Source: Fibrobacteria bacterium AD312 (lineage in GTDB: Bacteria > Fibrobacterota > Fibrobacteria > Fibrobacterales > Fibrobacteraceae). From it: a stretch of 64,000 bases of DNA. Below, piece by piece: positions 1-64,000 of this stretch. The translations under genes were made by a program, and so were the position numbers. Under the pieces are notes generated by a model that was not told the DNA's origin, did not search any database, and saw only the letters and a program-made list of their open reading frames with translations. The stretch covers positions 1-64,000 of the forward strand of contig LIUM01000008.1 in the NCBI GenBank assembly GCA_001462345.1, written 5' to 3'. Each line of letters begins with the position of its first letter. Position 1 is the stretch's first letter.

Positions 1-222
1 ATAAAGGATCTTAAAACGAGCGTAATCACTCACAAAAGCATATTTTTTATGTTTGTATGCTTCAGCAGTATATGGAATTTGATTTACATCAAAATTATCT
101 TCATTCCATTCTATAATTTCGTAGTCAGGAAAAAACTTCTTCCAAGAGACTATACATTTTTTTGCTAAAGGAGGAAGAGGCTTTTTTCCAAACCAACAGT
201 AATGAATAGTTTTAGGGATCAT
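1..222 (-). CDS. GT32-family glycosyltransferase, N-terminal fragment
   Basis: The reverse strand opens with ATG at 222 and reads without a stop to the window edge, giving the first 74 residues. The start MIPKTIHYCWFG, then ESWKKFFPDY-like and NEDNFDVN blocks, and VSDYARFKILY are the hallmark N-terminus of GT32 (OCH1/capsular polysaccharide synthesis) enzymes, which transfer a sugar from a nucleotide donor in the cytoplasm. The Asp-rich metal-binding motif would lie just beyond the edge. The start overlaps the upstream gene's stop as TAATG, so the two are translationally coupled members of one polysaccharide operon. The acceptor and sugar cannot be told. Confidence 0.85.
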   Translation of the reverse strand, partial: MIPKTIHYCWFGKKPLPPLAKKCIVSWKKFFPDYEIIEWNEDNFDVNQIPYTAEAYKHKKYAFVSDYARFKILY

Positions 223-1337
223 TATGTATTTTCCAGATTTTGAAAAACTTGCATAATTTGTTCTAATTGATGTTCATCAGAATACGTTGTTTTGAAAAAT
301 TCTGCAATTTGATTTAATTCTTTTTCTTGTAAAGGCTTATTTATTATTTGTTCCATTTTATACGCTAGAGCTTCAAAATCATCTACAGGGCTATAATAAT
401 TAACTAAACCATGAGTTGTTTCTTGTAAAGCTTCGCACATAGAACATAAAACGGGAACTCTACAAATCGCAGCCTCTATTGGAGTATAACCAAATCCTTC
501 TCTTTTAGATGTAGAAATAAATAAAGATGTATTTTCATACAGATATTTTAATTCCTCTGCAGATAATTTTTCATAATGAATAATACGATTTTTCCAAAAT
601 TTTGATTGAATAAAAGGTCTAATTATTTTGAGCCAATAAGCAGTTGTTTTTCCAACAATAACAAGATTATAGTCAAATTTTTTTACAAGTAAATTAAATG
701 CTTGCAATAAAGTAAGAATATTTTTATATGGCTGCAAAGTATTAACATAAAGAAAATACTTTTTAGAATCATCAAAAGAATCTGGTTTGATGGAGTTATG
801 ACTTAAATTAACACTATTATGAATCACGCTTATTTTATTTTCTGGTGTTTTATAGTGTAAAATGATATCGTTCTTTGTGTAATTTGATATAGCAATTACA
901 GCACGGGAAGTTTCAATAATTTTTTTGTAGAATAGAAAATTCTTCTTCGATGCAAATGTTTTTTCCTTTATTCCTTTTAAATCGTGAATGACAATTACCC
1001 TATTGTGAATCGGATTTATTAATGTACCTCGATCTAGATCACTTGCAATTAATTCATAGTCACATTGTATCTTAGAAATAGTTTTTTTATAAATACACCT
1101 TGCATACCAGTCACTAATAAAAGGTAATCTATACAACAAATAATTTCTCTTTATTGTATAATACGTAAAGTCAGGATATCTGTCTTTCAAATAAAATTCA
1201 AAACTTTTATCAAACAATAAAATAATATTATGATGATCTTTCTTTTTTAGAGAATCAACCAATCGCATAATGTAAATAGATACACTTGAATAGCGTGTTT
1301 TTTTTGTAATACAAGACATATCAATTAAAAGTTTCAT
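222..1337 (-). CDS. GT4-family glycosyltransferase
   Basis: This 371-residue protein has the two-domain GT-B layout. The C-terminal half carries a YLYVNTLQPYKN-type strand near residue 195 and the donor-binding block KREGFGYTPIEAA near 280, which contains the E-x7-E signature of GT4 (Glycos_transf_1) retaining transferases. There is no signal peptide or membrane segment, so it is probably a cytoplasmic enzyme adding one sugar to a lipid-linked surface polysaccharide. It is coupled (TAATG) to the GT32 gene and transcribed away from 1458. The DNA is strikingly AT-rich, as is usual for horizontally exchanged glycan loci. The sugar specificity is unknown. Confidence 0.85.
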   Translation of the reverse strand: MKLLIDMSCITKKTRYSSVSIYIMRLVDSLKKKDHHNIILLFDKSFEFYLKDRYPDFTYYTIKRNYLLYRLPFISDWYARCIYKKTISKIQCDYELIASDLDRGTLINPIHNRVIVIHDLKGIKEKTFASKKNFLFYKKIIETSRAVIAISNYTKNDIILHYKTPENKISVIHNSVNLSHNSIKPDSFDDSKKYFLYVNTLQPYKNILTLLQAFNLLVKKFDYNLVIVGKTTAYWLKIIRPFIQSKFWKNRIIHYEKLSAEELKYLYENTSLFISTSKREGFGYTPIEAAICRVPVLCSMCEALQETTHGLVNYYSPVDDFEALAYKMEQIINKPLQEKELNQIAEFFKTTYSDEHQLEQIMQVFQNLENT

Positions 1338-1457
1338 ACTTACATTAAAATATTAAATTATTATTACTATTAAAAATATGGGAATCTTTAAAAATACTTT
1401 TTTCTATGATAAAGAACTATTAAACAAAAAAAATCATAAAATATAGGTTTATAAAAA

Positions 1458-2720
1458 ATGATAAGTATTGTTTACGATGCAACATATATTGCTAATTCAT
1501 TTAAAAAAGATGCAAATAGAAGTGGTATTTTTTTTGTTGCTAAAAGTATTTTAGACGAATTAATAAAAAGAAACAATATTGATATTTACCTCTATATTTC
1601 GCCAGAAAAAGCTCGATATTTTGAAAAGATAAAAACGGAATTTTATCCAAAGTTAAAATATATTCAAGATTTTACAAAGCAGAAAAAAGTAATTAAACTA
1701 AATCAATTGTTTTGGGCTCTTCATAAGAAATTTTACACTCATAAATATTTAAGAAAGCCTTTCGCTTTTGGAATATTAGCGACGCAATATATTTTAAATC
1801 AATTGTGCAAAAATAATTACAATACAACAGAGATAAAAAAAATAACTTGTTTTTTTTCTCCTGGATATCTTATTCCTAATTTCATAAACAAAAATAATAT
1901 TCCTGTTTATCTATTATTACATGATGCAATACCATATATGTTTCCAACCATTAATTCAAAAAAATGGTTAGTGAAGGATTTCGAAAAAAGAATTACAAAG
2001 AATAATTTTTTCTTCTGTGTTTCAAACCAAACAAAAGAAGATTATAAAAAAATTATACCAATGATTACAAATGAAAACTCAATGGTGGTTACATTAGCCG
2101 CAAACGAGAAGTTTCAAAAAAAAGAAGATTTAACTCTTTTAGACCATACGAAGATCAAATATTCTATCCCGACAGATAAAAAATATATTTTCAGTCTATG
2201 CAACATTGAACCTAGAAAAAATTTAATTAGAGCAGTAAGAACATTTGTTGAATTTATAAATAAAAATAAAATCAATGATTTAATATGGGTTATGGGTGGT
2301 GGCCAATGGGATTCATTTGTAGAAGAATTAGAAAAACAAAATATTAAATGGGATACTAGTTTAATTATTAAGGCTGGTTATATTGATGATGAAGACTTGT
2401 CTATTCTTTATAGTAATGCTGAGTGGTTTGTTTATACTAGTCAATACGAAGGATTCGGATTACCTCCGCTAGAGGCTATGCAGTGTGGCTGTCCTGTGAT
2501 TACCAGTAATAATTCATCTTTGCCAGAAGTTGTAGGCGATGCTGGGCTTATGATTGATTGGGATAGCGATGAACAACATATTGAAGCATATGAAAAATAC
2601 TACTTTAATAAAGTATTAAGGCAAGAAAATAGCCTTAAAGGTATTGAACGAGCTAAATTATTTTCATGGGAAAAGACTGTTGATTTAATGGTAGAACAGA
2701 TGAGAAAAGCTATTTCTTGA
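1458..2720 (+). CDS. GT4-family glycosyltransferase
   Basis: This 420-residue GT-B protein has a well-preserved C-terminal domain: [10 protein letters not shown] near residue 245, [19 protein letters not shown] near 330 with the E-x7-E donor site, and then the [10 protein letters not shown] block typical of mannosyltransferase-like GT4 proteins. It faces the opposite way from its glycosyltransferase neighbours and is the only forward gene in the first 5 kb, so it needs its own promoter in the 120-base AT-rich gap before it. Its last 11 bases overlap the end of the convergent GT2 gene. The role in surface polysaccharide assembly is inferred from context, and the exact linkage is unknown. Confidence 0.87.
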
Positions 2721-3651
2721 GTTTGAATAGCAATAATATTTTATAGACAATTACACCCATTGTAATTATAATCTTTGAAAGAAATTCTGAAAAGATTTCT
2801 TTTCTCCAAGCATCACGCACATCTTGATAAACTTGTTTAGATACATACCTATCTTTATTTTGATCAAACCATTCTAAGTGATTTTGTATTATCACATTTT
2901 TTTGAAAAAAAGAAATGTATTTATGTTTGAGTAAAAAAGAAAATATTTGAATATCTTCAAGATGAGCCACACCAGTAATCATTCTGTTTCCCCACAAACT
3001 AGTTGTATTATAACCATGTCTATTATTATAATTTAGCATTTTGGAAGAAAAGAATACATCGCCACATTGGCAAATTTCTATCCAAAACAACCAATCTCCA
3101 CTAGAGAGAAAAGATTGGTATGTTTTAGATATTTTGTCTAGGCAACATTTCTTAAATAAAACAGAACTTGCATTTAGTATATAGTTCGAAGAGCTCATTT
3201 TATTGCGGATAAGCCATTGCCCTTCGTAAAGGATATCCTCATATACATCTTTAATATCAACATCAGTTTTATTTGGATAAATTAACTTTGAATTACAAAA
3301 AGCTAAAGCAATTTTTTCATCGATTAATTTTGGCACCAATTCTTCCAAGAAAATCAATTCAGCCCAATCATCACTTTCTGCAATCCAAATATATTCCCCT
3401 TGGGCAAGATCAAAACCTTTTGCCCATTGTTTAAAAGGGGAACCACTGTTTGTTTCATTATACACAATGTGACTTACTTGTGATCGATTTCGATATTCTT
3501 CTATTACTTCTTTACTATTGTCTGTACTGCAATCATCAAGAATAATGACTTCAAAATCTTGAAAGGTTTGGTTGAATATGGAATCAAGTCGCTGTCGCAA
3601 AAATCGAGCGTGATTATAATTAGGAACAATTACAGATACTTTTGGAGGCAT
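2710..3651 (-). CDS. GT2-family glycosyltransferase (GT-A fold)
   Basis: This 313-residue protein begins with MPPKVSVIVPNYNHARFLR, the textbook start of GT2 enzymes. DDCSTDNS near residue 41 binds the nucleotide, and WIAESDDWA near 90 supplies the DXD-type metal site. The final 25 residues are hydrophobic and end in lysines, so the protein may sit on the inner membrane by a C-terminal anchor. It probably adds a sugar to the O-polysaccharide or capsule repeat unit. The start lies 30 bases downstream of the HipB-like gene on the same strand, the place normally occupied by hipA. The 3-prime end overlaps the convergent gene by 11 bases. Confidence 0.88.
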   Translation of the reverse strand: MPPKVSVIVPNYNHARFLRQRLDSIFNQTFQDFEVIILDDCSTDNSKEVIEEYRNRSQVSHIVYNETNSGSPFKQWAKGFDLAQGEYIWIAESDDWAELIFLEELVPKLIDEKIALAFCNSKLIYPNKTDVDIKDVYEDILYEGQWLIRNKMSSSNYILNASSVLFKKCCLDKISKTYQSFLSSGDWLFWIEICQCGDVFFSSKMLNYNNRHGYNTTSLWGNRMITGVAHLEDIQIFSFLLKHKYISFFQKNVIIQNHLEWFDQNKDRYVSKQVYQDVRDAWRKEIFSEFLSKIIITMGVIVYKILLLFKLKK

Positions 3652-3681
3652 TATTTTCTTAGTTCCCTTTTGATATCAACT

Positions 3682-3903
3682 TCATCTATCTTTCTCTTTT
3701 TCGATGACGTGAATATTTATCCCGAGCATCTGCAATACTCCAAAAACTTTGCCTATATGCAGAGATTCCTTGCCGTTTTCAAGCTCCGAAAAAAAACGAT
3801 TCCCAACATTGCAGAAAACAGCGCATTCCGCTTGTGTTAGATTTAATTTTTTCCGTCGTTCCTTGACGATTTTGGAGATATCTTTTGGTTCTAAAACTTG
3901 CAT
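3682..3903 (-). CDS. HipB-like XRE-family DNA-binding protein (orphan antitoxin)
   Basis: This 73-residue protein is almost entirely one helix-turn-helix domain: IVKERRKKLNLTQAECA, then a recognition helix around VGNRFFSELENGK, then LHIGKVFGVLQMLGINI. That layout matches HipB, the autoregulatory antitoxin of HipBA modules. No HipA-type kinase follows. The next gene on the strand is a GT2 glycosyltransferase 30 bases away. Just upstream of the start are two copies of a CCCG-AA-CGGG palindrome, fitting autorepression. It may be the remnant of a broken toxin-antitoxin pair or a recruited regulator of the downstream transferase. The HTH assignment is firm and the function is open. Confidence 0.75.
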   Translation of the reverse strand: MQVLEPKDISKIVKERRKKLNLTQAECAVFCNVGNRFFSELENGKESLHIGKVFGVLQMLGINIHVIEKEKDR

Positions 3904-3918
3904 TTCATAAACATAATA

Positions 3919-3980
3919 TTCCCGAACGGGAAAAACAAACTAAATTTGATGAATAATAGTGAAATTTTACCGAACGGGAA
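3919..3980. promoter_or_regulatory. probable HipB-like operator, two palindromic sites
   Basis: A perfect palindrome TTCCCG-AA-CGGGAA lies at 3919-3932, 16 bases upstream of the HipB-like start codon. A second, partial copy sharing CGAACGGGAA ends at 3980. The two centres are about 48 bases apart. Paired inverted repeats in front of a HipB-type gene are the usual arrangement for its autorepression. Binding by this protein is inferred, not shown. Confidence 0.5.
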
Positions 3981-4051
3981 AATAAACTGTTACCCTTATT
4001 TACTTTAATTAAATATAAATTCTTGTATTAATTATGATTTCTGCTAAATAA

Positions 4052-4108
4052 TGGCGGTGTAAAATACAATTTGGCAGTGTAAATTATTCTCCTGTGGCGG
4101 TGTAAAAA
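4052..4108. repeat. three direct repeats of TGGCRGTGTAAA
   Basis: TGGCGGTGTAAAA (4052-4064), TGGCAGTGTAAA (4072-4083) and TGGCGGTGTAAAAA (4095-4108) are spaced 20 and 23 bases apart. They sit in an otherwise gene-free gap (3904-4256). Multiple short repeats like this are found at the ends of IS21-type elements, so this may be the relic of an insertion-sequence end. No transposase is present here. Nothing else in the gap is recognisable beyond a 22-codon open frame at 4118-4186. Confidence 0.45.
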
Positions 4109-4256
4109 TATAATGAAATGCTTATTAATGATGGAAAAATTGAATTTCGTGGTGTTCCTAAAAATGGTGGATATTGGCAAAAGTAAAGGTTGCCCTTTTT
4201 ATCTACTCTTTCAAACAGTAAATGATTCAGATTACTACATATTAAGTAATGAATGA

Positions 4257-5243
4257 TTAATTGAATATATTTAAGTTGTTTATTTTTGAAAGAATAACTT
4301 TATAACTCCAGTATGAATTATGCTTAATTAAAGCAATCATTTTGATGATTCTTAAAAACCATTTTTTTCTTGATAAAAAGATAAAAATGTATTTTTGAGT
4401 AACTATTTCAATATTCAAATTTTGAAGGGAGAAATCTCTAAAATATTGTCCGTCAGCAGAATTATACTTATTCATTTCAGAAATTAAATCTTGAAAAGAG
4501 TATTCTTTTTGAGAATAGCGTCCAGAACAGTTATAACGAAGTGATTGATGGATATTTTCGTTATTTAGATAGCCATCTCCTAATGATTTACTATATGATC
4601 TCGAATCATAAGAAATTACGGTTCGACCACAAGCCATTGCATCGTAAAGAGATCTTCCAATTCCTATTACGAGATCAGCTTGATTGATTGTTTCTTCTAT
4701 AGACCAATTATTTTCTATAAATTTATTTGCTTTAATAAAATTAACATTTATTGCAGTGCAAGCTTTCCGAATTGTTTTATTTGCTTCTTCAGATTGACAT
4801 AATGATAATACAGTATGCAATTTTGGAGAAAGGTTTCTTTTAGATGTAAATCGATTACAATCAATGCCATTGAGTATTAATGAACTTTTTATACCTTGTT
4901 TCAAAAGGTACTCTTGTACTTCATATGATATGGCTACATAGGCGTCAGCTTTTGGAGAAGGTTTTTCTAAATCATTATGAATTCCATGGCATGTTTGAAT
5001 TATAAATCCTCTTTTATGCAAATGATCAACAACTGTATAATGATTGGCTAATATTAAATCATAAAATATTTTCTTCCTAAATTTAACACCAAGAGCTTCT
5101 ATTTTATCTGAAATTTCACCTTTTTCAAAAGTAAAGTATTCTACATAATGACCTTTTTTTAGTAAGTCAATAATTATAGCGTAAGTATAAGATTCTGTAC
5201 CACCAGTGGTTTGTAAATGATTTGTGGCAACTAAGATATTCAT
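4257..5243 (-). CDS. GT4-like glycosyltransferase
   Basis: This protein of about 328 residues starts MNILVATNHLQTTGGTES. The TGGTE turn and following helix are typical of the acceptor domain of GT-B enzymes. The C-terminal half has a SLCQSEEANKTIRKA segment and DLVIGIGRSLYDAMACGRTVISYD, a variant of the GT4 donor site in which an Asp replaces the usual second Glu. The longer reading begins with GTG 15 bases upstream, but the ATG at 5243 overlaps the wzt stop as TAATG, so I prefer it. It is cotranscribed with wzt and should act in building the exported glycan. The DNA is very AT-rich. The substrate is unknown. Confidence 0.75.
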   Translation of the reverse strand: MNILVATNHLQTTGGTESYTYAIIIDLLKKGHYVEYFTFEKGEISDKIEALGVKFRKKIFYDLILANHYTVVDHLHKRGFIIQTCHGIHNDLEKPSPKADAYVAISYEVQEYLLKQGIKSSLILNGIDCNRFTSKRNLSPKLHTVLSLCQSEEANKTIRKACTAINVNFIKANKFIENNWSIEETINQADLVIGIGRSLYDAMACGRTVISYDSRSYSKSLGDGYLNNENIHQSLRYNCSGRYSQKEYSFQDLISEMNKYNSADGQYFRDFSLQNLNIEIVTQKYIFIFLSRKKWFLRIIKMIALIKHNSYWSYKVILSKINNLNIFN

Positions 5244-6502
5244 TATTGGATAATCCACTCTGCGTTAATATAAAAGTAGCCTAAATGAGAGTCTATGTTT
5301 GTTAAACCATCTACAATAGATATTTGGGCTATTTTTTCGTAATGATCAAGTCTTTTAACATTTTTTTGAGCCAAAACAAGTTCAATGAAGTATGTCCCTG
5401 CAGTTAGATTAATTTGGGGTATTATTAATTTGACTAGGCAATTACTACTTTCATTAGATTTATTTATTCTATTTACAGATCCAAAAAAGGATGTAGTTCC
5501 AGCTAGTTTTTCGCCATTTAAATTATAAAAATAAAGACCAATGCCAATTGAATTATCAAAAAGACAATTCTGAATTCCTATTTCAAAAAATAAAGACTCT
5601 CCCGTCATAAAGGAATTTGTTTCAATGCCATTGGAGTTTAAAATACGGAAAGAATTAAATTTATTTTTTTCTTTTTGGGAAACCTTAAAGGAAATACTTG
5701 AATCTTTAATAGAATTGGATAGATATTCTTCAATTACATCTTCTATTTCCCCAGTGCTTTTCACCTTTCCCTGTTCAAGCAGCACCCCCCTCTTGCACAA
5801 ATTTTTCACAGCGCCCATATTGTGGCTTACAAAAAGCACGGTTCGGCCTTCGCCTTGACTTACGTCTTGCATTTTGCCTATGGCTTTCTTTTGGAATTCG
5901 GCATCGCCCACGGCAAGTACTTCATCGACGACTAATATTTCGGGTTCTAGGTGTGCGGCAATGGCAAATCCTAGGCGTACAATCATGCCGCTGGAGTATC
6001 GTTTTACGGGCGTATCGAGGTAACGTTCGCATCCGCTAAAATCCACAATTTCATCTAGTTTGCGAGTGATTTCAGAACGAGTCATACCCATGATCGCTCC
6101 GTTCATATAAATGTTTTCTCGGCCAGTCATTTCGGGGTGAAACCCAGTGCCCACTTCTAAAAGGCTTGCTATTCGCCCTCTGGCTCGGATGATTCCTGTC
6201 GTTGGGGCTGTGACTCGGCTAAGTAGTTTTAGAAGGGTGCTTTTGCCTGCGCCATTTTTCCCGATAATGCCAACAACATCGCCTTGTTCTACTTTGAAAT
6301 CAATATTCTTTAGTGCCCAAACGTATTCGCTTTTACCTTGATGAGAACGGTCATTGGTTTCACCAATTTTTAAGTAAGGGTCTTCTCGGCGAAGTACTTT
6401 TGTATGCCAAAATCGATTAAGATCATGGCTTAATGTACCCGTAGAAACTACCCCTAATCGGTATTGTTTAGAAATGTTTTCAAATTCTATTGCAGATGCC
6501 AT
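5243..6502 (-). CDS. wzt: O-polysaccharide/teichoic-acid-type ABC exporter, ATPase with C-terminal cargo domain
   Basis: This 419-residue protein is the ATPase of a Wzm/Wzt exporter that moves undecaprenyl-linked polysaccharide across the inner membrane. Walker A GKNGAGKST is at residues 81-89, the signature YSSGMIVRLG is near 166, Walker B ILVVDEVLAVGD is near 188, and the switch is VSHN. From about residue 260 a beta-rich Wzt_C-type domain follows, which in characterised systems reads the capped end of the glycan. Base composition shifts sharply between the halves: hand counts give 29 of 60 G+C at 5821-5880 but 19 of 60 at 5341-5400. That suggests the tail was exchanged along with the glycosyltransferases. 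The partner wzm is 4.6 kb upstream. Confidence 0.92.
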   Translation of the reverse strand: MASAIEFENISKQYRLGVVSTGTLSHDLNRFWHTKVLRREDPYLKIGETNDRSHQGKSEYVWALKNIDFKVEQGDVVGIIGKNGAGKSTLLKLLSRVTAPTTGIIRARGRIASLLEVGTGFHPEMTGRENIYMNGAIMGMTRSEITRKLDEIVDFSGCERYLDTPVKRYSSGMIVRLGFAIAAHLEPEILVVDEVLAVGDAEFQKKAIGKMQDVSQGEGRTVLFVSHNMGAVKNLCKRGVLLEQGKVKSTGEIEDVIEEYLSNSIKDSSISFKVSQKEKNKFNSFRILNSNGIETNSFMTGESLFFEIGIQNCLFDNSIGIGLYFYNLNGEKLAGTTSFFGSVNRINKSNESSNCLVKLIIPQINLTAGTYFIELVLAQKNVKRLDHYEKIAQISIVDGLTNIDSHLGYFYINAEWIIQ

Positions 6503-6703
6503 TATTCTTGGAATATAGATAAAAAATCGCGAAATACGTCGTAATCTCTCGTTAGATAACGAGTTATATGCTGTACGGGCGGTTTCTTGGTATTGTCAAA
6601 TTATCCATAACAAATGCCCTAAAGGCGTTTTAGTACCCCAAAACTTGATTTATTTTATGTTAGGGATATTGTCTTTGTATAAAATAAAACAGAAGGTTAT
6701 CTT

Positions 6704-8842
6704 ATGATGAATCTAAAGAAAACGGCCTTTTTGGTCACTTTCACGGTGTTGGTATCTTTCGGCTTTTCAACTGCAGATAACCCAATTTCCAATTATCATT
6801 ATCTTGCCGATCCTACGGCTTTTTCAACCGATTCAACGTTCTATATCGTTACCGATACGGATGATGAATGTCCAAGTACTGGTGAAAATGACTATAAAAT
6901 TCGTGCCTTGTATGCTTTTAGTAGTAAAGACATGAAAAACTGGACTGATCATGGTATGGTTCTTCGCTATAATCGTGAAGTCTCTTATATTTCAAATATT
7001 TGGGCCTCTGGGGCTGTAGCACACGATGGCGTTTTTTACATTATTTACCCAAATGGGGCGAGTGGTGTTGGTATTGTGTCTTCTAAAGATATCGCTGGCC
7101 CTTACATTGATCCAGTTGGTAAACTCTTAGTCGGCGGTGGTGGCGTCACGGATTGCGGAGGCATTAGTTGGTGCTTTGACCCAGCCATTTTTGTGGATGA
7201 CGATGGAAAATCATATATGACTTATGGTGGTGGCAGCAGTGGATCTCGTCCTTATGGCGATAATTTTGATCTTTTTCAGTTTAGTAAACTTTCACACGAT
7301 CAAGTCACTTTAGATGTTAATTCCAGAACTCGAATTTCAGGAGCGAATAAGTCTTTTGAAGCATCTTATATTCACAAAAGAAACGGAACCTACTATTTTA
7401 GTTATAATGATCAAAGCCAAGCGATTAGCTACGCTACATCTAAAAACATCAAAGGGCCTTATACATACCAAGGCGTAGTGATTAATAATCCTTCTTCAAT
7501 TAATGGTAAAGGGGGCAACAACCATCATGGTTTTGCACAGTTCAAAGATAAATGGTATGCTGTTTACCATGACCGTCGCTTAGTTATGGATCCAGAACAT
7601 CCAGCAGCAGGTGGTCAAATCAATGGTTTAACAACAGGAAACCATCGCAGTACAAGTATCGATGAAGTGACTTGGAATGGCGATAAAATGAATGTGGTGA
7701 AGTTTACCGAATCAGGCCCAACACAAATTGCAGATTTCAACCCTTATGGTGTTTATAAAGCTCTTACGAGTTCCAAACAACGTAATGTGCGTAGCCGTAC
7801 GGATTACACTAAAGGGCAGCCTGTTTTAAACGTACTTACTCCGCTTGCAACTAAGGAATCTTGGATTCGTGTGAGTGGCGTCGATTTTGGTCAAGGCGCC
7901 ACTGGATTTCGAGTTACTGCCGCGAGTGTAGCCGAGGGCAATAAGGTTGAAATTCACAAAGGTTCTGTAACGGGTACTTTGGCTGGTACTTGTGATTTGA
8001 AAAACACAGGTAATTGGAATTCATACGAAGACAACGAATGCGAAGTCACAAGTCTCTCTGGAATCGTGGATCAACTTTTCCTTGTGTTTAAGGGATCTAA
8101 AGATTCTACTATGGGGCTCATTGAATGGGAATTTATAGGGGAAGGTGGCGGCTCTTCAACCACGCAAACTCCACATGGTGGCACCGCGTCTATACTTCCA
8201 GGAAAAATCGAAGTTGAAAATTATGATGATGGTGGCAGTCGCCGCGGCTATAGCGATACTGATGCCGAAAACAAAGGCGATGCAGAAATGCGTGCAGATG
8301 AAGGTGTCGACTTAGTTCTTGGTGGCACGGGTGTGGCCCTAGGTTATACCGCTGCTGGAGAATGGCTTGAATATACAGTCAATGTGGAAAACGATGCTAA
8401 TGATGTTTCAATTTCAGCAAGTGTTTCTTCGGGTGTTGAAACTTCGAGTTTCTGCATCTTGGTTGATGGAGTACAGGTCGGCGATACAGTTAAGGTCGCT
8501 AAAACAGGCGAAGATTGGAGCGTTTATGAGACTGTGAACATTGGAAAAACATCTCTTACTAAAGGTCCACACGAAGTTCGTCTTTTGATTACAGGAGACA
8601 ACGTCAACATCGATTGGATTTCTTTTGGAGATATTCCTATAAGCATTTCTCAAACAAAATTCCACTATAACGAACCGATGACTTATCAAGTGTTTGATAT
8701 GAAGGGAGCGATGCTTGGCACTGTGAAATTAGATCGAATGAATGCTACGCAGGCTCTTCGTGCCGCTGGATTCAATAAAGGCATCTATATGCTCAAACAA
8801 GTGCAGGGCAATAAGAAGTTTGTGGTGAACGCTACTCGATAA
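6704..8842 (+). CDS. secreted GH43 hemicellulase with CBM6 and T9SS-like C-terminal domain
   Basis: This 712-residue protein starts with a signal peptide ending near A24. The GH43 five-bladed propeller follows, with candidate catalytic residues D36 (LADPTA), D159 (CFDPAIFVDDDG) and E219 (SFEASYIHKRNG). That set is seen in XynD-type arabinofuranosidase/xylosidase enzymes acting on arabinoxylan. A beta-sandwich module lies at about 375-475, and a CBM6 (ILPGKIEVENYDDGG) at about 496-645. The last 60 residues (YQVFDMKGAMLG, GIYMLKQ, NKKFVV) resemble a type IX secretion sorting domain. Two adjacent ATGs make the start ambiguous by one codon. It sits alone between wzt and wzm on the other strand, with its own terminator. 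Exact substrate preference is not readable. Confidence 0.88.
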   Translation: MMNLKKTAFLVTFTVLVSFGFSTADNPISNYHYLADPTAFSTDSTFYIVTDTDDECPSTGENDYKIRALYAFSSKDMKNWTDHGMVLRYNREVSYISNIWASGAVAHDGVFYIIYPNGASGVGIVSSKDIAGPYIDPVGKLLVGGGGVTDCGGISWCFDPAIFVDDDGKSYMTYGGGSSGSRPYGDNFDLFQFSKLSHDQVTLDVNSRTRISGANKSFEASYIHKRNGTYYFSYNDQSQAISYATSKNIKGPYTYQGVVINNPSSINGKGGNNHHGFAQFKDKWYAVYHDRRLVMDPEHPAAGGQINGLTTGNHRSTSIDEVTWNGDKMNVVKFTESGPTQIADFNPYGVYKALTSSKQRNVRSRTDYTKGQPVLNVLTPLATKESWIRVSGVDFGQGATGFRVTAASVAEGNKVEIHKGSVTGTLAGTCDLKNTGNWNSYEDNECEVTSLSGIVDQLFLVFKGSKDSTMGLIEWEFIGEGGGSSTTQTPHGGTASILPGKIEVENYDDGGSRRGYSDTDAENKGDAEMRADEGVDLVLGGTGVALGYTAAGEWLEYTVNVENDANDVSISASVSSGVETSSFCILVDGVQVGDTVKVAKTGEDWSVYETVNIGKTSLTKGPHEVRLLITGDNVNIDWISFGDIPISISQTKFHYNEPMTYQVFDMKGAMLGTVKLDRMNATQALRAAGFNKGIYMLKQVQGNKKFVVNATR

Positions 8843-8864
8843 AACAATTACTCTAAACTATTTA

Positions 8865-8900
8865 TAGGCCTCTAGTTTAATGACTAGGGGTCTATTTTTT
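8865..8900 (+). terminator. rho-independent terminator after the GH43 gene
   Basis: A 12-base stem (TAGGCCTCTAGT pairing with ACTAGGGGTCTA through two G-U pairs) and a 6-base loop are followed by TTTTTT, 22 bases beyond the stop codon. Confidence 0.8.
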
Positions 8901-9086
8901 CGTTGTAATAAGTTGTAGAAATAAAAGTCTCAAAATGCTTTACAGCCTTTTAGATAGGGCAATCGCAGTTATTTTAAAAAAATATTTTTTGATGGATTCA
9001 TTTTAAACAAATGAATAGATATTTACTAAGGTACTGTTTATTATAATCAGTTATTAATGATAGAGTTACTTTTTCAGAGAATAATT

Positions 9087-11081
9087 ATGAATAAATCAAT
9101 ACTTATAGTTGGGGCTTTAGCCTTTCTATTATTCCTTGGCTGTAGTCAAGAGACTACAGCACCTTCAAAAAATGAACCCAATTCCACAAATAATGAAATG
9201 GCAAATTTTAGTTGTAAAACAGAATCGCTTCTTGATAGTAGTGGCATCAAGATTATTTGCGGTGGGGATTCCATAGGTGTTGTTTTTAATGGCTCTAATG
9301 GTACAAAAGGCACTGACGGTGAGGATGGCCAGGATGGTGAGGATGGCATTAACGGAACGAATGGCATCGACGGAACGAATGGCGTTGACGGTAAAGACGG
9401 AACCTCTTGCTCCATTATCCCTTTAGAAAGTATAGATGCACACAAATTGATGTGCGGCGGTGATTCTGTGGGAATCCTATATAATGGTACCAATGGTATT
9501 GATGGCAAAGATGGAACCAATGGCGCAGATGGCAAGGATGGTGTTGATGGCACAGGTTGCACGTCTACTGAAGTGACAAGTGAATATCTCGGAAAAACAG
9601 GCATTCTTGTTCAATGTGGTGATAATGAACCAGTATATATATGGAACGGAAAAGATGGCATTGATGGTGTCGATGGAACAAACGGCGTTGATGGTGTCGA
9701 TGGCACAGATGGTTGTACGTCTACAGCTGTAATAGAAGATATTACGGGGATATCGGGTGTTCGCGTTCAATGTGGTGATGAAGAACCAACTTATGTCTGG
9801 GATGGTGCCGATGGTGCGGATGGAATCAATGGCACAAATGGTGTTGACGGAAAAGATGGTGTTGACGGAATCAATGGAACCAACGGTATTGATGGTAAGG
9901 ATGGTCTTGATGGCACAGGTTGCACATCGACAGCCGTAACAGATGAGCTTACTGGGAAATCAGGCGTTCGCGTCCAATGTGGTGACGGTGAACCAGTGTA
10001 TGTTTGGAACGGTATGGATGGTGAAGATGGCGCTGACGGCGTTTCTTGTTATGTTCAAGAAAATGCGGATTTAAGTGGTTTCGATGTTTACTGTGGTGGC
10101 CTTAAAGTCGGTACGCTTCAAAACGGACAAGATGGAATCAACGGTGTTGATGGTACCAATGGTACAGATGGTAAGAATGGTGTTGATGGCACAGGTTGCA
10201 CATCTACAGCCGTAATAGATAGTGTTACTGGAAAATCAGGCGTTCGCGTCCAATGTGGTGAAGATGAACCCACCTACATTTGGGATGGTGCCGATGGTGT
10301 TACAAATAAGGTCGAAGAGCTTAGTGAACAGTGCTTGGCCATTCGGGCAATAAAAAACGATTTTATTCCAATTACCGATATATTCCCTTGCGTTCGTTCC
10401 AATGAAAAGCTGGCTTTCATTATAAGACATGCGGCCAGAGATCGGGATGCGTCTGGAAGTCTTGCTTCTTTAAACTCCGAAGGCCGAAGTCAATCTTTGG
10501 AATTAGGAGAAAGGCTAAGTGCTACGGGTGATTTCTTCTATATGCATACACATTATTATCGTAATATGGAAACAGTAATGCTGATGGCTCAAGGTAAAGG
10601 GCAAACGATTCCAGATTCTGCTTCTTTGTACAGTGTGATTGAAGACGAATACCATTTGCAAACGCAAGATCTATTAGAGTCTTGGTTTGTAAAAGACGAA
10701 ACTAAAGTTGATGCTTGTAAGAGTCCACAATCTTGGGGCTGGAGTGCTTATTCCAAGTTCGCTTACGAAGAAGAAAATCTAACTGCATGTCAAGCTGCAT
10801 TTTACGATGTAGATGATCGTGTTCAAGATTTTATTGCCAAGTATTTTACTTATGAACAAATGCACGATATGACAATGGCTATCTCTCATGATCAGTTTGT
10901 GGTGCCATTTCTAGTGTCTATTAGTGATCGACAATTGGATTTGCGTTTTCACAATCACGAAAATGATTTCAATTATTGGATTAATTACTTGACTGGAGTG
11001 GCGATTATTGTGGATCCCGATAACCAGGTCACTATAATTCCAGTAAAGTCATTAGATGATGCTTATTTACGTGTTTACTAA
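9087..11081 (+). CDS. lipoprotein with collagen-like repeats and a histidine-phosphatase domain
   Basis: Read from ATG 9087, this gives 664 residues. An upstream start at 9057 would bury the lipoprotein signal. The hydrophobic leader ends with a lipobox-like FLGC (C19). Residues of about 68-410 are Gly-X-Y triplets rich in GTNGxDG and GKDGxDG, broken by seven Cys-pair modules of about 30 residues. Four of those modules are near-identical (GCTSTAV ... VQCGDGEP ... WNG). From about residue 440 comes a histidine-phosphatase-like domain with IIRHAARD (R447, H448) and a second ISHD histidine (H601). The arrangement suggests a surface-anchored stalk displaying a phosphatase-like head. The enzyme's substrate is unknown, and it may be non-catalytic. 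It stands alone with its own terminator. Confidence 0.8.
   Translation: MNKSILIVGALAFLLFLGCSQETTAPSKNEPNSTNNEMANFSCKTESLLDSSGIKIICGGDSIGVVFNGSNGTKGTDGEDGQDGEDGINGTNGIDGTNGVDGKDGTSCSIIPLESIDAHKLMCGGDSVGILYNGTNGIDGKDGTNGADGKDGVDGTGCTSTEVTSEYLGKTGILVQCGDNEPVYIWNGKDGIDGVDGTNGVDGVDGTDGCTSTAVIEDITGISGVRVQCGDEEPTYVWDGADGADGINGTNGVDGKDGVDGINGTNGIDGKDGLDGTGCTSTAVTDELTGKSGVRVQCGDGEPVYVWNGMDGEDGADGVSCYVQENADLSGFDVYCGGLKVGTLQNGQDGINGVDGTNGTDGKNGVDGTGCTSTAVIDSVTGKSGVRVQCGEDEPTYIWDGADGVTNKVEELSEQCLAIRAIKNDFIPITDIFPCVRSNEKLAFIIRHAARDRDASGSLASLNSEGRSQSLELGERLSATGDFFYMHTHYYRNMETVMLMAQGKGQTIPDSASLYSVIEDEYHLQTQDLLESWFVKDETKVDACKSPQSWGWSAYSKFAYEEENLTACQAAFYDVDDRVQDFIAKYFTYEQMHDMTMAISHDQFVVPFLVSISDRQLDLRFHNHENDFNYWINYLTGVAIIVDPDNQVTIIPVKSLDDAYLRVY
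9292..10308 (+). repeat. in-gene collagen-like triplet and Cys-module repeat tract
   Basis: GGNNCNGAYGGN-type nine-base codon triplets are reiterated here and separated by seven modules with a Cys near each end. The four GCTST modules share long stretches at DNA level (for example near 9922, 9982, 10201 and 10246). This offers substrate for slippage or unequal recombination that would change stalk length. Confidence 0.75.
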
Positions 11082-11083
11082 AG

Positions 11084-11105
11084 AAAGTCCGAAAGGACTT
11101 TTTTT
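11084..11105. terminator. bidirectional terminator between convergent genes
   Basis: AAAGTCC-GAAA-GGACTTT, a 7-base stem with a GNRA-type tetraloop, is followed by a T run that overlaps the last codon of the convergent wzm. The stem is A-rich on one side and T-rich on the other, so it can serve both strands. Confidence 0.8.
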
Positions 11106-11949
11106 ATACCGTATCCATAAACGTTTTTTGAATTCGATTAAAAACTAGAATACCAGTACATAAAATTAAAACGGTAAAAATAGCACTATAAAGTAGAGCA
11201 TAAGGGCTATAGCTGCCCACACCCAATGTGGCGTATTTAAATGTTTCGATAATACTTGTGATTGGGTTTAGTGACATTAAAAAGTGCAGTTTTTCATTTT
11301 TAATAGTGCTAAGTGGGTAAATCACTGGCGTGGCATACATCCAAAGCTGAACGCAAAAAGAAAGTAAAAATGTTAAGTCTCGGTATTTGGTTGTCATGGA
11401 AGAAAATAAAATACCAAAACCTAATGCCAGCCCCGCTAGTAAAAGAATTAAAACGGGTGTGAGTAATAAATAGAGGTTGGGTTGAATGGCGGCGTCAGTA
11501 AAAATGAAATAGTAAAGGTAAACAATTAAGAAAAGGCTCATTTGAATTGCTAACCGCACTAAATTTGAGGTCACAGTCGCTAATGGAACAACAAGCCTTG
11601 GAAAATAGACCTTACCAAAGACATGTGTGTTAGAAATAAAAGTGTTCGATGTTTGCGTGAGGGATTCTGAAAAATACTGCCAAAGGCAAATGCCTGCTAA
11701 ATAAAAAAGAGGCTGTGGAAGTCCATCGGTGCTGATTTGCGCAATGCCTCCAAAGACAATCATAAACATAAGAGTGGTTAATATCGGCTGTATAAAAAAC
11801 CAAAGAGGCCCAAGAATCGTCTGCTTATACCAAGTGACAATGTCTCGCTTTACAAACATCCGATATAAATCACGGTATTGCCACAACTCTTTAAAGTCAA
11901 CGTGAAATAAGCTCGTTTTAGGCTTTATAATGGTTGTCCAATCATTCAT
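11104..11949 (-). CDS. wzm: O-polysaccharide-type ABC exporter, permease
   Basis: This 281-residue ABC-2 type membrane protein is the usual size for the Wzm/TagG/KpsM family. The cytoplasmic N-terminus LWQYRDLYRMFVKRDIVTWYKQT and the following TILGPLWFFIQP are the family signature (amphipathic helix, then first span). Six membrane spans follow, with SLNPITSIIETFKY near 225 as the conserved late motif. It pairs with Wzt to flip or extrude the finished polysaccharide from the inner face. Elsewhere wzm directly precedes wzt in one operon. Here 4.6 kb with two opposite-strand genes lies between them, so a single continuous transcript would have to pass antisense through both. Confidence 0.92.
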   Translation of the reverse strand: MNDWTTIIKPKTSLFHVDFKELWQYRDLYRMFVKRDIVTWYKQTILGPLWFFIQPILTTLMFMIVFGGIAQISTDGLPQPLFYLAGICLWQYFSESLTQTSNTFISNTHVFGKVYFPRLVVPLATVTSNLVRLAIQMSLFLIVYLYYFIFTDAAIQPNLYLLLTPVLILLLAGLALGFGILFSSMTTKYRDLTFLLSFCVQLWMYATPVIYPLSTIKNEKLHFLMSLNPITSIIETFKYATLGVGSYSPYALLYSAIFTVLILCTGILVFNRIQKTFMDTV

Positions 11950-12080
11950 ATTTCAAAGATATAAAATAATCTTCCATTGAAGCTGAAAATAGGGGATTAA
12001 GAACAAGTCTAAGGGCCTTAAAAAATTGTTTGAATTGATTCTTTTATAAGTATATTGTTTAGCATCTTTGTTTATGAACG

Positions 12081-13820
12081 GTGAAAAGCAATTATACTTT
12101 TATGATGATGCGTTGTTTAGAAAATATTTTAAGTGGCTTTATGTCTGTGAAGCGTTCTTTGTTGATCGCTCTTGCAATAAATCTTTTCTTTTTAGTGTTG
12201 TGCGTTCTTTTTGGCGACCTTCGTTTTGGTGCTATTGATGATTATTTTATGGCGGCAGTGCTCACTGGTGCTCATGGCGATTCTTATAACCCGCTGATTG
12301 TTTTTGTAAATGCTCTTTATGCTTATGCTCTTTTGCCTTTGTACCATTTGTTTCCTTCGGTGGGTTGGTATTATCTCGGATTAATGGCGAGTGTCTTTTT
12401 TTCTTTTTTAACAATCACATTTATTATACTAGAGGTTCTCGGTCTTCGCTTAGGGTCAGTCCTTTCCGCTTTATTTGTTGCTCTCTTTGCCTCTGATTTT
12501 TATTTGGTCTGCCAGTTTACGCAAACAGCCTCTATTTTATCTGCTTCTGGAATGCTTTGCCTTATTTGGGCTGCTTTTTATAAACGTCACTTAGGCTTTA
12601 TGGTTTGGGGAGCTTTCCTTTTATTTTTAGGCTCTCTGATTCGTTACCAAGCGTTTATGATGGGGCTGCCGTTTTTAGGCATCACCATGCTCTTTTTTAT
12701 AAAAGACTTATGGCCTTCGAAATGGCGCTTAGGTATTACCTTAGCCGTCACTTTAATCGCTATTTTTGCAGCCCATTCTTTTGATCAACAGCTATATCAA
12801 AATAACGAATCTTATAAAGATTTTATGGCCTTCCAAGCGCCTCGTGTTGTGTTAGGGGATGGCAGTGATTATAATCAGCAGGCAGTATATGAAGATCTTG
12901 AAGAAATGGGCTTTTCAGGTCGAGATTTTGCCTTGCTAAAAGATTGGACGTTTTACGATACAGAAACTTTTAGTGTTAAAAACTTAAGCCCTATCGTTCA
13001 AACGATCCCGCGATATAAATATAGTGTCAAATGGCAAAGAATGCCCCAATTTATTTTAAGTGCCTTGATGAAATCAGCGAGATCCCCATTGTTTTGGGCT
13101 TGGGTTATTTTGAGTTTGGCGTTGTTTCAAAGTCGAAAGAAAATGGTTTTTTATCCTTGGGCTACGCTTGGATTAATTTTTTGCTTAATGACCTATTTGT
13201 TAATGATGAATCGCCTAGTTTACCGTGTAGAGAGCGGCTTCTGGCTTTATGCTGCTTGTTTAACAATTCCATTCTTAAAATCTTTTTCACTTTTAGAAAC
13301 GCATAAGATATTTAAAAAATCCTATTGGGTATTTGCATTCTTAACACTGATCGCCGTAGTTAATCTAGTCCAATATGTAAGAGCAGGTGAAATTGTACGA
13401 GACCCTAGCACAGGGGCAAAACGCACATTGACTTTAGAAAATGATTCGACGGATTATGAACAAGTCTTTAAGTATATTGAAGAGCGCCCTGACTTTGTTT
13501 TCTTAACAAGCATGAATGCTTACATGCGTTTTTCTCATCATAAAATGCCCCCTTGGCGTGCAGAGCCTTTTGGCAGTTATAAAAACATAATTCCTCTTGG
13601 GTATTGGACTCCGTATTTACCCGAGGTAACTCGAGAGCTTGAAAAGCGTGGTGTGAAAAATCCAATGAAAGAGGCTATTCAGCCAAACGTGATTGTCATC
13701 AATGAAGGGCGCCTTAATGACTTTTTAGAACGCCATTATTATGACAAAGTCAAAGTCGATACGGTAAAGGCTATTGGAGAGATGATCTTTTATAAGTATT
13801 CATTAGAGGAGGGTTTATGA
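12081..13820 (+). CDS. polytopic membrane protein, probable GT-C-type glycosyltransferase
   Basis: This 579-residue protein has around a dozen hydrophobic spans. The acidic pair GAIDDYFMAAVLTG in the first external loop (near residue 58) is the metal and acceptor motif position of GT-C enzymes, which use polyprenyl-phosphate sugars on the periplasmic side. A C-terminal periplasmic domain of about 130 residues follows the last span. The reading begins with GTG at 12081, but the start is uncertain: an ATG at 12141 (MSVKRSLLIALAINL) would also give a natural membrane N-terminus, and neither has a strong ribosome site. It overlaps the next gene by ATGA, so the two are cotranslated. A role in modifying the surface glycan is inferred. 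Confidence 0.6.
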   Translation: MKSNYTFMMMRCLENILSGFMSVKRSLLIALAINLFFLVLCVLFGDLRFGAIDDYFMAAVLTGAHGDSYNPLIVFVNALYAYALLPLYHLFPSVGWYYLGLMASVFFSFLTITFIILEVLGLRLGSVLSALFVALFASDFYLVCQFTQTASILSASGMLCLIWAAFYKRHLGFMVWGAFLLFLGSLIRYQAFMMGLPFLGITMLFFIKDLWPSKWRLGITLAVTLIAIFAAHSFDQQLYQNNESYKDFMAFQAPRVVLGDGSDYNQQAVYEDLEEMGFSGRDFALLKDWTFYDTETFSVKNLSPIVQTIPRYKYSVKWQRMPQFILSALMKSARSPLFWAWVILSLALFQSRKKMVFYPWATLGLIFCLMTYLLMMNRLVYRVESGFWLYAACLTIPFLKSFSLLETHKIFKKSYWVFAFLTLIAVVNLVQYVRAGEIVRDPSTGAKRTLTLENDSTDYEQVFKYIEERPDFVFLTSMNAYMRFSHHKMPPWRAEPFGSYKNIIPLGYWTPYLPEVTRELEKRGVKNPMKEAIQPNVIVINEGRLNDFLERHYYDKVKVDTVKAIGEMIFYKYSLEEGL

Positions 13821-15004
13821 AACGTTTTCTCTATCCTTTAGTAGCCACAGCTTTGATTACAATTGCACCTTTTTTGCTGACTTTTGAAAAAGGGCAAGAC
13901 ATTGTGCGAGGTCTTTTTGCTCTCAGCATTTTAGCTCTTTTATTATTGTTTACTTTCATCAAAGAACAGCCACTAAAAATAAAGGGGTCGAAAACAGCGC
14001 TTTTAGGGCTTGTAGCACTTTTAGTTTTAGGTGTCGCTTGGATTGATTTGCAAAACATTCTCTTATTACAAAATCGCTCCACAGGGTATTTTGCTTTTAT
14101 TCCTTTAATCACAACGTTCATGGCACTCTTGATTTTAAAACCCATTCAAGCCCTGTCGATGCGTGAGAGTAGCCTTTTTCTATTTCTCTTTTTTGTGGCG
14201 CATTTAGTCTGGATGCAGTTTTCGCCCTCTCAACCATTAGCCGAATTCCCAATCATCAAATCATTAAGTAATACGTCAAAAACAGTCCAACGAGATTCAC
14301 TACCTTCTACTATTAAAGAAGAATATCTTGTGATCGATACCGCGACCATTACAGCACGCTATATAGACTCTTCTAAAAGCAATGTGGTGATACTTGTGGA
14401 GTCTTGGGGCGTTCCACTCGATACTGAATCACGGCAAAAAGCATTTCAAATATTTGACGATTTTTCTGTAATCAAAGGAATCCATTCGAGAGTATATTCT
14501 CGCACGCGAACAGCAGAGCGTGAAGACTTGCTTTTAAGTTGGACTAAAAATGGGAGTAAACGAGATTCCGTATTTATCCCACAAGTCATGTCTCAAAAAC
14601 AAGTGAAAACGAAATTCTTTTTTGGTGGCGATTCCACCGTGCAAAATAGAGAAGATTATATAAGAAATATGGGGTTTGAAGAGGCCTTCTTTTTCCCGTC
14701 TGGAGCAAGTGATTCTCTGATGTTGAGTGTAATCGATTCGACTTTAGCTCTTGGCGAAAATGAAAAGCAATTCATCGCTTGGACTACTCGAGACACGCGT
14801 TTCCCAATTCCAGGAGATGTGTCTACAGTTGAAAAAGTGTATTATGATAAACTTTTGAATACGCTCAAAGGCATCGCTGCATTAGCCCAAAAAAATCCAC
14901 ACGTTCGTTTTATAGTTCAGGGCGACCATGAACCCATCCTCTCACCCGTAGCCTTCCAAGAACGCTTCTACAAACGCTTTGTACCATTCATAATCCTGAA
15001 TTAG
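13817..15004 (+). CDS. alkaline-phosphatase-superfamily (LtaS/EptA-like) membrane protein, 3-prime truncated
   Basis: The first 135 of 395 residues form about four to five membrane spans. A periplasmic domain follows with SNVVILVESWG near 190 (first metal-ligand Glu), RTRTAERED near 235 (probable nucleophile Thr) and VQGDHEPILSP near 375 (Asp/His metal ligands). This is the layout of phosphoglycerol and phosphoethanolamine transferases that decorate envelope glycans. The protein stops just after RFVPFIILN, where relatives continue with a further strand and the DxxPT segment. The stop codon falls at the first copy of the repeat family filling 15005-16418, so the gene has probably been cut short. 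Whether it is still active is unclear. Confidence 0.65.
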   Translation: MKRFLYPLVATALITIAPFLLTFEKGQDIVRGLFALSILALLLLFTFIKEQPLKIKGSKTALLGLVALLVLGVAWIDLQNILLLQNRSTGYFAFIPLITTFMALLILKPIQALSMRESSLFLFLFFVAHLVWMQFSPSQPLAEFPIIKSLSNTSKTVQRDSLPSTIKEEYLVIDTATITARYIDSSKSNVVILVESWGVPLDTESRQKAFQIFDDFSVIKGIHSRVYSRTRTAEREDLLLSWTKNGSKRDSVFIPQVMSQKQVKTKFFFGGDSTVQNREDYIRNMGFEEAFFFPSGASDSLMLSVIDSTLALGENEKQFIAWTTRDTRFPIPGDVSTVEKVYYDKLLNTLKGIAALAQKNPHVRFIVQGDHEPILSPVAFQERFYKRFVPFIILN

Positions 15005-15308
15005 TTTTTTCATGCCGAGACAAGCGTTAGTTTTGCTGGAAATCAATAAGATGCCCCTCTAAACGAATCCAGTTTTTTTATGAAAAACCAAGCGTCTATT
15101 TGTACCACAAGGGTATCATTCTCACTAAAAAGAGCTATGCATGGTTCAACTACAGCGGTAAACCGCTAAGTTTCACGTAAAACTTTTAAGTGTTCATGTT
15201 TACCATAAAGGTATCACTTTCACTAAATGCTAAAGCATATAAGTGTTCGTGTTTTTGAACTTATTTTCGCGAGCCATGCGTGTATGAAAATGAGAAACCC
15301 ATCTAACT

Positions 15309-15422
15309 CAACCCAGTTTTTTCATGAAGAGTCAAGCGTTAATGTTGTACCACAAGGGTATCACTCTCACGTAAGTAGTAAACTACTAAGTGTTCGTGTT
15401 ATTGTAAATCAACTAGCGTAGA
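15309..15422 (+). repeat. 114-bp exact direct repeat, copy 1
   Basis: This is identical base for base to 15784-15897. It contains the CAAGCGTTA core, the TACCACAAGGGTA hairpin and the AGTAGTAAACTACT hairpin. Flanking sequence diverges at both ends. Confidence 0.92.
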
Positions 15423-15545
15423 CGCAAATGACAAAAAACAACTCAGTTAATTAAATGACAGTATCAAAATAGCAGACGAAAATGGCTGTTATTGATGAGC
15501 TTTTTTGAAAAAAAGAAAAGCTCATCTAAACAAACCGAGTTTTTT

Positions 15546-15591
15546 TTATGAAGAACCAAGCGTCATTTGCTTGGAAAGCAAATAGCGAAGG
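15546..15591 (+). repeat. 46-bp exact direct repeat, copy 1
   Basis: This is identical to 16034-16079 and includes the hairpin TTTGCTT-GGA-AAGCAAA. It lies at the same relative place in the second half of each 474-base unit. Confidence 0.9.
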
Positions 15592-15642
15592 CTCGAATAA
15601 AAAAATAATGCACTTCAACTAAATCATAATAGTGAATTACTA

Positions 15643-15717
15643 GACGAAAATGGATTTTACTTTAGAGCGACTCTTGTGTGGCACACAACGGAGCGAGAAA
15701 GTAAAACCATTTCCGTC
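15643..15717. repeat. 75-bp imperfect palindrome
   Basis: The arms run from GACGAAAATGG to CCATTTCCGTC. Inner pairing is TTTTACTTT with AAAGTAAAA, and the tip is TTGTGT-GGC-ACACAA. The symmetry holds over almost the whole length, so transcript or single strand would fold into one long hairpin. Confidence 0.85.
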
Positions 15718-15783
15718 AACAATAGTAGTTTTTGATATTTATTAGAAATGCAATTGCATGAAAATGAGATGCTCATCTAAAAC

Positions 15784-15897
15784 CAACCCAGTTTTTTCAT
15801 GAAGAGTCAAGCGTTAATGTTGTACCACAAGGGTATCACTCTCACGTAAGTAGTAAACTACTAAGTGTTCGTGTTATTGTAAATCAACTAGCGTAGA
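15784..15897 (+). repeat. 114-bp exact direct repeat, copy 2
   Basis: This is identical to 15309-15422, displaced by 475 bases. Confidence 0.92.
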
Positions 15898-16033
15898 TTC
15901 AAATGAAAAAACAATACTATTCAATTAACAAATACTATTAAAATAGCAGACGGAAATGGCTGTTATTGATGAGCTCGTTTTGAAATGTAATAGCACGAAA
16001 AAAGAAAAGTTCATCTAAACAAACCGAGTTTTA

Positions 16034-16079
16034 TTATGAAGAACCAAGCGTCATTTGCTTGGAAAGCAAATAGCGAAGG
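16034..16079 (+). repeat. 46-bp exact direct repeat, copy 2
   Basis: This is identical to 15546-15591, displaced by 488 bases. Confidence 0.9.
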
Positions 16080-16131
16080 TTTGAATAAAAAAAATAATAC
16101 TTTTCAATTAAATCATAATAGTTGCATAGCA

Positions 16132-16256
16132 GACGGAAAGGAGTATTGCTTTAGAACGATTTTGTCCCACAAGGGGATCATTCTCGCTAAATGCTGAAGC
16201 ATAAGCGTTCATGTTATTGTAAATCAACTTAGTGAAAAAGCAATATCGTTTCCGTC
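16132..16256. repeat. inverted repeat with arms of about 21 bp around a hairpin cluster
   Basis: The left arm starts GACGGAAAGGAGTATTGCTT (16132). The right arm ends AAGCAATATCGTTTCCGTC (16256) and is its imperfect complement. The interior holds GTCCCACAAGGGGATC and ATGCT-GA-AGCAT hairpins, so the whole looks like a small element with terminal inverted repeats. Confidence 0.75.
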
Positions 16257-16418
16257 AACAATGGTGTTATTCATAAAAAACGACATAAAGTCAACCAAGC
16301 GAAGAGATAATACCATTTCCGTCAATAACAGTAGTATTGAGATTCAATAGATTAAATGAAAATACCATTTCAATCAATAACAGTGCTTTTGATACGAAAT
16401 GAGATGCAATGAAAAAAA

Positions 16419-17561
16419 CTACAACGGCTCGTAGAAAACAAACTCCCACTGACCGTTTGTAGCAGACCGTGCCGCCGCTTGCATCATGGAAAGCCCATCA
16501 CAAGACGGCTTAATTCCAAACACAAAAGGCGATTCAAATTTCCCCGTCTTTTTATACTCTGTAAGGCAATCAGCAACATCTCTATAATAGTTTGCAAATG
16601 CCTCAATAAACCCAGCAGGGTGCCCAGCCTTAAAACGATTGTAGCGAGCCTTATTTGCCTCTTGAACTTGCGTGGTGCGGTCCATTAAGCTAATGTTTCC
16701 ATAAACATCCGCAAACTTTAGCGTCTCTGGATCCATTTGGAACCATTCCGCGCTGGCTTTGCTCCCAAAAACGCGAATCCGAAGCCCGTTACGCTGCCCT
16801 AGTGCAGTTTTACTAAACCAGATTTGAGCTTTCATATTTTCTGGGTACTGGGCGAGAGCAAAAACGTTATCCACAATTTGAGGGAATAAGCCAAAGGTCG
16901 TTTGATCCGAAATAATTCGCTGTGGATTTTTCCCTGTCAAAAATAAAATCATATTATGAAGATGCGTTCCTAAATCGAGAGAGATTTTTGGAATCACTGT
17001 ATCATGCAAACGCCATGCTTGAGGTTTTGGGGGCTCGCCATTTGGGCCAAGGCGCAAAAATCCCTCTTGAGGCATCTCCATTTGAATTTGCTGAATGGTA
17101 CCCAAACGACCGTCTTTAATGAGACGTTTTAATTCACGAATCATTGGGTAGCCAGTGTAATTGTATGTAATGCAAAAAAATCCGTGAGTTTCTTCTACGA
17201 CTTTTTTTATTTCAAGACCATCTTCATAACTTGTCGCAAGAGACTTTTCGCAAATGACAGGGTAGCCATGTTGCAACGCTTGAATCACAATTTCTTTATG
17301 ATGGTCTGTAGGCGCGAGTATCACCACCGCATCAAGGCGCCCTTTTTCTTTTTCTAAAAGAGTCAAATAGTTTTCGTAAAGGCGTTCTTTAGGAACATTC
17401 CAAGCGATAGCCGTTTCTTCATTGGTTTTCGCGTGCGAACTGAAACTTCCAGCGACAAGTTGAAAACAACCGTCCATTTGAGAAGCGATTTTGTGAGTCT
17501 CACCGACGGCCGAATTGATGCCGCCTCCAATAAAGGCTATTTGATAGGGCTTATTTTGCAT
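16419..17561 (-). CDS. Gfo/Idh/MocA-family NAD(P)-dependent oxidoreductase
   Basis: This 380-residue protein has an N-terminal Rossmann fold, with the dinucleotide loop IAFIGGGINSAVG starting near residue 8. VICEKSLATS near residue 95 is the family's EKP-type motif with Ser in place of Pro. An alpha/beta substrate domain (LDLGTHLHNMILFLTG near 200) supplies the catalytic His region. Such enzymes oxidise or epimerise sugars, often nucleotide sugars in polysaccharide loci. The start overlaps the end of the upstream ATP-grasp gene by 25 bases, so the two are cotranslated and probably act in one short pathway with WecE. The substrate is not identifiable. Confidence 0.87.
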   Translation of the reverse strand: MQNKPYQIAFIGGGINSAVGETHKIASQMDGCFQLVAGSFSSHAKTNEETAIAWNVPKERLYENYLTLLEKEKGRLDAVVILAPTDHHKEIVIQALQHGYPVICEKSLATSYEDGLEIKKVVEETHGFFCITYNYTGYPMIRELKRLIKDGRLGTIQQIQMEMPQEGFLRLGPNGEPPKPQAWRLHDTVIPKISLDLGTHLHNMILFLTGKNPQRIISDQTTFGLFPQIVDNVFALAQYPENMKAQIWFSKTALGQRNGLRIRVFGSKASAEWFQMDPETLKFADVYGNISLMDRTTQVQEANKARYNRFKAGHPAGFIEAFANYYRDVADCLTEYKKTGKFESPFVFGIKPSCDGLSMMQAAARSATNGQWEFVFYEPL

Positions 17562-18745
17562 TGAATATATTCGTTTATTAAGGTGGTTTTTTCTTGCATT
17601 TCTTTTAAAGAATCGAATTTTAGAAAAACGATGCCTGCTTTATAATATAATTTGTCTTCTACCTTTTCGCCCTTTTTATACCAAAGTAATTTATCAAAAA
17701 CATTGCTTTTTATTTCGGGAGCAAAATAAACGTCTTCTAAAATGCCTTCTTCTTTAGCCATAATGCAGTGCCTGAGCCAAAAACCCTTGGTGGGCTCATG
17801 TTTGATGTTTCTCACATCGCCACCAGTCTCTGCTAAAATCAAATATTCAGAATAAGGCACGCCTGTCGCATATTCTACAAATTGAATGTAAAGATCTCCT
17901 GGAGGGCGACGGCAAATCTCAATAATATATGGACCAAGAGTGGGGTGTTCTATAAATTGAATATGCAAAATGCCATCAACGAGTTGCAAGTCTTTCGCTA
18001 TTTTCTCGCTATAGGCACATAATTGTTTTAAAGAGGATTCGCTAACAATAGTAGGAGAATTCGCTCCAGAAACCATATACTTATTCAAATAATATTGCTC
18101 GTTATCAGAAAAATAAAAAGCCACTTTTTGATCTACTAAAAAGGCAGAGAGCCCGTGGTTTGTGCCTTCAATAAATTCTTCTACAATAATATGACTTTCT
18201 CGGGTGCGTTCGAATGCATGGTGATACGCATCCATGGCTTCTTCCGCTGTTTCTACGCGTCGAACGCCCTTGCCTCCAGTCAAATCAATGGGTTTAATAA
18301 TCAGAGGAAACTTTAACGTGAGAAGAGCTTTTTCAAGATCTTCAATACTTTTCACCTGAACCGCTTTCGGGGAAGCAATCTCGAGTTTTTCGGCAAGAGC
18401 GCGAAACCGATCTTTATGATGAATCGTCTCTGAAATTTTTAAGGAATCGTGTCTTTTTAAGCCTAGCTTTTCAGTGACATAAACTGTGGAAAGAAGAGCA
18501 AAGTCATTACATCCAGAACATACTGCAGAAACACCTTCTGCTCTAGCAATCGAAAGCATTTGTTCTTTATCAGAAAAATCAGCAAATACATTTTTGTCGG
18601 CATGGGGGTGGCCTAAACCTTCTCTCGCATTGCCTGTGGTAATCACATAATAACCAAGCTTTTGTGCGGCTTTAATAAGCGGGATTTCGGCATGGCTCCC
18701 GCCGAGTAAAAGAAGACGTTTCGAATTTGAATTTACCATTTGCAA
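17537..18745 (-). CDS. ATP-grasp family ligase (carbamoyl-phosphate-synthase-like)
   Basis: This 402-residue protein starts with a RLLLLGGSHAEIPLIKAAQ pre-ATP-grasp domain. The ATP-grasp core follows: FPLIIKPIDLTGGKGV near 155 (Lys and Gly-rich loop), HIIVEEFIEG near 190, and LGPYIIEICRRPPGD near 270, where Glu and Arg/Asn normally hold the two magnesium ions. Enzymes of this type join a carboxylate to an amine or similar nucleophile through an acyl phosphate. TTG at 18745 has AAGAG at good spacing, but ATG at 18739 is an equally plausible start. It overlaps the Gfo/Idh gene and follows wecE on the same strand. It possibly attaches an acyl or amino-acid group to an amino sugar. Confidence 0.83.
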   Translation of the reverse strand: MQMVNSNSKRLLLLGGSHAEIPLIKAAQKLGYYVITTGNAREGLGHPHADKNVFADFSDKEQMLSIARAEGVSAVCSGCNDFALLSTVYVTEKLGLKRHDSLKISETIHHKDRFRALAEKLEIASPKAVQVKSIEDLEKALLTLKFPLIIKPIDLTGGKGVRRVETAEEAMDAYHHAFERTRESHIIVEEFIEGTNHGLSAFLVDQKVAFYFSDNEQYYLNKYMVSGANSPTIVSESSLKQLCAYSEKIAKDLQLVDGILHIQFIEHPTLGPYIIEICRRPPGDLYIQFVEYATGVPYSEYLILAETGGDVRNIKHEPTKGFWLRHCIMAKEEGILEDVYFAPEIKSNVFDKLLWYKKGEKVEDKLYYKAGIVFLKFDSLKEMQEKTTLINEYIQCKISPIK

Positions 18746-18808
18746 ATAAAACTCTTGGATAATAAATCGAATATAAGTAAAGGTGGCCTAAAAAACAGCA
18801 TTATTTTC

Positions 18809-19936
18809 TTAAAAAAAATCGTTCAACTTTTGAACAACGAATTCTTGATCTTTTTCTTCTAAGCCGTAATAGAGAGGCAGGCGTATAAGACGATTGCTTT
18901 CACTTGTGGTAAAACGGTCTTCACCATGAAAGCGTCCGTGGATTTTTCCAACTGGAGAAACATGCAAAGGCACATAATGAAACACCGCAAGAATCCCGCT
19001 CTTTGTCAAATGAGAAAGTAGAGCCGTGCGAGTTTCAATAGAGTCTACTTTGATGTAAAACATATGGGCATTGTGTTTACACTCTTTCGGAATAGAAGGA
19101 CGTTCAATTAAACCGCGCTGTTCGAGAGTTTCAAGGTGTTCGTTATAAAACTGAAAGCAATTTAAGCGATAATCTAAAATCTTTTTTGACTCTATCAATT
19201 GAGCATACAAATAAGCGGCGTTGAGTTCGCTTGGCAAATAACTAGACCCAAGATCGACCCAAGTGTATTTATCCACTTCTCCTCGATGAAATTCACATCG
19301 ATTCGTTCCTTTTTCTCGGATAATTTCCGCTCGTTTCACAAAATCTTTTTTGTTGATTAAAAGGGCTCCGCCTTCTCCCATACTGTAGTTTTTCGTTTCA
19401 TGAAAACTATAACAGCCAAAGTGACTTAATGTTCCTAGAGCTTTCCCTTTATAACTTGCCATCATCCCTTGAGCCGCGTCTTCAATCACATACAAACCAT
19501 GCTTTTCTGCAATCGCTAAAATAGTATCCATCTCACAAGCGACGCCCGCATAATGCACAGGCACAATGGCTTTAGTTTTAGAAGTAATGGCGTCTTCCAG
19601 TTTCGTTTCATCGAGATTCATCGTATCAGGGCGAATATCTACAAAAACAATTTTAGCACCTCTTAAAACAAACGCATTGGCCGTAGAAACAAAGGTAAAT
19701 GAGGGCATAATGATTTCATCGCCAGGCTTGATATCACAAAGCATGGCTGCCATTTCAAGAGCATGTGTGCAACTCGTGGTTAAAAGAGCTTTCGCGCATC
19801 CAGAATAGTTTTCTAGCCACTCGTGGCATTTGAGATTAAATTCGCCATCACCACAGATTCGACCATTCTGAACCGCTTGTTTTATATAATCAAGCTCTGT
19901 ACCTACATAGGGAGGTTTATTAAACGGGATTTTCAT
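18809..19936 (-). CDS. wecE: dTDP-4-amino-4,6-dideoxygalactose transaminase (WecE/RffA-like)
   Basis: This 375-residue PLP enzyme belongs to the DegT/DnrJ/EryC1 family. It opens MKIPFNKPPYVGTELDYI and has the TTSCTHALEMAA cofactor-phosphate block near 55, VIEDAAQGMMASYKG near 155 and the Schiff-base lysine K182 in FHETKNYSMGEGG. The FHETKN context and the GDEIIMPSFTFVSTANAF segment are characteristic of WecE, which converts dTDP-4-keto-6-deoxyglucose to the 4-amino-fucose donor. The start is an ATG at 19936 with GGCTCGCTGGA upstream. The amino sugar product would feed the surface polysaccharide, and the adjacent ATP-grasp enzyme could modify the new amine. No rmlA or rmlB is in the window. 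Confidence 0.9.
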   Translation of the reverse strand: MKIPFNKPPYVGTELDYIKQAVQNGRICGDGEFNLKCHEWLENYSGCAKALLTTSCTHALEMAAMLCDIKPGDEIIMPSFTFVSTANAFVLRGAKIVFVDIRPDTMNLDETKLEDAITSKTKAIVPVHYAGVACEMDTILAIAEKHGLYVIEDAAQGMMASYKGKALGTLSHFGCYSFHETKNYSMGEGGALLINKKDFVKRAEIIREKGTNRCEFHRGEVDKYTWVDLGSSYLPSELNAAYLYAQLIESKKILDYRLNCFQFYNEHLETLEQRGLIERPSIPKECKHNAHMFYIKVDSIETRTALLSHLTKSGILAVFHYVPLHVSPVGKIHGRFHGEDRFTTSESNRLIRLPLYYGLEEKDQEFVVQKLNDFF

Positions 19937-20125
19937 TCCAGCGAGCCTTTAAAAATAGTTTCTATCCATTCTCAATATTTGTTTCATTATTGAAGTGACT
20001 TTAAGCAACTTTTAAGAATTCATTTGGTCTTTTCACCAAAGCATTTTTAGATGTTGTTTATTAATGTTATTCTCAATTGAAAATAATTAACGAACGAACA
20101 GAAAGTGCAATTTACTTGAAAATAA

Positions 20126-21298
20126 TTAGAACGCTTGATAAATCTTTAAGATGGCAAGGACTTTTCCTATTACGGTAGGTAATCCAGGCAATAAAAAGCA
20201 AAGGAAAACGCGCGTGACTCTATTTTTCCACCAGCGTCTTACCTTCCAAATATCATCATTTAACGTTTCCATTTCTTGAACGCGTGGCGGGCGCATATAC
20301 ACTTGAGTGAGTGCGGTAAAGAAACCGACTCCAATCATTGGAATGAGTGTTGTAAAAGGTGCCGTAAGTAGAGCGATAAGAACTGTTAAAGGGTGACCGC
20401 CAGCAATAATAGTGCCAAGCATTGCCCCTCCACCCGTGAGCATTGCCCAATGTAAACTTAATTCGCCTGCTTTAGCGATTCCTGAATTGAATCCAATGGC
20501 TACAATAGCGGCAACAATCGCAACAGGAACAGACCAAGCGAGTATTTTAAAAGTCAAAGAGGCTTTTTTAATTTCGCTTAAAGAGTCTTCCGAGGGCAAC
20601 TCCATATTTTTTTCAATAATTTCAGAAATACCTTTCACATGACCAGCACCTACCACAGCCACGACTTTTTGGCCAGGGGCATTGATTATTCGAGAGGCTA
20701 AAAACTGATCTCTTTCGTCAATTAAAACTTTTTTCACTTCAGGGAATGTTTTGCCAAATTCGGCCATCATCGCATTTAAAGAATCTTGTTCTTTAATTTT
20801 GCGGAGTTCTTCTTCACTGACTTCGGTTTTATCAAAAATGCTACCAATTAGAGCACCCAAAAGGGCAAATTTCCGATACCAAGGGGTATAAGACCATGTG
20901 CGGCGTAAGGTGATTTTTATTTGTCTATCGGCTAACACTATCGGGATGTTTTTTTCTTTGGCAATTTGAACGGCCTCTTGTAGTTCGGCCCCAGGACGTA
21001 CTCCCGTTTGATCTCCCATGCGCTTTTGGTAAGACCCTAAAACAAGGTTCGCCACAAGCGTTCCCAATTGTTTCTGACGAATAATCGCTTTCAAATCAAG
21101 GTTTTTCCAACGATCGGGCTCTTCGAGCGATTTCATACGCCCTTCATCCAGTTCCACACAAACCGTATCGGGAGCTTCTTCTTCAATGGTCTTTCGAACT
21201 AAATCTTTCGATTCTTGTGAAATATGGGCAGTTCCCACTAAAATAATTTCTCTGTTTTCAGGCAGAGCAAGCTGGTAAATGTCAGAACAGGTATTCAT
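20126..21298 (-). CDS. TraB-family integral membrane protein
   Basis: This 390-residue protein has the N-terminal TraB/GumN-like domain: EIILVGTAHISQESKDLV with the conserved GTAH near residue 22, CVELDEGR near 47 (conserved Glu and Arg) and VVGAGHVKGI near 205. The GxxH pair and Glu are the residues thought to form a metalloprotease-like site. The last 150 residues contain four hydrophobic spans. The family is named from the enterococcal TraB pheromone-shutdown protein, but its role in other bacteria is unknown. It stands alone after the polysaccharide locus, and nothing nearby suggests a partner. Confidence 0.85.
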   Translation of the reverse strand: MNTCSDIYQLALPENREIILVGTAHISQESKDLVRKTIEEEAPDTVCVELDEGRMKSLEEPDRWKNLDLKAIIRQKQLGTLVANLVLGSYQKRMGDQTGVRPGAELQEAVQIAKEKNIPIVLADRQIKITLRRTWSYTPWYRKFALLGALIGSIFDKTEVSEEELRKIKEQDSLNAMMAEFGKTFPEVKKVLIDERDQFLASRIINAPGQKVVAVVGAGHVKGISEIIEKNMELPSEDSLSEIKKASLTFKILAWSVPVAIVAAIVAIGFNSGIAKAGELSLHWAMLTGGGAMLGTIIAGGHPLTVLIALLTAPFTTLIPMIGVGFFTALTQVYMRPPRVQEMETLNDDIWKVRRWWKNRVTRVFLCFLLPGLPTVIGKVLAILKIYQAF

Positions 21299-21413
21299 AG
21301 GCCGTTAATGATAGAAAATAAGGTTTGTAAAGAATGATTTTCCTTTAAAAAAATTGCATCATTAACAAAATGAATGTATTTTAGCAAGGGATAATTTTTC
21401 GGAGGATATTCCT

Positions 21414-22046
21414 ATGAAAAAAGGATTGATGGGTTTAGTTGCTTTTTTAATGTTTTTAAGTGGGTGTGCGGGCTCGAAGTCAAGCAACCCTGATCAGATT
21501 AATGATGCTTTAGTTGGCTTCACTACTAGTGTGCAGGGAGTCCGTTGGGAAGAGGCTCTTACCTATGTCACAGAAGATGAAGTCTATGCTATTAGTGATG
21601 GTAAAGAATTTAAGCCAGAGTATCAGGTGGCGGCTCGTCGCTTAAAGCTTTCTACCTTAAAACAAATGGAATTATACGTTGATGGTTCTGGTCGTCTTGT
21701 TGGTATTAAAAAAGCCATGGACGACTCTAACGAACGTTATAAAATGTCAGAAAATCAAGCAAAGGTGGGCTTGGATCTCGATAAGAAAGAACAAGAACGT
21801 ATCAAAAGACGCATAGAAGAAGGTCAAAAGATTCTTCAAGAAGAAAACAAGCCTCAAGAACCAGAAGTGGAAGTTTTCACTAATAAATTAACAGAAGAAG
21901 AAAAACGTAAATATGGTAGTACTAAAGAACTTCTTCCTCCTGAAGAATATGCCGATGAAAACACCAAAGAAGCAGAAGAAGAACTAGAAACCGAAGATTC
22001 TAGTAACATGGAATCCTCTGATTATTACGAAGACACTGAATATTAA
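21414..22046 (+). CDS. hypothetical lipoprotein with charged C-terminal tail
   Basis: This 210-residue protein starts MKKGLMGLVAFLMFLSGCAG, a clear lipoprotein signal with the lipid-bearing Cys at 18. A GGAGG ribosome site lies 9 bases upstream. The middle (residues 30-110) is a small folded region with an EALTYVTEDEVYAI motif resembling the NTF2-like or DUF domains of small envelope lipoproteins. The remainder is lysine/glutamate-rich, probably helical, and ends in a strongly acidic tail. I do not recognise a family. It is monocistronic, followed by a strong terminator, and precedes cmk. Confidence 0.75.
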   Translation: MKKGLMGLVAFLMFLSGCAGSKSSNPDQINDALVGFTTSVQGVRWEEALTYVTEDEVYAISDGKEFKPEYQVAARRLKLSTLKQMELYVDGSGRLVGIKKAMDDSNERYKMSENQAKVGLDLDKKEQERIKRRIEEGQKILQEENKPQEPEVEVFTNKLTEEEKRKYGSTKELLPPEEYADENTKEAEEELETEDSSNMESSDYYEDTEY

Positions 22047-22071
22047 GCCCTTTTTATAGTGTTGATAAGCA

Positions 22072-22100
22072 AAAACCTCGCCAAAAGCGAGGTTTTCTGT
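22072..22100 (+). terminator. rho-independent terminator
   Basis: A perfect 10-base stem AAAACCTCGC / GCGAGGTTTT with a CAAAA loop lies 26 bases after the lipoprotein stop codon. Confidence 0.85.
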
Positions 22101-22147
22101 TTTATAAAAGTGACCTTTTAAGCTTTCTTTCCTATATTTGCGTCCTC

Positions 22148-22819
22148 ATGTCAGAGTCTAAAAATCATATTGTTATTGCCATTGACGGTCCCAGCGGGAC
22201 TGGGAAAAGCACCACTGCAAAGATGCTTTCCAAAAATTTAGGCATAACTTATTTAGACACTGGAGCGATGTATCGGGCCATCACCTTTGTGGCGATGAGT
22301 GCAGGCGTTACTCCTTCAGATAAAGAGGCTCTTTTAAGTTTATTACAAAAAACCGTGATTGACTTTGATTCCAATAATCAGGTTTTAATTAATGGGTTTT
22401 CTCAGGAATCCGCTATTCGGAGCCCTGAAGTTTCAGAACAAGTGAGCTATTATAGTGCCGTCCCCGAGATCCGGTCGGCTCTAACTGCAAAACAAAGAGA
22501 AATCGGAAACAAGCATTCTTGTATTCTAGATGGCCGAGATATCGGTACCGTTGTTTTCCCTAACGCGACGTTTAAGTTTTTTCTGGTGACAGATCTAAAA
22601 GTACGTGCTGCTCGTCGTTATGCCGAACTCATTGGGCAAGGCAAACAAGTCACTCTTCAAGAAGTAGAAGAAAATCTACGTCTTCGTGACTCTATCGACT
22701 CTTCTAGAGAAGTAGCCCCTCTTTTAAAAGCCCCAGATGCTATAGAAATTGACACTACACAATTATCAATCCAAGAACAAGTGGAAAAAATCCAGGCTAT
22801 CGTGAGTGTAGTGGCGTAA
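22148..22819 (+). CDS. cmk: cytidylate kinase
   Basis: This 223-residue enzyme phosphorylates CMP and dCMP with ATP. The P-loop GPSGTGKST is at residues 14-22. LDTGAMYRAIT near 36 and the LDGRDIGTVVFPNA block near 125 are the NMP-binding and core signatures of Cmk. RAARRYAEL near 155 provides lid arginines. Length and order match the bacterial family. It sits 36 bases before rpsA, a cmk-rpsA pairing seen across many bacteria. Its start is an ATG with no strong ribosome site. Confidence 0.96.
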   Translation: MSESKNHIVIAIDGPSGTGKSTTAKMLSKNLGITYLDTGAMYRAITFVAMSAGVTPSDKEALLSLLQKTVIDFDSNNQVLINGFSQESAIRSPEVSEQVSYYSAVPEIRSALTAKQREIGNKHSCILDGRDIGTVVFPNATFKFFLVTDLKVRAARRYAELIGQGKQVTLQEVEENLRLRDSIDSSREVAPLLKAPDAIEIDTTQLSIQEQVEKIQAIVSVVA

Positions 22820-22855
22820 CCTGATTTTTTGCACAACAACCAAAAAAAGAAACAT

Positions 22856-24643
22856 ATGTCTAAAATCCTTTACGGAACACAAGATGACCTGAAAGAAATC
22901 CTCGAAGCAGAAGCTGAACTTGGAAGTATCGGGCACAAAGAAGCTGCCGACGTTTATGCCGGTATGGATTGCCTCGAACCAGGTAAACTCGTTTGCGGAA
23001 AAATCAGCCAAGTTAACGAACAAGAAGTTCTCGTTGACGTTAATTTTAAGTCCGAAGGCGTGATTGCTCGCGACGAATTTAAAGATACCGATTCTCTTGA
23101 AATCGGCACAGAAATTGAAGTATTTGTTGAAAAGCTCGAAGGTGATGACGGTCGTTTAGTTCTTTCTAAGCAGAAAGCTGACTTTGTTCGCGTTTGGGAT
23201 CGTATTCATGAAGCTTTTGAAAACAACGAAGTCGTTCGTGGTACCCTCACCAAGCGTATCAAGGGTGGTGTGGTTGTCGATCTCTTCGGAATCGATGCCT
23301 TCCTTCCTGGCTCTCAAATCGACCTTCGTCAAATTCCAGATATCAATGCTCTCATCGGCCAAGACTATGATCTTAAGGTCATCAAAGTCAACAAGGCTCG
23401 TCGTAACATTGTTGTCTCTCGTCGCGTAGTTCTTGAAGAAGAACGCAATCGTCAACGCGGTGATGTACTTGAAACTCTCGAAAAGAATCAAGTACGCAAA
23501 GGTATCGTTAAGAACATCACTGACTTCGGTGCCTTCATTGATCTTGGCGGCGTAGATGGTCTTCTCCATATTACCGACATGAGCTACAAACGCATTAACC
23601 ACCCAACAGAAATGGTTCAACTTGGTAATGAAGTTGAAGTCATGGTTCTTGACTTTAATGATAAGAAAGAACGCATTTCTCTTGGCATGAAACAATTGAA
23701 ACCACATCCATGGAAAGACGTTGCTGCTCGCTACCCAGAAGGCATGACCGTTCATGGAAAAGTTGTTTCTATTACTGACTACGGTGCATTTATTGAATTA
23801 GATAGCGGCATCGAAGGCTTAATTCACGTTTCTGAAATGTCTTGGACCCAACACGTTAAGCATCCTTCAAAAATCCTCGTTGTAGGTCAAGAAGTCGAAG
23901 CTGTTGTTCTTAAGGTTGAAGAAGATGCAGAACGCATTTCTCTCGGCATGAAACAACTTGAAACAGATCCATGGGATTCCATCGAATCTGAATTGCCTCC
24001 AGGTGCACGAGTTGTCGGCGAAATCCGTAATTTGGCATCTTTCGGTGCCTTCGTTGAAATCAAGGAAGGTGTGGATGGCTTAATTCACGTTTCTGATATG
24101 TCTTGGACTAAGAAAATCACTCATCCAAACGAACTCGTCAAGAAGGGCGATAAAGTGGAATGTGTTGTTCTTGCTGTAGACTGTGAAAAACGTCGTATTT
24201 CTCTATCTATGAAGCATCTTACAGAAGACCCATGGGATAACGTAGAAACAACTTATCCTGTTGACGCAGAAATTAAGGGTACCATCGTTCGTATGCTTGA
24301 TCGCGGTGTTGTAGTCGAAATGGCTGATGGCATCGAAGGTTTTGTTCCTGTCTCTAAATTAACTGCAGAATACATTAAGGTTCCTGCAGATGCATTTAAA
24401 GTAGGTGACGAAATTCCTGCAATCGTTACAGAAATCGATCAAAATAATCGTAAGCTCTATCTATCTGTTGTTGATTACTTCAAAAATCGTGAGTCTGCAG
24501 AACTTGAAGCTTGGATGAACTCCCACAAACCTGGTGAGAACAACACAAGCATCGGTGAAGCGGTTGCTCCAGCGAAGAAAAAGACAACAAAGAAAAAAGC
24601 TGAAAAAGCGGAAAAGACTGAAGAAGCACCAGCTGCTGAATAA
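22856..24643 (+). CDS. rpsA: 30S ribosomal protein S1
   Basis: Read from ATG 22856, this gives 595 residues (MSKILYGTQDD). A TTG 27 bases upstream would add an implausible polar tail. Six S1 RNA-binding repeats follow at about 44-110, 128-193, 214-281, 299-368, 386-455 and 472-540. The last four share the G.V..I.DFGAF and GLIHVSDMSW pattern. The C-terminal 45 residues form a Lys/Ala/Glu-rich tail (APAKKKTTKKKAEK). S1 helps the 30S subunit bind and unfold mRNA leaders. Codon use is strongly biased towards GTT, CGT and GAA, as expected for a highly expressed gene. It is followed by a strong terminator. Confidence 0.97.
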   Translation: MSKILYGTQDDLKEILEAEAELGSIGHKEAADVYAGMDCLEPGKLVCGKISQVNEQEVLVDVNFKSEGVIARDEFKDTDSLEIGTEIEVFVEKLEGDDGRLVLSKQKADFVRVWDRIHEAFENNEVVRGTLTKRIKGGVVVDLFGIDAFLPGSQIDLRQIPDINALIGQDYDLKVIKVNKARRNIVVSRRVVLEEERNRQRGDVLETLEKNQVRKGIVKNITDFGAFIDLGGVDGLLHITDMSYKRINHPTEMVQLGNEVEVMVLDFNDKKERISLGMKQLKPHPWKDVAARYPEGMTVHGKVVSITDYGAFIELDSGIEGLIHVSEMSWTQHVKHPSKILVVGQEVEAVVLKVEEDAERISLGMKQLETDPWDSIESELPPGARVVGEIRNLASFGAFVEIKEGVDGLIHVSDMSWTKKITHPNELVKKGDKVECVVLAVDCEKRRISLSMKHLTEDPWDNVETTYPVDAEIKGTIVRMLDRGVVVEMADGIEGFVPVSKLTAEYIKVPADAFKVGDEIPAIVTEIDQNNRKLYLSVVDYFKNRESAELEAWMNSHKPGENNTSIGEAVAPAKKKTTKKKAEKAEKTEEAPAAE

Positions 24644-24662
24644 TTTTCCTCTAGTTGTTTAT

Positions 24663-24698
24663 AAAAAAGGGCCTGATTTATTTCAGGCTCTTTTTTTT
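24663..24698 (+). terminator. rho-independent terminator after rpsA
   Basis: AGGGCCTGA pairs with TCAGGCTCT around a short AT loop and is followed by eight T residues, 20 bases beyond the rpsA stop. Confidence 0.8.
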
Positions 24699-24742
24699 GT
24701 TTAAAAATATCTTGACGCTTTCTTTTTCATTTTATATATATG

Positions 24743-24768
24743 AATATATGAACCATTGTTCATATATT
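24743..24768. promoter_or_regulatory. operator palindrome of the ArsR-family regulator
   Basis: AATATATGAAC-CATT-GTTCATATATT is a perfect 11-base inverted repeat directly before the GGAG ribosome site of the regulator. ATATGAAC-type AT-rich palindromes are the usual SmtB/CzrA operator form, so metal-relieved autorepression is the likely control of this two-gene unit. Confidence 0.75.
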
Positions 24769-24781
24769 GGAGATTTGAAAA

Positions 24782-25117
24782 ATGAAGTCAACTAAAGGAA
24801 AAACAAACAAAGAAGAAATTTCATTAGATGTTTTATTTGAATTGTCTGAATTTTTCAAGTTCTTTAGCGATACCACCCGCATTCGCATTATCGAAATACT
24901 CCTTCATGGCGAAATGTCTGTGAATGACATTGCCGATAAACTGAAGATAGGGCAATCTGCTGTGAGCCATCAATTGCGCCTTTTGCGAACATCCCATTTA
25001 GTGCGCCCGCGTCGAGATGGCCGTACTGTTTTTTATGCCTTAGATGATGAGCATATTGGATTAATTTTTCAAACGGGTTTAAATCATATTCTTCATAAAA
25101 AAAGAGCTCTCCCATGA
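24782..25117 (+). CDS. ArsR/SmtB-family metal-sensing repressor
   Basis: This 111-residue winged-helix protein carries SEFFKFFSDTTRIRIIEILL, the recognition helix region IGQSAVSHQLRLLRTSHLV, and the wing RRDGRTVFYAL. The ELCVCD-type cysteine site is absent (EMSVNDI). The C-terminal helix has D89-x-H91, ten residues, then H102-x-x-H105, which is the alpha-5 site of zinc sensors such as SmtB and CzrA. The likely signal is therefore Zn, Co or Cd, not arsenite. Start ATG follows GGAG by 9 bases and a perfect operator. The gene overlaps the permease by ATGA. Confidence 0.88.
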   Translation: MKSTKGKTNKEEISLDVLFELSEFFKFFSDTTRIRIIEILLHGEMSVNDIADKLKIGQSAVSHQLRLLRTSHLVRPRRDGRTVFYALDDEHIGLIFQTGLNHILHKKRALP

Positions 25118-26271
25118 CCCTCTTTATCGAGTCTTTCATTTCGCTGTTTGTAGAAATGGCTCCCTATCTACTACTAGGCTTTTTACTCGCGGGTGTTTTA
25201 CATGTGTGGATACCCAAATCATTTTATCTTCCTAAAATATCAAAGCCCAATTTTAAATCAGTCCTTTGGGCTACGCTTTTTGGTGTTCCTCTTCCTATTT
25301 GTTCTTGTGGCGTGATTCCTACGGCGATTGCTCTTCGCAGAGAAGGAGCAAGTCGAGGTGCTTCAGTCTCTTTCTTGATCTCTACGCCTGCAACTGGGGC
25401 AGATTCCATTTTAGCTACGTATTCTATTATGGGGTTCCCTTTTGCAATTCTTCGCGTGATAGCTGCTTTTTTCACGGCAATCATTGGAGGCCTTTTCACC
25501 AATTGGACTACAAAATCAGAAGCGGAGCCTGTAGAAAATCTTTCTTTAAGTGAAGAGAAATGTGGTTGTCACAAAGAACAAGAAATAGAAAAAACGTGTT
25601 GCGAAAAGAAAAGTGAGAAATCTTGCTGTGAAAACGAAGACACTGAAGATGAGGATGAAGTGTATTTTAATGAGAAGTCTCCAATGACGCTTCAAGATCG
25701 TTTCATAGAGATGTGGCGCTATGGTTTTGTAGAGCTGTTAGGTGATATTACTCGTTGGCTTTTGGTGGGGCTTGTTTTTGGAGCATTGATCTCTGCTTTT
25801 GTTCCAAATGATTTCTTTTTAGGCCTTCGGCAATATCCTATTTTAGCGAGTTTGTTAGTTCTTGTTCTAGCGATGCCCATGTATACTTGTGCGACAGGCT
25901 CTATTCCTCTAGCGATGGCACTTGTCGCCAAAGGAATGACTCCTGGCGCGGCTCTTGTTCTTTTGATGGCAGGGCCAGCCACGAGTATGGCTTCCATTTT
26001 TGTCATTGGAAAATCCATGGGTAAACGTACTCTTGTGGGGTATCTATTGAGTATCGCTTTTGGCGCCTTATTTGTTGGCTGGGTCATTGATACGTTCTTT
26101 ATGGAGTTCTTTTTAGGTTCCATTTTACCGCAAGCAGGGCTTTTGAGTGAAAATCATCACATAAGCGTATTGGATAGCTTCGCTTCGGTGACTCTAGCGA
26201 TACTCATGATTTATTCTTTTAGGTCTAAAAAAGCAAAAAAAGAAGAAAAAAAATCCTGTAGTTGTCATTGA
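25114..26271 (+). CDS. SO_0444-type metal efflux permease (UPF0718/ArsP superfamily)
   Basis: This 385-residue membrane protein is an internal duplication. Each half has a GxxxPxxxC.xG-type core: VPLPICSCGVIPTAIALRR (C63, C65) and AMPMYTCATGSIPLAMAL near 255. Each core is followed by a TPATGADS or GPATSMAS turn. Between the halves is a cytosolic loop from about residue 148 with repeated cysteines (CGCHK, TCCEKK, SCCEN) and an acidic stretch, and the protein ends CSCH. These soft-metal ligands plus the upstream alpha-5-type ArsR point to Zn or Cu export. The start overlaps the regulator stop, so expression is coupled. Metal identity is inferred, not shown. Confidence 0.85.
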   Translation: MTLFIESFISLFVEMAPYLLLGFLLAGVLHVWIPKSFYLPKISKPNFKSVLWATLFGVPLPICSCGVIPTAIALRREGASRGASVSFLISTPATGADSILATYSIMGFPFAILRVIAAFFTAIIGGLFTNWTTKSEAEPVENLSLSEEKCGCHKEQEIEKTCCEKKSEKSCCENEDTEDEDEVYFNEKSPMTLQDRFIEMWRYGFVELLGDITRWLLVGLVFGALISAFVPNDFFLGLRQYPILASLLVLVLAMPMYTCATGSIPLAMALVAKGMTPGAALVLLMAGPATSMASIFVIGKSMGKRTLVGYLLSIAFGALFVGWVIDTFFMEFFLGSILPQAGLLSENHHISVLDSFASVTLAILMIYSFRSKKAKKEEKKSCSCH

Positions 26272-26310
26272 AAAAAAGAAGAATAAAGAATTAATGCTAT
26301 ATTCTCCTTT

Positions 26311-27531
26311 ATGGAGTTGAAAGGAAAAAAAATTCTTCTTGGTGTCACTGGTGGCATTGCTGCTTATAAAAGTGCAGAACTATTGCGCTTGCTTCAAAAA
26401 CAGGGCGCCGAAGTGCGTGTGGTGATGACGCCCGCAGCCACTCGTTTTGTGACACCCCTTACTTTTGCTTCCCTTTCTAAATGCCCCGTTTATACTCAAG
26501 ATGGAGCTCCCGAGGCAAGGCCTTACCAGCACATTGATTTTCCTCGTTGGGCCGATCTCTATTTAGTCGTTCCTTGTACTGCTAATACTCTCGGTAAAAT
26601 GGCAAATGGCCTCGCCGACGATCCCGTATCTCTTTGCTTTATGTCTTGTGCAGGTGAAAAATGGATTGCTCCTGCCATGAACACCGTCATGTTTTTATCT
26701 CCCGCAGTGCAAGCGAACTTAAAACGCATTCGCGAATTTCCAAAGGTGCATGTATTAGAATCGCCTTCGGGAATGCTCGCTTGTGGAGAAGAAGGCCCTG
26801 GCCGCTGTGCAGAACCCGCTTCTATTGTAGAAACTTTACTTTCTGCTCCCGAAAATGACAAGCCTATTTTAGGTTCTTCTAAAAGTGTTTTAATTACAGC
26901 CGGTCGAACAGAAGAAGCGATTGACCCAGTCCGTTATATTTCGAATAGGTCAAGCGGTAAAACGGCTCTTGCTCTAGCTCTCGCTTTTAAAAACGCTGGC
27001 TTTGCTGTCACCGTTGTCTCAGGCCCAATGGAAGCTCCTCGCGTTTCTGGGATCGAATGGATTTCTGTAAAAAGTGCATTAGAAATGCACCATGAAGTTT
27101 TATCTCGTGCTTCTCAGTTCGATGTCTTAGTACACGCGGCTGCTGTCGCCGATTACCGCCCTAAAACAGTTTCAGACCAAAAAATCAAAGATAGCCGTAG
27201 TCATCTCACATTAGAATTAGAACCTAACCCTAATATTCTCCGAGATTCTGTGGCCAAAAAACATCCAGGGCAAATCATTGTAGGCTTTGCTCTTGAAACT
27301 GCAGATGCCGAACGCCATGCCAAAGAAAAATGGCAAAAGAGTGGTGCCGATCTATTAGTTTTAAATACACCAGTCGCTAAAGATAGTGGCTTTGGTTTTG
27401 ATCAAGTATCTTATTCCCTAATTTCAAAAGAAGAACCAGTTTCTCCTCCTCAAATGGGATCCAAAGAATCTCTCGCTCAAAAGGTGGTTTCTTTTGTCTT
27501 GACCTCGTTAGGAGGCCATTCATGCCAATAG
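26311..27531 (+). CDS. coaBC: bifunctional phosphopantothenoylcysteine decarboxylase / phosphopantothenate-cysteine ligase
   Basis: This 406-residue enzyme carries out steps two and three of coenzyme A synthesis from phosphopantothenate. The CoaC half (1-185) starts KILLGVTGGIAAYKSAEL for FMN binding. It has HIDFPRWADL (catalytic His), the substrate clamp APAMNTVM near 118 and the reactive Cys in SGMLACGEEGPGR near 150. The CoaB half has VLITAGRTEEAIDPVRYISNRSSGK near 193 and the KIKDS block near 290. Length matches the fused Dfp family. It overlaps the next gene by 10 bases. Confidence 0.95.
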   Translation: MELKGKKILLGVTGGIAAYKSAELLRLLQKQGAEVRVVMTPAATRFVTPLTFASLSKCPVYTQDGAPEARPYQHIDFPRWADLYLVVPCTANTLGKMANGLADDPVSLCFMSCAGEKWIAPAMNTVMFLSPAVQANLKRIREFPKVHVLESPSGMLACGEEGPGRCAEPASIVETLLSAPENDKPILGSSKSVLITAGRTEEAIDPVRYISNRSSGKTALALALAFKNAGFAVTVVSGPMEAPRVSGIEWISVKSALEMHHEVLSRASQFDVLVHAAAVADYRPKTVSDQKIKDSRSHLTLELEPNPNILRDSVAKKHPGQIIVGFALETADAERHAKEKWQKSGADLLVLNTPVAKDSGFGFDQVSYSLISKEEPVSPPQMGSKESLAQKVVSFVLTSLGGHSCQ

Positions 27532-28313
27532 AACAAAGTGCTTTGAAATCCTACTTGCAAGGGCAAATAGAGCTAGGGGATGCCGAAGTTTATTTTGATG
27601 AACCATGGGCTCTTGTTCCTAAAGCCACATTAAAAACTCCAGTTAAAGCCTCTGTAAAAGCGTCTATAAAAACAGATGCAGAACATCAATCTTTGCCTCT
27701 ACAATCGAGTGGCTTATTTACTTCTTCTTTAATTTCTGACAACGAATCCGTTGCAGAAGTGTATGGCTTTCAAAAAGCACGTCATTTAAATGATTTTAAT
27801 GCGGCACTTGCAGAAGACCCTGTTTATGCAAAAGGGGCTCCGCTGATTTTTGGTACAGGGTCACTTCGCCCTAAGGCCATGCTCTTATTTGCTTCTCCAT
27901 CGGCAAGCGATTCCTCTGCAGGTGGTATATGGCATACAGAAGCAGGGCTAATGCTAGAACGGCTTTTTCAAAGTTTAAATATGGAGCAAAACCAGCTTTA
28001 TTACACCTACTTTTATAAGCGAGAATCGCTAAGGCCAATTTCATCTTTAATAGAAATCCAACTTCGAAAGATGATTTCAAAAGAAATAGCTTTAGTGCAA
28101 CCAGAACTTATAGTTCTTTTTGGAGAAAATACTTTACAACATATATTTGGTCGTAGTAAAAATTTTGCACAAAGTGTCGGGACGGCTATGGAATTTGAGG
28201 GTATTAATACCACTGTTTTAGTCGATCCTTATAAAATGCTCGAAGATAAAAACCTTAAACGTCTTACTTGGAACAATCACATTCCTGCGAGTGGTTTTTT
28301 TGTAAAACGTTAG
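27522..28313 (+). CDS. uracil-DNA-glycosylase-like protein lacking Fe-S cysteines
   Basis: This 263-residue protein has a low-complexity N-terminus rich in Lys and Ala. From about residue 105 it carries a family-4-type UDG fold: PKAMLLFASPSAS at the position of the GEAPG motif, a TEAGLMLERLF helix and VQPELIVLFGENTLQHIFG. It ends with VDPYKMLEDKNLKRLTW where active enzymes have HPS. There is no cysteine in the whole protein, so the 4Fe-4S cluster of family 4 cannot form, and the catalytic motifs are altered. It overlaps coaBC by 10 bases and lies 23 bases before dnaB, suggesting cotranscription. Uracil-excision activity is doubtful. Confidence 0.65.
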   Translation: MPIEQSALKSYLQGQIELGDAEVYFDEPWALVPKATLKTPVKASVKASIKTDAEHQSLPLQSSGLFTSSLISDNESVAEVYGFQKARHLNDFNAALAEDPVYAKGAPLIFGTGSLRPKAMLLFASPSASDSSAGGIWHTEAGLMLERLFQSLNMEQNQLYYTYFYKRESLRPISSLIEIQLRKMISKEIALVQPELIVLFGENTLQHIFGRSKNFAQSVGTAMEFEGINTTVLVDPYKMLEDKNLKRLTWNNHIPASGFFVKR

Positions 28314-28336
28314 TATGTTAGTATATTTTAATTATT

Positions 28337-29707
28337 ATGGCTGATTTTATAGATTCATCATCCGCTCAGCGACAAGTGCCGCAAAACATAGATGCCGAAG
28401 TCAATTTGCTTGGCGCCTTAATTCAAGATGCCGAGGGTTTTACAGAAATCCTTGCCATTTTAGATGAAGAATCTTTTTATTTAGAAAAGCATCAAATTAT
28501 TTGGAAAGCCTTAACTCATCTTTATCGTCAAGGGACTCTCATAGATCTCGTGACTCTTGCGACTACGTTAGAATCGCAAGGGAAGCTCCAGTTTATTGGT
28601 GGCAAAGAATATCTTTTTAATTTAATTGAATCTGTAGCGTCTTCAGCGAACGTGCTTTGGCATGCGCAAATTATTCATAGCAAGTACATTTTAAGAAAAT
28701 TGATTTCTAATTCTAATGAGACGATTCGAGCAGCTCAAGACCCAGCGGCTTCCCCCGATGACATTCTCCAAGAAAGTGAACGCCAGATTTTTAGTCTCGC
28801 CGAAAAGCAAGTGCGAGATTCCATGCGTCCAATAGAAACTCACATTTCGTCGCTTCTTACAAAGCTTAAAGATCGAAGAGACGGTATAACTGGTTGCCCA
28901 ACAGGGTTTACTGAACTAGACAGTTTAACAAATGGCTTACAACCTTCGGACTTGATTATTCTGGCAGGTCGTCCTGGTATGGGTAAAACAGCGTTCGCTC
29001 TTTCTTTAGCAAGCAATGCGGCAATCAACTTTGGACGTCAAGTTGCTTTTTTTAGTTTAGAAATGGATGGCGAACAATTAGTACAACGTATCCTTGCTTC
29101 AAGAGCTCAGGTCAATATGAGTAATATTCGCAGTGGACATCTGTCAAAAGATGATAAACAAAGAGTATATGCTCAAGTGCAGCCCATTATAGAATCCAAG
29201 TTTTTTGTAGACGATAACTCTGATTTGGGCATTATGGAATTAATGTCTAAAACGCGTTCCTTAAAAAGGAAAAGTGGTTTAGATCTTGTGATTGTGGACT
29301 ACTTACAGCTCATGAAAACAGGCAAAGAAGAAAATCGTGCCGTGGCGATTGGTGCTATTTCTAGAGGCTTAAAAATATTAGCTAAGGATTTACGAGTCCC
29401 TATTATTGCTCTTGCTCAGCTTAGTCGTAAAGCCGAAGAAAAAGGCCGCGAACGTCCTCAACTTAGTGACTTGCGTGAATCGGGGTCTATTGAACAAGAT
29501 GCCGACATGGTCTGGTTTGTAGAGCGTCCAGCTTATCGAACCCATGCCGAAGAAGATAAATACAAAGCCCAACTACTAGTGGCTAAACATCGTAACGGTT
29601 CTGTCGCAGATATTGATCTTGTCTTCAAACCTGAATTTACCACATTCTATAACGCATCGCCAGAAGATTTAATGGACCAAGGCAATGACTTTGGAGATTT
29701 TGAATGA
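28337..29707 (+). CDS. dnaB: replicative DNA helicase
   Basis: This 456-residue hexameric helicase unwinds DNA at the replication fork. The N-terminal DnaB domain starts VPQNIDAEVNLLGALIQD and runs to about residue 110. The RecA-type motor has Walker A AGRPGMGKTAFAL near 214, Walker B LDLVIVDYLQLMK near 315, LAQLSRKAEEK near 360 and DLRESGSIEQDADMV near 378. No intein is present. It is preceded by the UDG-like gene and its stop overlaps mlaE by ATGA, an unusual tie between replication and envelope genes. Confidence 0.97.
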   Translation: MADFIDSSSAQRQVPQNIDAEVNLLGALIQDAEGFTEILAILDEESFYLEKHQIIWKALTHLYRQGTLIDLVTLATTLESQGKLQFIGGKEYLFNLIESVASSANVLWHAQIIHSKYILRKLISNSNETIRAAQDPAASPDDILQESERQIFSLAEKQVRDSMRPIETHISSLLTKLKDRRDGITGCPTGFTELDSLTNGLQPSDLIILAGRPGMGKTAFALSLASNAAINFGRQVAFFSLEMDGEQLVQRILASRAQVNMSNIRSGHLSKDDKQRVYAQVQPIIESKFFVDDNSDLGIMELMSKTRSLKRKSGLDLVIVDYLQLMKTGKEENRAVAIGAISRGLKILAKDLRVPIIALAQLSRKAEEKGRERPQLSDLRESGSIEQDADMVWFVERPAYRTHAEEDKYKAQLLVAKHRNGSVADIDLVFKPEFTTFYNASPEDLMDQGNDFGDFE

Positions 29708-30486
29708 CTTGGTGGCAACATCCTATAGTAGGCGTTGGTAGAATACTTGTCTCTGGCATTAGTAATGTTGGGGAACTCGTTTGTATTCTCTTAAGAACGA
29801 TTAAATGTTTCCCTTACATCCATAAAAATATTGGCTTAATTGTAAAACAGATGGTTGCTATTGGGGTCTCCTCTATTCCTTTGCTTTTTGTGACTTCTAT
29901 TTTCACAGGAATGGTTGCTACCGTTCAAGCAGAATTTCAGTTTCGAGATCTTGTGGCCGATAAATTTGTGGGAACAGCTGCTTGTAAAATGATATTGATT
30001 GAATTAGGTCCCATTTTGACGGCTCTTGTTCTTGCTGGTCGTGTAGGGAGTGCTCTTGCTGCCGAAATAGGCTCTATGCGAGAAAAAGAAGAGTTAGATG
30101 CTTATACGGTTCTTGGCTTAGATACTTATCGTTATTTGGCTCTTCCTCGATTTATTGCCTTTATTACAATGGTTCCTTGCTTAACCGTTATTTCAAATTG
30201 CTTAGCTCTAATCGGTGGTTGGATTGTCTGTGTTCTTGCCTTAGATATTACCTCCTATACTTATTATACGGGAATGCAGTATTTGTTTCAACCGATGGAT
30301 TTATGGGCTGGAGTAATTAAGTCTTTTGTTTTTGGTGTGATTATTTTTGTATTAGGTTATTATCATGGCCTTAAAGCAGGAGCTGGTGCTCGTGGTGTTG
30401 GTGTCGCCACCATGAATGTAGTGGTTTCAAGTTGTCTTATGATTCTAATTGCTGATTTTGCTTTAGCGGCAGTTCTTTTTAAGTAG
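29704..30486 (+). CDS. mlaE: MlaE-family ABC transporter permease
   Basis: This 260-residue inner-membrane protein belongs to the Mla/TTG2 phospholipid-transport system. It has five or six spans and the family signatures FTGMVATVQAEFQF near residue 74, ELGPILTALVLAGRVGSALAAEIGSM near 100 and an EELDAYTVLGLD coupling segment after it. It moves lipid between the inner membrane and a periplasmic MlaD-type partner to keep the outer membrane asymmetric. The ATPase follows after 9 bases, but no MlaD is seen downstream; the substrate-binding subunit must be elsewhere. The start overlaps the dnaB stop. Confidence 0.92.
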   Translation: MTWWQHPIVGVGRILVSGISNVGELVCILLRTIKCFPYIHKNIGLIVKQMVAIGVSSIPLLFVTSIFTGMVATVQAEFQFRDLVADKFVGTAACKMILIELGPILTALVLAGRVGSALAAEIGSMREKEELDAYTVLGLDTYRYLALPRFIAFITMVPCLTVISNCLALIGGWIVCVLALDITSYTYYTGMQYLFQPMDLWAGVIKSFVFGVIIFVLGYYHGLKAGAGARGVGVATMNVVVSSCLMILIADFALAAVLFK

Positions 30487-30495
30487 CGGGTAGGT

Positions 30496-31281
30496 ATGCC
30501 AAACGTAAAAATCAATCCAGATGACGTGATGATTAAACTGCGAGGTCTTAAAAAGACTTTTGGTTCCCAAGATGTGTTATTAGATGTGAATCTTGATATT
30601 CGTCGTGGAGAAACGATGGTAATCATTGGCCAGTCGGGTAGTGGAAAATCAGTCATTTTAAAACACATGATTGGTCTTTTACAGCCAGATGAAGGCGAAG
30701 TAGCGGTGGATGGCATTACTATTAGTACCCCAAAATTTTTTGATACAAGAACAATTCGTCGAAAAATGGGGATGCTTTTCCAAATGGGTGCCCTTTTTGA
30801 CTCCATGGATACTGGTGAAAATATTGCTTTTGCTCTCCGAGAACACCACCCTGAATTAACGGAAGCTCAAGTCCAAAAAGTCGTTACTGAAAACCTAAAA
30901 CTCATTAATTTGGTTCCAGAGTTTCGAGTCAAAATGCCTTCAGAACTCTCTGGAGGAATGAGAAAACGAGTGGCTTTGGCAAGGGCTATTGCACTAAGCC
31001 CAGAAATATTACTTTATGATGAACCCACAACGGGCTTAGATCCTATCACTAGTGACGTGATTAACGATCTTATTTTAGATATGCAGAGTAAATTAGGCGT
31101 CACTTCTGTGGTAGTGACTCATGATATGGTGAGTGCCTTTAAGGTCGCCGATCGCATTGCCATGCTTTACAAAGGGCGTATTATTGAAGTGGGCACCGTC
31201 GATGAAATCAAAAATACAGAAAATCCTTTTGTTCGTCAGTTTATTACGGGGCAGAGAAAAATCACCACCGAAGAGGATTAG
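30496..31281 (+). CDS. mlaF: MlaF-family ABC transporter ATPase
   Basis: This 261-residue ATPase drives the MlaE permease. Walker A is GQSGSGKSVILKH near residue 43, the Q-loop MLFQMG near 92, and the signature LSGGMRKRVALARA near 152. Walker B ILLYDEPTTGLDP follows with the switch VVTHDM near 208. The AFALREH and KMPSELSGG contexts match MlaF and not generic importers. The upstream GGGTAGGT serves as ribosome site. The operon seems to end here. The following 215 bases hold only AT-rich leader for the next gene. Confidence 0.93.
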   Translation: MPNVKINPDDVMIKLRGLKKTFGSQDVLLDVNLDIRRGETMVIIGQSGSGKSVILKHMIGLLQPDEGEVAVDGITISTPKFFDTRTIRRKMGMLFQMGALFDSMDTGENIAFALREHHPELTEAQVQKVVTENLKLINLVPEFRVKMPSELSGGMRKRVALARAIALSPEILLYDEPTTGLDPITSDVINDLILDMQSKLGVTSVVVTHDMVSAFKVADRIAMLYKGRIIEVGTVDEIKNTENPFVRQFITGQRKITTEED

Positions 31282-31423
31282 TTTTAGTTTTTTTAAAAAA
31301 AAAGGCGAAAATCTTCTTTTTAGTCAGTGTCCTTTATAAAAAGGATCAAAAATAAGTGTTTTTTTTCACAAAAAATACAAGCAAAAAAAGAAGTTTTTTT
31401 GAAAATATTTCTTTACTCTTTAC

Positions 31424-31442
31424 TTTAGTATATATTACTAAA
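31424..31442. promoter_or_regulatory. AT-rich palindrome upstream of lipoprotein gene
   Basis: TTTAGTA-TATAT-TACTAAA, a perfect 7-base inverted repeat, lies 54 bases before the start of the Ser-rich lipoprotein gene, within a likely promoter region containing TATATT. It could be an operator. No regulator is identified. Confidence 0.35.
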
Positions 31443-31496
31443 AAACAGCTGTAAACTATACAGTATGGCGATTGGCTGTCGGCAAAGAGGTTTTAT

Positions 31497-32714
31497 ATGA
31501 ATCAGAAACTATTTTTTGGAATAATTTGTATTGCTTCTATAGCAGGTATTTTTGTTGCTTGTGGTAAAGGTGTAATTGAACCTTATGATTCTGATGATCA
31601 GGTTGCAGAAATTTCTGTAAAGAATTCTTTAGACGAACAAAAATCTATAAATGCTTGTCAAGCTAATCCAGAATGTCTAGAAAAGTTGAGTGATGTACCG
31701 CTACCAACGTCATCTGCAGAACTTCCTCCTTCTTCTTCCGTAGAACCTGTTATAAGTTCCTCTTCGATTAGTGTTCCTCCGTTAAGTTCGTCCCCAATTA
31801 TCATTGCTTCTTCTAGTAGCATTATTATACCTCCTTCTAGTAGTGCCATTGTAATTGTTTCCTCTTCTTCAGTTATTACTCCAGAAGGGGCTCTTGCTGG
31901 AACTTGTTCTCCTTCTCCAGCGATTGCAGAACTAGGTCAATCAGTTACTTGGAGTTTCAATAGAGATCCCTCAATCTCTGTCACTCAGATTATGGCTGCC
32001 ACATTTGATTGGGCTTTTGAAGGAGCTTCTGTTGAAACCTTTAATGCTAAGGGAGCTACTGGTTTAACAAAAGCAGTATCTTACACTACTTCTGGTCCTC
32101 ATACCACATCGTTATCAACAAACGGAGCGGCTCCAATTACTTGTACTCCTGTTCAAGTCAATGGGGCTAAGATTACTGGATGTAAATGTCTTGTAGATAA
32201 TGCATCTCCAGATGTGGCTGCCGGTGGCGAGGCTATTTGGACAGTAAGCGGTTGTACTTCAACAGCAACGATTACTGGTTATACATGGAACGGTGGCGAA
32301 TTAGGTGTTGTTGAAACATCGTCTCATGTTTTTACAGAAAAAGATGAAACGTTTGCTCCAACGCTTTCGGTATCTAATGATGACAACACCGTCCAAGTCG
32401 TAGCTTGCCCTGTGGCAAAGGCGATTGATGCGACTCTGCCTGATTACTCTTTAGAAGATCAGAATGTCGATATTGCTTTACCTGCAGGTTTATCTACGGT
32501 TATAATGAATCTTCCTCCAGCCTGGCATAATACAACAACAGGAACATGTACTTTTTCCTGTAATTGTACAGGAACTTGTACAGGTACTGTTGATGGAAAA
32601 GCATTAACAGGCTCTTACTATGCTACCGTCTCTATTCCAATCACCAGTACAATCAATAATTATGCCTTAGCAGTTGAACTAGGCCAGGCCATGACATGTA
32701 AGGTTGGTTGGTAA
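31497..32714 (+). CDS. serine-rich-linker lipoprotein, paralogue 1
   Basis: This 405-residue protein begins with a lipoprotein signal ending FVACGKG (Cys 22). A short PYDSDDQVAEISV region is followed by a linker of Ser runs with Pro, Val and Ile (about 70-130), the typical flexible spacer of Fibrobacter surface proteins. From about 135 comes a compact beta-rich Cys-containing domain: an Ig/PKD-like SVTWSFNRDP and FDWAFEG module, a second CKCLVDNASPDVAAGGEAIW module, and a C-terminal strand region with several Cys. No enzymatic motif is seen, so surface binding or adhesion is a guess. It is paralogous to the next gene, with 110 identical bases at 31909-32018. Confidence 0.75.
   Translation: MNQKLFFGIICIASIAGIFVACGKGVIEPYDSDDQVAEISVKNSLDEQKSINACQANPECLEKLSDVPLPTSSAELPPSSSVEPVISSSSISVPPLSSSPIIIASSSSIIIPPSSSAIVIVSSSSVITPEGALAGTCSPSPAIAELGQSVTWSFNRDPSISVTQIMAATFDWAFEGASVETFNAKGATGLTKAVSYTTSGPHTTSLSTNGAAPITCTPVQVNGAKITGCKCLVDNASPDVAAGGEAIWTVSGCTSTATITGYTWNGGELGVVETSSHVFTEKDETFAPTLSVSNDDNTVQVVACPVAKAIDATLPDYSLEDQNVDIALPAGLSTVIMNLPPAWHNTTTGTCTFSCNCTGTCTGTVDGKALTGSYYATVSIPITSTINNYALAVELGQAMTCKVGW
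31909..32018 (+). repeat. 110-bp segment identical to the paralogue, copy 1
   Basis: This matches 33204-33313 exactly, while sequence on both sides falls to ordinary paralogue divergence. It encodes SPAIAELGQSVTWSFNRDPS and the following residues. Confidence 0.95.
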
Positions 32715-32735
32715 AATTATTTTTTCATTTCTTGT

Positions 32736-32767
32736 AAAGCACCTCTTTTGAGAGGTGCTTTCTTTTT
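32736..32767 (+). terminator. rho-independent terminator
   Basis: AAAGCACCTC pairs with GAGGTGCTTT, followed by CTTTTT, 22 bases after the stop codon. A closely similar hairpin follows the paralogue. Confidence 0.85.
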
Positions 32768-32821
32768 AGGGCTATAAAAAGAAATTTTTTTTGCTATTTT
32801 GATGCGCCTATGAGGTTAAAT

Positions 32822-34048
32822 ATGAATAGCAAACTGTTACTAGGGTGTTTTGGTTTTTGTTCAGTAATGAGTTTTTTTGTGGCCTGTGGTTCAGGTTCAA
32901 TTGATCCATATTCTGTAGATGATCAGGTCGCATCAATCTCTGTAACATTAGATAAAGATAAATCAATCAGCGCTTGTCTTGCTGATCCTGTATGTAAAGC
33001 AGATTATGAAGCAGCAGAAAATCCACCTTCAAGTGCACAGATTCCATCATCATCTTCTTCTATACCTGTCGTTCCAGGTTTATCTTCTGGTGGTTTGGTA
33101 CAAATATCTTCTGGAGGCGTTATTCCTCCATTTCCAACATCTTCTAGCAGTCTAGTTGTGATTGTTTCTTCTCAATCCTCTGGTGGCATTAGTGGAACTT
33201 GTACTCCTTCTCCAGCGATTGCAGAACTAGGTCAATCAGTTACTTGGAGTTTCAATAGAGATCCCTCAATCTCTGTCACTCAGATTATGGCTGCCACATT
33301 TGATTGGGCTTTTCAAGGGGGCTCTGAACCCACTTTTAGTGGTAAAGGAGCTTCTGCTCTAAATAAAACTGTTTCTTATAATACTTCTGGGTCACATACA
33401 ACGACTCTCTCTATCAATGGGGATACCCCTATGACATGTGCTCCAGTTCAGGTTAATGGTGCTCCAATCACAGGGTGCCAGTGCGTTGTAGATAAAGCTT
33501 CTCCAGATGTGGCTGCTGGTGGTGTTGCTACTTGGTCTGTGACTGGTTGTTCAACAACTGCAAATATTTCTGGTTATTCATGGGCTGGTACTCCAGCTGC
33601 TCCAACCACAACGTTTGCTCATACCTTTGCTGCAAAGGGAGAAACTTTTACTCCAACCCTTAGTGTTTACAATGATGATAATACAGTTCAACCTGTGACT
33701 TGTCCAGCGGCAACTGCTATTGATGCGAATATCCCAGACTATGAAATTACGGCTTCTGGAAATACTGCTGGAATAACTTTTGAAGGGAATGTGGATGCTA
33801 CTATTGTTATGAATCTCCCTGAAACATGGCATGGCGGAACCGCTGGGACTTGTTCTTTTGCTTGTCAAGTGAATAGAGGTGCTAGTGGTAGCGGTGCCAT
33901 ATCTGGAACTGTAGATGAAGTTGACATTACAGGGTCTGATTATGTTACGGCATCTATTCCTATAACTAGTACGATAAGCGGTTATGCATTGAAATTAGTT
34001 GTTGATGTTGGAACAAATGCTGGTGTTACTTGTTTTTTAAATTGGTAA
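32822..34048 (+). CDS. serine-rich-linker lipoprotein, paralogue 2
   Basis: Read from ATG 32822, 6 bases after GAGG, this gives 408 residues. The ATG at 32810 would place GAGG inside the gene. The lipoprotein signal ends FFVACGSG. The PYSVDDQVASISV stretch, Ser/Pro/Gly linker (about 60-120) and beta-rich Cys modules match the preceding gene in order, with moderate divergence except for one identical 110-base block. Its linker uses SSGG units in place of pure Ser-Pro-Ile runs. Each gene has its own terminator, so the pair is transcribed separately. Function is unknown; the tandem duplication suggests variants of one surface protein. Confidence 0.75.
   Translation: MNSKLLLGCFGFCSVMSFFVACGSGSIDPYSVDDQVASISVTLDKDKSISACLADPVCKADYEAAENPPSSAQIPSSSSSIPVVPGLSSGGLVQISSGGVIPPFPTSSSSLVVIVSSQSSGGISGTCTPSPAIAELGQSVTWSFNRDPSISVTQIMAATFDWAFQGGSEPTFSGKGASALNKTVSYNTSGSHTTTLSINGDTPMTCAPVQVNGAPITGCQCVVDKASPDVAAGGVATWSVTGCSTTANISGYSWAGTPAAPTTTFAHTFAAKGETFTPTLSVYNDDNTVQPVTCPAATAIDANIPDYEITASGNTAGITFEGNVDATIVMNLPETWHGGTAGTCSFACQVNRGASGSGAISGTVDEVDITGSDYVTASIPITSTISGYALKLVVDVGTNAGVTCFLNW
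33204..33313 (+). repeat. 110-bp segment identical to the paralogue, copy 2
   Basis: This is identical to 31909-32018. See that entry for the boundaries. Confidence 0.95.
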
Positions 34049-34071
34049 AATTAGTTTAGCATAGTTTTTAG

Positions 34072-34103
34072 AAAAGCACCTCTTTTGTAGGGGTGTTTTT
34101 TTT
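34072..34103 (+). terminator. rho-independent terminator
   Basis: A hairpin of the AGCACC / GGGTGTT type with an 11-base loop region and eight T residues lies 24 bases after the paralogue-2 stop. It resembles the terminator at 32736, as expected if the whole gene unit was duplicated. Confidence 0.7.
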
Positions 34104-34134
34104 CTTTAAAGAAAAGGGTTTTTATATTTAAGTG

Positions 34135-36498
34135 ATGAATCAGGTTTTTCTAAAAAAAATAATTTTTCCTTTACTTCGTCCTATTTTACGAAATGGTCGC
34201 TTTCATTTCTCAAAAAGTCTCTCGGGATTTATCTTTGTCCTTTTAGGAATGCCTACTTTTTTGCAGGCTTACATCCCTGGGGAATCATTTGTCTCTTTGA
34301 CAGATGACCAAGGCTTATTTGCAAATCCAGCTGGGGTATCTGCATTTGATTCTAAAGGGGGGCTTTTTACTTATCAATACAGTGAAGAAAAAGTGCACCA
34401 ATTGCAATTAGGTTTTAATTTAGGGGCTTTAGGTTTCTCTTTTGATTATCAAACGAATCAAAAAGGCTTTAATGAATCTCGTTGGAATCTCACTCATTCT
34501 TTTCCTCTGTTTCATCGTTCTTTATTTTTTGGGCATCGTCTTACTGCGTTTCGAAGTGCCGATTTTAATGGAACAGCCATGACATATTCTCCTGGATTAT
34601 TATGGCGACCAGTATCTTTTTTATCTCTTGGGTTTGCGAGTTACGATCTTCTTAATATGAGCTCTCAAGAAATAGATCGCGTTCAAGAAATCGGAGCCGC
34701 GTTCCGAGCGGGCAGAAAACTCACATTGGGCTATGAGTCTCAAAATTTAAAAGATCATCAGGTCTTTTTACAAACAACGATTAGTGGTTTAGAGCTCGGT
34801 TTCCAAATCCCAGTTTATGGAGAAAACTCTCGCTATAAACTATCCCTTTCTTATCCTCTCGATGCCTACATAAATACAGCGGTCACTGTTTTTGATGATT
34901 TTATACCACGTCGATTGGCTTTAAGTTATCATCATTCCAGAAATCCAAATGCTTATTCTCGTGCCAATATTATTCGAGTCCCTTTAAGTCTTCCTGTGAA
35001 AGAAGTGCAAGATCGATTCTCTTTCTTCAAAGATCCTTCTATGAGTGTTTGGGCTATAAGAAATCATTTTGAACAAATTCTTCATGATCCTTCGACGGGA
35101 ATCATTATTTTTGATTTTTCAGGGTATACTGGTGGTGCTGCAATTTCAAAAGAAATTCAGCGTGGTATTTCTACGTTACGGGAGTCTGGCAGAAAAGTAG
35201 TTGCTTATTTAGATGATGTTCGTCCAACTGTTTTACTCGCGAGTGCCACAGCGGATCGGATAGTGGTAGAACCTTCCGCTCGTGTGAATTTAAGAGGCCT
35301 TGCTGGTACCTCCCTTTATTACAAAGGCTTTTTAGATTGGATTGGGGTAGACGTTCAGTTCTTAAGACACGGGGATTATAAATCAGCAGTAGAACCTTAT
35401 ACGATGGATTCTATGTCAGTAGAAGCGCGTTCCGATAGAGAGTCTTTATATAATGAATGGTGGAATGTTCTTATCGAAGATTTTCAAAAAAGGCTTCCTG
35501 CTGGGGTTCGAGTAGATGACTTTGTAAAACAACCATTATTGACAGCAAAGTCAGCAAGGGAACGCCAATGGGTGGATACGATTCTTTATGTAGATCAACT
35601 GCCTGCTTATGCTTTAAAAGAATTTTTTGGTTTTGATGTTCCTCAAGCAAAGGCTATTACTTGGGCCCCAACCAATCGAAATATTCTAGCGAACGATTGG
35701 GCGCCTCGTTCGAAGGTAGCTGTTTTGAATATCGAAGGAACTATTGATAAAAATACTGAAGTAGAGTCTATCGCCCTAATAGATGAAGTGATGCAAGAGG
35801 GTAAATACGAAGCATTGATTGTTCGAATTAACTCGCCTGGAGGCGATGCTCAAGCATCTGAAAAAATATGGCGTGCATTAAGGGTTTTGTCTAAGTCAGG
35901 AACTCCTGTAATCGCCAGTGTGGGTGATATGGCGGCTTCTGGAGGCTATTATATTGCCTGTGGCGCCGATCTTATCATTGCAGAAAAAACTTCTATTGTA
36001 GGTAGTATCGGCATTTTTGGCGGTAAAGTGAATGCTTCTGCTTTGCTAGAAAAGTTAAAAATACGTCCAGAGACTGTAAAAACGCACGAACATGCAGACG
36101 CTGAAAGTTTTAGTCGAAGCTTTTCAGAGGTAGAAAAGAAAGCCTTACAAGAATACATGGATGACTTTTATGCCCGTTTTACTAAAGTCGTTTCGGATGC
36201 CACAAAAATTCCACAAGAAAAGGTGGATCAAGAACTTGGTGGCGGTCGAGTCTTTATTGGAAAAACAGCATTGTCGAATGGTTTAGTTCATTCCCTTGGT
36301 GGTTTTGATGAGGCAATTGCTGCGGTAAAGAGGCTTGCGAGTATCAGAGAATCAAAGCAAATAGAGTTAGTGCCTTTAATCTCCAAAAACTCATATATTA
36401 ACAGAATTACATTTAAAAGTCTTGCCGAATTTGTCTCTTCCTTTGATGGAGATTTTATTTGGGCTTTGGAATCGGATTTATGGCCGCTATTGCAATAA
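34135..36498 (+). CDS. sppA: SppA-type signal peptide peptidase with N-terminal beta-barrel-like domain
   Basis: This 787-residue protein starts at ATG 34135; a GTG lies one codon upstream. After a hydrophobic signal, residues of about 45-300 form alternating amphipathic strands (LGFNLGALGFSFDYQ, LLWRPVSFLSLGFASYD) like an outer-membrane barrel. Two S49 peptidase domains follow. The first supplies the general base K416 in HGDYKSAVEPYT and the second the nucleophile S602 in DMAASGGYYIACGADL, the Lys/Ser pair of E. coli SppA. NSPGGDAQASE near 565 is the oxyanion loop. SppA normally degrades cleaved signal peptides at the inner membrane, so a fused barrel domain is unexpected. It overlaps the next gene. 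Confidence 0.85.
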   Translation: MNQVFLKKIIFPLLRPILRNGRFHFSKSLSGFIFVLLGMPTFLQAYIPGESFVSLTDDQGLFANPAGVSAFDSKGGLFTYQYSEEKVHQLQLGFNLGALGFSFDYQTNQKGFNESRWNLTHSFPLFHRSLFFGHRLTAFRSADFNGTAMTYSPGLLWRPVSFLSLGFASYDLLNMSSQEIDRVQEIGAAFRAGRKLTLGYESQNLKDHQVFLQTTISGLELGFQIPVYGENSRYKLSLSYPLDAYINTAVTVFDDFIPRRLALSYHHSRNPNAYSRANIIRVPLSLPVKEVQDRFSFFKDPSMSVWAIRNHFEQILHDPSTGIIIFDFSGYTGGAAISKEIQRGISTLRESGRKVVAYLDDVRPTVLLASATADRIVVEPSARVNLRGLAGTSLYYKGFLDWIGVDVQFLRHGDYKSAVEPYTMDSMSVEARSDRESLYNEWWNVLIEDFQKRLPAGVRVDDFVKQPLLTAKSARERQWVDTILYVDQLPAYALKEFFGFDVPQAKAITWAPTNRNILANDWAPRSKVAVLNIEGTIDKNTEVESIALIDEVMQEGKYEALIVRINSPGGDAQASEKIWRALRVLSKSGTPVIASVGDMAASGGYYIACGADLIIAEKTSIVGSIGIFGGKVNASALLEKLKIRPETVKTHEHADAESFSRSFSEVEKKALQEYMDDFYARFTKVVSDATKIPQEKVDQELGGGRVFIGKTALSNGLVHSLGGFDEAIAAVKRLASIRESKQIELVPLISKNSYINRITFKSLAEFVSSFDGDFIWALESDLWPLLQ

Positions 36499-37529
36499 CT
36501 ATTCTTCTTACTTTATTACTCTCTGCCTTTTGTTCTATTACAGAAGCTTCTTTTTATAGTGTCTCTAATACTGTTGTAGAATCTTTGCAAAGGCAAAAAA
36601 AATTTACTGGTAAATATATTGCTCACGTAAAAAAGAATATTGATACCTATATTGCTTCTGTATTAATATTAAATACGTTAACAAATACAATGGGCGTTTA
36701 TGTGGCTACGTCTCTTGGCGTGAATCGCCTTGGGTCCGTTGGTCAAATGATTTTGCCTATTGTTTTAACGGTCTCGATATTATTATTTGGCGAAATTACT
36801 CCTAAAACAGTGGGTGTTAAAAAAGCGAATAAGGTGGGGCCTATTGTTGCGGTACTTTTTTATTATATCACTGTTGTATTAAAGTGGACTGGTTTAATAT
36901 GGATTTGTATTACCTTAACAAAGCATTGGACTAAGCACGAGAAAAAAACCGATGTTAGTATTGAAGACATAAATAGCTTAGTAACTTTAGGCCTTAGAGA
37001 AGAAGTGATTGATCGCCAACAAGCTTCAGTGATTAAAAATATTTTAGCGTTAAAGTCAATCTATGTTCGAAAAATCATGACTCCTAGACAAGTCGTATTT
37101 TCTCTTTCTGGAGATATGTCTATTGGAGATTCTATTGATAAACGAGGGAATTGGCCTTTTTCAAGAGTTCCTATATATAGCGAAAGTAAAGATCGTTGGA
37201 TTGGAATTGTTTTGCGTCGCGATGTTTACAATAAATTAGTAGAAGGCGAATCACAATTGTTGTTAAAACAATTAATGCGTCCGATACAATTAATCCCTGA
37301 TAGTTTGACTTTAGATAAATTATTGCTTCGTTTCTTAAAACAACGTGGCCACATTGTAGGTGTTGTAGATGAATGGGGAGCCATCGCTGGGATTGTAACA
37401 CTCGAAGATGTTTTAGAAGAAATTTTAGGCCGTGAAATTGTAGATGAATACGATGAAACGGTTGACTTACAAAAAAAGGCTCGCCGTAAAAGTAAGGCTT
37501 TAGCCTTTATTCGCAAACAAGAAAAGTAA
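36480..37529 (+). CDS. CNNM/CorC-family membrane protein with CBS domains
   Basis: This 349-residue protein starts at ATG 36480; a TTG 21 bases upstream is also open. The N-terminal DUF21 domain has three or four spans and ITEASFYSVSNT near residue 25, where the conserved acidic and small residues line the ion path. A CBS pair follows: IMTPRQVVFSLSGD near 200, SRVPIYSES and VVDEWGAIAGIVTLEDVLEEILG near 300. The C-terminal CorC_HlyC domain is missing, since only about 30 basic residues follow the CBS pair. The family is linked to magnesium or sodium export. It overlaps the sppA end by 19 bases. Confidence 0.87.
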   Translation: MAAIAITILLTLLLSAFCSITEASFYSVSNTVVESLQRQKKFTGKYIAHVKKNIDTYIASVLILNTLTNTMGVYVATSLGVNRLGSVGQMILPIVLTVSILLFGEITPKTVGVKKANKVGPIVAVLFYYITVVLKWTGLIWICITLTKHWTKHEKKTDVSIEDINSLVTLGLREEVIDRQQASVIKNILALKSIYVRKIMTPRQVVFSLSGDMSIGDSIDKRGNWPFSRVPIYSESKDRWIGIVLRRDVYNKLVEGESQLLLKQLMRPIQLIPDSLTLDKLLLRFLKQRGHIVGVVDEWGAIAGIVTLEDVLEEILGREIVDEYDETVDLQKKARRKSKALAFIRKQEK

Positions 37530-37544
37530 GCAGCTATAATGTTT

Positions 37545-37988
37545 CTAGGTGAGATTTTTCCATTTATAAAAAAAACTCTTTAGTTTTTTCATAATAAAAG
37601 AATTCTTTTCTGGTTCAATAAAGAAGGTGGCAATACACGTTATAGGGTACACATTTAAGAAAAATTGTGGAATTAATAAAAAGCTAAATAAATCTTGTTG
37701 TGATAATGTATAAATGGTACTAATGTTACTTATTAAATAAAAAACAAGGAACAAAAAAGAATAAACTTTAAGAATAGTGGAATTGTTTTTTATAATGGAG
37801 AATGAACCTGTGAATATCGTAAAAAGAGGTATAAGAAAAGAAATCGCTCGAATCTTAAAATCGAAATCAATCATATTCGCTTGAAATGCTCCATAGAAAA
37901 CCAATAATCCATTAGTTATAAATATGATTGAGCAAAGTCTCAAGAGCCCTATGTTTAAAAACGTCGAGTTGCAATTAGGACATTTCAT
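37545..37988 (-). CDS. small four-span membrane protein, unrecognised
   Basis: This 147-residue protein starts MKCPNCNSTFLN, half of a zinc ribbon (a single CPNC), then has four hydrophobic segments and a basic tail (MKKLKSFFYKWKN). A good AAGGA ribosome site lies 6 bases before the ATG, supporting a real gene. It is convergent with the CNNM gene and divergent from rplM. The DNA is more AT-rich than its neighbours and reads like a recent arrival or fast-evolving orphan. I cannot assign a family. Confidence 0.65.
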   Translation of the reverse strand: MKCPNCNSTFLNIGLLRLCSIIFITNGLLVFYGAFQANMIDFDFKIRAISFLIPLFTIFTGSFSIIKNNSTILKVYSFLFLVFYLISNISTIYTLSQQDLFSFLLIPQFFLNVYPITCIATFFIEPEKNSFIMKKLKSFFYKWKNLT

Positions 37989-38257
37989 AGTAATTCCTTT
38001 TTATTCTTTAGGAAAACATTATCTATCAAATGTACTTAAAGCGTGTTGAAACGTAATGACAACAAATATGTATAAAACCCTTTTTGCGCTATATTGATTA
38101 TGCAAATTGATATAATTGATATAATAGAAAACGTTGATTTATAGGGCTTTTTCTGAAAAAACTACTTTTTTGCTCTTGTTTTTGAATTCTCTTATTCTAA
38201 ATTTTGTCCGAACTATTCAGAACGATTTGTTTTGATTTAACTTAATCGAGGATTTAC

Positions 38258-38692
38258 ATGAAGACCATTATGGTAAACCCCAAGACAGTGACTCACAAGT
38301 GGAAACTTGTGGATGCTGCGGACAAGCCTATGGGCCGCGTAGCAACTGAAGTCGCTCGTCTTCTTATGGGCAAACACAAGGCTATTTATTCCCCTAACGT
38401 TGATACTGGTGATTTCGTTATTGTTATTAATGCAGAAAAAGTAATGCTTAGTGGCAATAAAATTGATCAAAAAGAGTATTTCCATCACACAGGTCACATT
38501 GGTGGCGAACGTTGGATCAACTGCAAAGATCTTATGGTTAAGCATCCTACTGCGCCTCTCGAAATGGCTATCTGGGGCATGCTTCCTCATACCAATCTTG
38601 GTCGCAAGATGATGAAGAAATTAAAAATCTATGCTGGTGCTGAGCATCAACATGCAGCTCAAAACCCTGAAACCGTCGACTTGAAAGTCTAG
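38258..38692 (+). CDS. rplM: 50S ribosomal protein L13
   Basis: This 144-residue ribosomal protein carries KWKLVDAADKPMGRVATEVA, LMGKHKAIYSPNVDTGDFV, GGERWI and MLPHTNLGRKMMKKLKIYAG, all diagnostic for L13. GAGG precedes the ATG by 7 bases. The 270-base leader holds two overlapping TATAAT hexamers (38111 and 38120) as probable promoter elements. It is followed after 17 bases by rpsI, the near-universal rplM-rpsI operon. Confidence 0.97.
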   Translation: MKTIMVNPKTVTHKWKLVDAADKPMGRVATEVARLLMGKHKAIYSPNVDTGDFVIVINAEKVMLSGNKIDQKEYFHHTGHIGGERWINCKDLMVKHPTAPLEMAIWGMLPHTNLGRKMMKKLKIYAGAEHQHAAQNPETVDLKV

Positions 38693-38709
38693 GAACGGAG
38701 GATAAATCT

Positions 38710-39114
38710 ATCGCTACTGCAAAAGCAAAAAAGATCTACCGTGGCACAGGTCGTCGTAAGAACGCCATCGCCGCTGTTGTTTTAAGACCGGGTTCCGGCA
38801 AGCGTGTTATCAATGGTCGTGATTTTAAGGAATACTTCCATTCTGACGTGCAAAACATGATCGCTAATTTACCATTTGCCATTCTTGAAAACGCTGAAGA
38901 ATGGGACGTTGAAGTCACCGCTCGTGGTGGTGGAATCGCTGGCCAAATGGGGGCTGTTCGTTTAGGTATCGCTCGCGCTCTCGTCGCTAACGATGCTGAA
39001 GTCAAACCTGCTTTGAAAAAAGAAGGCTTAATGACTCGTGACGCACGTGCTGTAGAACGTAAGAAGTTCGGCCGTAAAAAGGCTCGTAAACGCTTCCAGT
39101 TCTCCAAACGTTAA
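38710..39114 (+). CDS. rpsI: 30S ribosomal protein S9, apparent AUC start codon
   Basis: The S9 reading frame is complete: (I/M)ATAKAKKIYRGTGRRKNA at the start, NGRDFKEYF, TARGGGIAGQMGAVRLGIARAL, and the invariant C-terminus KKFGRKKARKRFQFSKR that reaches the P-site tRNA. Between the rplM stop and this frame there is no ATG, GTG or TTG. The only codon at proper distance is ATC at 38710, 8 bases after a perfect GGAGG (38697-38701), and it is followed by the usual ALA-THR of S9. The first in-frame ATG is at 38848, in the middle of the conserved core, so it cannot be the start. Either AUC initiates translation or a G-to-C error lies in the sequence. Length is 134 residues. Confidence 0.9.
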   Translation: MATAKAKKIYRGTGRRKNAIAAVVLRPGSGKRVINGRDFKEYFHSDVQNMIANLPFAILENAEEWDVEVTARGGGIAGQMGAVRLGIARALVANDAEVKPALKKEGLMTRDARAVERKKFGRKKARKRFQFSKR

Positions 39115-39140
39115 TCGTTTACAACGCATTTCAAAAAAGA

Positions 39141-39168
39141 AACGCCTTCTATGCAAGGCGTTTTTTTT
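39141..39168 (+). terminator. rho-independent terminator after rpsI
   Basis: AACGCCTT-CTATGC-AAGGCGTT followed by a T run, 26 bases after the S9 stop. Confidence 0.85.
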
Positions 39169-39616
39169 GTGTATTTAAAACCGCCACCAGCTAGGTACAA
39201 CGTCCGCCCTCATGACTGAAAACATCACGTCGCAAACCATTATTTTTTGGTGCTGATATATGTTAAAAAGGTTTTTCATTGGCTAAAGTCACAAAAGTAA
39301 CGGACAGTGTACAGCTTCCCTATTAAACGAAGCTTCCTCAAAAAGTCACAAGGATGCATTTTTAGTAATATCAGCTTAACATAAGTTTTCTTAAAATAAG
39401 ATGATTTAAAATATTACGTTTTCTTTCATTTCCAATTTGATTTCTCTAGTCTCTTTATTTGTTTTTTCTATATTTGGCTCCAACTTGGATATTAAGTCCG
39501 AGCTAAACAATAAATCACCGGTTGACAAGAGTTGCTTCGGTGGCGAAATTAGGGAACTTTTTTTGCTTATGCAGCTTAGTTGTACGCCGGGTAGTATAAC
39601 CGATTAGGAGTCAATT
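39169..39616. other. 448-bp intergenic leader region before rpsB
   Basis: I see no open frame of substance here. AAAGTCACAA occurs twice (near 39286 and 39342). An 8-base inverted repeat GCTGATAT (39252) / ATATCAGC (39368) brackets about 110 bases that could fold as RNA. The last part carries the likely rpsB promoter and an untranslated leader. S2 operons are often feedback-controlled through such leaders, but no known element is recognisable. Confidence 0.45.
39522..39550 (+). promoter_or_regulatory. candidate promoter for the rpsB operon
   Basis: A perfect -35 hexamer TTGACA (39522) is followed by a 17-base spacer and GAAATT (39545), a weak -10. It would give a leader of about 60 bases before rpsB. 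Confidence 0.4.
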
Positions 39617-40351
39617 ATGGCAAATCTGCCTTCCGTAGAAGACCTGCTCGCAGCAGGCGCTCATTTTGGTCATCAGACACAGCGCTGGAACCCAAAAATG
39701 AAACCTTATATCCTTGCCGAAAAAAACGGCATCTATGTTCTTAACCTTTCAAAGACCCGTGATCTTTTAGATGCTGCTGCTAAAGCGGCTGCTCGTGTCT
39801 CTGCATCTGGAAAGAGCGTTCTTTTTGTTGGTACAAAGCCAACAGCTCGTCAAGTCGTAACAGAAGCTGCTACTGCTTGCAATCACTTTAGCGTAACCAA
39901 TCGTTGGCTCGGTGGTATGCTCACTAATTTCCAAACAGTTCGTAAATCTATCAAGCAAATCGATAAGATTGACGCTATGGAAAAAGACGGTCTATTCCAA
40001 GAATTATCTAAGAAAGAAGTTTTAGATATGACTCGTGAACGCAATAAGTTATTGTCTGTGTTTGGTGGTATTCGTGATATGGGTGCTATTCCAGGCTTAG
40101 TTATTGTCACTGATCTTAATCATGAAAAAATTGCTGTTGCAGAAGCTCGTCGTTTACACATTCCAATCATTGGCATTTGTGATACAAACGTCGATCCTAC
40201 TCTCGTGGATTTCCCTATTCCAGCAAATGATGATGCTGTGAAATCAGTGAAATTAATTATTGATTATATCGCAAGCAATGTCACTCCTCGCTCTAACGTT
40301 GCTAAAGAAGCGAACGAAGCAGCGAAGAAGTTTGACAACGGAGAAAACTAA
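39617..40351 (+). CDS. rpsB: 30S ribosomal protein S2
   Basis: This 244-residue protein carries LLAAGAHFGHQTQRWNPKMKPYI, FVGTKPTARQVV, NRWLGGMLTNFQTVRKSI, IRDMGAIPGLVIVTDLNHEKIAVAEA and GICDTNVDPTLVDFPIPANDDA, the ordered S2 signatures. AGGAG precedes the ATG by 7 bases. It heads the conserved rpsB-tsf-pyrH-frr run. The C-terminus is rich in Lys and Glu (EANEAAKKFDNGEN). Confidence 0.98.
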   Translation: MANLPSVEDLLAAGAHFGHQTQRWNPKMKPYILAEKNGIYVLNLSKTRDLLDAAAKAAARVSASGKSVLFVGTKPTARQVVTEAATACNHFSVTNRWLGGMLTNFQTVRKSIKQIDKIDAMEKDGLFQELSKKEVLDMTRERNKLLSVFGGIRDMGAIPGLVIVTDLNHEKIAVAEARRLHIPIIGICDTNVDPTLVDFPIPANDDAVKSVKLIIDYIASNVTPRSNVAKEANEAAKKFDNGEN

Positions 40352-40352
40352 A

Positions 40353-41246
40353 ATGCAAATAACTGCCTCTTTAGTAAATGAACTTCGCACCAAAACAGGT
40401 GTGGGGATGATGCAGTGCAAAAAAGCGTTGACTGAAACAGATGGCGATTTAGATAAAGCGATTGATTTGCTTCGCAAACAAGGGGCTGCTGTTGCCGCTA
40501 AACGTGCAGACAAAGATGCAAAAGAAGGCCGTGTATTTCTCGTTGAAGCAGAATCTCGTGCCGTTGCTTTTGAATTGAGCTGCGAAACAGAACCTGTTTC
40601 AAAAAATGAAGACTTTAACGATCTTGCTAATCTTGCTACAAAAGTTTTAAGCTCACAAGAAATCACTTCTATTGAAGGTTTACTTGAAGCTTCTGCTGAT
40701 GGCGTTAAAGTGAGCGATCGTCTTCAAGACGTGCTTGTTAAAATTCAAGAGAACATTAGTTTCCGTAAATTAGCTTCCATGAAACGCTCTTCAAATGAAG
40801 TGTTTGGTATTTATTCTCACATGATGGGAAAAATCGGTGTGATTACAAAGCTTGCTTTTGTAGGCACTCCTTCTAGTGAAGCTGATCTTAAACAAGTGGC
40901 TAAAGAAATTTCAATGCAAGCAGCGGCATTTGCTCCTGTTGCAGTGAAGGCTTCTGACGTTCCTGCTGAAACTATTGAAAAAGAACGCGAAATTGCTCGT
41001 GCTCAAATTGAAAACGCTGCAAAAGAATCAGGTAAGGCAACAAAACCTGAATTTGTAGAACGTCAATTAGATGGCCGTGTAGCTAAGGTTCTAAAAGAAA
41101 TAGTTCTTGAAGATCAAGAATTTTTCATTGCAGATAAAAATCCAAAGAAATTAAACGTTAAGGATTATCTAGAAAGCGTTGCTCCTACTCTTGGGCTTTC
41201 GAGCTTAAAAGTGGTAGAATTAATTCGCTTTGAAAGAGGTAACTAA
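40353..41246 (+). CDS. tsf: translation elongation factor Ts
   Basis: Read from ATG 40353, 9 bases after GGAG, this gives 297 residues. An open frame extends upstream into rpsB but is not used. The UBA-like start LVNELRTKTGVGMMQCKKALTE, DLDKAIDLLRKQG and ELSCETEPVSKNEDF (nucleotide-exchange core, FV replaced by VS) identify EF-Ts, which recycles EF-Tu from GDP. The C-terminal dimerisation domain is complete. It follows rpsB by one base and its stop overlaps the pyrH start (TAATG). Confidence 0.97.
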   Translation: MQITASLVNELRTKTGVGMMQCKKALTETDGDLDKAIDLLRKQGAAVAAKRADKDAKEGRVFLVEAESRAVAFELSCETEPVSKNEDFNDLANLATKVLSSQEITSIEGLLEASADGVKVSDRLQDVLVKIQENISFRKLASMKRSSNEVFGIYSHMMGKIGVITKLAFVGTPSSEADLKQVAKEISMQAAAFAPVAVKASDVPAETIEKEREIARAQIENAAKESGKATKPEFVERQLDGRVAKVLKEIVLEDQEFFIADKNPKKLNVKDYLESVAPTLGLSSLKVVELIRFERGN

Positions 41247-41962
41247 TGGGTAACGCACCAAGATTTTCTAGAGTTCTACTCAAGTTGAGTGGAGAAGCTC
41301 TTGCTGGCTCCAAAGGGCATGGCATTGATTCTGAAATTTTATCGACAATGGCGCATGAAATCGCTTCTGTCTTAAAATCTGGAGTTCAAGTGGCTCTTGT
41401 TATTGGTGGCGGTAATCTGGTGCGTGGAATTTCTGCATCTGCTGGTGGCATGAATCGTGCCGCCGGAGATGCTATGGGTATGTTAGGTACAGTCATGAAT
41501 GGGATAGCCATGCAGGATGCTTTAGACAAAGAGGGCGTGAATAGCGTTGTCATGTCTGCCATTCGCATGGAGCCTGTTTGTGAATTTTTTGATCGTCGTA
41601 AGGCGATGTCTTTATTGAATTCGGGGAGTGTGGTTATTTTCTCTGCAGGTACTGGAAATCCATTTTTCACTACTGACAGTGCTGCCGCTCTTCGTGCAAT
41701 TGAAACTGAATGTGATGTAATAATGAAAGCGACTAAGGTCGATGGTATTTATTCTGCAGATCCAATGAAAGATCCTACTGCAACACGTTTTGAATCCATT
41801 TCCTATAGTGAAGTGCTTCAAAAAGGGCTGCAAGTCATGGATACAGCAGCAGTTGCTTTATGCATGGAACAGAAAATGCCTATTTTAGTGTTCCAAATGA
41901 TAAAGGGAAACTTGACTAAAGCGACCACTGAAGGTACTTTAGGTACACTGGTGCATTGTTAA
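41246..41962 (+). CDS. pyrH: uridylate kinase
   Basis: This 238-residue bacterial UMP kinase converts UMP to UDP. It is an amino-acid-kinase fold with VLLKLSGEAL and VIGGGNLVRG binding phosphates, MGMLGTVMNGIAMQDAL as the hexamer and UMP region, and GTGNPFFTTDSAAALRA for acceptor binding. The C-terminal MVFNMK is here FQMIKGNLTKA. It is coupled to tsf by TAATG and followed after 34 bases by frr. Confidence 0.97.
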   Translation: MGNAPRFSRVLLKLSGEALAGSKGHGIDSEILSTMAHEIASVLKSGVQVALVIGGGNLVRGISASAGGMNRAAGDAMGMLGTVMNGIAMQDALDKEGVNSVVMSAIRMEPVCEFFDRRKAMSLLNSGSVVIFSAGTGNPFFTTDSAAALRAIETECDVIMKATKVDGIYSADPMKDPTATRFESISYSEVLQKGLQVMDTAAVALCMEQKMPILVFQMIKGNLTKATTEGTLGTLVHC

Positions 41963-41996
41963 TTTTTATTATTGCACAAGAAAGAGGAAAATAAAT

Positions 41997-42530
41997 ATGT
42001 CAGAATATGTGCAAAAAATGGAAAAAGCGGTCGAAGCGACTGAACGTGAATTTTCAAAATTAAGAGCAGGCCAAGCATCTCCTGCTATTCTAAATGATGT
42101 TAGAGTGGATTATTATGGCACTCCCACTCCTATTTCTCAAGTAGCAAAAATTTCAGTTCCTGAACCACGCATGTTATTAGTGAGCCCTTGGGAAAAGAAT
42201 TTAATGGACGCTGTCGAAAAAGCCATTCTCGCTGCTAATATTGGTGTTACTCCAATGAAAGATGGTAACTGTATTCGTGTGGCTCTCCCTATTTTAACTA
42301 CAGAACGTCGTCAAGAACTCGCTAAAATTGCTCGTAAGCATGCTGAAGACGGTCGTGTGGCAATTCGTAATATTCGTCGCGACGCTAACGATGCTATCAA
42401 AAAGCAAAAAGATCTTCCTGAAGATGAAGTCAAAAAACAACAAGACGAGATTCAGAAAGCGACCGATAAATACATTGGTATGATCGATCGTGTGCTCCAG
42501 GAAAAGGAAAACGACATTCTTAAGGTTTGA
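41997..42530 (+). CDS. frr: ribosome recycling factor
   Basis: This 177-residue protein splits post-termination ribosomes together with EF-G. Typical blocks are REFSKLRAGQASPAIL, VDYYGTPTPISQVA, LLVSPWEKNLMDAVEKAI and PLPILTTERRQEL-like ALPILTTERRQELAK, then the long helix RRDANDAIKK ... IQKATDKYI of the three-helix bundle. GAGG precedes the ATG by 9 bases. It is in its usual place after pyrH, and the next gene starts within or just after its stop. Confidence 0.97.
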   Translation: MSEYVQKMEKAVEATEREFSKLRAGQASPAILNDVRVDYYGTPTPISQVAKISVPEPRMLLVSPWEKNLMDAVEKAILAANIGVTPMKDGNCIRVALPILTTERRQELAKIARKHAEDGRVAIRNIRRDANDAIKKQKDLPEDEVKKQQDEIQKATDKYIGMIDRVLQEKENDILKV

Positions 42531-42532
42531 GT

Positions 42533-43243
42533 GTGGAAAATCAACTCAGACATGTCGCCATCATCATGGATGGCAACGGTAGATGGGCCAAACGTCAAGG
42601 TTTTGAGCGTTTCTTTGGACATCGAAAGGGCACTCAGGCTACTATTGATGCGGTAGAAGTTGGTGTCGATTTAAAATTAGAACATTTAACACTATATGTT
42701 TTCAGCTCCGAAAATTGGGGCCGACCTTCAAAAGAGGTTGATTATTTGATGAAGCTTCTTGTCGAAATGGTGGCACAAGAACTTCCTCATTTAATGGAAA
42801 AACAGGTGAAATTAAAAGTCATAGGTAATATTGAACGATTACCTAAAGAGCCTCGTATTAAATTAGAAGAGGCTATTCATAAGACCGAAAAAAATACGGG
42901 CATGCAATTAAATCTTGCGATTTCTTATGGGGGTCGTTTAGAAATCATTGATTCGTGTAAAAAGATTGCGCAAAAAGTAAAAAACGGTTCTTTGAATGTT
43001 GAAGATATTAATGAAGAAGTTTTTTCAAAACATCTTTATTTGGAAGGCGCTCCTGATCCAGATTTAGTGATTCGTACAGGTGGAGAATTTCGTTTATCGA
43101 ACTACTTACTTTGGCAGGCCGCTTACAGTGAATTTTTTGTTTCAAAAACACTTTGGCCTGATTTCACAAAAGAGGAATTTCTTGAGGCTGTAGCGTTTTA
43201 TCAAACCAGGGAACGTCGTTTTGGGAAGGTAGTTAGTGAGTAA
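42533..43243 (+). CDS. uppS: isoprenyl (undecaprenyl diphosphate) synthase
   Basis: GTG 42533 is preferred: AAGG lies 7 bases upstream, whereas the in-frame TTG at 42527 is too close. The 236-residue cis-prenyltransferase has HVAIIMDGNGRWAKRQG with the catalytic Asp, FFGHRKGTQATIDAV, LTLYVFSSENWGRP, and PDLVIRTGGEFRLSNYLLWQAAYSEFF near the end. It makes the undecaprenyl carrier for peptidoglycan and for the polysaccharide exported by Wzm/Wzt. It overlaps cdsA by 8 bases. Confidence 0.96.
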   Translation: MENQLRHVAIIMDGNGRWAKRQGFERFFGHRKGTQATIDAVEVGVDLKLEHLTLYVFSSENWGRPSKEVDYLMKLLVEMVAQELPHLMEKQVKLKVIGNIERLPKEPRIKLEEAIHKTEKNTGMQLNLAISYGGRLEIIDSCKKIAQKVKNGSLNVEDINEEVFSKHLYLEGAPDPDLVIRTGGEFRLSNYLLWQAAYSEFFVSKTLWPDFTKEEFLEAVAFYQTRERRFGKVVSE

Positions 43244-44099
43244 TCTAGCTCTACGATTAATTTTTGCTGCAGTAGCAATACCAGTTGTTTTTTTCTGCCT
43301 TTGGTGGGCTGATTGGACTCGTGTTGCTTTAATGGTTTTTCTAGGTGCCGTCGGGGCTTGGGAATGGTCGAGAATGGTTTCCAAAATGTATTTGGGCCCA
43401 AAAATGGCGATACTTGCTCCATTGTCGGCAACGGCACTTACACTAGGTTGGGTTTTTACTTCTGGTCATTTCTTTGGACTACCACCTGTTCCAGGATTAA
43501 TCGGTTTCATTGCACTGATTGTCGTTTGCTTATACATTGCCATCGCTTTTGCAAAAGTAAATATTGAAAATCTATTCCCTTGGTTTTTAATGCAATTAGG
43601 TGCTCCTATGTACTTAGGCCTTTGGGGCGGATTATCGGTTTTAATTTTAGGTTCAGGTCATGGCCTAGAACATTCTTATAAGTTTATTCTTGTGATGACA
43701 GCCATGTGGGGCTGTGATACCTTCGCTTACTTTGTAGGGAAATTTTTAACGAATCGTTTCATTTTTGGCCGTCATCTGATGGCTCCTCAAATTAGTCCTA
43801 AAAAAACATGGGAAGGTGCTATTGGTGGCACTATATTTACCATGGGTTGGGTTGCATTCTGGGCTATTCCAGTTTTTCAATATTCCTGGTACAAAGGGCT
43901 TGTTTTAGGTTTAGTTTTAGCGATTGCAGGGCAAGCAGGTGATCTATTGATGTCTGCTCTTAAACGCTGGAGTGGTACAAAAGATGCTAGTCAAATCTTT
44001 GTAGGGCACGGCGGTGTTTTAGATCGTGGAGATTCTTTTTATCTAGCCGCTCCTATGCTTTTGTTATTATCAGAATTTTTTAATGGGATATTAAGCTAA
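43236..44099 (+). CDS. cdsA: phosphatidate cytidylyltransferase
   Basis: This 287-residue inner-membrane enzyme with about seven spans makes CDP-diacylglycerol from phosphatidate and CTP. The CdsA signature is at the C-terminal end: SPKKTWEGAIGG near residue 190, then GDLLMSALKRWSGTKDASQ and HGGVLDRGDSF with the metal-binding Asp pair. The start is GTG, 8 bases inside uppS. It is coupled to dxr by TAATG. Confidence 0.95.
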   Translation: MSNLALRLIFAAVAIPVVFFCLWWADWTRVALMVFLGAVGAWEWSRMVSKMYLGPKMAILAPLSATALTLGWVFTSGHFFGLPPVPGLIGFIALIVVCLYIAIAFAKVNIENLFPWFLMQLGAPMYLGLWGGLSVLILGSGHGLEHSYKFILVMTAMWGCDTFAYFVGKFLTNRFIFGRHLMAPQISPKKTWEGAIGGTIFTMGWVAFWAIPVFQYSWYKGLVLGLVLAIAGQAGDLLMSALKRWSGTKDASQIFVGHGGVLDRGDSFYLAAPMLLLLSEFFNGILS

Positions 44100-45241
44100 T
44101 GAAAAAAGTCAGCTTGCTGGGCGCCACCGGTTCTATCGGGGATTCCGCTATTGATGTTATAAAACAGCATTCAGATCAATTTCAATTACATTCTATTGCA
44201 GCTCGTAGTCAGTGGAAAAAAGTTTTACAGTTAGCTAAAGAATTTAATGTAAAGCGTATTTGTATTTTTGATGAACAAGCAGGTAAAGAATTATCTAAAG
44301 AACTTGGCTTTCCTGTTTTAACAGGGATTGAAGGCCTTCGAGAACTCGCTTCAGAACCAGAAGTGGATATTGTGATTAACGCTCTAATGGGCGCTGTGGG
44401 TTGCTTACCTACACTATCTGCAATAGAACAAGGTAAACATGTGGCTCTTGCAAATAAAGAAACGATGGTGATGGCTGGCCCCGTTATTCAAGATGCGTTA
44501 AAAAACAATCCTAAATCGTTTATCACTCCTATTGATTCTGAGCACAGTGCTATTTTCCAATGTTTATCTGGGCGTCCAAAAACTGAAGTGGAAAATCTTC
44601 AAATCACTGCATCTGGTGGCCCTTTTAGAGATTGGTCACAAGATCGTTTTGAATCCATTACTGTCGCCGATGCCTTGAATCATCCTGTATGGAGTATGGG
44701 AAAAAAAATCACTATTGACTCTGCTTCTATGATGAATAAAGGGTTAGAAGTGATAGAAGCTCATTTCTTATTTGATATTCCTTATGACCAAATTAAAGTG
44801 GTCGTTCATCCTCAAAGCATGATCCATTCATTAGTGCAATTCCGTGATGGTAGCTTAATGGCTCAGCTTGGTGCCCCTGATATGAGAATTCCTATTCAGG
44901 TGGCTTTAACTTGGCCAGAACGTTTGCCTTTAAATTCACCTCGCTTGGATTTAGCTTCATTATCTCAGTTTACATTTTTTGCTCCCGATTTTCAAAAATT
45001 CCGTTGTCTTGCTTTAGCTTTCGAAGCAGGGAAGCGTGGTGGAGTGGTGCCTGCGATGATGAATGCCGCCAATGAAGTTTTAGTGGATCACTTCTTAGAA
45101 GGCAAGCTTAAATTTGTAGATATTCCTCGTCATATTGAAAACATTATGGCAAAAGCGCCCTCTATTTCAGGGCGTTTAGATCTTAAGCAAGCACTTGAGG
45201 CCGATACCGAAGCAAGAAAAATGGCTGCATCGCTTTTTTAA
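44099..45241 (+). CDS. dxr: 1-deoxy-D-xylulose 5-phosphate reductoisomerase
   Basis: This 380-residue enzyme commits DXP to the MEP isoprenoid route using NADPH. It has VSLLGATGSIGDSAIDVI for the cofactor, NALMGAVGCLPTLSAI, LANKETMVMAG, TPIDSEHSAIFQCL with metal-binding Asp/Glu, ASGGPFRDW as the active-site loop, and HPVWSMGKKITIDSASMMNKGLE. All key residues look intact. It supplies precursors for the product of the upstream uppS. It follows cdsA by TAATG overlap. Confidence 0.96.
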   Translation: MKKVSLLGATGSIGDSAIDVIKQHSDQFQLHSIAARSQWKKVLQLAKEFNVKRICIFDEQAGKELSKELGFPVLTGIEGLRELASEPEVDIVINALMGAVGCLPTLSAIEQGKHVALANKETMVMAGPVIQDALKNNPKSFITPIDSEHSAIFQCLSGRPKTEVENLQITASGGPFRDWSQDRFESITVADALNHPVWSMGKKITIDSASMMNKGLEVIEAHFLFDIPYDQIKVVVHPQSMIHSLVQFRDGSLMAQLGAPDMRIPIQVALTWPERLPLNSPRLDLASLSQFTFFAPDFQKFRCLALAFEAGKRGGVVPAMMNAANEVLVDHFLEGKLKFVDIPRHIENIMAKAPSISGRLDLKQALEADTEARKMAASLF

Positions 45242-45287
45242 GAACACTTTTTGTTTTTTGCCTTGTTCTTTTTTCTAAATTGTCGAT

Positions 45288-46661
45288 ATGGATCATTATT
45301 TTCAAATCGTTTTGACTTTTATTTTAGGCCTTTTGGGACTCAGTTTTCTTGTTTTTATTCATGAATTAGGGCATTTTTTAGTTGCGAAAAAGAATGGGGT
45401 TCGCATAAAAACCTTTTCTATTGGTTTTGGAAAAAAGCTACTTCGCTATAAAAAAGGGGAAACAGAATATTGTATTTCTCTAATCCCTTTTGGTGGCTAT
45501 GTTGCCATGACAGGTGAAAACCCCGATAACCCTGATGAAATTGATGATGAGGGCAGTTTTGTTTCAAAGTCAGTGGGAGCACGTGCGGCCATTGCTTTTG
45601 CTGGCCCTTTTGTGAATATTTTATTTGCCTTTTTGTTACTGATCGGTCTTTATATCATAGGAGTAGAAGAACCCGTATCGGACCAAATCATTGTTGGCTT
45701 TGTAGATCAAACTGGTACCGCTCAAGATGCAGGCGTTTTACCTGAAGACACTATTTTTTCTATTGACGGTAAGCCTATTAAAGGCTGGGATGATTTCCGC
45801 GAACGCATTGGCGTGAGTTTAGGTGCAAAAGTAGTTTTAGAAATACACCGAAAAGATTCAGTCTTATCTTTACCAGTGATTCCAAAAGAACTGATGGTCC
45901 CAAAGGGGGATTCTTCAAATACAATGGTATCTATGGGGATAGGGGATATTGGTATATATCCAAGGCATCGCGTGGTGATTCGAGACACTCCTCTTGAGGG
46001 TTCTAATGCTCATGCGGCAGGGATTCAAAAGAATGATACTATTTTAAGTATTAATCATCAGCATATTTCAAAATACGAGGATGTCGTTCGTATCATTAAT
46101 TCTTCTAAAGCAGATCCTTTAAATTTTCAATTACTTCGTGGGCAAGATACCATCCATTCTGTCGTGACTGCCACGTTCAATCAAGAATACAATCGGTATA
46201 TGATAGGCATCCAGATGACTTATGTCATGTACAAAGAAACGCATTTAGTTAAGTCCAGTTTCCCAGAGGCCATCAAAAAAGCAACGGCTACCAGTTGGAA
46301 AATGACGACAAGCATATTCCGTTATTTTAAGAAAATGTTCCAAGGTCAAGTCAAGGCAGATGCCTTCTCTGGCCCAGTCACCATTGTGGCTGTTATGGGC
46401 TCTGTTTGGATGAGCGGCTTCCAAGACTTTTTAATGTTGCTTGCCTTGATTAGTATCAATCTTGGAATCATGAATCTATTGCCCCTCGCTATTACAGATG
46501 GGGGCTTGTTGATGTTTCTTGCCATTGAAAAAGTGCGTGGGCGTCCTCTTGGTAGAAAAACTCAATTAGTGATTCAAAATATCGCGATGGCTTTTTTCCT
46601 TTCTTTCTTTGTTTTTATTACTTTCCTTGACTTTAATAAGTTAGGGCTATTTTTAAAGTAG
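45288..46661 (+). CDS. rseP: RseP-type site-2 intramembrane metalloprotease
   Basis: This 457-residue membrane protease cuts anti-sigma factors and signal-peptide remnants within the membrane. HELGH (H25, E26, H29) binds zinc in the first span, and FGGYVAMTGE follows as the membrane-reentrant loop. Two PDZ-like regions lie at about 130-205 and 225-310. The last metal-ligand motif reads NLLPLAITDGG where relatives have NLLPIPxLDGG; the Asp is kept. It closes the uppS-cdsA-dxr-rseP run and leads directly into purD. Confidence 0.94.
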   Translation: MDHYFQIVLTFILGLLGLSFLVFIHELGHFLVAKKNGVRIKTFSIGFGKKLLRYKKGETEYCISLIPFGGYVAMTGENPDNPDEIDDEGSFVSKSVGARAAIAFAGPFVNILFAFLLLIGLYIIGVEEPVSDQIIVGFVDQTGTAQDAGVLPEDTIFSIDGKPIKGWDDFRERIGVSLGAKVVLEIHRKDSVLSLPVIPKELMVPKGDSSNTMVSMGIGDIGIYPRHRVVIRDTPLEGSNAHAAGIQKNDTILSINHQHISKYEDVVRIINSSKADPLNFQLLRGQDTIHSVVTATFNQEYNRYMIGIQMTYVMYKETHLVKSSFPEAIKKATATSWKMTTSIFRYFKKMFQGQVKADAFSGPVTIVAVMGSVWMSGFQDFLMLLALISINLGIMNLLPLAITDGGLLMFLAIEKVRGRPLGRKTQLVIQNIAMAFFLSFFVFITFLDFNKLGLFLK

Positions 46662-46667
46662 GGTTAT

Positions 46668-47951
46668 ATGAATATTCTTATTATTGGAAGCGGTGGCCGA
46701 GAACATGCTATTGCACTAGCTGTGAAACAATCTCCTTTATGCAAAAAATTAATATGTGCTCCAGGAAATCCTGGCATGTCCTCCTTAGGAAAATGTATTC
46801 CCGTTTCTGTTTCTGATCCAATAGCTATTGCTGATTTAGCAGAGAAAGAACAAATTGACTTCACTATTGTTGGACCAGAAATTCCTTTGGTAGCAGGTGT
46901 TGTGGATGAGTTTAGAAAACGTGGCTTACGCGCTTTTGGGCCAATTGCCGCTGCTGCTGCTTTAGAAGGTAGTAAGGCTTTTTCTAAAAACGTGATGAAA
47001 AAATACGGCATCCCCACAGCCGCATACGAAACATTTACCGATTTAAAATCGGCTCAAGAATTTTTAAAAGCTCATCCTGCTCCTATCGTAATCAAAGCTT
47101 CTGGTTTAGCAGCAGGTAAAGGCGCTGTGGTTTGCTTAACAGACGAAGAAGCTTTTCAAACTGTCGATGAAATGCTTGGAGAAAAGGCTGTTTTTGGAGA
47201 GTCTGGAAAAACGGTGGTCATCGAAGAGTTTATGGAAGGGGAAGAAGCTTCTCTATTTGCCATTTGTGATGGCAAGGATTATGTCCTCTTATCATCAGCA
47301 CAAGACCACAAACGCATCTTTGATAATGATTTAGGCCCTAACACAGGCGGAATGGGAGCATATTCTCCAGCACCTGTGGTAACGGAATCTCTTCTAGAAG
47401 ACGTAAAAAGACGAATTATCGAGCCAACACTTGCTGGCATGATTCAAGAAGGGGCTCCTTATACGGGTGTTTTATATGTAGGGATTATGGTCACAAAAAA
47501 TGGACCTAAAGTGGTAGAATATAATTGCCGCTTAGGGGATCCCGAATGTCAAATTGTGCTCCCTCTTTATGATGGCGATGTTCTTGCTCTATTTGATGCC
47601 GCTGAACGTGGTGCTCTTTCAACACTAGGCGCACCTAAGCCACCAAAAGGTAGTGCGGCAATAGTAGTACTTGCAAGCGAAGGTTATCCTAACGCCTATG
47701 AAGCAGGCCAAGAGGTTTCTGGAATAGAAGAAGCAGAAAAAAATGGGGCTCGTGTTTTGCATGCGGGCACAAAAATGGAAAATGGAAAACTATTGACTGC
47801 TGGAGGCCGGGTTTTTGGTGTTGTCGGCAGTGGAAAAGATCTTTCTGAAGCTCTTCGTCAGGCCTACGATGCTTGTGAAAAAGTTATTTTTAAGGGTAAG
47901 TATTACAGAAGAGATATTGGAAAAAAGGGGTTAGAAAGATGTTCGAAATAA
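46668..47951 (+). CDS. purD: phosphoribosylamine-glycine ligase
   Basis: This 427-residue ATP-grasp enzyme makes GAR in the second purine step. It carries ILIIGSGGREHAIA, GPEIPLVAGVVDEFRKRG, PIVIKASGLAAGKGAVVC as the ATP loop, EASLFAICDGKDY, and LGPNTGGMGAYSPAPVV near 225, followed by EYNCRLGDPECQ with the metal ligands. The length is normal. It starts 6 bases after rseP, an unusual neighbour, and overlaps purE by 13 bases. Confidence 0.96.
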   Translation: MNILIIGSGGREHAIALAVKQSPLCKKLICAPGNPGMSSLGKCIPVSVSDPIAIADLAEKEQIDFTIVGPEIPLVAGVVDEFRKRGLRAFGPIAAAAALEGSKAFSKNVMKKYGIPTAAYETFTDLKSAQEFLKAHPAPIVIKASGLAAGKGAVVCLTDEEAFQTVDEMLGEKAVFGESGKTVVIEEFMEGEEASLFAICDGKDYVLLSSAQDHKRIFDNDLGPNTGGMGAYSPAPVVTESLLEDVKRRIIEPTLAGMIQEGAPYTGVLYVGIMVTKNGPKVVEYNCRLGDPECQIVLPLYDGDVLALFDAAERGALSTLGAPKPPKGSAAIVVLASEGYPNAYEAGQEVSGIEEAEKNGARVLHAGTKMENGKLLTAGGRVFGVVGSGKDLSEALRQAYDACEKVIFKGKYYRRDIGKKGLERCSK

Positions 47952-48409
47952 AACAAAATGCAAAAGTCGGCATTGTCACTGGAAGCGCTTCCGATAAAGC
48001 AATCGTAGATAAAGTGACAAGTGTTTTAGAAGAATTTGGTGTCGTGTGGGAATGCAACGTATTAAGCGCGCACCGTACACCAAATAAAACAGCAAAATAT
48101 GCAAGCGAAGCCGAAGCTCGCGGCATTCAAGTTTTAATAGGCATCGCTGGTCTTGCTGCAGCTCTTCCAGGTGTGTTAGCTGGCCATACTATTTTGCCCG
48201 TAATCGGCGTTCCAGGTGATGGAGGCCCTCTTTCTGGAGTAGATGCGTTACATTCCATTGTTCAAATGCCTCCAGGAATACCAGTCGCTACAGTGGGCAT
48301 AGGCAACGGGAAAAATGCGGGTTATCTGGCTCTTCATATTTTAGCCTTATCTGATTGCTCTATTCGCCAAAAATTAAAAGAATATCGTGCTTCTTTAGGT
48401 GATATTTAA
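47939..48409 (+). CDS. purE: N5-carboxyaminoimidazole ribonucleotide mutase (class I PurE)
   Basis: This 156-residue protein catalyses the rearrangement of N5-CAIR to CAIR. It has GIVTGSASDKAIVDK (phosphate loop), SAHRTPNKTAKYA (catalytic His of class I), IGIAGLAAALPGVLAGHT and PVIGVPGDGGPLSGVDAL. A PurK partner is not in the window. The ATG lies inside purD, so the two are cotranslated. The final residues match the family. Confidence 0.95.
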   Translation: MFEIKQNAKVGIVTGSASDKAIVDKVTSVLEEFGVVWECNVLSAHRTPNKTAKYASEAEARGIQVLIGIAGLAAALPGVLAGHTILPVIGVPGDGGPLSGVDALHSIVQMPPGIPVATVGIGNGKNAGYLALHILALSDCSIRQKLKEYRASLGDI

Positions 48410-48420
48410 GGCTATTTTCT

Positions 48421-49176
48421 TTGAAAAATATTTTTGTCTTTTTGTTGCTTTTTGTGCCTCTTCTTTTTGCACAGACAGAAAAGTCTCCTTGGTTGCAAGG
48501 GGAGCGTTTGACGTATCGAATTAGTTGGGGAATTATTACTGCTGGAGAAGCTTCTTTAGAAACAAAAAAAACAACTGGGAATAAAACCGAATTTTATTCA
48601 CTAGCACACAATAATGGTGCTTTCAAATCCATATATCCAGTAGCAGATACTATTTATTCTCGAATTCAAAACGGGTCTTTTTTACCTGAAGTGTTCAGAA
48701 AAATTACTCACGAAGGTAGTTATCATAACAAGTCAGTTATTCGGTTTGATCGAGCAGGAGCAAAAGCTTGGCTTTCCGATACGGTCTTTTCAGACCCAAT
48801 AAAAAGAAAAATAAAAAGAGCTACTGATACCACCATCTCTATTTTTGGAAAAGAGCGTTGTATTATTTCTGCTTTCTATTTTGTTCGAGGGATGGATTTT
48901 GTTGTTGGAGAAAAAATGACTTTTTCTGCTGTGAGTGGAAAAAAACGTTATGATTTACGAGTCGTTATTCATGGCTATGAAGAAATTAACACAAAATTTG
49001 GCAAGAAAAAGTGTATAAAAGTTGAACCTATTCTTGATGGGGATGGCATATTTCAAGCCTCAGGGCGATTATTTATATGGTTTACTGATGACTCCATGCG
49101 TCTCCCTGTTCTGATGAAAAGTGAGATTGTGGTGGGTTCAATAAAAGCAGAATTAATTGATTTTAATCAAAAATAA
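48421..49176 (+). CDS. DUF3108-like periplasmic protein
   Basis: This 251-residue protein is read from TTG 48421, 8 bases after AAGG; there is no nearby ATG. A signal peptide ends at LLFAQ. The mature part starts SPWLQGERLTYRISWGIITAGEASLE, the start typical of DUF3108 envelope proteins, a beta-rich fold found near lipid or polysaccharide genes. GYEEINTKFGKKKCIKVEP near 195 is the conserved late block. It follows purE by 11 bases and may be cotranscribed. The molecular role is unknown. Confidence 0.78.
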   Translation: MKNIFVFLLLFVPLLFAQTEKSPWLQGERLTYRISWGIITAGEASLETKKTTGNKTEFYSLAHNNGAFKSIYPVADTIYSRIQNGSFLPEVFRKITHEGSYHNKSVIRFDRAGAKAWLSDTVFSDPIKRKIKRATDTTISIFGKERCIISAFYFVRGMDFVVGEKMTFSAVSGKKRYDLRVVIHGYEEINTKFGKKKCIKVEPILDGDGIFQASGRLFIWFTDDSMRLPVLMKSEIVVGSIKAELIDFNQK

Positions 49177-49363
49177 ACGCTCTTTCTAAGAAGGGTGTCG
49201 TGTTCTACTCGAATATGATAATTAAGGCCGCCGTAAAGGGGCTCAAAAGGCTTACAATTAGAATATAGAATTAATATTTATTATCTTTTACATTACGTTT
49301 TGTAAAAAAAAATGATATAATAAGTTATATTGGTCAAGGTTTAATCTTAGAGGCAACAATTCA

Positions 49364-50269
49364 ATGTTGAAGAAATTATTTCTGTTCTTGATGGTATTTG
49401 TTTTTGCTGTTTGGGCTCAAGACGATAAAGATATTAGCTCTTCCAAAGATGTTGATACTGAAGAAGTTGATGAAGAGACTGAAGAAGAGTATGAAGAAGA
49501 AGCCGAAGATGAAGATGCTGCTCCTTCTGCAGAAGGCTCACAGTATAATGAAAATCTTTCTCGTAAAAAATTTGAACAAGATCAACGTGCAGATGAATTT
49601 GCAAACGCTTTACGTCGTCGCGATTGGCTTAAAGACCGTTTAATCTTGCAGATAGGCATGGGCTCTCGTATGCCTGTAATGGGAGAAACGGGCATTGGTA
49701 TGGGCTTTGGTGCCGGTGCTGAATATATTACACGTTGGCATTTAGCTGCTTATGCTTCTTTGGGCATGGTTCCAAGCGGTATTGATAACTACTTTGAAAA
49801 TATTACGCTTCAAGATGGAATGGGTTGGAAAATAGGTCTTAATTATTATCTATTTGCAAAAAGCGCCATCCATTTAGGTTTTTCTGTTTCTTATGGAACT
49901 GTTCATTATGACCATGATGTTGTTGCTGATGAAAATAATGGAATGTTACGTAGCATCATTATGTTAGAGGGATATCAATTTGATATTTTGGTGACATATC
50001 TTACTTCAGAATGGTATTATTTGCAATTTGCTTTTGGTGCTTATTATGCTCCAACGGCACAGGATCCTGATGTTTCTTTCCGCACAAAAAGTACAACCAG
50101 TTTTGATCTTATAAGCAAAGTTGTTAATCCAGATGGTATTCCTGAATGGGGTCTCGTTTTTGGTATTACTCTTGGTTTTGGATTCCCTGAATTCTTCCCT
50201 GATGACACTGAAAAGAGACGTCGTGTTCGTGAAAAAGAACGAGCGAAAGCAAAAGATAGAACTTGGTAA
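49364..50269 (+). CDS. outer-membrane beta-barrel protein with acidic N-terminal linker
   Basis: This 301-residue protein has a signal peptide ending VWAQ, followed by a very acidic stretch (residues 20-60, mostly Glu/Asp). From about 85 come amphipathic beta strands with glycine turns (LQIGMGSRMPVMGETG, WHLAAYASLGMVPS, IHLGFSVSYGTVHYD) ending with FGFPEFFP and a basic tail (EKRRRVREKERAKAKDR). Eight or so strands suggest a small OmpX/OmpW-like barrel. The acidic linker and basic tail look complementary, an oddity. There is no partner in the operon, and a strong terminator follows. Confidence 0.72.
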   Translation: MLKKLFLFLMVFVFAVWAQDDKDISSSKDVDTEEVDEETEEEYEEEAEDEDAAPSAEGSQYNENLSRKKFEQDQRADEFANALRRRDWLKDRLILQIGMGSRMPVMGETGIGMGFGAGAEYITRWHLAAYASLGMVPSGIDNYFENITLQDGMGWKIGLNYYLFAKSAIHLGFSVSYGTVHYDHDVVADENNGMLRSIIMLEGYQFDILVTYLTSEWYYLQFAFGAYYAPTAQDPDVSFRTKSTTSFDLISKVVNPDGIPEWGLVFGITLGFGFPEFFPDDTEKRRRVREKERAKAKDRTW

Positions 50270-50280
50270 TATAAATGAGT

Positions 50281-50308
50281 AAAGCCCGTTTAAGACGGGC
50301 TTTTTTTT
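50281..50308 (+). terminator. rho-independent terminator
   Basis: AAAGCCCGT-TTAAG-ACGGGCTTT and a run of T, 11 bases after the barrel gene. Confidence 0.87.
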
Positions 50309-50346
50309 GCACAAAAAGAAAAAATAATGTATTATTGGAATTCTTT

Positions 50347-50420
50347 GCACCTGTAGCTCAGTTGGATAGAGTGTCAGCCTCCGAAGTTGAAGGTCGTGCG
50401 TTCGAATCGCATCAGGTGTA
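50347..50420 (+). tRNA. tRNA-Arg (anticodon CCG)
   Basis: The full cloverleaf can be drawn. The acceptor GCACCTG pairs with CAGGTGT (one G-U) with discriminator A at 50420. The D stem is GCTC/GAGT, the anticodon stem TCAGC/GTTGA around loop CTCCGAA (anticodon CCG), and the T stem GTGCG/CGCAT around TTCGAAT. The total is 74 bases. It decodes CGG. The 3-prime CCA is not encoded. It lies between two terminators. Confidence 0.95.
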
Positions 50421-50421
50421 T

Positions 50422-50454
50422 AAAAAAGAGTGCTTTTTTAAGGCGCTCTTTTTT
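50422..50454 (+). terminator. rho-independent terminator after tRNA-Arg
   Basis: AAAAAAGAGTGC pairs with GCGCTCTTTTTT (one G-U pair) immediately after the tRNA. Confidence 0.8.
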
Positions 50455-50480
50455 ATTTGAAAAAATGGGATTAATGCTTA

Positions 50481-51791
50481 TTAAAGAATTTTACAAATTA
50501 GTTCATGGGGAGTAGCATCTACAACTTGGGCGTTATAAAAATGCCCCACTTGAGCATCGCCCTCAATCACTTTAACGATATCATCAGTATCTAAGGCGCT
50601 ACCTTCGGTTCTTCCATAAAAATGAAATTCGCTTTCTTCGGCGACTTCATCTATAATGATTCTAATCGTTTTCCCAATAAGCCCTTCGTTTCGCTCTAAG
50701 CATAAATCTTCTTGATATTCAGTGATGGAATCCAGCCTTAAACGAGCTTCACTTTCGTTCACTCTTTCAGCGGTAATCTTTTCAGCAGGGGTATCTTCTT
50801 CTGGGCTAAAAATAAAGCCACCTAGATGATTAAAAGGGATGGTTTGAATCAATGTCATTAACTCTTCGAAATCCTCATGAGTCTCTCCTGGAAAGCCTAC
50901 TAGAACTGTTGTTCGTAAAGAAACATCTGGAATTTTCTCTTTGATTTTATTTAGTAAAGAATAAAGAGTTTTTTGACTATAATGCCGTGCCATTAATTTT
51001 AGTTGACGATCACTGGCGTGTTGAATGGGCATGTCAATATATTTACAAAGCCTAGGTTCTTTCGCTATTAAATCAAGTAGAGCATCATCAATAAAATCGG
51101 GGTACCAATAAAGGGTTCTAATCCAAGGGATTGTTGTGTTTTTTAGAAGAGCTTCTAAAAGAGATTGTAGCGTGCCACCTTTTTTCCCTTTTTCTCTACC
51201 AAAATAGGTGGTGTCTTGAGCTACAAGAGTCAATTCCTGAACTCCTTGAGATTCTAGGTTTTGAGCCTCTAGAACTAATTCTTCAATACTTCTAGAAGCT
51301 TGTTTCCCTCTAATGTTTGGGATTGCACAAAAGGCACATCGACGATTACAGCCTTCTGCAATTTTGAGATAGGCGTGGTGCGCAAAAGAACCAAAATTAA
51401 TTCTGTTTGTAGGAACGGTTTCGCAAATATGGTTTTCTGAAAAGCCTAATAAATGAAGGAGTTCGCCTGGCTTATAAGTACCAAGCCAATAATCAACCCC
51501 AGGCATTTCTTTAGGAAGTTCGGTCTTGTAGCGCTCGCTTAAACAGCCTGTGACAATTATTTTTTGAGATTTCTTTTTCTCTTTGATTTGAGATAAAACA
51601 ATGTCTATTGATTCTTCTTTTGCTGGTTCAATAAAACCACAAGTATTGATTATGATATAATGAGCTGAAGCACTTTCTTCTGAAATTGTAAAGCCACTAG
51701 CAAGAAGTTCAGAAAGAATGCATTCTGCATCCACTTGATTTTTTGAACAACCAAGGTGAATGGTGAAAACAGATTTTTTTTTAATAGACAT
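50481..51791 (-). CDS. rimO: ribosomal protein S12 methylthiotransferase
   Basis: This 436-residue radical-SAM enzyme adds a methylthio group to an Asp of S12. The N-terminal UPF0004 domain starts HLGCSKNQVDAE with C15, then NTCGFIEPAKEESID (the RimO-specific form) and a third Cys in VTGCLSERY, holding the second Fe-S cluster. The radical-SAM motif is C148-x3-C152-x2-C155 (CNRRCAFC). A C-terminal TRAM domain follows (DEVAEESEFHFYGRTEG ...). Length and order match RimO and not MiaB. It may be cotranscribed with the upstream SPOR gene 25 bases away. Confidence 0.95.
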   Translation of the reverse strand: MSIKKKSVFTIHLGCSKNQVDAECILSELLASGFTISEESASAHYIIINTCGFIEPAKEESIDIVLSQIKEKKKSQKIIVTGCLSERYKTELPKEMPGVDYWLGTYKPGELLHLLGFSENHICETVPTNRINFGSFAHHAYLKIAEGCNRRCAFCAIPNIRGKQASRSIEELVLEAQNLESQGVQELTLVAQDTTYFGREKGKKGGTLQSLLEALLKNTTIPWIRTLYWYPDFIDDALLDLIAKEPRLCKYIDMPIQHASDRQLKLMARHYSQKTLYSLLNKIKEKIPDVSLRTTVLVGFPGETHEDFEELMTLIQTIPFNHLGGFIFSPEEDTPAEKITAERVNESEARLRLDSITEYQEDLCLERNEGLIGKTIRIIIDEVAEESEFHFYGRTEGSALDTDDIVKVIEGDAQVGHFYNAQVVDATPHELICKIL

Positions 51792-51816
51792 GTCTTAAAT
51801 ATAAAAAAGACAATAC

Positions 51817-52599
51817 TTATTCCCAGTCATCAATAAGTTCTTCTTCTTTTTGAGGCGCAGGTGCTGCTGGTGCAGGAGGAGCTACTTCAGGTGCTGGAGC
51901 TGCTTGAGGCGCAGGTGCTGGAGTAGCAGCAGGTGCCGCTTGAGGTGCTGGCTCAGCTTGAGGTGCAGGAACTGGAGCTGGAGCGGCCTGAGGTGCTGGT
52001 GCTGGGGTTTCAACAACTTCTTCCTCTTCTTCCATTGGAGCAGCATTAGATTCTTCATAATCGGATTCAGAATTACCTATGTGATCGTTGCTTTTGTTAT
52101 CAACCCACCAAGCATAACCGAGGCGTTCGAGCGTTTGTTTTCCAAAATTTTGAGCGGATTCAATAGACGCAAAGTAGCCAATACGCACTCTGTAGTATGT
52201 TCCTTCAAGTTCGCCAGGATTTTCAACATCCGCAATATATGCTTTGATATTGTTAGAGCTTAATTTTTCGATAATGGCATTAGCATTACTTTTTGATGGT
52301 TGTATGCTAATTTGAATAACATAAGAACCACTAGACTCTTGTTCCACTGCGTTTGTTGAGGCTGAAAGAGCAGGTTTTGTCGCTGCAGGAGAAACGGCGT
52401 CTTTTGATTTCGAAGAATTCGCTAAAGCATCAATTGGCTGTAGAGAGGGTTCTTCGGAATCCTGCTTTTCAGAAACAGCGGCGCCTTTTGCTTTTTTCAA
52501 ATCTATTTCTGGCACGACTTCTTCTTCTTTAGAGCAAGCTAAAAAGAGTTGGGAGGCTAGGATACTAGTCGCAATCGCAATAAAAAAAGTCTTTTTCAC
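51817..52599 (-). CDS. SPOR-domain lipoprotein with Pro/Ala-rich tail
   Basis: This 260-residue protein starts at GTG 52599 behind GGAGAG. The lipoprotein signal ends LFLACSK (Cys 22). Residues of about 92-170 form a SPOR fold (YVIQISIQPSKSNANAIIEKL, YYRVRIGYFASIESAQNFG), which in other proteins binds glycan strands stripped of side chains at division sites. The tail after about 190 is an acidic patch followed by 55 residues of PAPAPQAAP-type repeats ending EEELIDDWE. That could span peptidoglycan as a stiff rod. Most SPOR proteins carry the domain at the end, so an internal SPOR with a long tail is less usual. Confidence 0.83.
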   Translation of the reverse strand: MKKTFFIAIATSILASQLFLACSKEEEVVPEIDLKKAKGAAVSEKQDSEEPSLQPIDALANSSKSKDAVSPAATKPALSASTNAVEQESSGSYVIQISIQPSKSNANAIIEKLSSNNIKAYIADVENPGELEGTYYRVRIGYFASIESAQNFGKQTLERLGYAWWVDNKSNDHIGNSESDYEESNAAPMEEEEEVVETPAPAPQAAPAPVPAPQAEPAPQAAPAATPAPAPQAAPAPEVAPPAPAAPAPQKEEELIDDWE

Positions 52600-52785
52600 A
52601 GGAACTCTCCTAAATTATCAATGTAAAAATATATATAAGTCTTTTATTATCAGCAAGTTATAATCATTTAGAATCGAAAAAAACGAAAAAATTATGTATA
52701 AAAGGTCTCTTTTCTTGGAATGGTTGACGAATAAATAGGTTTTACGTATATTTGGCTGTCTTAAATTTGTAACCAAAGGAACATC

Positions 52786-52995
52786 GTGATCGGCGTAATT
52801 GTTAAGTCTAACGAACCCTTCGAAAGAGCTCTTAAGCGCTTTACTAAGTCTTGTGAAAAAAACGGCATCATTTCTGATGTAAAAAAACGTCAACGTTTTG
52901 AAAAACCATCTGAAGTGAAGAAGCGTCTTGATACTGCTGCTCGTCGCAAGCGTCTTAAAGAAATTGCGGATTTAAACCGCAAACGCATGTACTAA
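52786..52995 (+). CDS. rpsU: 30S ribosomal protein S21
   Basis: This 69-residue protein is mostly basic helix: VIVKSNEPFERALKRFTKSCEKNGI and KKRQRFEKPSEVKKR, the S21 signature. It starts with GTG 52786 behind AAAGGA. S21 helps the 30S subunit pair with the Shine-Dalgarno sequence. It is followed after 68 bases by a YqeY-like gene, the common rpsU-yqeY pairing. Confidence 0.95.
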   Translation: MIGVIVKSNEPFERALKRFTKSCEKNGIISDVKKRQRFEKPSEVKKRLDTAARRKRLKEIADLNRKRMY

Positions 52996-53063
52996 TTTTC
53001 TTTTTGACTTATAAAGGGAGTTTATTGACTTCCTTGTTTCATTTTCTATCAGGATAATTTATA

Positions 53064-53513
53064 ATGAGTTCTTCTTTATTGCAAAAGATTCTTGATGATA
53101 TTAAAGTCGCTATGAAGAGTAGAGAGGCTTTAATTCTTGAAGTATTGAGAACATTACATTCTGATATTAAGAACGTTTCTATTAATTCAGGAAAAGAAAT
53201 CACAGATGAAATTGTGGTGGATGTGCTTGCAAAAAGCGTAAAACAAAAGAATGAAGCCATAGAGATGTTAAAGGCAGGCGGAAGAGAAGAAAAAGTAGCT
53301 GTAGAAGAATTTGCGATTAATGTTTATAAACGCTATTTACCTCAAGAGCTTTCAGAAGACGAAGTGATCGCTTTAATTGCCCAAATTAAAGAATCTACTG
53401 GTGCTGCTGGTCCTAAAGATATGGGAAAAGTAATGAAAGAAATTACGCCTCAAGTGAAGGGACGTTTTGATGCAAAGCGAGTGAGTGTTCTTGTACAAGA
53501 TGCTTTAAAATAG
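53064..53513 (+). CDS. GatB/YqeY-domain protein
   Basis: This 149-residue protein matches YqeY: LLQKILDDIKVAMKSREALILEVLRTL, VLAKSVKQKNEAIEMLKAGGRE, YLPQELSEDEVIALI, PKDMGKVMKEITPQVKGRFDAKRVS. The helical domain also forms the tail of GatB, which binds tRNA, and YqeY alone is thought to be tRNA-related, but its role is not settled. It has its own terminator. Confidence 0.9.
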   Translation: MSSSLLQKILDDIKVAMKSREALILEVLRTLHSDIKNVSINSGKEITDEIVVDVLAKSVKQKNEAIEMLKAGGREEKVAVEEFAINVYKRYLPQELSEDEVIALIAQIKESTGAAGPKDMGKVMKEITPQVKGRFDAKRVSVLVQDALK

Positions 53514-53539
53514 TACGTTTCCAAAAAAAAATCAATTTT

Positions 53540-53570
53540 AAGAACTTCATCAAATGAAGTTCTTTTTTTT
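53540..53570 (+). terminator. rho-independent terminator
   Basis: An 11-base stem AAGAACTTCAT / ATGAAGTTCTT with a CAA loop and a T run. Confidence 0.88.
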
Positions 53571-53775
53571 TAGAAGAATATGTTTTTTTGATGCTTAATC
53601 AACGAAAGGCTTAATAATCATAAAATGATATGTTTTTGCTTTTCTCAATTAGTCATTCTTAGTCGCTTTAATTCTTTACTTGTAATTTTTACTAAATTGA
53701 CAAATGATAAAAGGATTCTTTGATGAATTGGTTAATAATCACAAGAATCACTCAGATAAATAAAGGATTTTGTCT

Positions 53776-55080
53776 ATGCCATTTCGACCAGTGAAAGAAC
53801 AATTGGATATTCTACTTCGTGGTGTTATTGAAATAGTACCACAGGAGGAACTTGAAAAGAAACTTCAAAAATCTTATGAAACTGGAATTCCTCTTCGTAT
53901 CAAATTAGGTGTAGATCCAACAGCCCCTGATGTCCATTTTGGTCATACCGTAGTAATGAGAAAATTACGTCAATTTCAAGATTTAGGTCATACCGTTGTG
54001 CTAATCGTAGGTGATTACACGGCGATGATTGGTGATCCAAGTGGTCGTAATAAAATGCGCCCTCGTCTTTCTCATGAACAGGTTTTAGAAAATGCAAAAG
54101 AATACCAAGAACAATTTTTTAAGGTCGTTCGTCGAGATCAAGTAGAAATTCGCTATAATGGAGAATGGTTTTCCAAATTACCTTTTAATAAAGTGACTGA
54201 ATTAATGGGTCAGTTCACTGTAGCGCAAATGCTTGAACGAGAAGATTTTAATAATCGATATACGAGCAACCAACCTATTTCTCTTCATGAATTCATGTAT
54301 CCTATGATGCAGGGTTACGATTCTGTTGCCATTGCTTCCGATGTAGAATTAGGTGGAACAGATCAAAAATTTAATGTTCTTCGTGGCCGAGATCTTCAAC
54401 TAGTCGAGGGTATGGATCCTCAGATAGGTATGTTTATGCCTATTCTTTTAGGGACAGATGGCAAAGTAAAAATGAGTAAATCCATTGGCAATTACGTTGG
54501 CTTAAATGAACCAGCCGATGTCATGTACCATAAAATTTATTCTTTAGCTGATAATTTAATTGAAAACTGGTTTGAACTTTTAACTACAGTGCCACTAGAT
54601 GAAATTCACCTTATGGTTGAAAAAATAGCGAAAGGGGAAATGAATCCCAATGAAGCAAAGCATCTATTGGCGATTAATATTGTTTCTCAGTACTACGGAG
54701 AAGCTGAAGCAGAGGCCGCGGCAAAAAAAGAAAGAGATGTGCATAGTGGTAATGCAATTCCAAGCGATGCCGTAGAATGCAAGCTGAATCCAGGTTCTTA
54801 TGGCTTGTTAGATCTCCTAGCTGAAATAGGAGCTTTTCCTAGCAAGGGAGAGGCTCGTCGTATGATTCAGAACGGTGGAGTTCGAATTCGCTTTAAAGTG
54901 GAATCCGATTTTAATATCAATGATAAAGTTTTTCGTAATGATCCACCTGCGAATATCATTCCGTTAGATGATCAATGGTTCGAATGGAAAGTCGATGATC
55001 CACAGGCTTTTGTGAAATTTGAAAAATCTTCTTTTGTAGTTCAAATCGGCAAACGAAAGTTTTATAAGGTGAATTTTTAA
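53776..55080 (+). CDS. tyrS: tyrosyl-tRNA synthetase
   Basis: Read from ATG 53776 with GGA 8 bases upstream, this gives 434 residues; a TTG two codons before is too near the ribosome site. The class I motifs are HFGHT near residue 50 and KMSKS near 235. IRIKLGVDPTAPDVHFGH and LHEFMYPMMQGYDSVA place the enzyme in the TyrS-2 (TyrZ-like) branch. The C-terminal S4-like RNA-binding domain holds SKGEARRMIQNGGVRI. A TTGACA hexamer at 53697 may be its -35. The start of the sugar kinase gene overlaps its stop. Confidence 0.96.
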   Translation: MPFRPVKEQLDILLRGVIEIVPQEELEKKLQKSYETGIPLRIKLGVDPTAPDVHFGHTVVMRKLRQFQDLGHTVVLIVGDYTAMIGDPSGRNKMRPRLSHEQVLENAKEYQEQFFKVVRRDQVEIRYNGEWFSKLPFNKVTELMGQFTVAQMLEREDFNNRYTSNQPISLHEFMYPMMQGYDSVAIASDVELGGTDQKFNVLRGRDLQLVEGMDPQIGMFMPILLGTDGKVKMSKSIGNYVGLNEPADVMYHKIYSLADNLIENWFELLTTVPLDEIHLMVEKIAKGEMNPNEAKHLLAINIVSQYYGEAEAEAAAKKERDVHSGNAIPSDAVECKLNPGSYGLLDLLAEIGAFPSKGEARRMIQNGGVRIRFKVESDFNINDKVFRNDPPANIIPLDDQWFEWKVDDPQAFVKFEKSSFVVQIGKRKFYKVNF

Positions 55081-56039
55081 TGCAAAACAACACTCTTATT
55101 TTAGGTCTTAATCCTGCTTGGCAACGATTATTCATTACTGAAAAGTTTGAATTAGGGCAAGTTCATCGTCTTCCTAAGGCAGTAGAATTTGGATCTGGAA
55201 AGGGTGTAAATTGTGGGCGAGTTCTCCAATTGCTTGGTGGCAATCCCATGATGATGCATTTTTTAGGTGGAAGTTATGGTTCTTGCATATTTGATGAACT
55301 CTCTGCATCTGGAATTAGTCAAATTCCTATATGGATTCAAGCGCCGACTCGTATTTGTACTACCGTCGTAAGTGACGGCGTGACCACCGAATTGATTGAA
55401 CCTTCTCCTGTTCTTTCTAGTATAGAAAATGAAGATTTTATTCAAACATTTGTTGAAAACTGGGAAGATGTAAACCGAATTGTCGTTTGCGGGTCTTTTC
55501 CTTCCAATTTTGATTCCGAAGCTCTTCTTAACACAGATCTAGTGAATAAAAGACTTTTTGTGGATGCCATAAACGACATAGACAAATGGCTAGAAAAAGG
55601 TGTTGAACTTTTAAAGTTGAATGCGAATGAGTATTTTAAGCTATTGCAACACATGAGTATTCCTCAAGTCACTTCCAGTCCGCAATTCTGGAAAATAACG
55701 GCATCAACAGTTTTAGAGCGTTTACCGATTCACTATTTGGTAGTTACCGACGAAGATGGTCCTGTTCGCGTGTTTTTTATGGTCGAAGGAAAATTTCAAT
55801 TTATACAATTACAACCTCCATCAATAAAAGTAGTGAATAGTATTGGCGCTGGAGATTCTTTTTTAGCTGGTTGGCTTCGTGCGGATGCGCTGGATTTCTC
55901 TCTTGAAGAAACCATTTGCAAAGCTACAGCAGTTGCTGTTGCTCGTTGTGAAGTAGAGCGTCCATGGAATCTAAAATTAGAACGTGTTCATCAACTGGAA
56001 AAAGAATTACTTTCTGCCATTGAAAGGATATCGGACTAA
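55080..56039 (+). CDS. PfkB-family sugar kinase (1-phosphofructokinase / tagatose-6-phosphate kinase type)
   Basis: This 319-residue ribokinase-fold enzyme starts LILGLNPAWQRLF. It has FGSGKGVNCGRVLQLLGG (sugar site), ICTTVVSDGVTTEL, and the catalytic NSIGAGDSFLAGW near 258 with the base Asp. The GKGVN form and length match the FruK/LacC subgroup that phosphorylates sugar phosphates. Without the usual fru or lac neighbours the substrate is open. It overlaps tyrS (TAATG) and mqnB (TAATG), which ties it to housekeeping genes. Confidence 0.85.
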   Translation: MQNNTLILGLNPAWQRLFITEKFELGQVHRLPKAVEFGSGKGVNCGRVLQLLGGNPMMMHFLGGSYGSCIFDELSASGISQIPIWIQAPTRICTTVVSDGVTTELIEPSPVLSSIENEDFIQTFVENWEDVNRIVVCGSFPSNFDSEALLNTDLVNKRLFVDAINDIDKWLEKGVELLKLNANEYFKLLQHMSIPQVTSSPQFWKITASTVLERLPIHYLVVTDEDGPVRVFFMVEGKFQFIQLQPPSIKVVNSIGAGDSFLAGWLRADALDFSLEETICKATAVAVARCEVERPWNLKLERVHQLEKELLSAIERISD

Positions 56040-56698
56040 TGTCTCGTTTATTAATTACCTTTGCCTCTTTATTTGAGTGCCAGAAGGTATTTCCTGAGAT
56101 AGAAACAAAATTTTTCAGTTCTCCTTTTTTCTCTGTGGCAAAAGATGTTGATGCAGCTCTTTTAGATGTGGGTCTTTTACCTTTTGCAACGGCATTGACT
56201 TCTCTTTTCTCAAAAAATTATTGGCCTATGGTAATACAAGCAGGGATTGCTGGAGCATATTTAGATCGAGGCCTTTCAATAGGAGATTTAGTTCGCGTAG
56301 ATACAGAAATTTTAGGTGATCAAGGCTTTCAGGAGGCGAATGGCTCTTTTCAACCATGGCCAATAAAAGAAAATGGAAAACCTGTTTCGTATTCAGCAAG
56401 TCATATTTGTTATTCTCCCCGTGAGATCAGTGAATTAAAAGGCGTTCGAGGTCTTACCGTAAATACATGTACAGGAACATCTCTATTAGCAGAAACGCGT
56501 CGTCACTTTTATGATGTCGATGTGGAGTCAATGGAAGGCGCTTCTATTTTTGCTTTAGCCCCTATTTTCAATTTTAAGGCTTATGAAGTTCGAGCCATCA
56601 GTAATTATGTCTCCGATCGACAAAAGTCAGAATGGCGTGCAGAAGAGGCTTTAACGCAATTAAGAAATAAAATTATTAAACCAATGGTATTCTCTTGA
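56039..56698 (+). CDS. mqnB: futalosine hydrolase
   Basis: This 219-residue nucleosidase-fold enzyme cleaves futalosine to dehypoxanthine futalosine and hypoxanthine in the alternative menaquinone pathway. It has VIQAGIAGAYLDRGLSIGDLV, VNTCTGTSLLAETRRHF and the purine-binding VDVESMEGASIFAL, plus a C-terminal RAISNYVSDR with the catalytic Asp. The following gene overlaps it by TTGA and codes for a later step, which strongly supports MqnB over MTA/SAH nucleosidase. Confidence 0.9.
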   Translation: MSRLLITFASLFECQKVFPEIETKFFSSPFFSVAKDVDAALLDVGLLPFATALTSLFSKNYWPMVIQAGIAGAYLDRGLSIGDLVRVDTEILGDQGFQEANGSFQPWPIKENGKPVSYSASHICYSPREISELKGVRGLTVNTCTGTSLLAETRRHFYDVDVESMEGASIFALAPIFNFKAYEVRAISNYVSDRQKSEWRAEEALTQLRNKIIKPMVFS

Positions 56699-57486
56699 TT
56701 CCCTTAAAACTCGGCATATCGACTTGTCCTAACGATACGTTTATTTATGAGAACTTGATTCAGGGTCTTGCTCATTCTCCTTTCTCTTGGGAAGTAACCT
56801 ATGCCGATGTACAAACATTAAATGAAATGGTACTTCGTGGAGAATTAGATGTAGCCAAAGTGAGTTGTGGAGTCCTTCCTTTAGTTGAAAATAATTATAA
56901 AGTTTTGTCTTCAGGTGGGGCTATTGGTTATGGCTGTGGCCCTCTACTCCTCTCATCAGAGACTGATGTTTTTAATACTAATCAAATCACACAATTACCT
57001 GGGAAAAATACAACGGCCGCTTTATTGTTTCGCTTTTGGTATCAACATGAATTTAGTGAATCCCCTCTTTTAGTTTCGTACGACTTTTTTGATCGTGTTT
57101 ATAAAAATTTATGTTCTGGACGAATTTCACAGGGTGTTGTCATTCACGAACATCGTTTTACTTGGAAAAAAGATCATCTAAGGCTAATAAAAGATTTAGG
57201 AGCTTATTTTGAATTAAAGACAGATTCGCCTATTCCGCTTGGTTGCACCGTCGCTCGTCAAGCTTTTTCCGATGATTTAATTGTTTCGATAGAAAAAGAA
57301 ATTCAGAAAAGCATTGATCTTGCCTGGAGTAGAGAATCTTTAGTGAGTTCGTTTATTAGAGAGAAAGCTCAAATTGAAGATGATTCTGTTATTGAAGAGC
57401 ATATTCGGATGTTTGTAACAGATTTTTCTTATAATATGGGTAAAAAGGGACTTGAAGCACTAAAATCGCTTTTTTTCTATACTTAA
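56695..57486 (+). CDS. mqnD: 1,4-dihydroxy-6-naphthoate synthase
   Basis: This 263-residue protein has a periplasmic-binding-like fold: LKLGISTCPNDTFIYENLI, YADVQTLNEMVLRGELDVAKVSCG, GAIGYGCGPLLLS and GVVIHEHRFTWKK. These are the MqnD signatures, with the catalytic His in HEHRF. It converts cyclic dehypoxanthine futalosine to the naphthoate. The start TTG overlaps the mqnB stop. MqnA and MqnC are not in the window. The organism would thus make menaquinone by the futalosine route. Confidence 0.93.
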   Translation: MIPLKLGISTCPNDTFIYENLIQGLAHSPFSWEVTYADVQTLNEMVLRGELDVAKVSCGVLPLVENNYKVLSSGGAIGYGCGPLLLSSETDVFNTNQITQLPGKNTTAALLFRFWYQHEFSESPLLVSYDFFDRVYKNLCSGRISQGVVIHEHRFTWKKDHLRLIKDLGAYFELKTDSPIPLGCTVARQAFSDDLIVSIEKEIQKSIDLAWSRESLVSSFIREKAQIEDDSVIEEHIRMFVTDFSYNMGKKGLEALKSLFFYT

Positions 57487-57644
57487 AAAAAAATAAAAAA
57501 GATTGTTTTTTTTCACTTTTTTTTTCTTAATTTGATTTCTTTTGTAATAAAATCGTTAACGTAAAAAATATTTTACAGTAAACGTGATTTTTGATTAAAA
57601 CTTTATTTATTTTCCAAACAACACCTTTTTTTGGGAGTATCGTT

Positions 57645-57833
57645 ATGAATTTAGTACAGACACTCGAACAACAACTTGAAGCATTCAAACGCGAATACGA
57701 AAAGTTTGAAAGAGGAAATAAATCCGCTGGAACCAGAGCCCGCAAGGCTTTGCAAGATATCAAAAGAACTTGTCAAGATCTGCGAGTGTCAATTCAAGGC
57801 TCCAAGAAGGAGGACGCCAGTTCCGAGGACTAA
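57645..57833 (+). CDS. histone H1-like (Hc1-type) small DNA-binding protein
   Basis: Read from ATG 57645 with GGGAG 8 bases upstream, this gives 62 residues. LVQTLEQQLEAFKREYEKFERG is an amphipathic helix, and GNKSAGTRARKALQDIKRTCQ matches the GNKAAGTRARKA-type motif of bacterial histone H1-like proteins (chlamydial Hc1 N-terminal domain and Bacteroidota relatives). The lysine/alanine-rich C-terminal arm of Hc1 is missing. The tail is short and mixed in charge (GSKKEDASSED). It probably acts in nucleoid packing, though the missing basic arm leaves that uncertain. Confidence 0.75.
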   Translation: MNLVQTLEQQLEAFKREYEKFERGNKSAGTRARKALQDIKRTCQDLRVSIQGSKKEDASSED

Positions 57834-58046
57834 AATTTCAAATGGTGATAGCTTCAAACCTCTTTTTTTAAATGTTTCTTTTTTTTTTCCAAATTCCGAA
57901 AAAAATGAATAAGAAAGTATTTGACTAACGAGGTTTTTGAAGGTATATTCCACTTGAACTTGGGTTTGATTAAAGCTGCTCTTTGACAAACCATCGTTAA
58001 TGATTGTAAACTTATACGTGTTTTATGATTGGAGAAACCTAGCAAT

Positions 58047-59564
58047 ATGACCCTAAAGAAACTGGTCTTTATTCTAGCCGGGGCAATGCTTCTCTCAGGA
58101 ACTGCCGCGGCAAAGGTTATAAATGTGCCCGGCGATTACCCGAAGATAGCTGATGCTCTCGGAAATGCTGACGCAGGAGATACAATTCTCGTTCGACGTG
58201 GCGTATATAATGAAAATATCACCCTCATCATGGGCGTAGTGCTTAAAGGTGAGGATCCCGTAACAACAATTATCGATGGTGGTCGTCGAGGTCCTACAGT
58301 GATGGGTACCTCTGGTGCTGAAATATCGCACTTCACGATTCGCAATGGTATTGAAGGTGTCCTTTGCGAAAACGCTGCTCCTTACATTCATCATTGTTAC
58401 ATCATTGACAACAAAGCAACTGGTATTGGCGCCTTCATTTCGCTACCACATGTTCGCAATAACGTAGTGTATGGTAATCGCTGGTCTGGTATCCTTGCAT
58501 GGGGTGCTAAGTCACTAGATGCTTACATTGAACAAAACGTTGTTTTACGAAATGGATATTCTGGACTTGCTCTAAAGGGTCCTTCGAATATTGTTGCTCG
58601 TAATAATATCTTTATGGAAAACCATTATTATGGTGTTTTCGCTGATCCTGCTTCGGGACAGACAAAGATTGAATACAACAACATTTACAAAAACTATTAT
58701 CCATTTAATCGTTTTATCAAAGTCAACCGTACAAACGTTTCTCTAGATCCTGTTTTTATTAGCCCTTCTATTGGTAAGCCAAACTTCTATTGCGGTCCAT
58801 CTTCTCCTATGTTAAAACGTGGAAAGGGGAAATTAGATATTGGTTTAACTGCAATTGATGCAATTCAAAAAGAAGATGACGCTGAAGAAACTCGTAATCC
58901 TGATACAGATGGGGATGGTCTTTGCGATGCATGGGTTTCAGAAGAAGGTGTTTCTGAAAAATATGCTGCTATTTGTACTGGTATAGATAATTGCCCTGAA
59001 GAAGCTGAAGATTTTGATGGTTATCAAGATGACGATGGCTGTCCTGATGCTGATAACGACCGCGATGGTTTATGCGATCCTTGGGTTGAAGCTAAAGGTC
59101 TTTTAACTCAATTTGCTCATGTTTGTAAGGGTGTGGACTTATGTCCAGAACAAGCTGAAAGCATGAATGGTTATAAAGACGAAGATGGTTGTCCTGATGA
59201 AGTTCCTGTTCCTCCTAAAAAAGTATTCGTTTTGGAAGGTGTGAATTTTGAATCAGGAAAAGCGACTATTACTACAGATTCTTATGTGTCACTCACGAAA
59301 GTGGTTGATATTATGGAAGCGTTCCCTGAGACAACTTTTGAAATTGTGGGTCATACTGATAATATTGGTCGCCCAGAAAAGAATAAACAGCTTTCTGCAG
59401 ATCGCGCTGAATCTGTCAAGAATTTTCTTGTAGAAAAAGGCATTTCTGAAAGCCGAATGGTAACCCGCGGTGTAGGAGACTCAGAACCTATTGCTGCAAA
59501 CACGACTGCCGAAGGACGTGCGAAAAATCGTAGAATCGAATTTACTCGCACGGACATCAAGTAA
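58047..59564 (+). CDS. OmpA-family outer-membrane protein with parallel beta-helix and TSP3-type repeats
   Basis: Read from ATG 58047 (MTLKKLVFILAG), this gives 505 residues; a TTG 18 bases upstream is possible. The signal peptide ends SGTAAA. Residues of about 25-260 form a right-handed beta-helix: ADAGDTILVRRGVYNEN, IRNGIEGVLCEN, NNVVYGNRWSGI, then NIVARNNIFMEN. About 275-390 are calcium-binding TSP3-type blocks (DTDGDGLCDAW, DNCPEEAEDFDG, DDDGCPDAD). The end is an OmpA domain (FVLEGVNFESGK ... FEIVGHTDNIG ... LSADRAESVKNFL) that grips peptidoglycan. Usual OmpA proteins carry a beta-barrel where this has a beta-helix. It heads the envelope operon. Confidence 0.9.
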   Translation: MTLKKLVFILAGAMLLSGTAAAKVINVPGDYPKIADALGNADAGDTILVRRGVYNENITLIMGVVLKGEDPVTTIIDGGRRGPTVMGTSGAEISHFTIRNGIEGVLCENAAPYIHHCYIIDNKATGIGAFISLPHVRNNVVYGNRWSGILAWGAKSLDAYIEQNVVLRNGYSGLALKGPSNIVARNNIFMENHYYGVFADPASGQTKIEYNNIYKNYYPFNRFIKVNRTNVSLDPVFISPSIGKPNFYCGPSSPMLKRGKGKLDIGLTAIDAIQKEDDAEETRNPDTDGDGLCDAWVSEEGVSEKYAAICTGIDNCPEEAEDFDGYQDDDGCPDADNDRDGLCDPWVEAKGLLTQFAHVCKGVDLCPEQAESMNGYKDEDGCPDEVPVPPKKVFVLEGVNFESGKATITTDSYVSLTKVVDIMEAFPETTFEIVGHTDNIGRPEKNKQLSADRAESVKNFLVEKGISESRMVTRGVGDSEPIAANTTAEGRAKNRRIEFTRTDIK

Positions 59565-59578
59565 AAGGAGAAGGTTAG

Positions 59579-61810
59579 GTGACGACTCATACTAGTTTCA
59601 TCAAATCAGCAGCCCTCGGGCTCACTTTCGTCAGCACTCTAGCTGCCTCTCCAATGTATTCTCCACATAAATACCAACAAAACGATTGGTTTGGAGAATT
59701 CGGTGGAAATACTTCAATGTATGTTAATCCGGCTGGCATTGCAGAGACAGATCAATTAGAAGTAAGTATTGGATTCTTCAGCACTATTAGTGGAGAAGCT
59801 AGTCAGGAATATGTATCCATGACATATCCAATCGACTACAAGCACACGTTAGGCTTTTCATTCTTTGAAAATGGTGCTACGGTTGACGGAAACCATTCCT
59901 ACGTCGAAAACACTCTCATGATTGGTTATGCTTATAACCTATTTCATGTGTTAGCTCTTGGTGTAGATGTTTCGATTCTTCAAGTGGATCAATTTGGAAG
60001 CAATCAGCAATTTACTCTAGGTGCCGATATCGGTCTTAGTTGGAATCCAATTGCTAACTCTAAATTTGGTTTTTTACAAATTGGACTTGCTGTTCAAAAC
60101 GTACTTCAACCTGCCATTAGCACTAAAGAATCTTCCGATGGCTATGCTTTCATTTTAATGACAGAAGAAGATGCTTATAAAATTCCGATGAATTTAAACT
60201 TCTCGGTGTTTTATCGTGGTTTGAATCGTATGCTTGAAGCCAAAGCTGAAGTGTCTGTGATTGATCTTGTTCACGATAAAGAAGAAGGTGGTAAAGGTCA
60301 AAATATTGAGACGAGCTTTACTTTAACTTACTACTTAAGTCCATTCTTGGGCGTTCGTGTTCGCTTTACAAAAGAAGGTTATCCTGTTGCAGGCGCTACT
60401 GTTAACGTGAAGGATCTAAAAATCTTTAAGTATTTAGCATTAGATCTCGAAATGTCTCATGATGATATCTATGAGCAAAAGAACAGAGGGTTTATTTGGG
60501 CTGTCAAGTTAACGACTCGCTTTGGTAATACACGTGAAGAGAAAATCGGTGAAGAACGTTATCGTCGTCTGAAAATTGAACCTGAAAATGATTATCGTGC
60601 AGCTATGCGCTTGTACTTGAATCGTCAGTTCCTCGAAGCAGCATATGCTTTCGGAAAGGTTCAAACAAAGTACCCTGCGTTCCACTTAGTGGACCAAGCC
60701 GCTTTCTACAAAGCAAAGTCTTTTGAAAACTTGCGTATGCATAAAGCCGCAAAATCAATTTATGAAGATGCTATCAAACGCTATCCTCAGTCTGATCAGC
60801 GCGCTAAATACCACTTCCAGCTTATGAATATTGACTATAAAGAAGGCAAGTTCAGTGAAGCTATTGTTAAGTATCAAGGTATTGCACAACGTTTCGGTGA
60901 AAGCGATGTGAAAGCCGATGCAGACTATATTGCCGGTCAGATTAAGTTTGAACAAGGTTTATATCAAGAAGCAGTTGACTTGTTAGCTTCTATTCTTCCA
61001 GGTAATGCGAACTATTTCTATGCTCGTTATACAATGGGTATTGCTTATAGCCGTATGAGTAAGTGGGATGAAGCAGAGAACTGTTTCCGTGATATCACAG
61101 AACAACCTTCATCAAACCAATCAGAAAAAGACCTTCAAGATGCAGCTCGTGTGAAATTAGGTCATATCTTCTTCTCTGGAGAAAATGCAAACATTGCTGA
61201 AGCCGCTCGTTTGTACGGTCAAGTAAAGTCAACTTCTCCTGTTTATGATGAAGCAATGCTTGGTGTGGCATGGGCATTTATTAAGGTTAATAAGCCAGAT
61301 GAGGCTATTAAACCAGCTCAATGGATTATTGCTAATTTGCCTAACTCTTTCTTGATTTCAGAAGCATATCTTGTTGAAGGATACTGCCACTTTATGAAGA
61401 AAGATTATAAACGTGCAGAGACATCTCTTCGTCAAGCTGAAAAGCTAACTGAACAACCAGTAGTTTCTATGACTGCTCGTGATAGTGCTCGTAAAGCTTA
61501 TGAAGATATGTCTGAAGAATTTGAAAGTGTTCAACAGCAGGCTTTGGATCTTGCCCGTCAATTGCCAACACCTCGTGTGCAAAAGAAACGAGATGCATTG
61601 AAGCCTACTTTTGATAAAGCAAATAAGTCAATTGAAGATTATGCGTCATTTATGCAAAAGTCGATTCAAAGTGATCGCTTTGAGGCGAACCGAAAAAGAA
61701 TCTTAGATGATGCAGGCTTTACTCTTGCTACTGTGAAGACGAAAATGAATCAGGGTGGTGGAAAAGCGGTTCAAGAACTTGAAGAATTGGACGATTTAGA
61801 CCTGGAGTAA
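59579..61810 (+). CDS. barrel-plus-TPR outer-envelope protein
   Basis: This 743-residue protein is read from GTG 59579, 8 bases after GGAG. After a signal, residues of about 30-330 resemble a PorV/FadL-type barrel: GGNTSMYVNPAGIAETDQLE, then strands such as YKHTLGFSFFENGAT. The GxxAxxxNPAGxA-like start is characteristic. From 340 to 640 come TPR units (AMRLYLNRQFLEAAYAFGKV, AIVKYQGIAQRF, YARYTMGIAYSRMSKWDEAE). The C-terminus is a coiled-coil-like Gln/Lys segment with an acidic end (ELEELDDLDLE). It is cotranscribed with the OmpA gene and the next TPR gene. Scaffold and secretion roles are both possible; none is proven. Confidence 0.83.
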   Translation: MTTHTSFIKSAALGLTFVSTLAASPMYSPHKYQQNDWFGEFGGNTSMYVNPAGIAETDQLEVSIGFFSTISGEASQEYVSMTYPIDYKHTLGFSFFENGATVDGNHSYVENTLMIGYAYNLFHVLALGVDVSILQVDQFGSNQQFTLGADIGLSWNPIANSKFGFLQIGLAVQNVLQPAISTKESSDGYAFILMTEEDAYKIPMNLNFSVFYRGLNRMLEAKAEVSVIDLVHDKEEGGKGQNIETSFTLTYYLSPFLGVRVRFTKEGYPVAGATVNVKDLKIFKYLALDLEMSHDDIYEQKNRGFIWAVKLTTRFGNTREEKIGEERYRRLKIEPENDYRAAMRLYLNRQFLEAAYAFGKVQTKYPAFHLVDQAAFYKAKSFENLRMHKAAKSIYEDAIKRYPQSDQRAKYHFQLMNIDYKEGKFSEAIVKYQGIAQRFGESDVKADADYIAGQIKFEQGLYQEAVDLLASILPGNANYFYARYTMGIAYSRMSKWDEAENCFRDITEQPSSNQSEKDLQDAARVKLGHIFFSGENANIAEAARLYGQVKSTSPVYDEAMLGVAWAFIKVNKPDEAIKPAQWIIANLPNSFLISEAYLVEGYCHFMKKDYKRAETSLRQAEKLTEQPVVSMTARDSARKAYEDMSEEFESVQQQALDLARQLPTPRVQKKRDALKPTFDKANKSIEDYASFMQKSIQSDRFEANRKRILDDAGFTLATVKTKMNQGGGKAVQELEELDDLDLE

Positions 61811-61861
61811 TATCCGGGTCTCCCCGTTTTAAAAGTTTATTAATAGGTGGATAAAAAAAAG

Positions 61862-64000
61862 ATGAAAAGATTATTGGTCCTTTGCCTAGCATTATTAACC
61901 TTTGTTGGTGTAACATATGCTGATCCTTGTAAGGATAAAACAAACGAAGCAAAAAATTTATTTACAAAATGCAAGAGCATGAAAAAAGGCTCCTCTGAGT
62001 ATAAACAATGCGCTAGTTCCTATAAATTGTTAAAAAATCAAGCTGCTCAAGCATGTCGCTCAGGTGGTATTGATGAAAAGGGAATGGAAGATGCCATTAC
62101 TCAGTGGGAAAAACAAGTTAACAATTGTAAAGGGAAACAAAGCTCTCGTTGTGCTAGTGCTTTACAACAATTAGGGCATTATCAATATCAACTTGAAGAA
62201 AAGTTATTTTTAGATAAGCTTGCTAAATATGAAGACGATGCTGCTTGGTGTGCTGACCGTGATAATGAGCCTGCTAAGTGTAAGTCTTTAGGTGAACCAC
62301 CTAAGCCAGACCATCTTAAATCTTTAGGTTATTTCTTAGAATATATTGATAAATATCCAAAAGAAGCAAGAACTCCTAACGTAATGTATCAGGCTTCTTT
62401 TGTGCTTGAATCAAATGGAGATGAAGAAAAAGCTTTCCGCCTTCGTGAACAGCTTGTTAAAAACTTTCCTGATAATGGTTTAGTTCCAAAAGCATGGTTA
62501 CGTATTGCTGAATATCATTTTATGAATCGTAAATTCCGTGATGCTATTTCTGCATATAAGAAAGTGACTGGTTTTGAAAACCTAACAGGTAAAGAAGCCG
62601 CTCTTGCTATGTATCATTTGGCTGAATCTTACTATAACATTGCTGAATATGAGACTGCGGCTATTAAGTATTATGATTATATAATAGGTGCTGATAAAGG
62701 CAAATATCCAAATGACTTACGTCAAGAAGCTATGGACTTTATGGCGGCATCATTCTCTGATTTGGATGATGGTGTGCGTGTTGCAGCCAAATTCTTGAAA
62801 GACAAAAAAATTCCTTTTAAGGATTCTGTATATTACCGTATTGGTATGAAGAACAAGGACCATGACCGTAACGAAGAAGCGGTTCAATCTTTTAAGTATT
62901 TGTTAGATATTAATCCAAATTATGTTGATGCACCTTTAGCTGATATTGCTATGGTTGAAATATTAATTGTTCAACAAAAATTTGATGAAGCTCAAGAACA
63001 AAGATATCGTGTAGTCAAACGCTATGACAAGAATTCTTCATGGTATAAAACAAATCAAAAATATTCTGAATCAGTGAAAAATGCAGAAAATGCAATTCGT
63101 TCTGCAATGCTTGATATTCCTCAATTCCATCATGCTCGTGCAGCAAAACTTTGGAAAGAAGGTGATCTTGAGGGTGCAAAGAAAGAGTATGGTAATGCTA
63201 TTCAGAATTACAGCGCTTTCTTAAAGCGTTATGCAAAAGAACCATCTTGGGATGAATATAAGGTTCATATTAACCTTGCTTTAGTTTATCAAGAAATGGG
63301 ACAACCTTCTAAAGCAGCTCAAATGTTTAACTGGATTGTGGATTCGGATACGGCACGTTATGGTCGTCGTCCAATGGGATCTGCTGCACTCTTGAAAAAA
63401 GAAGAGGCTGGTTATAATGCTGTTCTTATGATGGACCAAGCTCGTGAAACAGCTAAAAAAGAAAAAGCTGGTGATGATCCAGTGAAAGCATATAGCTTGC
63501 CAGAGACAAAAGCATATTTTGATCAAGTGGCGAAATACATGGCCAAGTTTGGTTCACAGAAAGAAGCTGCTGAATTAGCTTATAACGCTGCTATTGTTCA
63601 TTATCAGGCTAAACAGTATAAGGTTGCAGTTGATGTTTTACGTAAATTACGTGTAGATTATCCAAAGCATCAATACATTCTCTTAATCAGTCGTATGCTT
63701 GCTCAGTCTTTATTAGAAGCTGGTCAATTGGATGATTCTCAAAAAGAATTTGAATGGCTATTCAAACAATATGCTACTGTGAAAGAAACAAGAAATGATT
63801 CTATGGCTAAGGAAATCGAGAAGGCGATTGCCGCTGTTCTTTTCCAAAAAGCAGAAAAATCTGTTAAAACAGGACAACATGAAGTAGGTGCAAAAGCATA
63901 TTTAGACCTTGTTAAACGTTATCCTCAAGCTGATTTTGCTGATAAGGCTGTTTTCGAAGCGGCTATCGCTTATGAAAATGCAAATAAGTTTACTTTAGCA
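61862..64000 (+). CDS. large TPR-repeat periplasmic protein, partial at the window end
   Basis: From ATG 61862 the frame stays open for 713 codons to the edge. A signal peptide (MKRLLVLCLALLTFVGVTYA) is followed by a Cys-rich stretch (residues 22-105 with about eight Cys) and then many helical TPR-like pairs: ALAMYHLAESYYNIAEYETAA near 240, AAELAYNAAIVHYQAKQYKVAVD near 570. The frame continues beyond 64000. It follows the barrel/TPR gene by 51 bases and is probably in the same operon. Such long TPR proteins scaffold envelope complexes in gliding bacteria and Fibrobacter, but the function is not known here. Confidence 0.87.
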   Translation, partial: MKRLLVLCLALLTFVGVTYADPCKDKTNEAKNLFTKCKSMKKGSSEYKQCASSYKLLKNQAAQACRSGGIDEKGMEDAITQWEKQVNNCKGKQSSRCASALQQLGHYQYQLEEKLFLDKLAKYEDDAAWCADRDNEPAKCKSLGEPPKPDHLKSLGYFLEYIDKYPKEARTPNVMYQASFVLESNGDEEKAFRLREQLVKNFPDNGLVPKAWLRIAEYHFMNRKFRDAISAYKKVTGFENLTGKEAALAMYHLAESYYNIAEYETAAIKYYDYIIGADKGKYPNDLRQEAMDFMAASFSDLDDGVRVAAKFLKDKKIPFKDSVYYRIGMKNKDHDRNEEAVQSFKYLLDINPNYVDAPLADIAMVEILIVQQKFDEAQEQRYRVVKRYDKNSSWYKTNQKYSESVKNAENAIRSAMLDIPQFHHARAAKLWKEGDLEGAKKEYGNAIQNYSAFLKRYAKEPSWDEYKVHINLALVYQEMGQPSKAAQMFNWIVDSDTARYGRRPMGSAALLKKEEAGYNAVLMMDQARETAKKEKAGDDPVKAYSLPETKAYFDQVAKYMAKFGSQKEAAELAYNAAIVHYQAKQYKVAVDVLRKLRVDYPKHQYILLISRMLAQSLLEAGQLDDSQKEFEWLFKQYATVKETRNDSMAKEIEKAIAAVLFQKAEKSVKTGQHEVGAKAYLDLVKRYPQADFADKAVFEAAIAYENANKFTLA

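Follow-up and report, generated by a model that had tools for sequence, protein, structure and literature searches.

The rplM–rpsI locus

The window analysed here, a stretch of 64,000 nucleotides from Fibrobacteria bacterium AD312, contains the adjacent genes for ribosomal proteins L13 and S9, and the features of this locus are as follows.

38258 to 38692, + strand: rplM (L13), the first gene of the operon, with an AUG start and a TAG stop at 38690-38692 (open reading frame list and NCBIfam TIGR01066)
38696 to 38719, + strand: putative hairpin of Shine-Dalgarno (SD) sequence and start codon (pairing of conserved leader columns)
38697 to 38701, + strand: SD GGAGG of rpsI (from the sequence)
38710 to 38712, + strand: AUC start codon of rpsI (aligned with the AUG or AUU of relatives)
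38710 to 39114, + strand: rpsI (30S ribosomal protein S9/uS9; NCBIfam NF001099, E 4e-50)
39135 to 39168, + strand: intrinsic-terminator-like hairpin 3' of rpsI, closing the rplM–rpsI operon

The rplM stop and the ATC of rpsI are separated by 17 nt, and the second gene runs from GGAGG through eight nucleotides to ATC, GCT ACT (Ala-Thr), the S9 body and a TAA stop at 39112-39114. The ATC-initiated protein, its C-terminal SKR tail intact, is matched by the NCBIfam S9 model from residue 7 to the end, and rpsI is present in the genome as one copy.

Evidence for an AUC start

AUC, which meets the initiator anticodon with a C-C mismatch, is among the rarest of bacterial start codons. The original prediction of an AUC start at 38710 drew on an S9 frame without ATG, GTG or TTG back to the rplM stop, and on a perfect GGAGG eight nucleotides before an ATC that is followed by Ala-Thr, all of which is borne out. 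Going upstream from the ATC, the S9 frame reaches a stop after only 13 open codons, the first ATG, GTG or TTG in this frame is a GTG at codon 46, beyond the conserved GTGRRK, and ATC 38710 is the sole AUN codon with SD spacing in the interval from the in-frame stop to the S9 body. On its sequence rpsI would therefore qualify as a gene with an IF3-discriminated start, defined as initiation at AUU, AUC or AUA with no usable NUG codon.

Within the part of the genome scanned, rpsI stands out. A scan of 0.77 Mb (about 27% of the genome, 509 predicted genes) for genes that have no canonical start but do have an SD sequence and a near-cognate codon gave rpsI as by far the strongest case, with a score of 13.8 against 6.8 for the runner-up, and so lent no support, within the part scanned, to genome-wide use of AUC starts. 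Nearly every gene in the S10/spc-type ribosomal region of the same genome starts with AUG. Fibrobacteraceae genomes that possess the leader 17-mer CGGAGGATANNNCTATC have it once each; all 15 matches in the family are rpsI leader sequence, and 14 of these adjoin a mapped S9 match, the fifteenth sitting at a contig end (G001).

Start codons of rpsI across the phylum

Comparison with relatives, which place the window in Fibrobacteraceae, shows the same state at the same place, with ATC in most of the Fibrobacter genomes compared and ATT in the Fibrobacter intestinalis group, which includes the isolate ATCC 43854 (L072). AUC is found in most genera of the family Fibrobacteraceae, and conservation extends to a second family of the class (f3), in which 8 of 10 genomes have AUC or AUU after a strong SD sequence and no canonical start nearby; in G048, for example, the frame reads TAA CAG GAG GAT ACC ATT ACT. 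The AUC or AUU is accompanied by GGAGG or a near variant of it. Canonical in-frame starts upstream of these codons are confined to a distant TTG in genus g7 and to G047, where they lie 36-59 codons away. A sequencing or assembly error hiding a true ATG had been put forward as the main alternative and, with a draft assembly of 50 contigs, had some footing, but it is excluded because AUC or AUU recurs in dozens of independent assemblies, among them that of ATCC 43854 and the one-contig genome G017; what probability it retains is negligible.

S9 could also be made in another way, by readthrough or frameshifting from L13 to give a fusion, or from an internal start. Beyond the adjacency of rplM and rpsI nothing was found in favour of such a route. 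In the S9 frame of nearly all AUC/AUU genomes the nearest upstream stop is 4-14 codons away, G047 being an exception, and in L220 and L213 the distance is just 4-5 codons. How the L13 frame relates to that of S9 varies, and the distance between them is not conserved (18-27 nt within the family), so there is no conserved fusion by readthrough or frameshift, and starting internally, at codon 46, would remove conserved parts of S9. We consider these routes very unlikely. The AUC start is thus well supported by elimination and conservation, and rpsI is most probably translated from it with initiator fMet-tRNA; its regulation, by comparison, we infer.

AUG starts do occur at rpsI in relatives, a finding that the original prediction had named as one that would speak against AUC, but they are confined to lineages whose leader has also changed. 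They are seen in Fibrimonas (g5), g8, G014 of g4, one Fibrobacter clade, the sister family f2, two f3 genomes and f4, often with a weaker SD sequence. On a tree of rplM plus rpsI with 83 distinct rows, the root and deep order of which are uncertain, the AUG/AUY state has changed at least six times. The Fibrobacter AUG clade (L005, L033, L047, L048, L054, L057 and L067; support 100/100) is a reversion, since it is enclosed by AUC genomes, and in it GGAGAAAACTATG replaces GGAGGATACCTCTATC and the leader motif is lost. AUG has evolved several times, and the device must therefore be dispensable. Outside the class, the start of rpsI in 29 genomes (L226, L227, L229-L231, L290-L313) is UUG in 28, GUG in one and AUG in none, which suggests avoidance of AUG at rpsI throughout the phylum.

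A near-frozen leader and a putative hairpin

The original prediction was right about the codon but missed a conserved leader around it, along with a possible SD/start-codon hairpin and a possible coupling to rplM. Parsimony changes were counted in 50 AUC/AUU genomes of the family on a tree of length 4.1. The leader CGGAGGAUA-N4-UAUY is near-frozen, with 0-1 changes per site, and its conservation is established. Positions 38696-38704 and 38709-38711 (-14 to -6, -1 and the start) changed once or not at all, four of the five SD bases being unchanged and the fifth having changed once, and the third base of the start codon also changed once, from C to U. Four-fold codon sites in the same genomes changed 7.5 times on average, and none of 142 was unchanged; the rplM leader, taken as a control, shows mostly 1-12 changes per site, and 1-9 at -14 to -6. 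The motif is absent from the AUG lineages, and no Rfam family matches the rpsI leader. AUC/AUU is kept across many genera in an RNA that barely changes, and is therefore a real feature and probably a regulatory one; the pattern suggests that selection has kept the codon together with a perfect SD sequence.

The conserved columns can be drawn as a hairpin, which we regard as likely but unproven. In it CGGAGGAUA would pair with UAUY-R-CU-A-CYG and so hold both the SD sequence and the start codon, through the pairs (last three digits of the position) 696-719, 697-718, 698-717, 699-715, 700-714, 701-712, 702-711, 703-710 and 704-709, with a loop at 38705-38708 and bulges at 38713 and 38716. In the 50 genomes the paired columns have 0-1 changes, whereas the loop bases changed 5, 5, 2 and 2 times and bulge 38713 three times. 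The four invariant bases of the eight-base spacer are the four that would be paired, a coincidence with a chance of 1 in 70, to be read with the fact that the hairpin was spotted in the same data. Overall 97% of cells are paired, and both variable pairs go from G-C to G-U; compensatory double substitutions number zero. An AUG or AUA start abolishes the hairpin in silico. Folding energy was rejected as evidence for the structure, as it is not significantly below that of a matched null keeping the SD sequence, start codon and protein (fraction of the null at or below the observed value 0.05 to 0.48), and the minimum-energy fold of an 81-nt segment lacks the hairpin in favour of another structure. 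A sign test of AUG against the hairpin on the tree had three independent pairs only, and so no power, and in f3 genomes AUC persists although the hairpin there is only partial.

The unremarkable energy is what would be expected under passive tuning, the main rival to the model set out below, in which the AUC is real and a weak codon combined with a strong SD sequence simply fixes a constant S9:L13 ratio, with neither sensing nor feedback, the leader being a tuned ribosome-binding site. The pairing of perfect SD sequences with AUC/AUU and of often weaker ones with AUG fits this well, as does the UUG in the rest of the phylum, which would reflect a general avoidance of AUG at rpsI. It does not account for the invariance of the AUA after the SD sequence and of the U preceding the start, given that the four bases in between vary. 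We regard it as a realistic possibility, although not the one that we favour.

The leader might instead be an operator, bound by L13 or S9 as a repressor of rpsI, with AUC fixed as part of the binding site. A near-frozen element of 24 nt would suit such a role, and L13 of Escherichia coli is known to repress rplM-rpsI by binding the 5' UTR (PMC10931766), but it acts there at the rplM leader and not between the genes. The lack of an Rfam match at the rpsI leader and the retention of AUC in f3 without the same element also count against this explanation, and we think it improbable.

Initiation stringency as a possible signal

The reading that we favour, at about even odds (roughly 50%), is that an inefficient start with a perfect SD sequence has been selected so that S9 synthesis would be low, coupled to rplM and responsive to the stringency of initiation. 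In E. coli systems IF3 discriminates against AUU, AUC and AUA (PMC4611024). Reading of AUU by a CAU anticodon gives little product, and less still as IF3 rises, the combination of AUC with CAU having been omitted from that titration (PMC10158994). The C-terminal tail of uS9 reaches into the P site, and in yeast it influences the fidelity of initiation (PMC6344880); the same paper, through its reference 50, attributes such an effect to the tail in E. coli as well.

In the proposed mechanism AUC or AUU is an inefficient codon, disfavoured by the initiation machinery, from which new ribosomes would start rpsI poorly, and the SD sequence may fold back onto the start codon (GGAGGAUA...UAUY together with the Ala-Thr codons). 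A ribosome ending rplM 17 nt upstream would melt this element, thereby supplying S9 in step with L13; such coupling would be natural because the terminating ribosome would sit over the element's 5' half. Residual initiation would then follow start-codon stringency, which IF3 and the S9 tail in the P site determine, and the outcome would be a negative feedback loop on S9 with a logic comparable to that of infC. Dependence of S9 synthesis on the level of IF3, as the original prediction had suggested, is plausible by analogy. The fuller version, in which S9 controls its own synthesis through start-codon fidelity, with ribosomes short of S9 or of its tail accepting AUC, those bearing S9 rejecting it, and a hairpin that requires AUY adding the coupling to rplM, is considerably more doubtful.

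The infC gene of E. coli, which encodes IF3, starts with AUU and is under autocontrol. It resembles the present case as a gene of the translation apparatus whose AUH start is discriminated against by IF3 and evolutionarily conserved, and whose product influences the choice of start codon, but here the gene is rpsI and not infC, the product is S9, the codon is AUC or AUU and autocontrol is putative. The infC of this genome (L140, G000:C46:56450-56941; further loci L111-L139) has, like most Fibrobacterota genomes read, a conserved TTG start with an SD sequence rather than AUU. The analogy to IF3 is only partial as a result, and here no AUU loop acts on IF3 itself.

E. coli rplM-rpsI shares with this locus its gene order, its two-gene operon and the co-regulation of S9 and L13, but its autogenous control by L13 is placed in the rplM 5' UTR (PMC10931766), whereas the element here lies between the genes, at rpsI. 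Ribosomal protein leader RNAs, such as the Bacteroidia L13 leader (PMC7247131), are likewise conserved RNA elements in ribosomal protein operons, but the present one is only about 24 nt, overlaps the SD sequence and start codon, and is without an Rfam match; the Bacteroidia paper contains no Fibrobacter motif. Searches of open-licence papers found no description of rpsI starting with AUC.

What stands out is that AUC has become fixed over many genera in an essential ribosomal protein gene whose expression is presumably high; the sampled rest of the phylum has UUG or GUG. This offers a natural system in which to study start-codon stringency as a cellular signal, and were autoregulation by fidelity to hold, rpsI, a ribosomal protein gene, would sense the stringency of initiation as infC does, and would have kept this role across a class of bacteria. 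In practical terms, gene callers restricted to ATG, GTG and TTG will truncate or miss S9 of Fibrobacter.

Initiator tRNA and a second candidate start

A special initiator tRNA that reads AUC was considered and rejected, as the tRNAs read include a single initiator gene, with the anticodon CAU. This tRNA has an unusual extra C in its T-stem (GCAG-C-GTTCAAGTCCTGC), giving a T-arm of 18 nt instead of 17 (G000:C29:4910-4984, that is L210 111-185 and L235; further loci L236, L248, L251, L254, L334-L337 and L340). The insertion occurs in nearly all sampled genera of Fibrobacteraceae and is absent from Fibrimonas, f2, f3 and the other classes. It was rejected as a cause of AUC starts, being absent in the f3 AUC genomes and present in the AUG genomes G014 and G033.

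A possible second near-cognate start is an ATT seven nucleotides after AGGAG at G000:C46:62433 (minus strand; L175), which opens a frame of 542 codons with a lipoprotein-like signal peptide (INRAWVYILLIFFTCLGCFD) and with its first canonical start only at codon 34.
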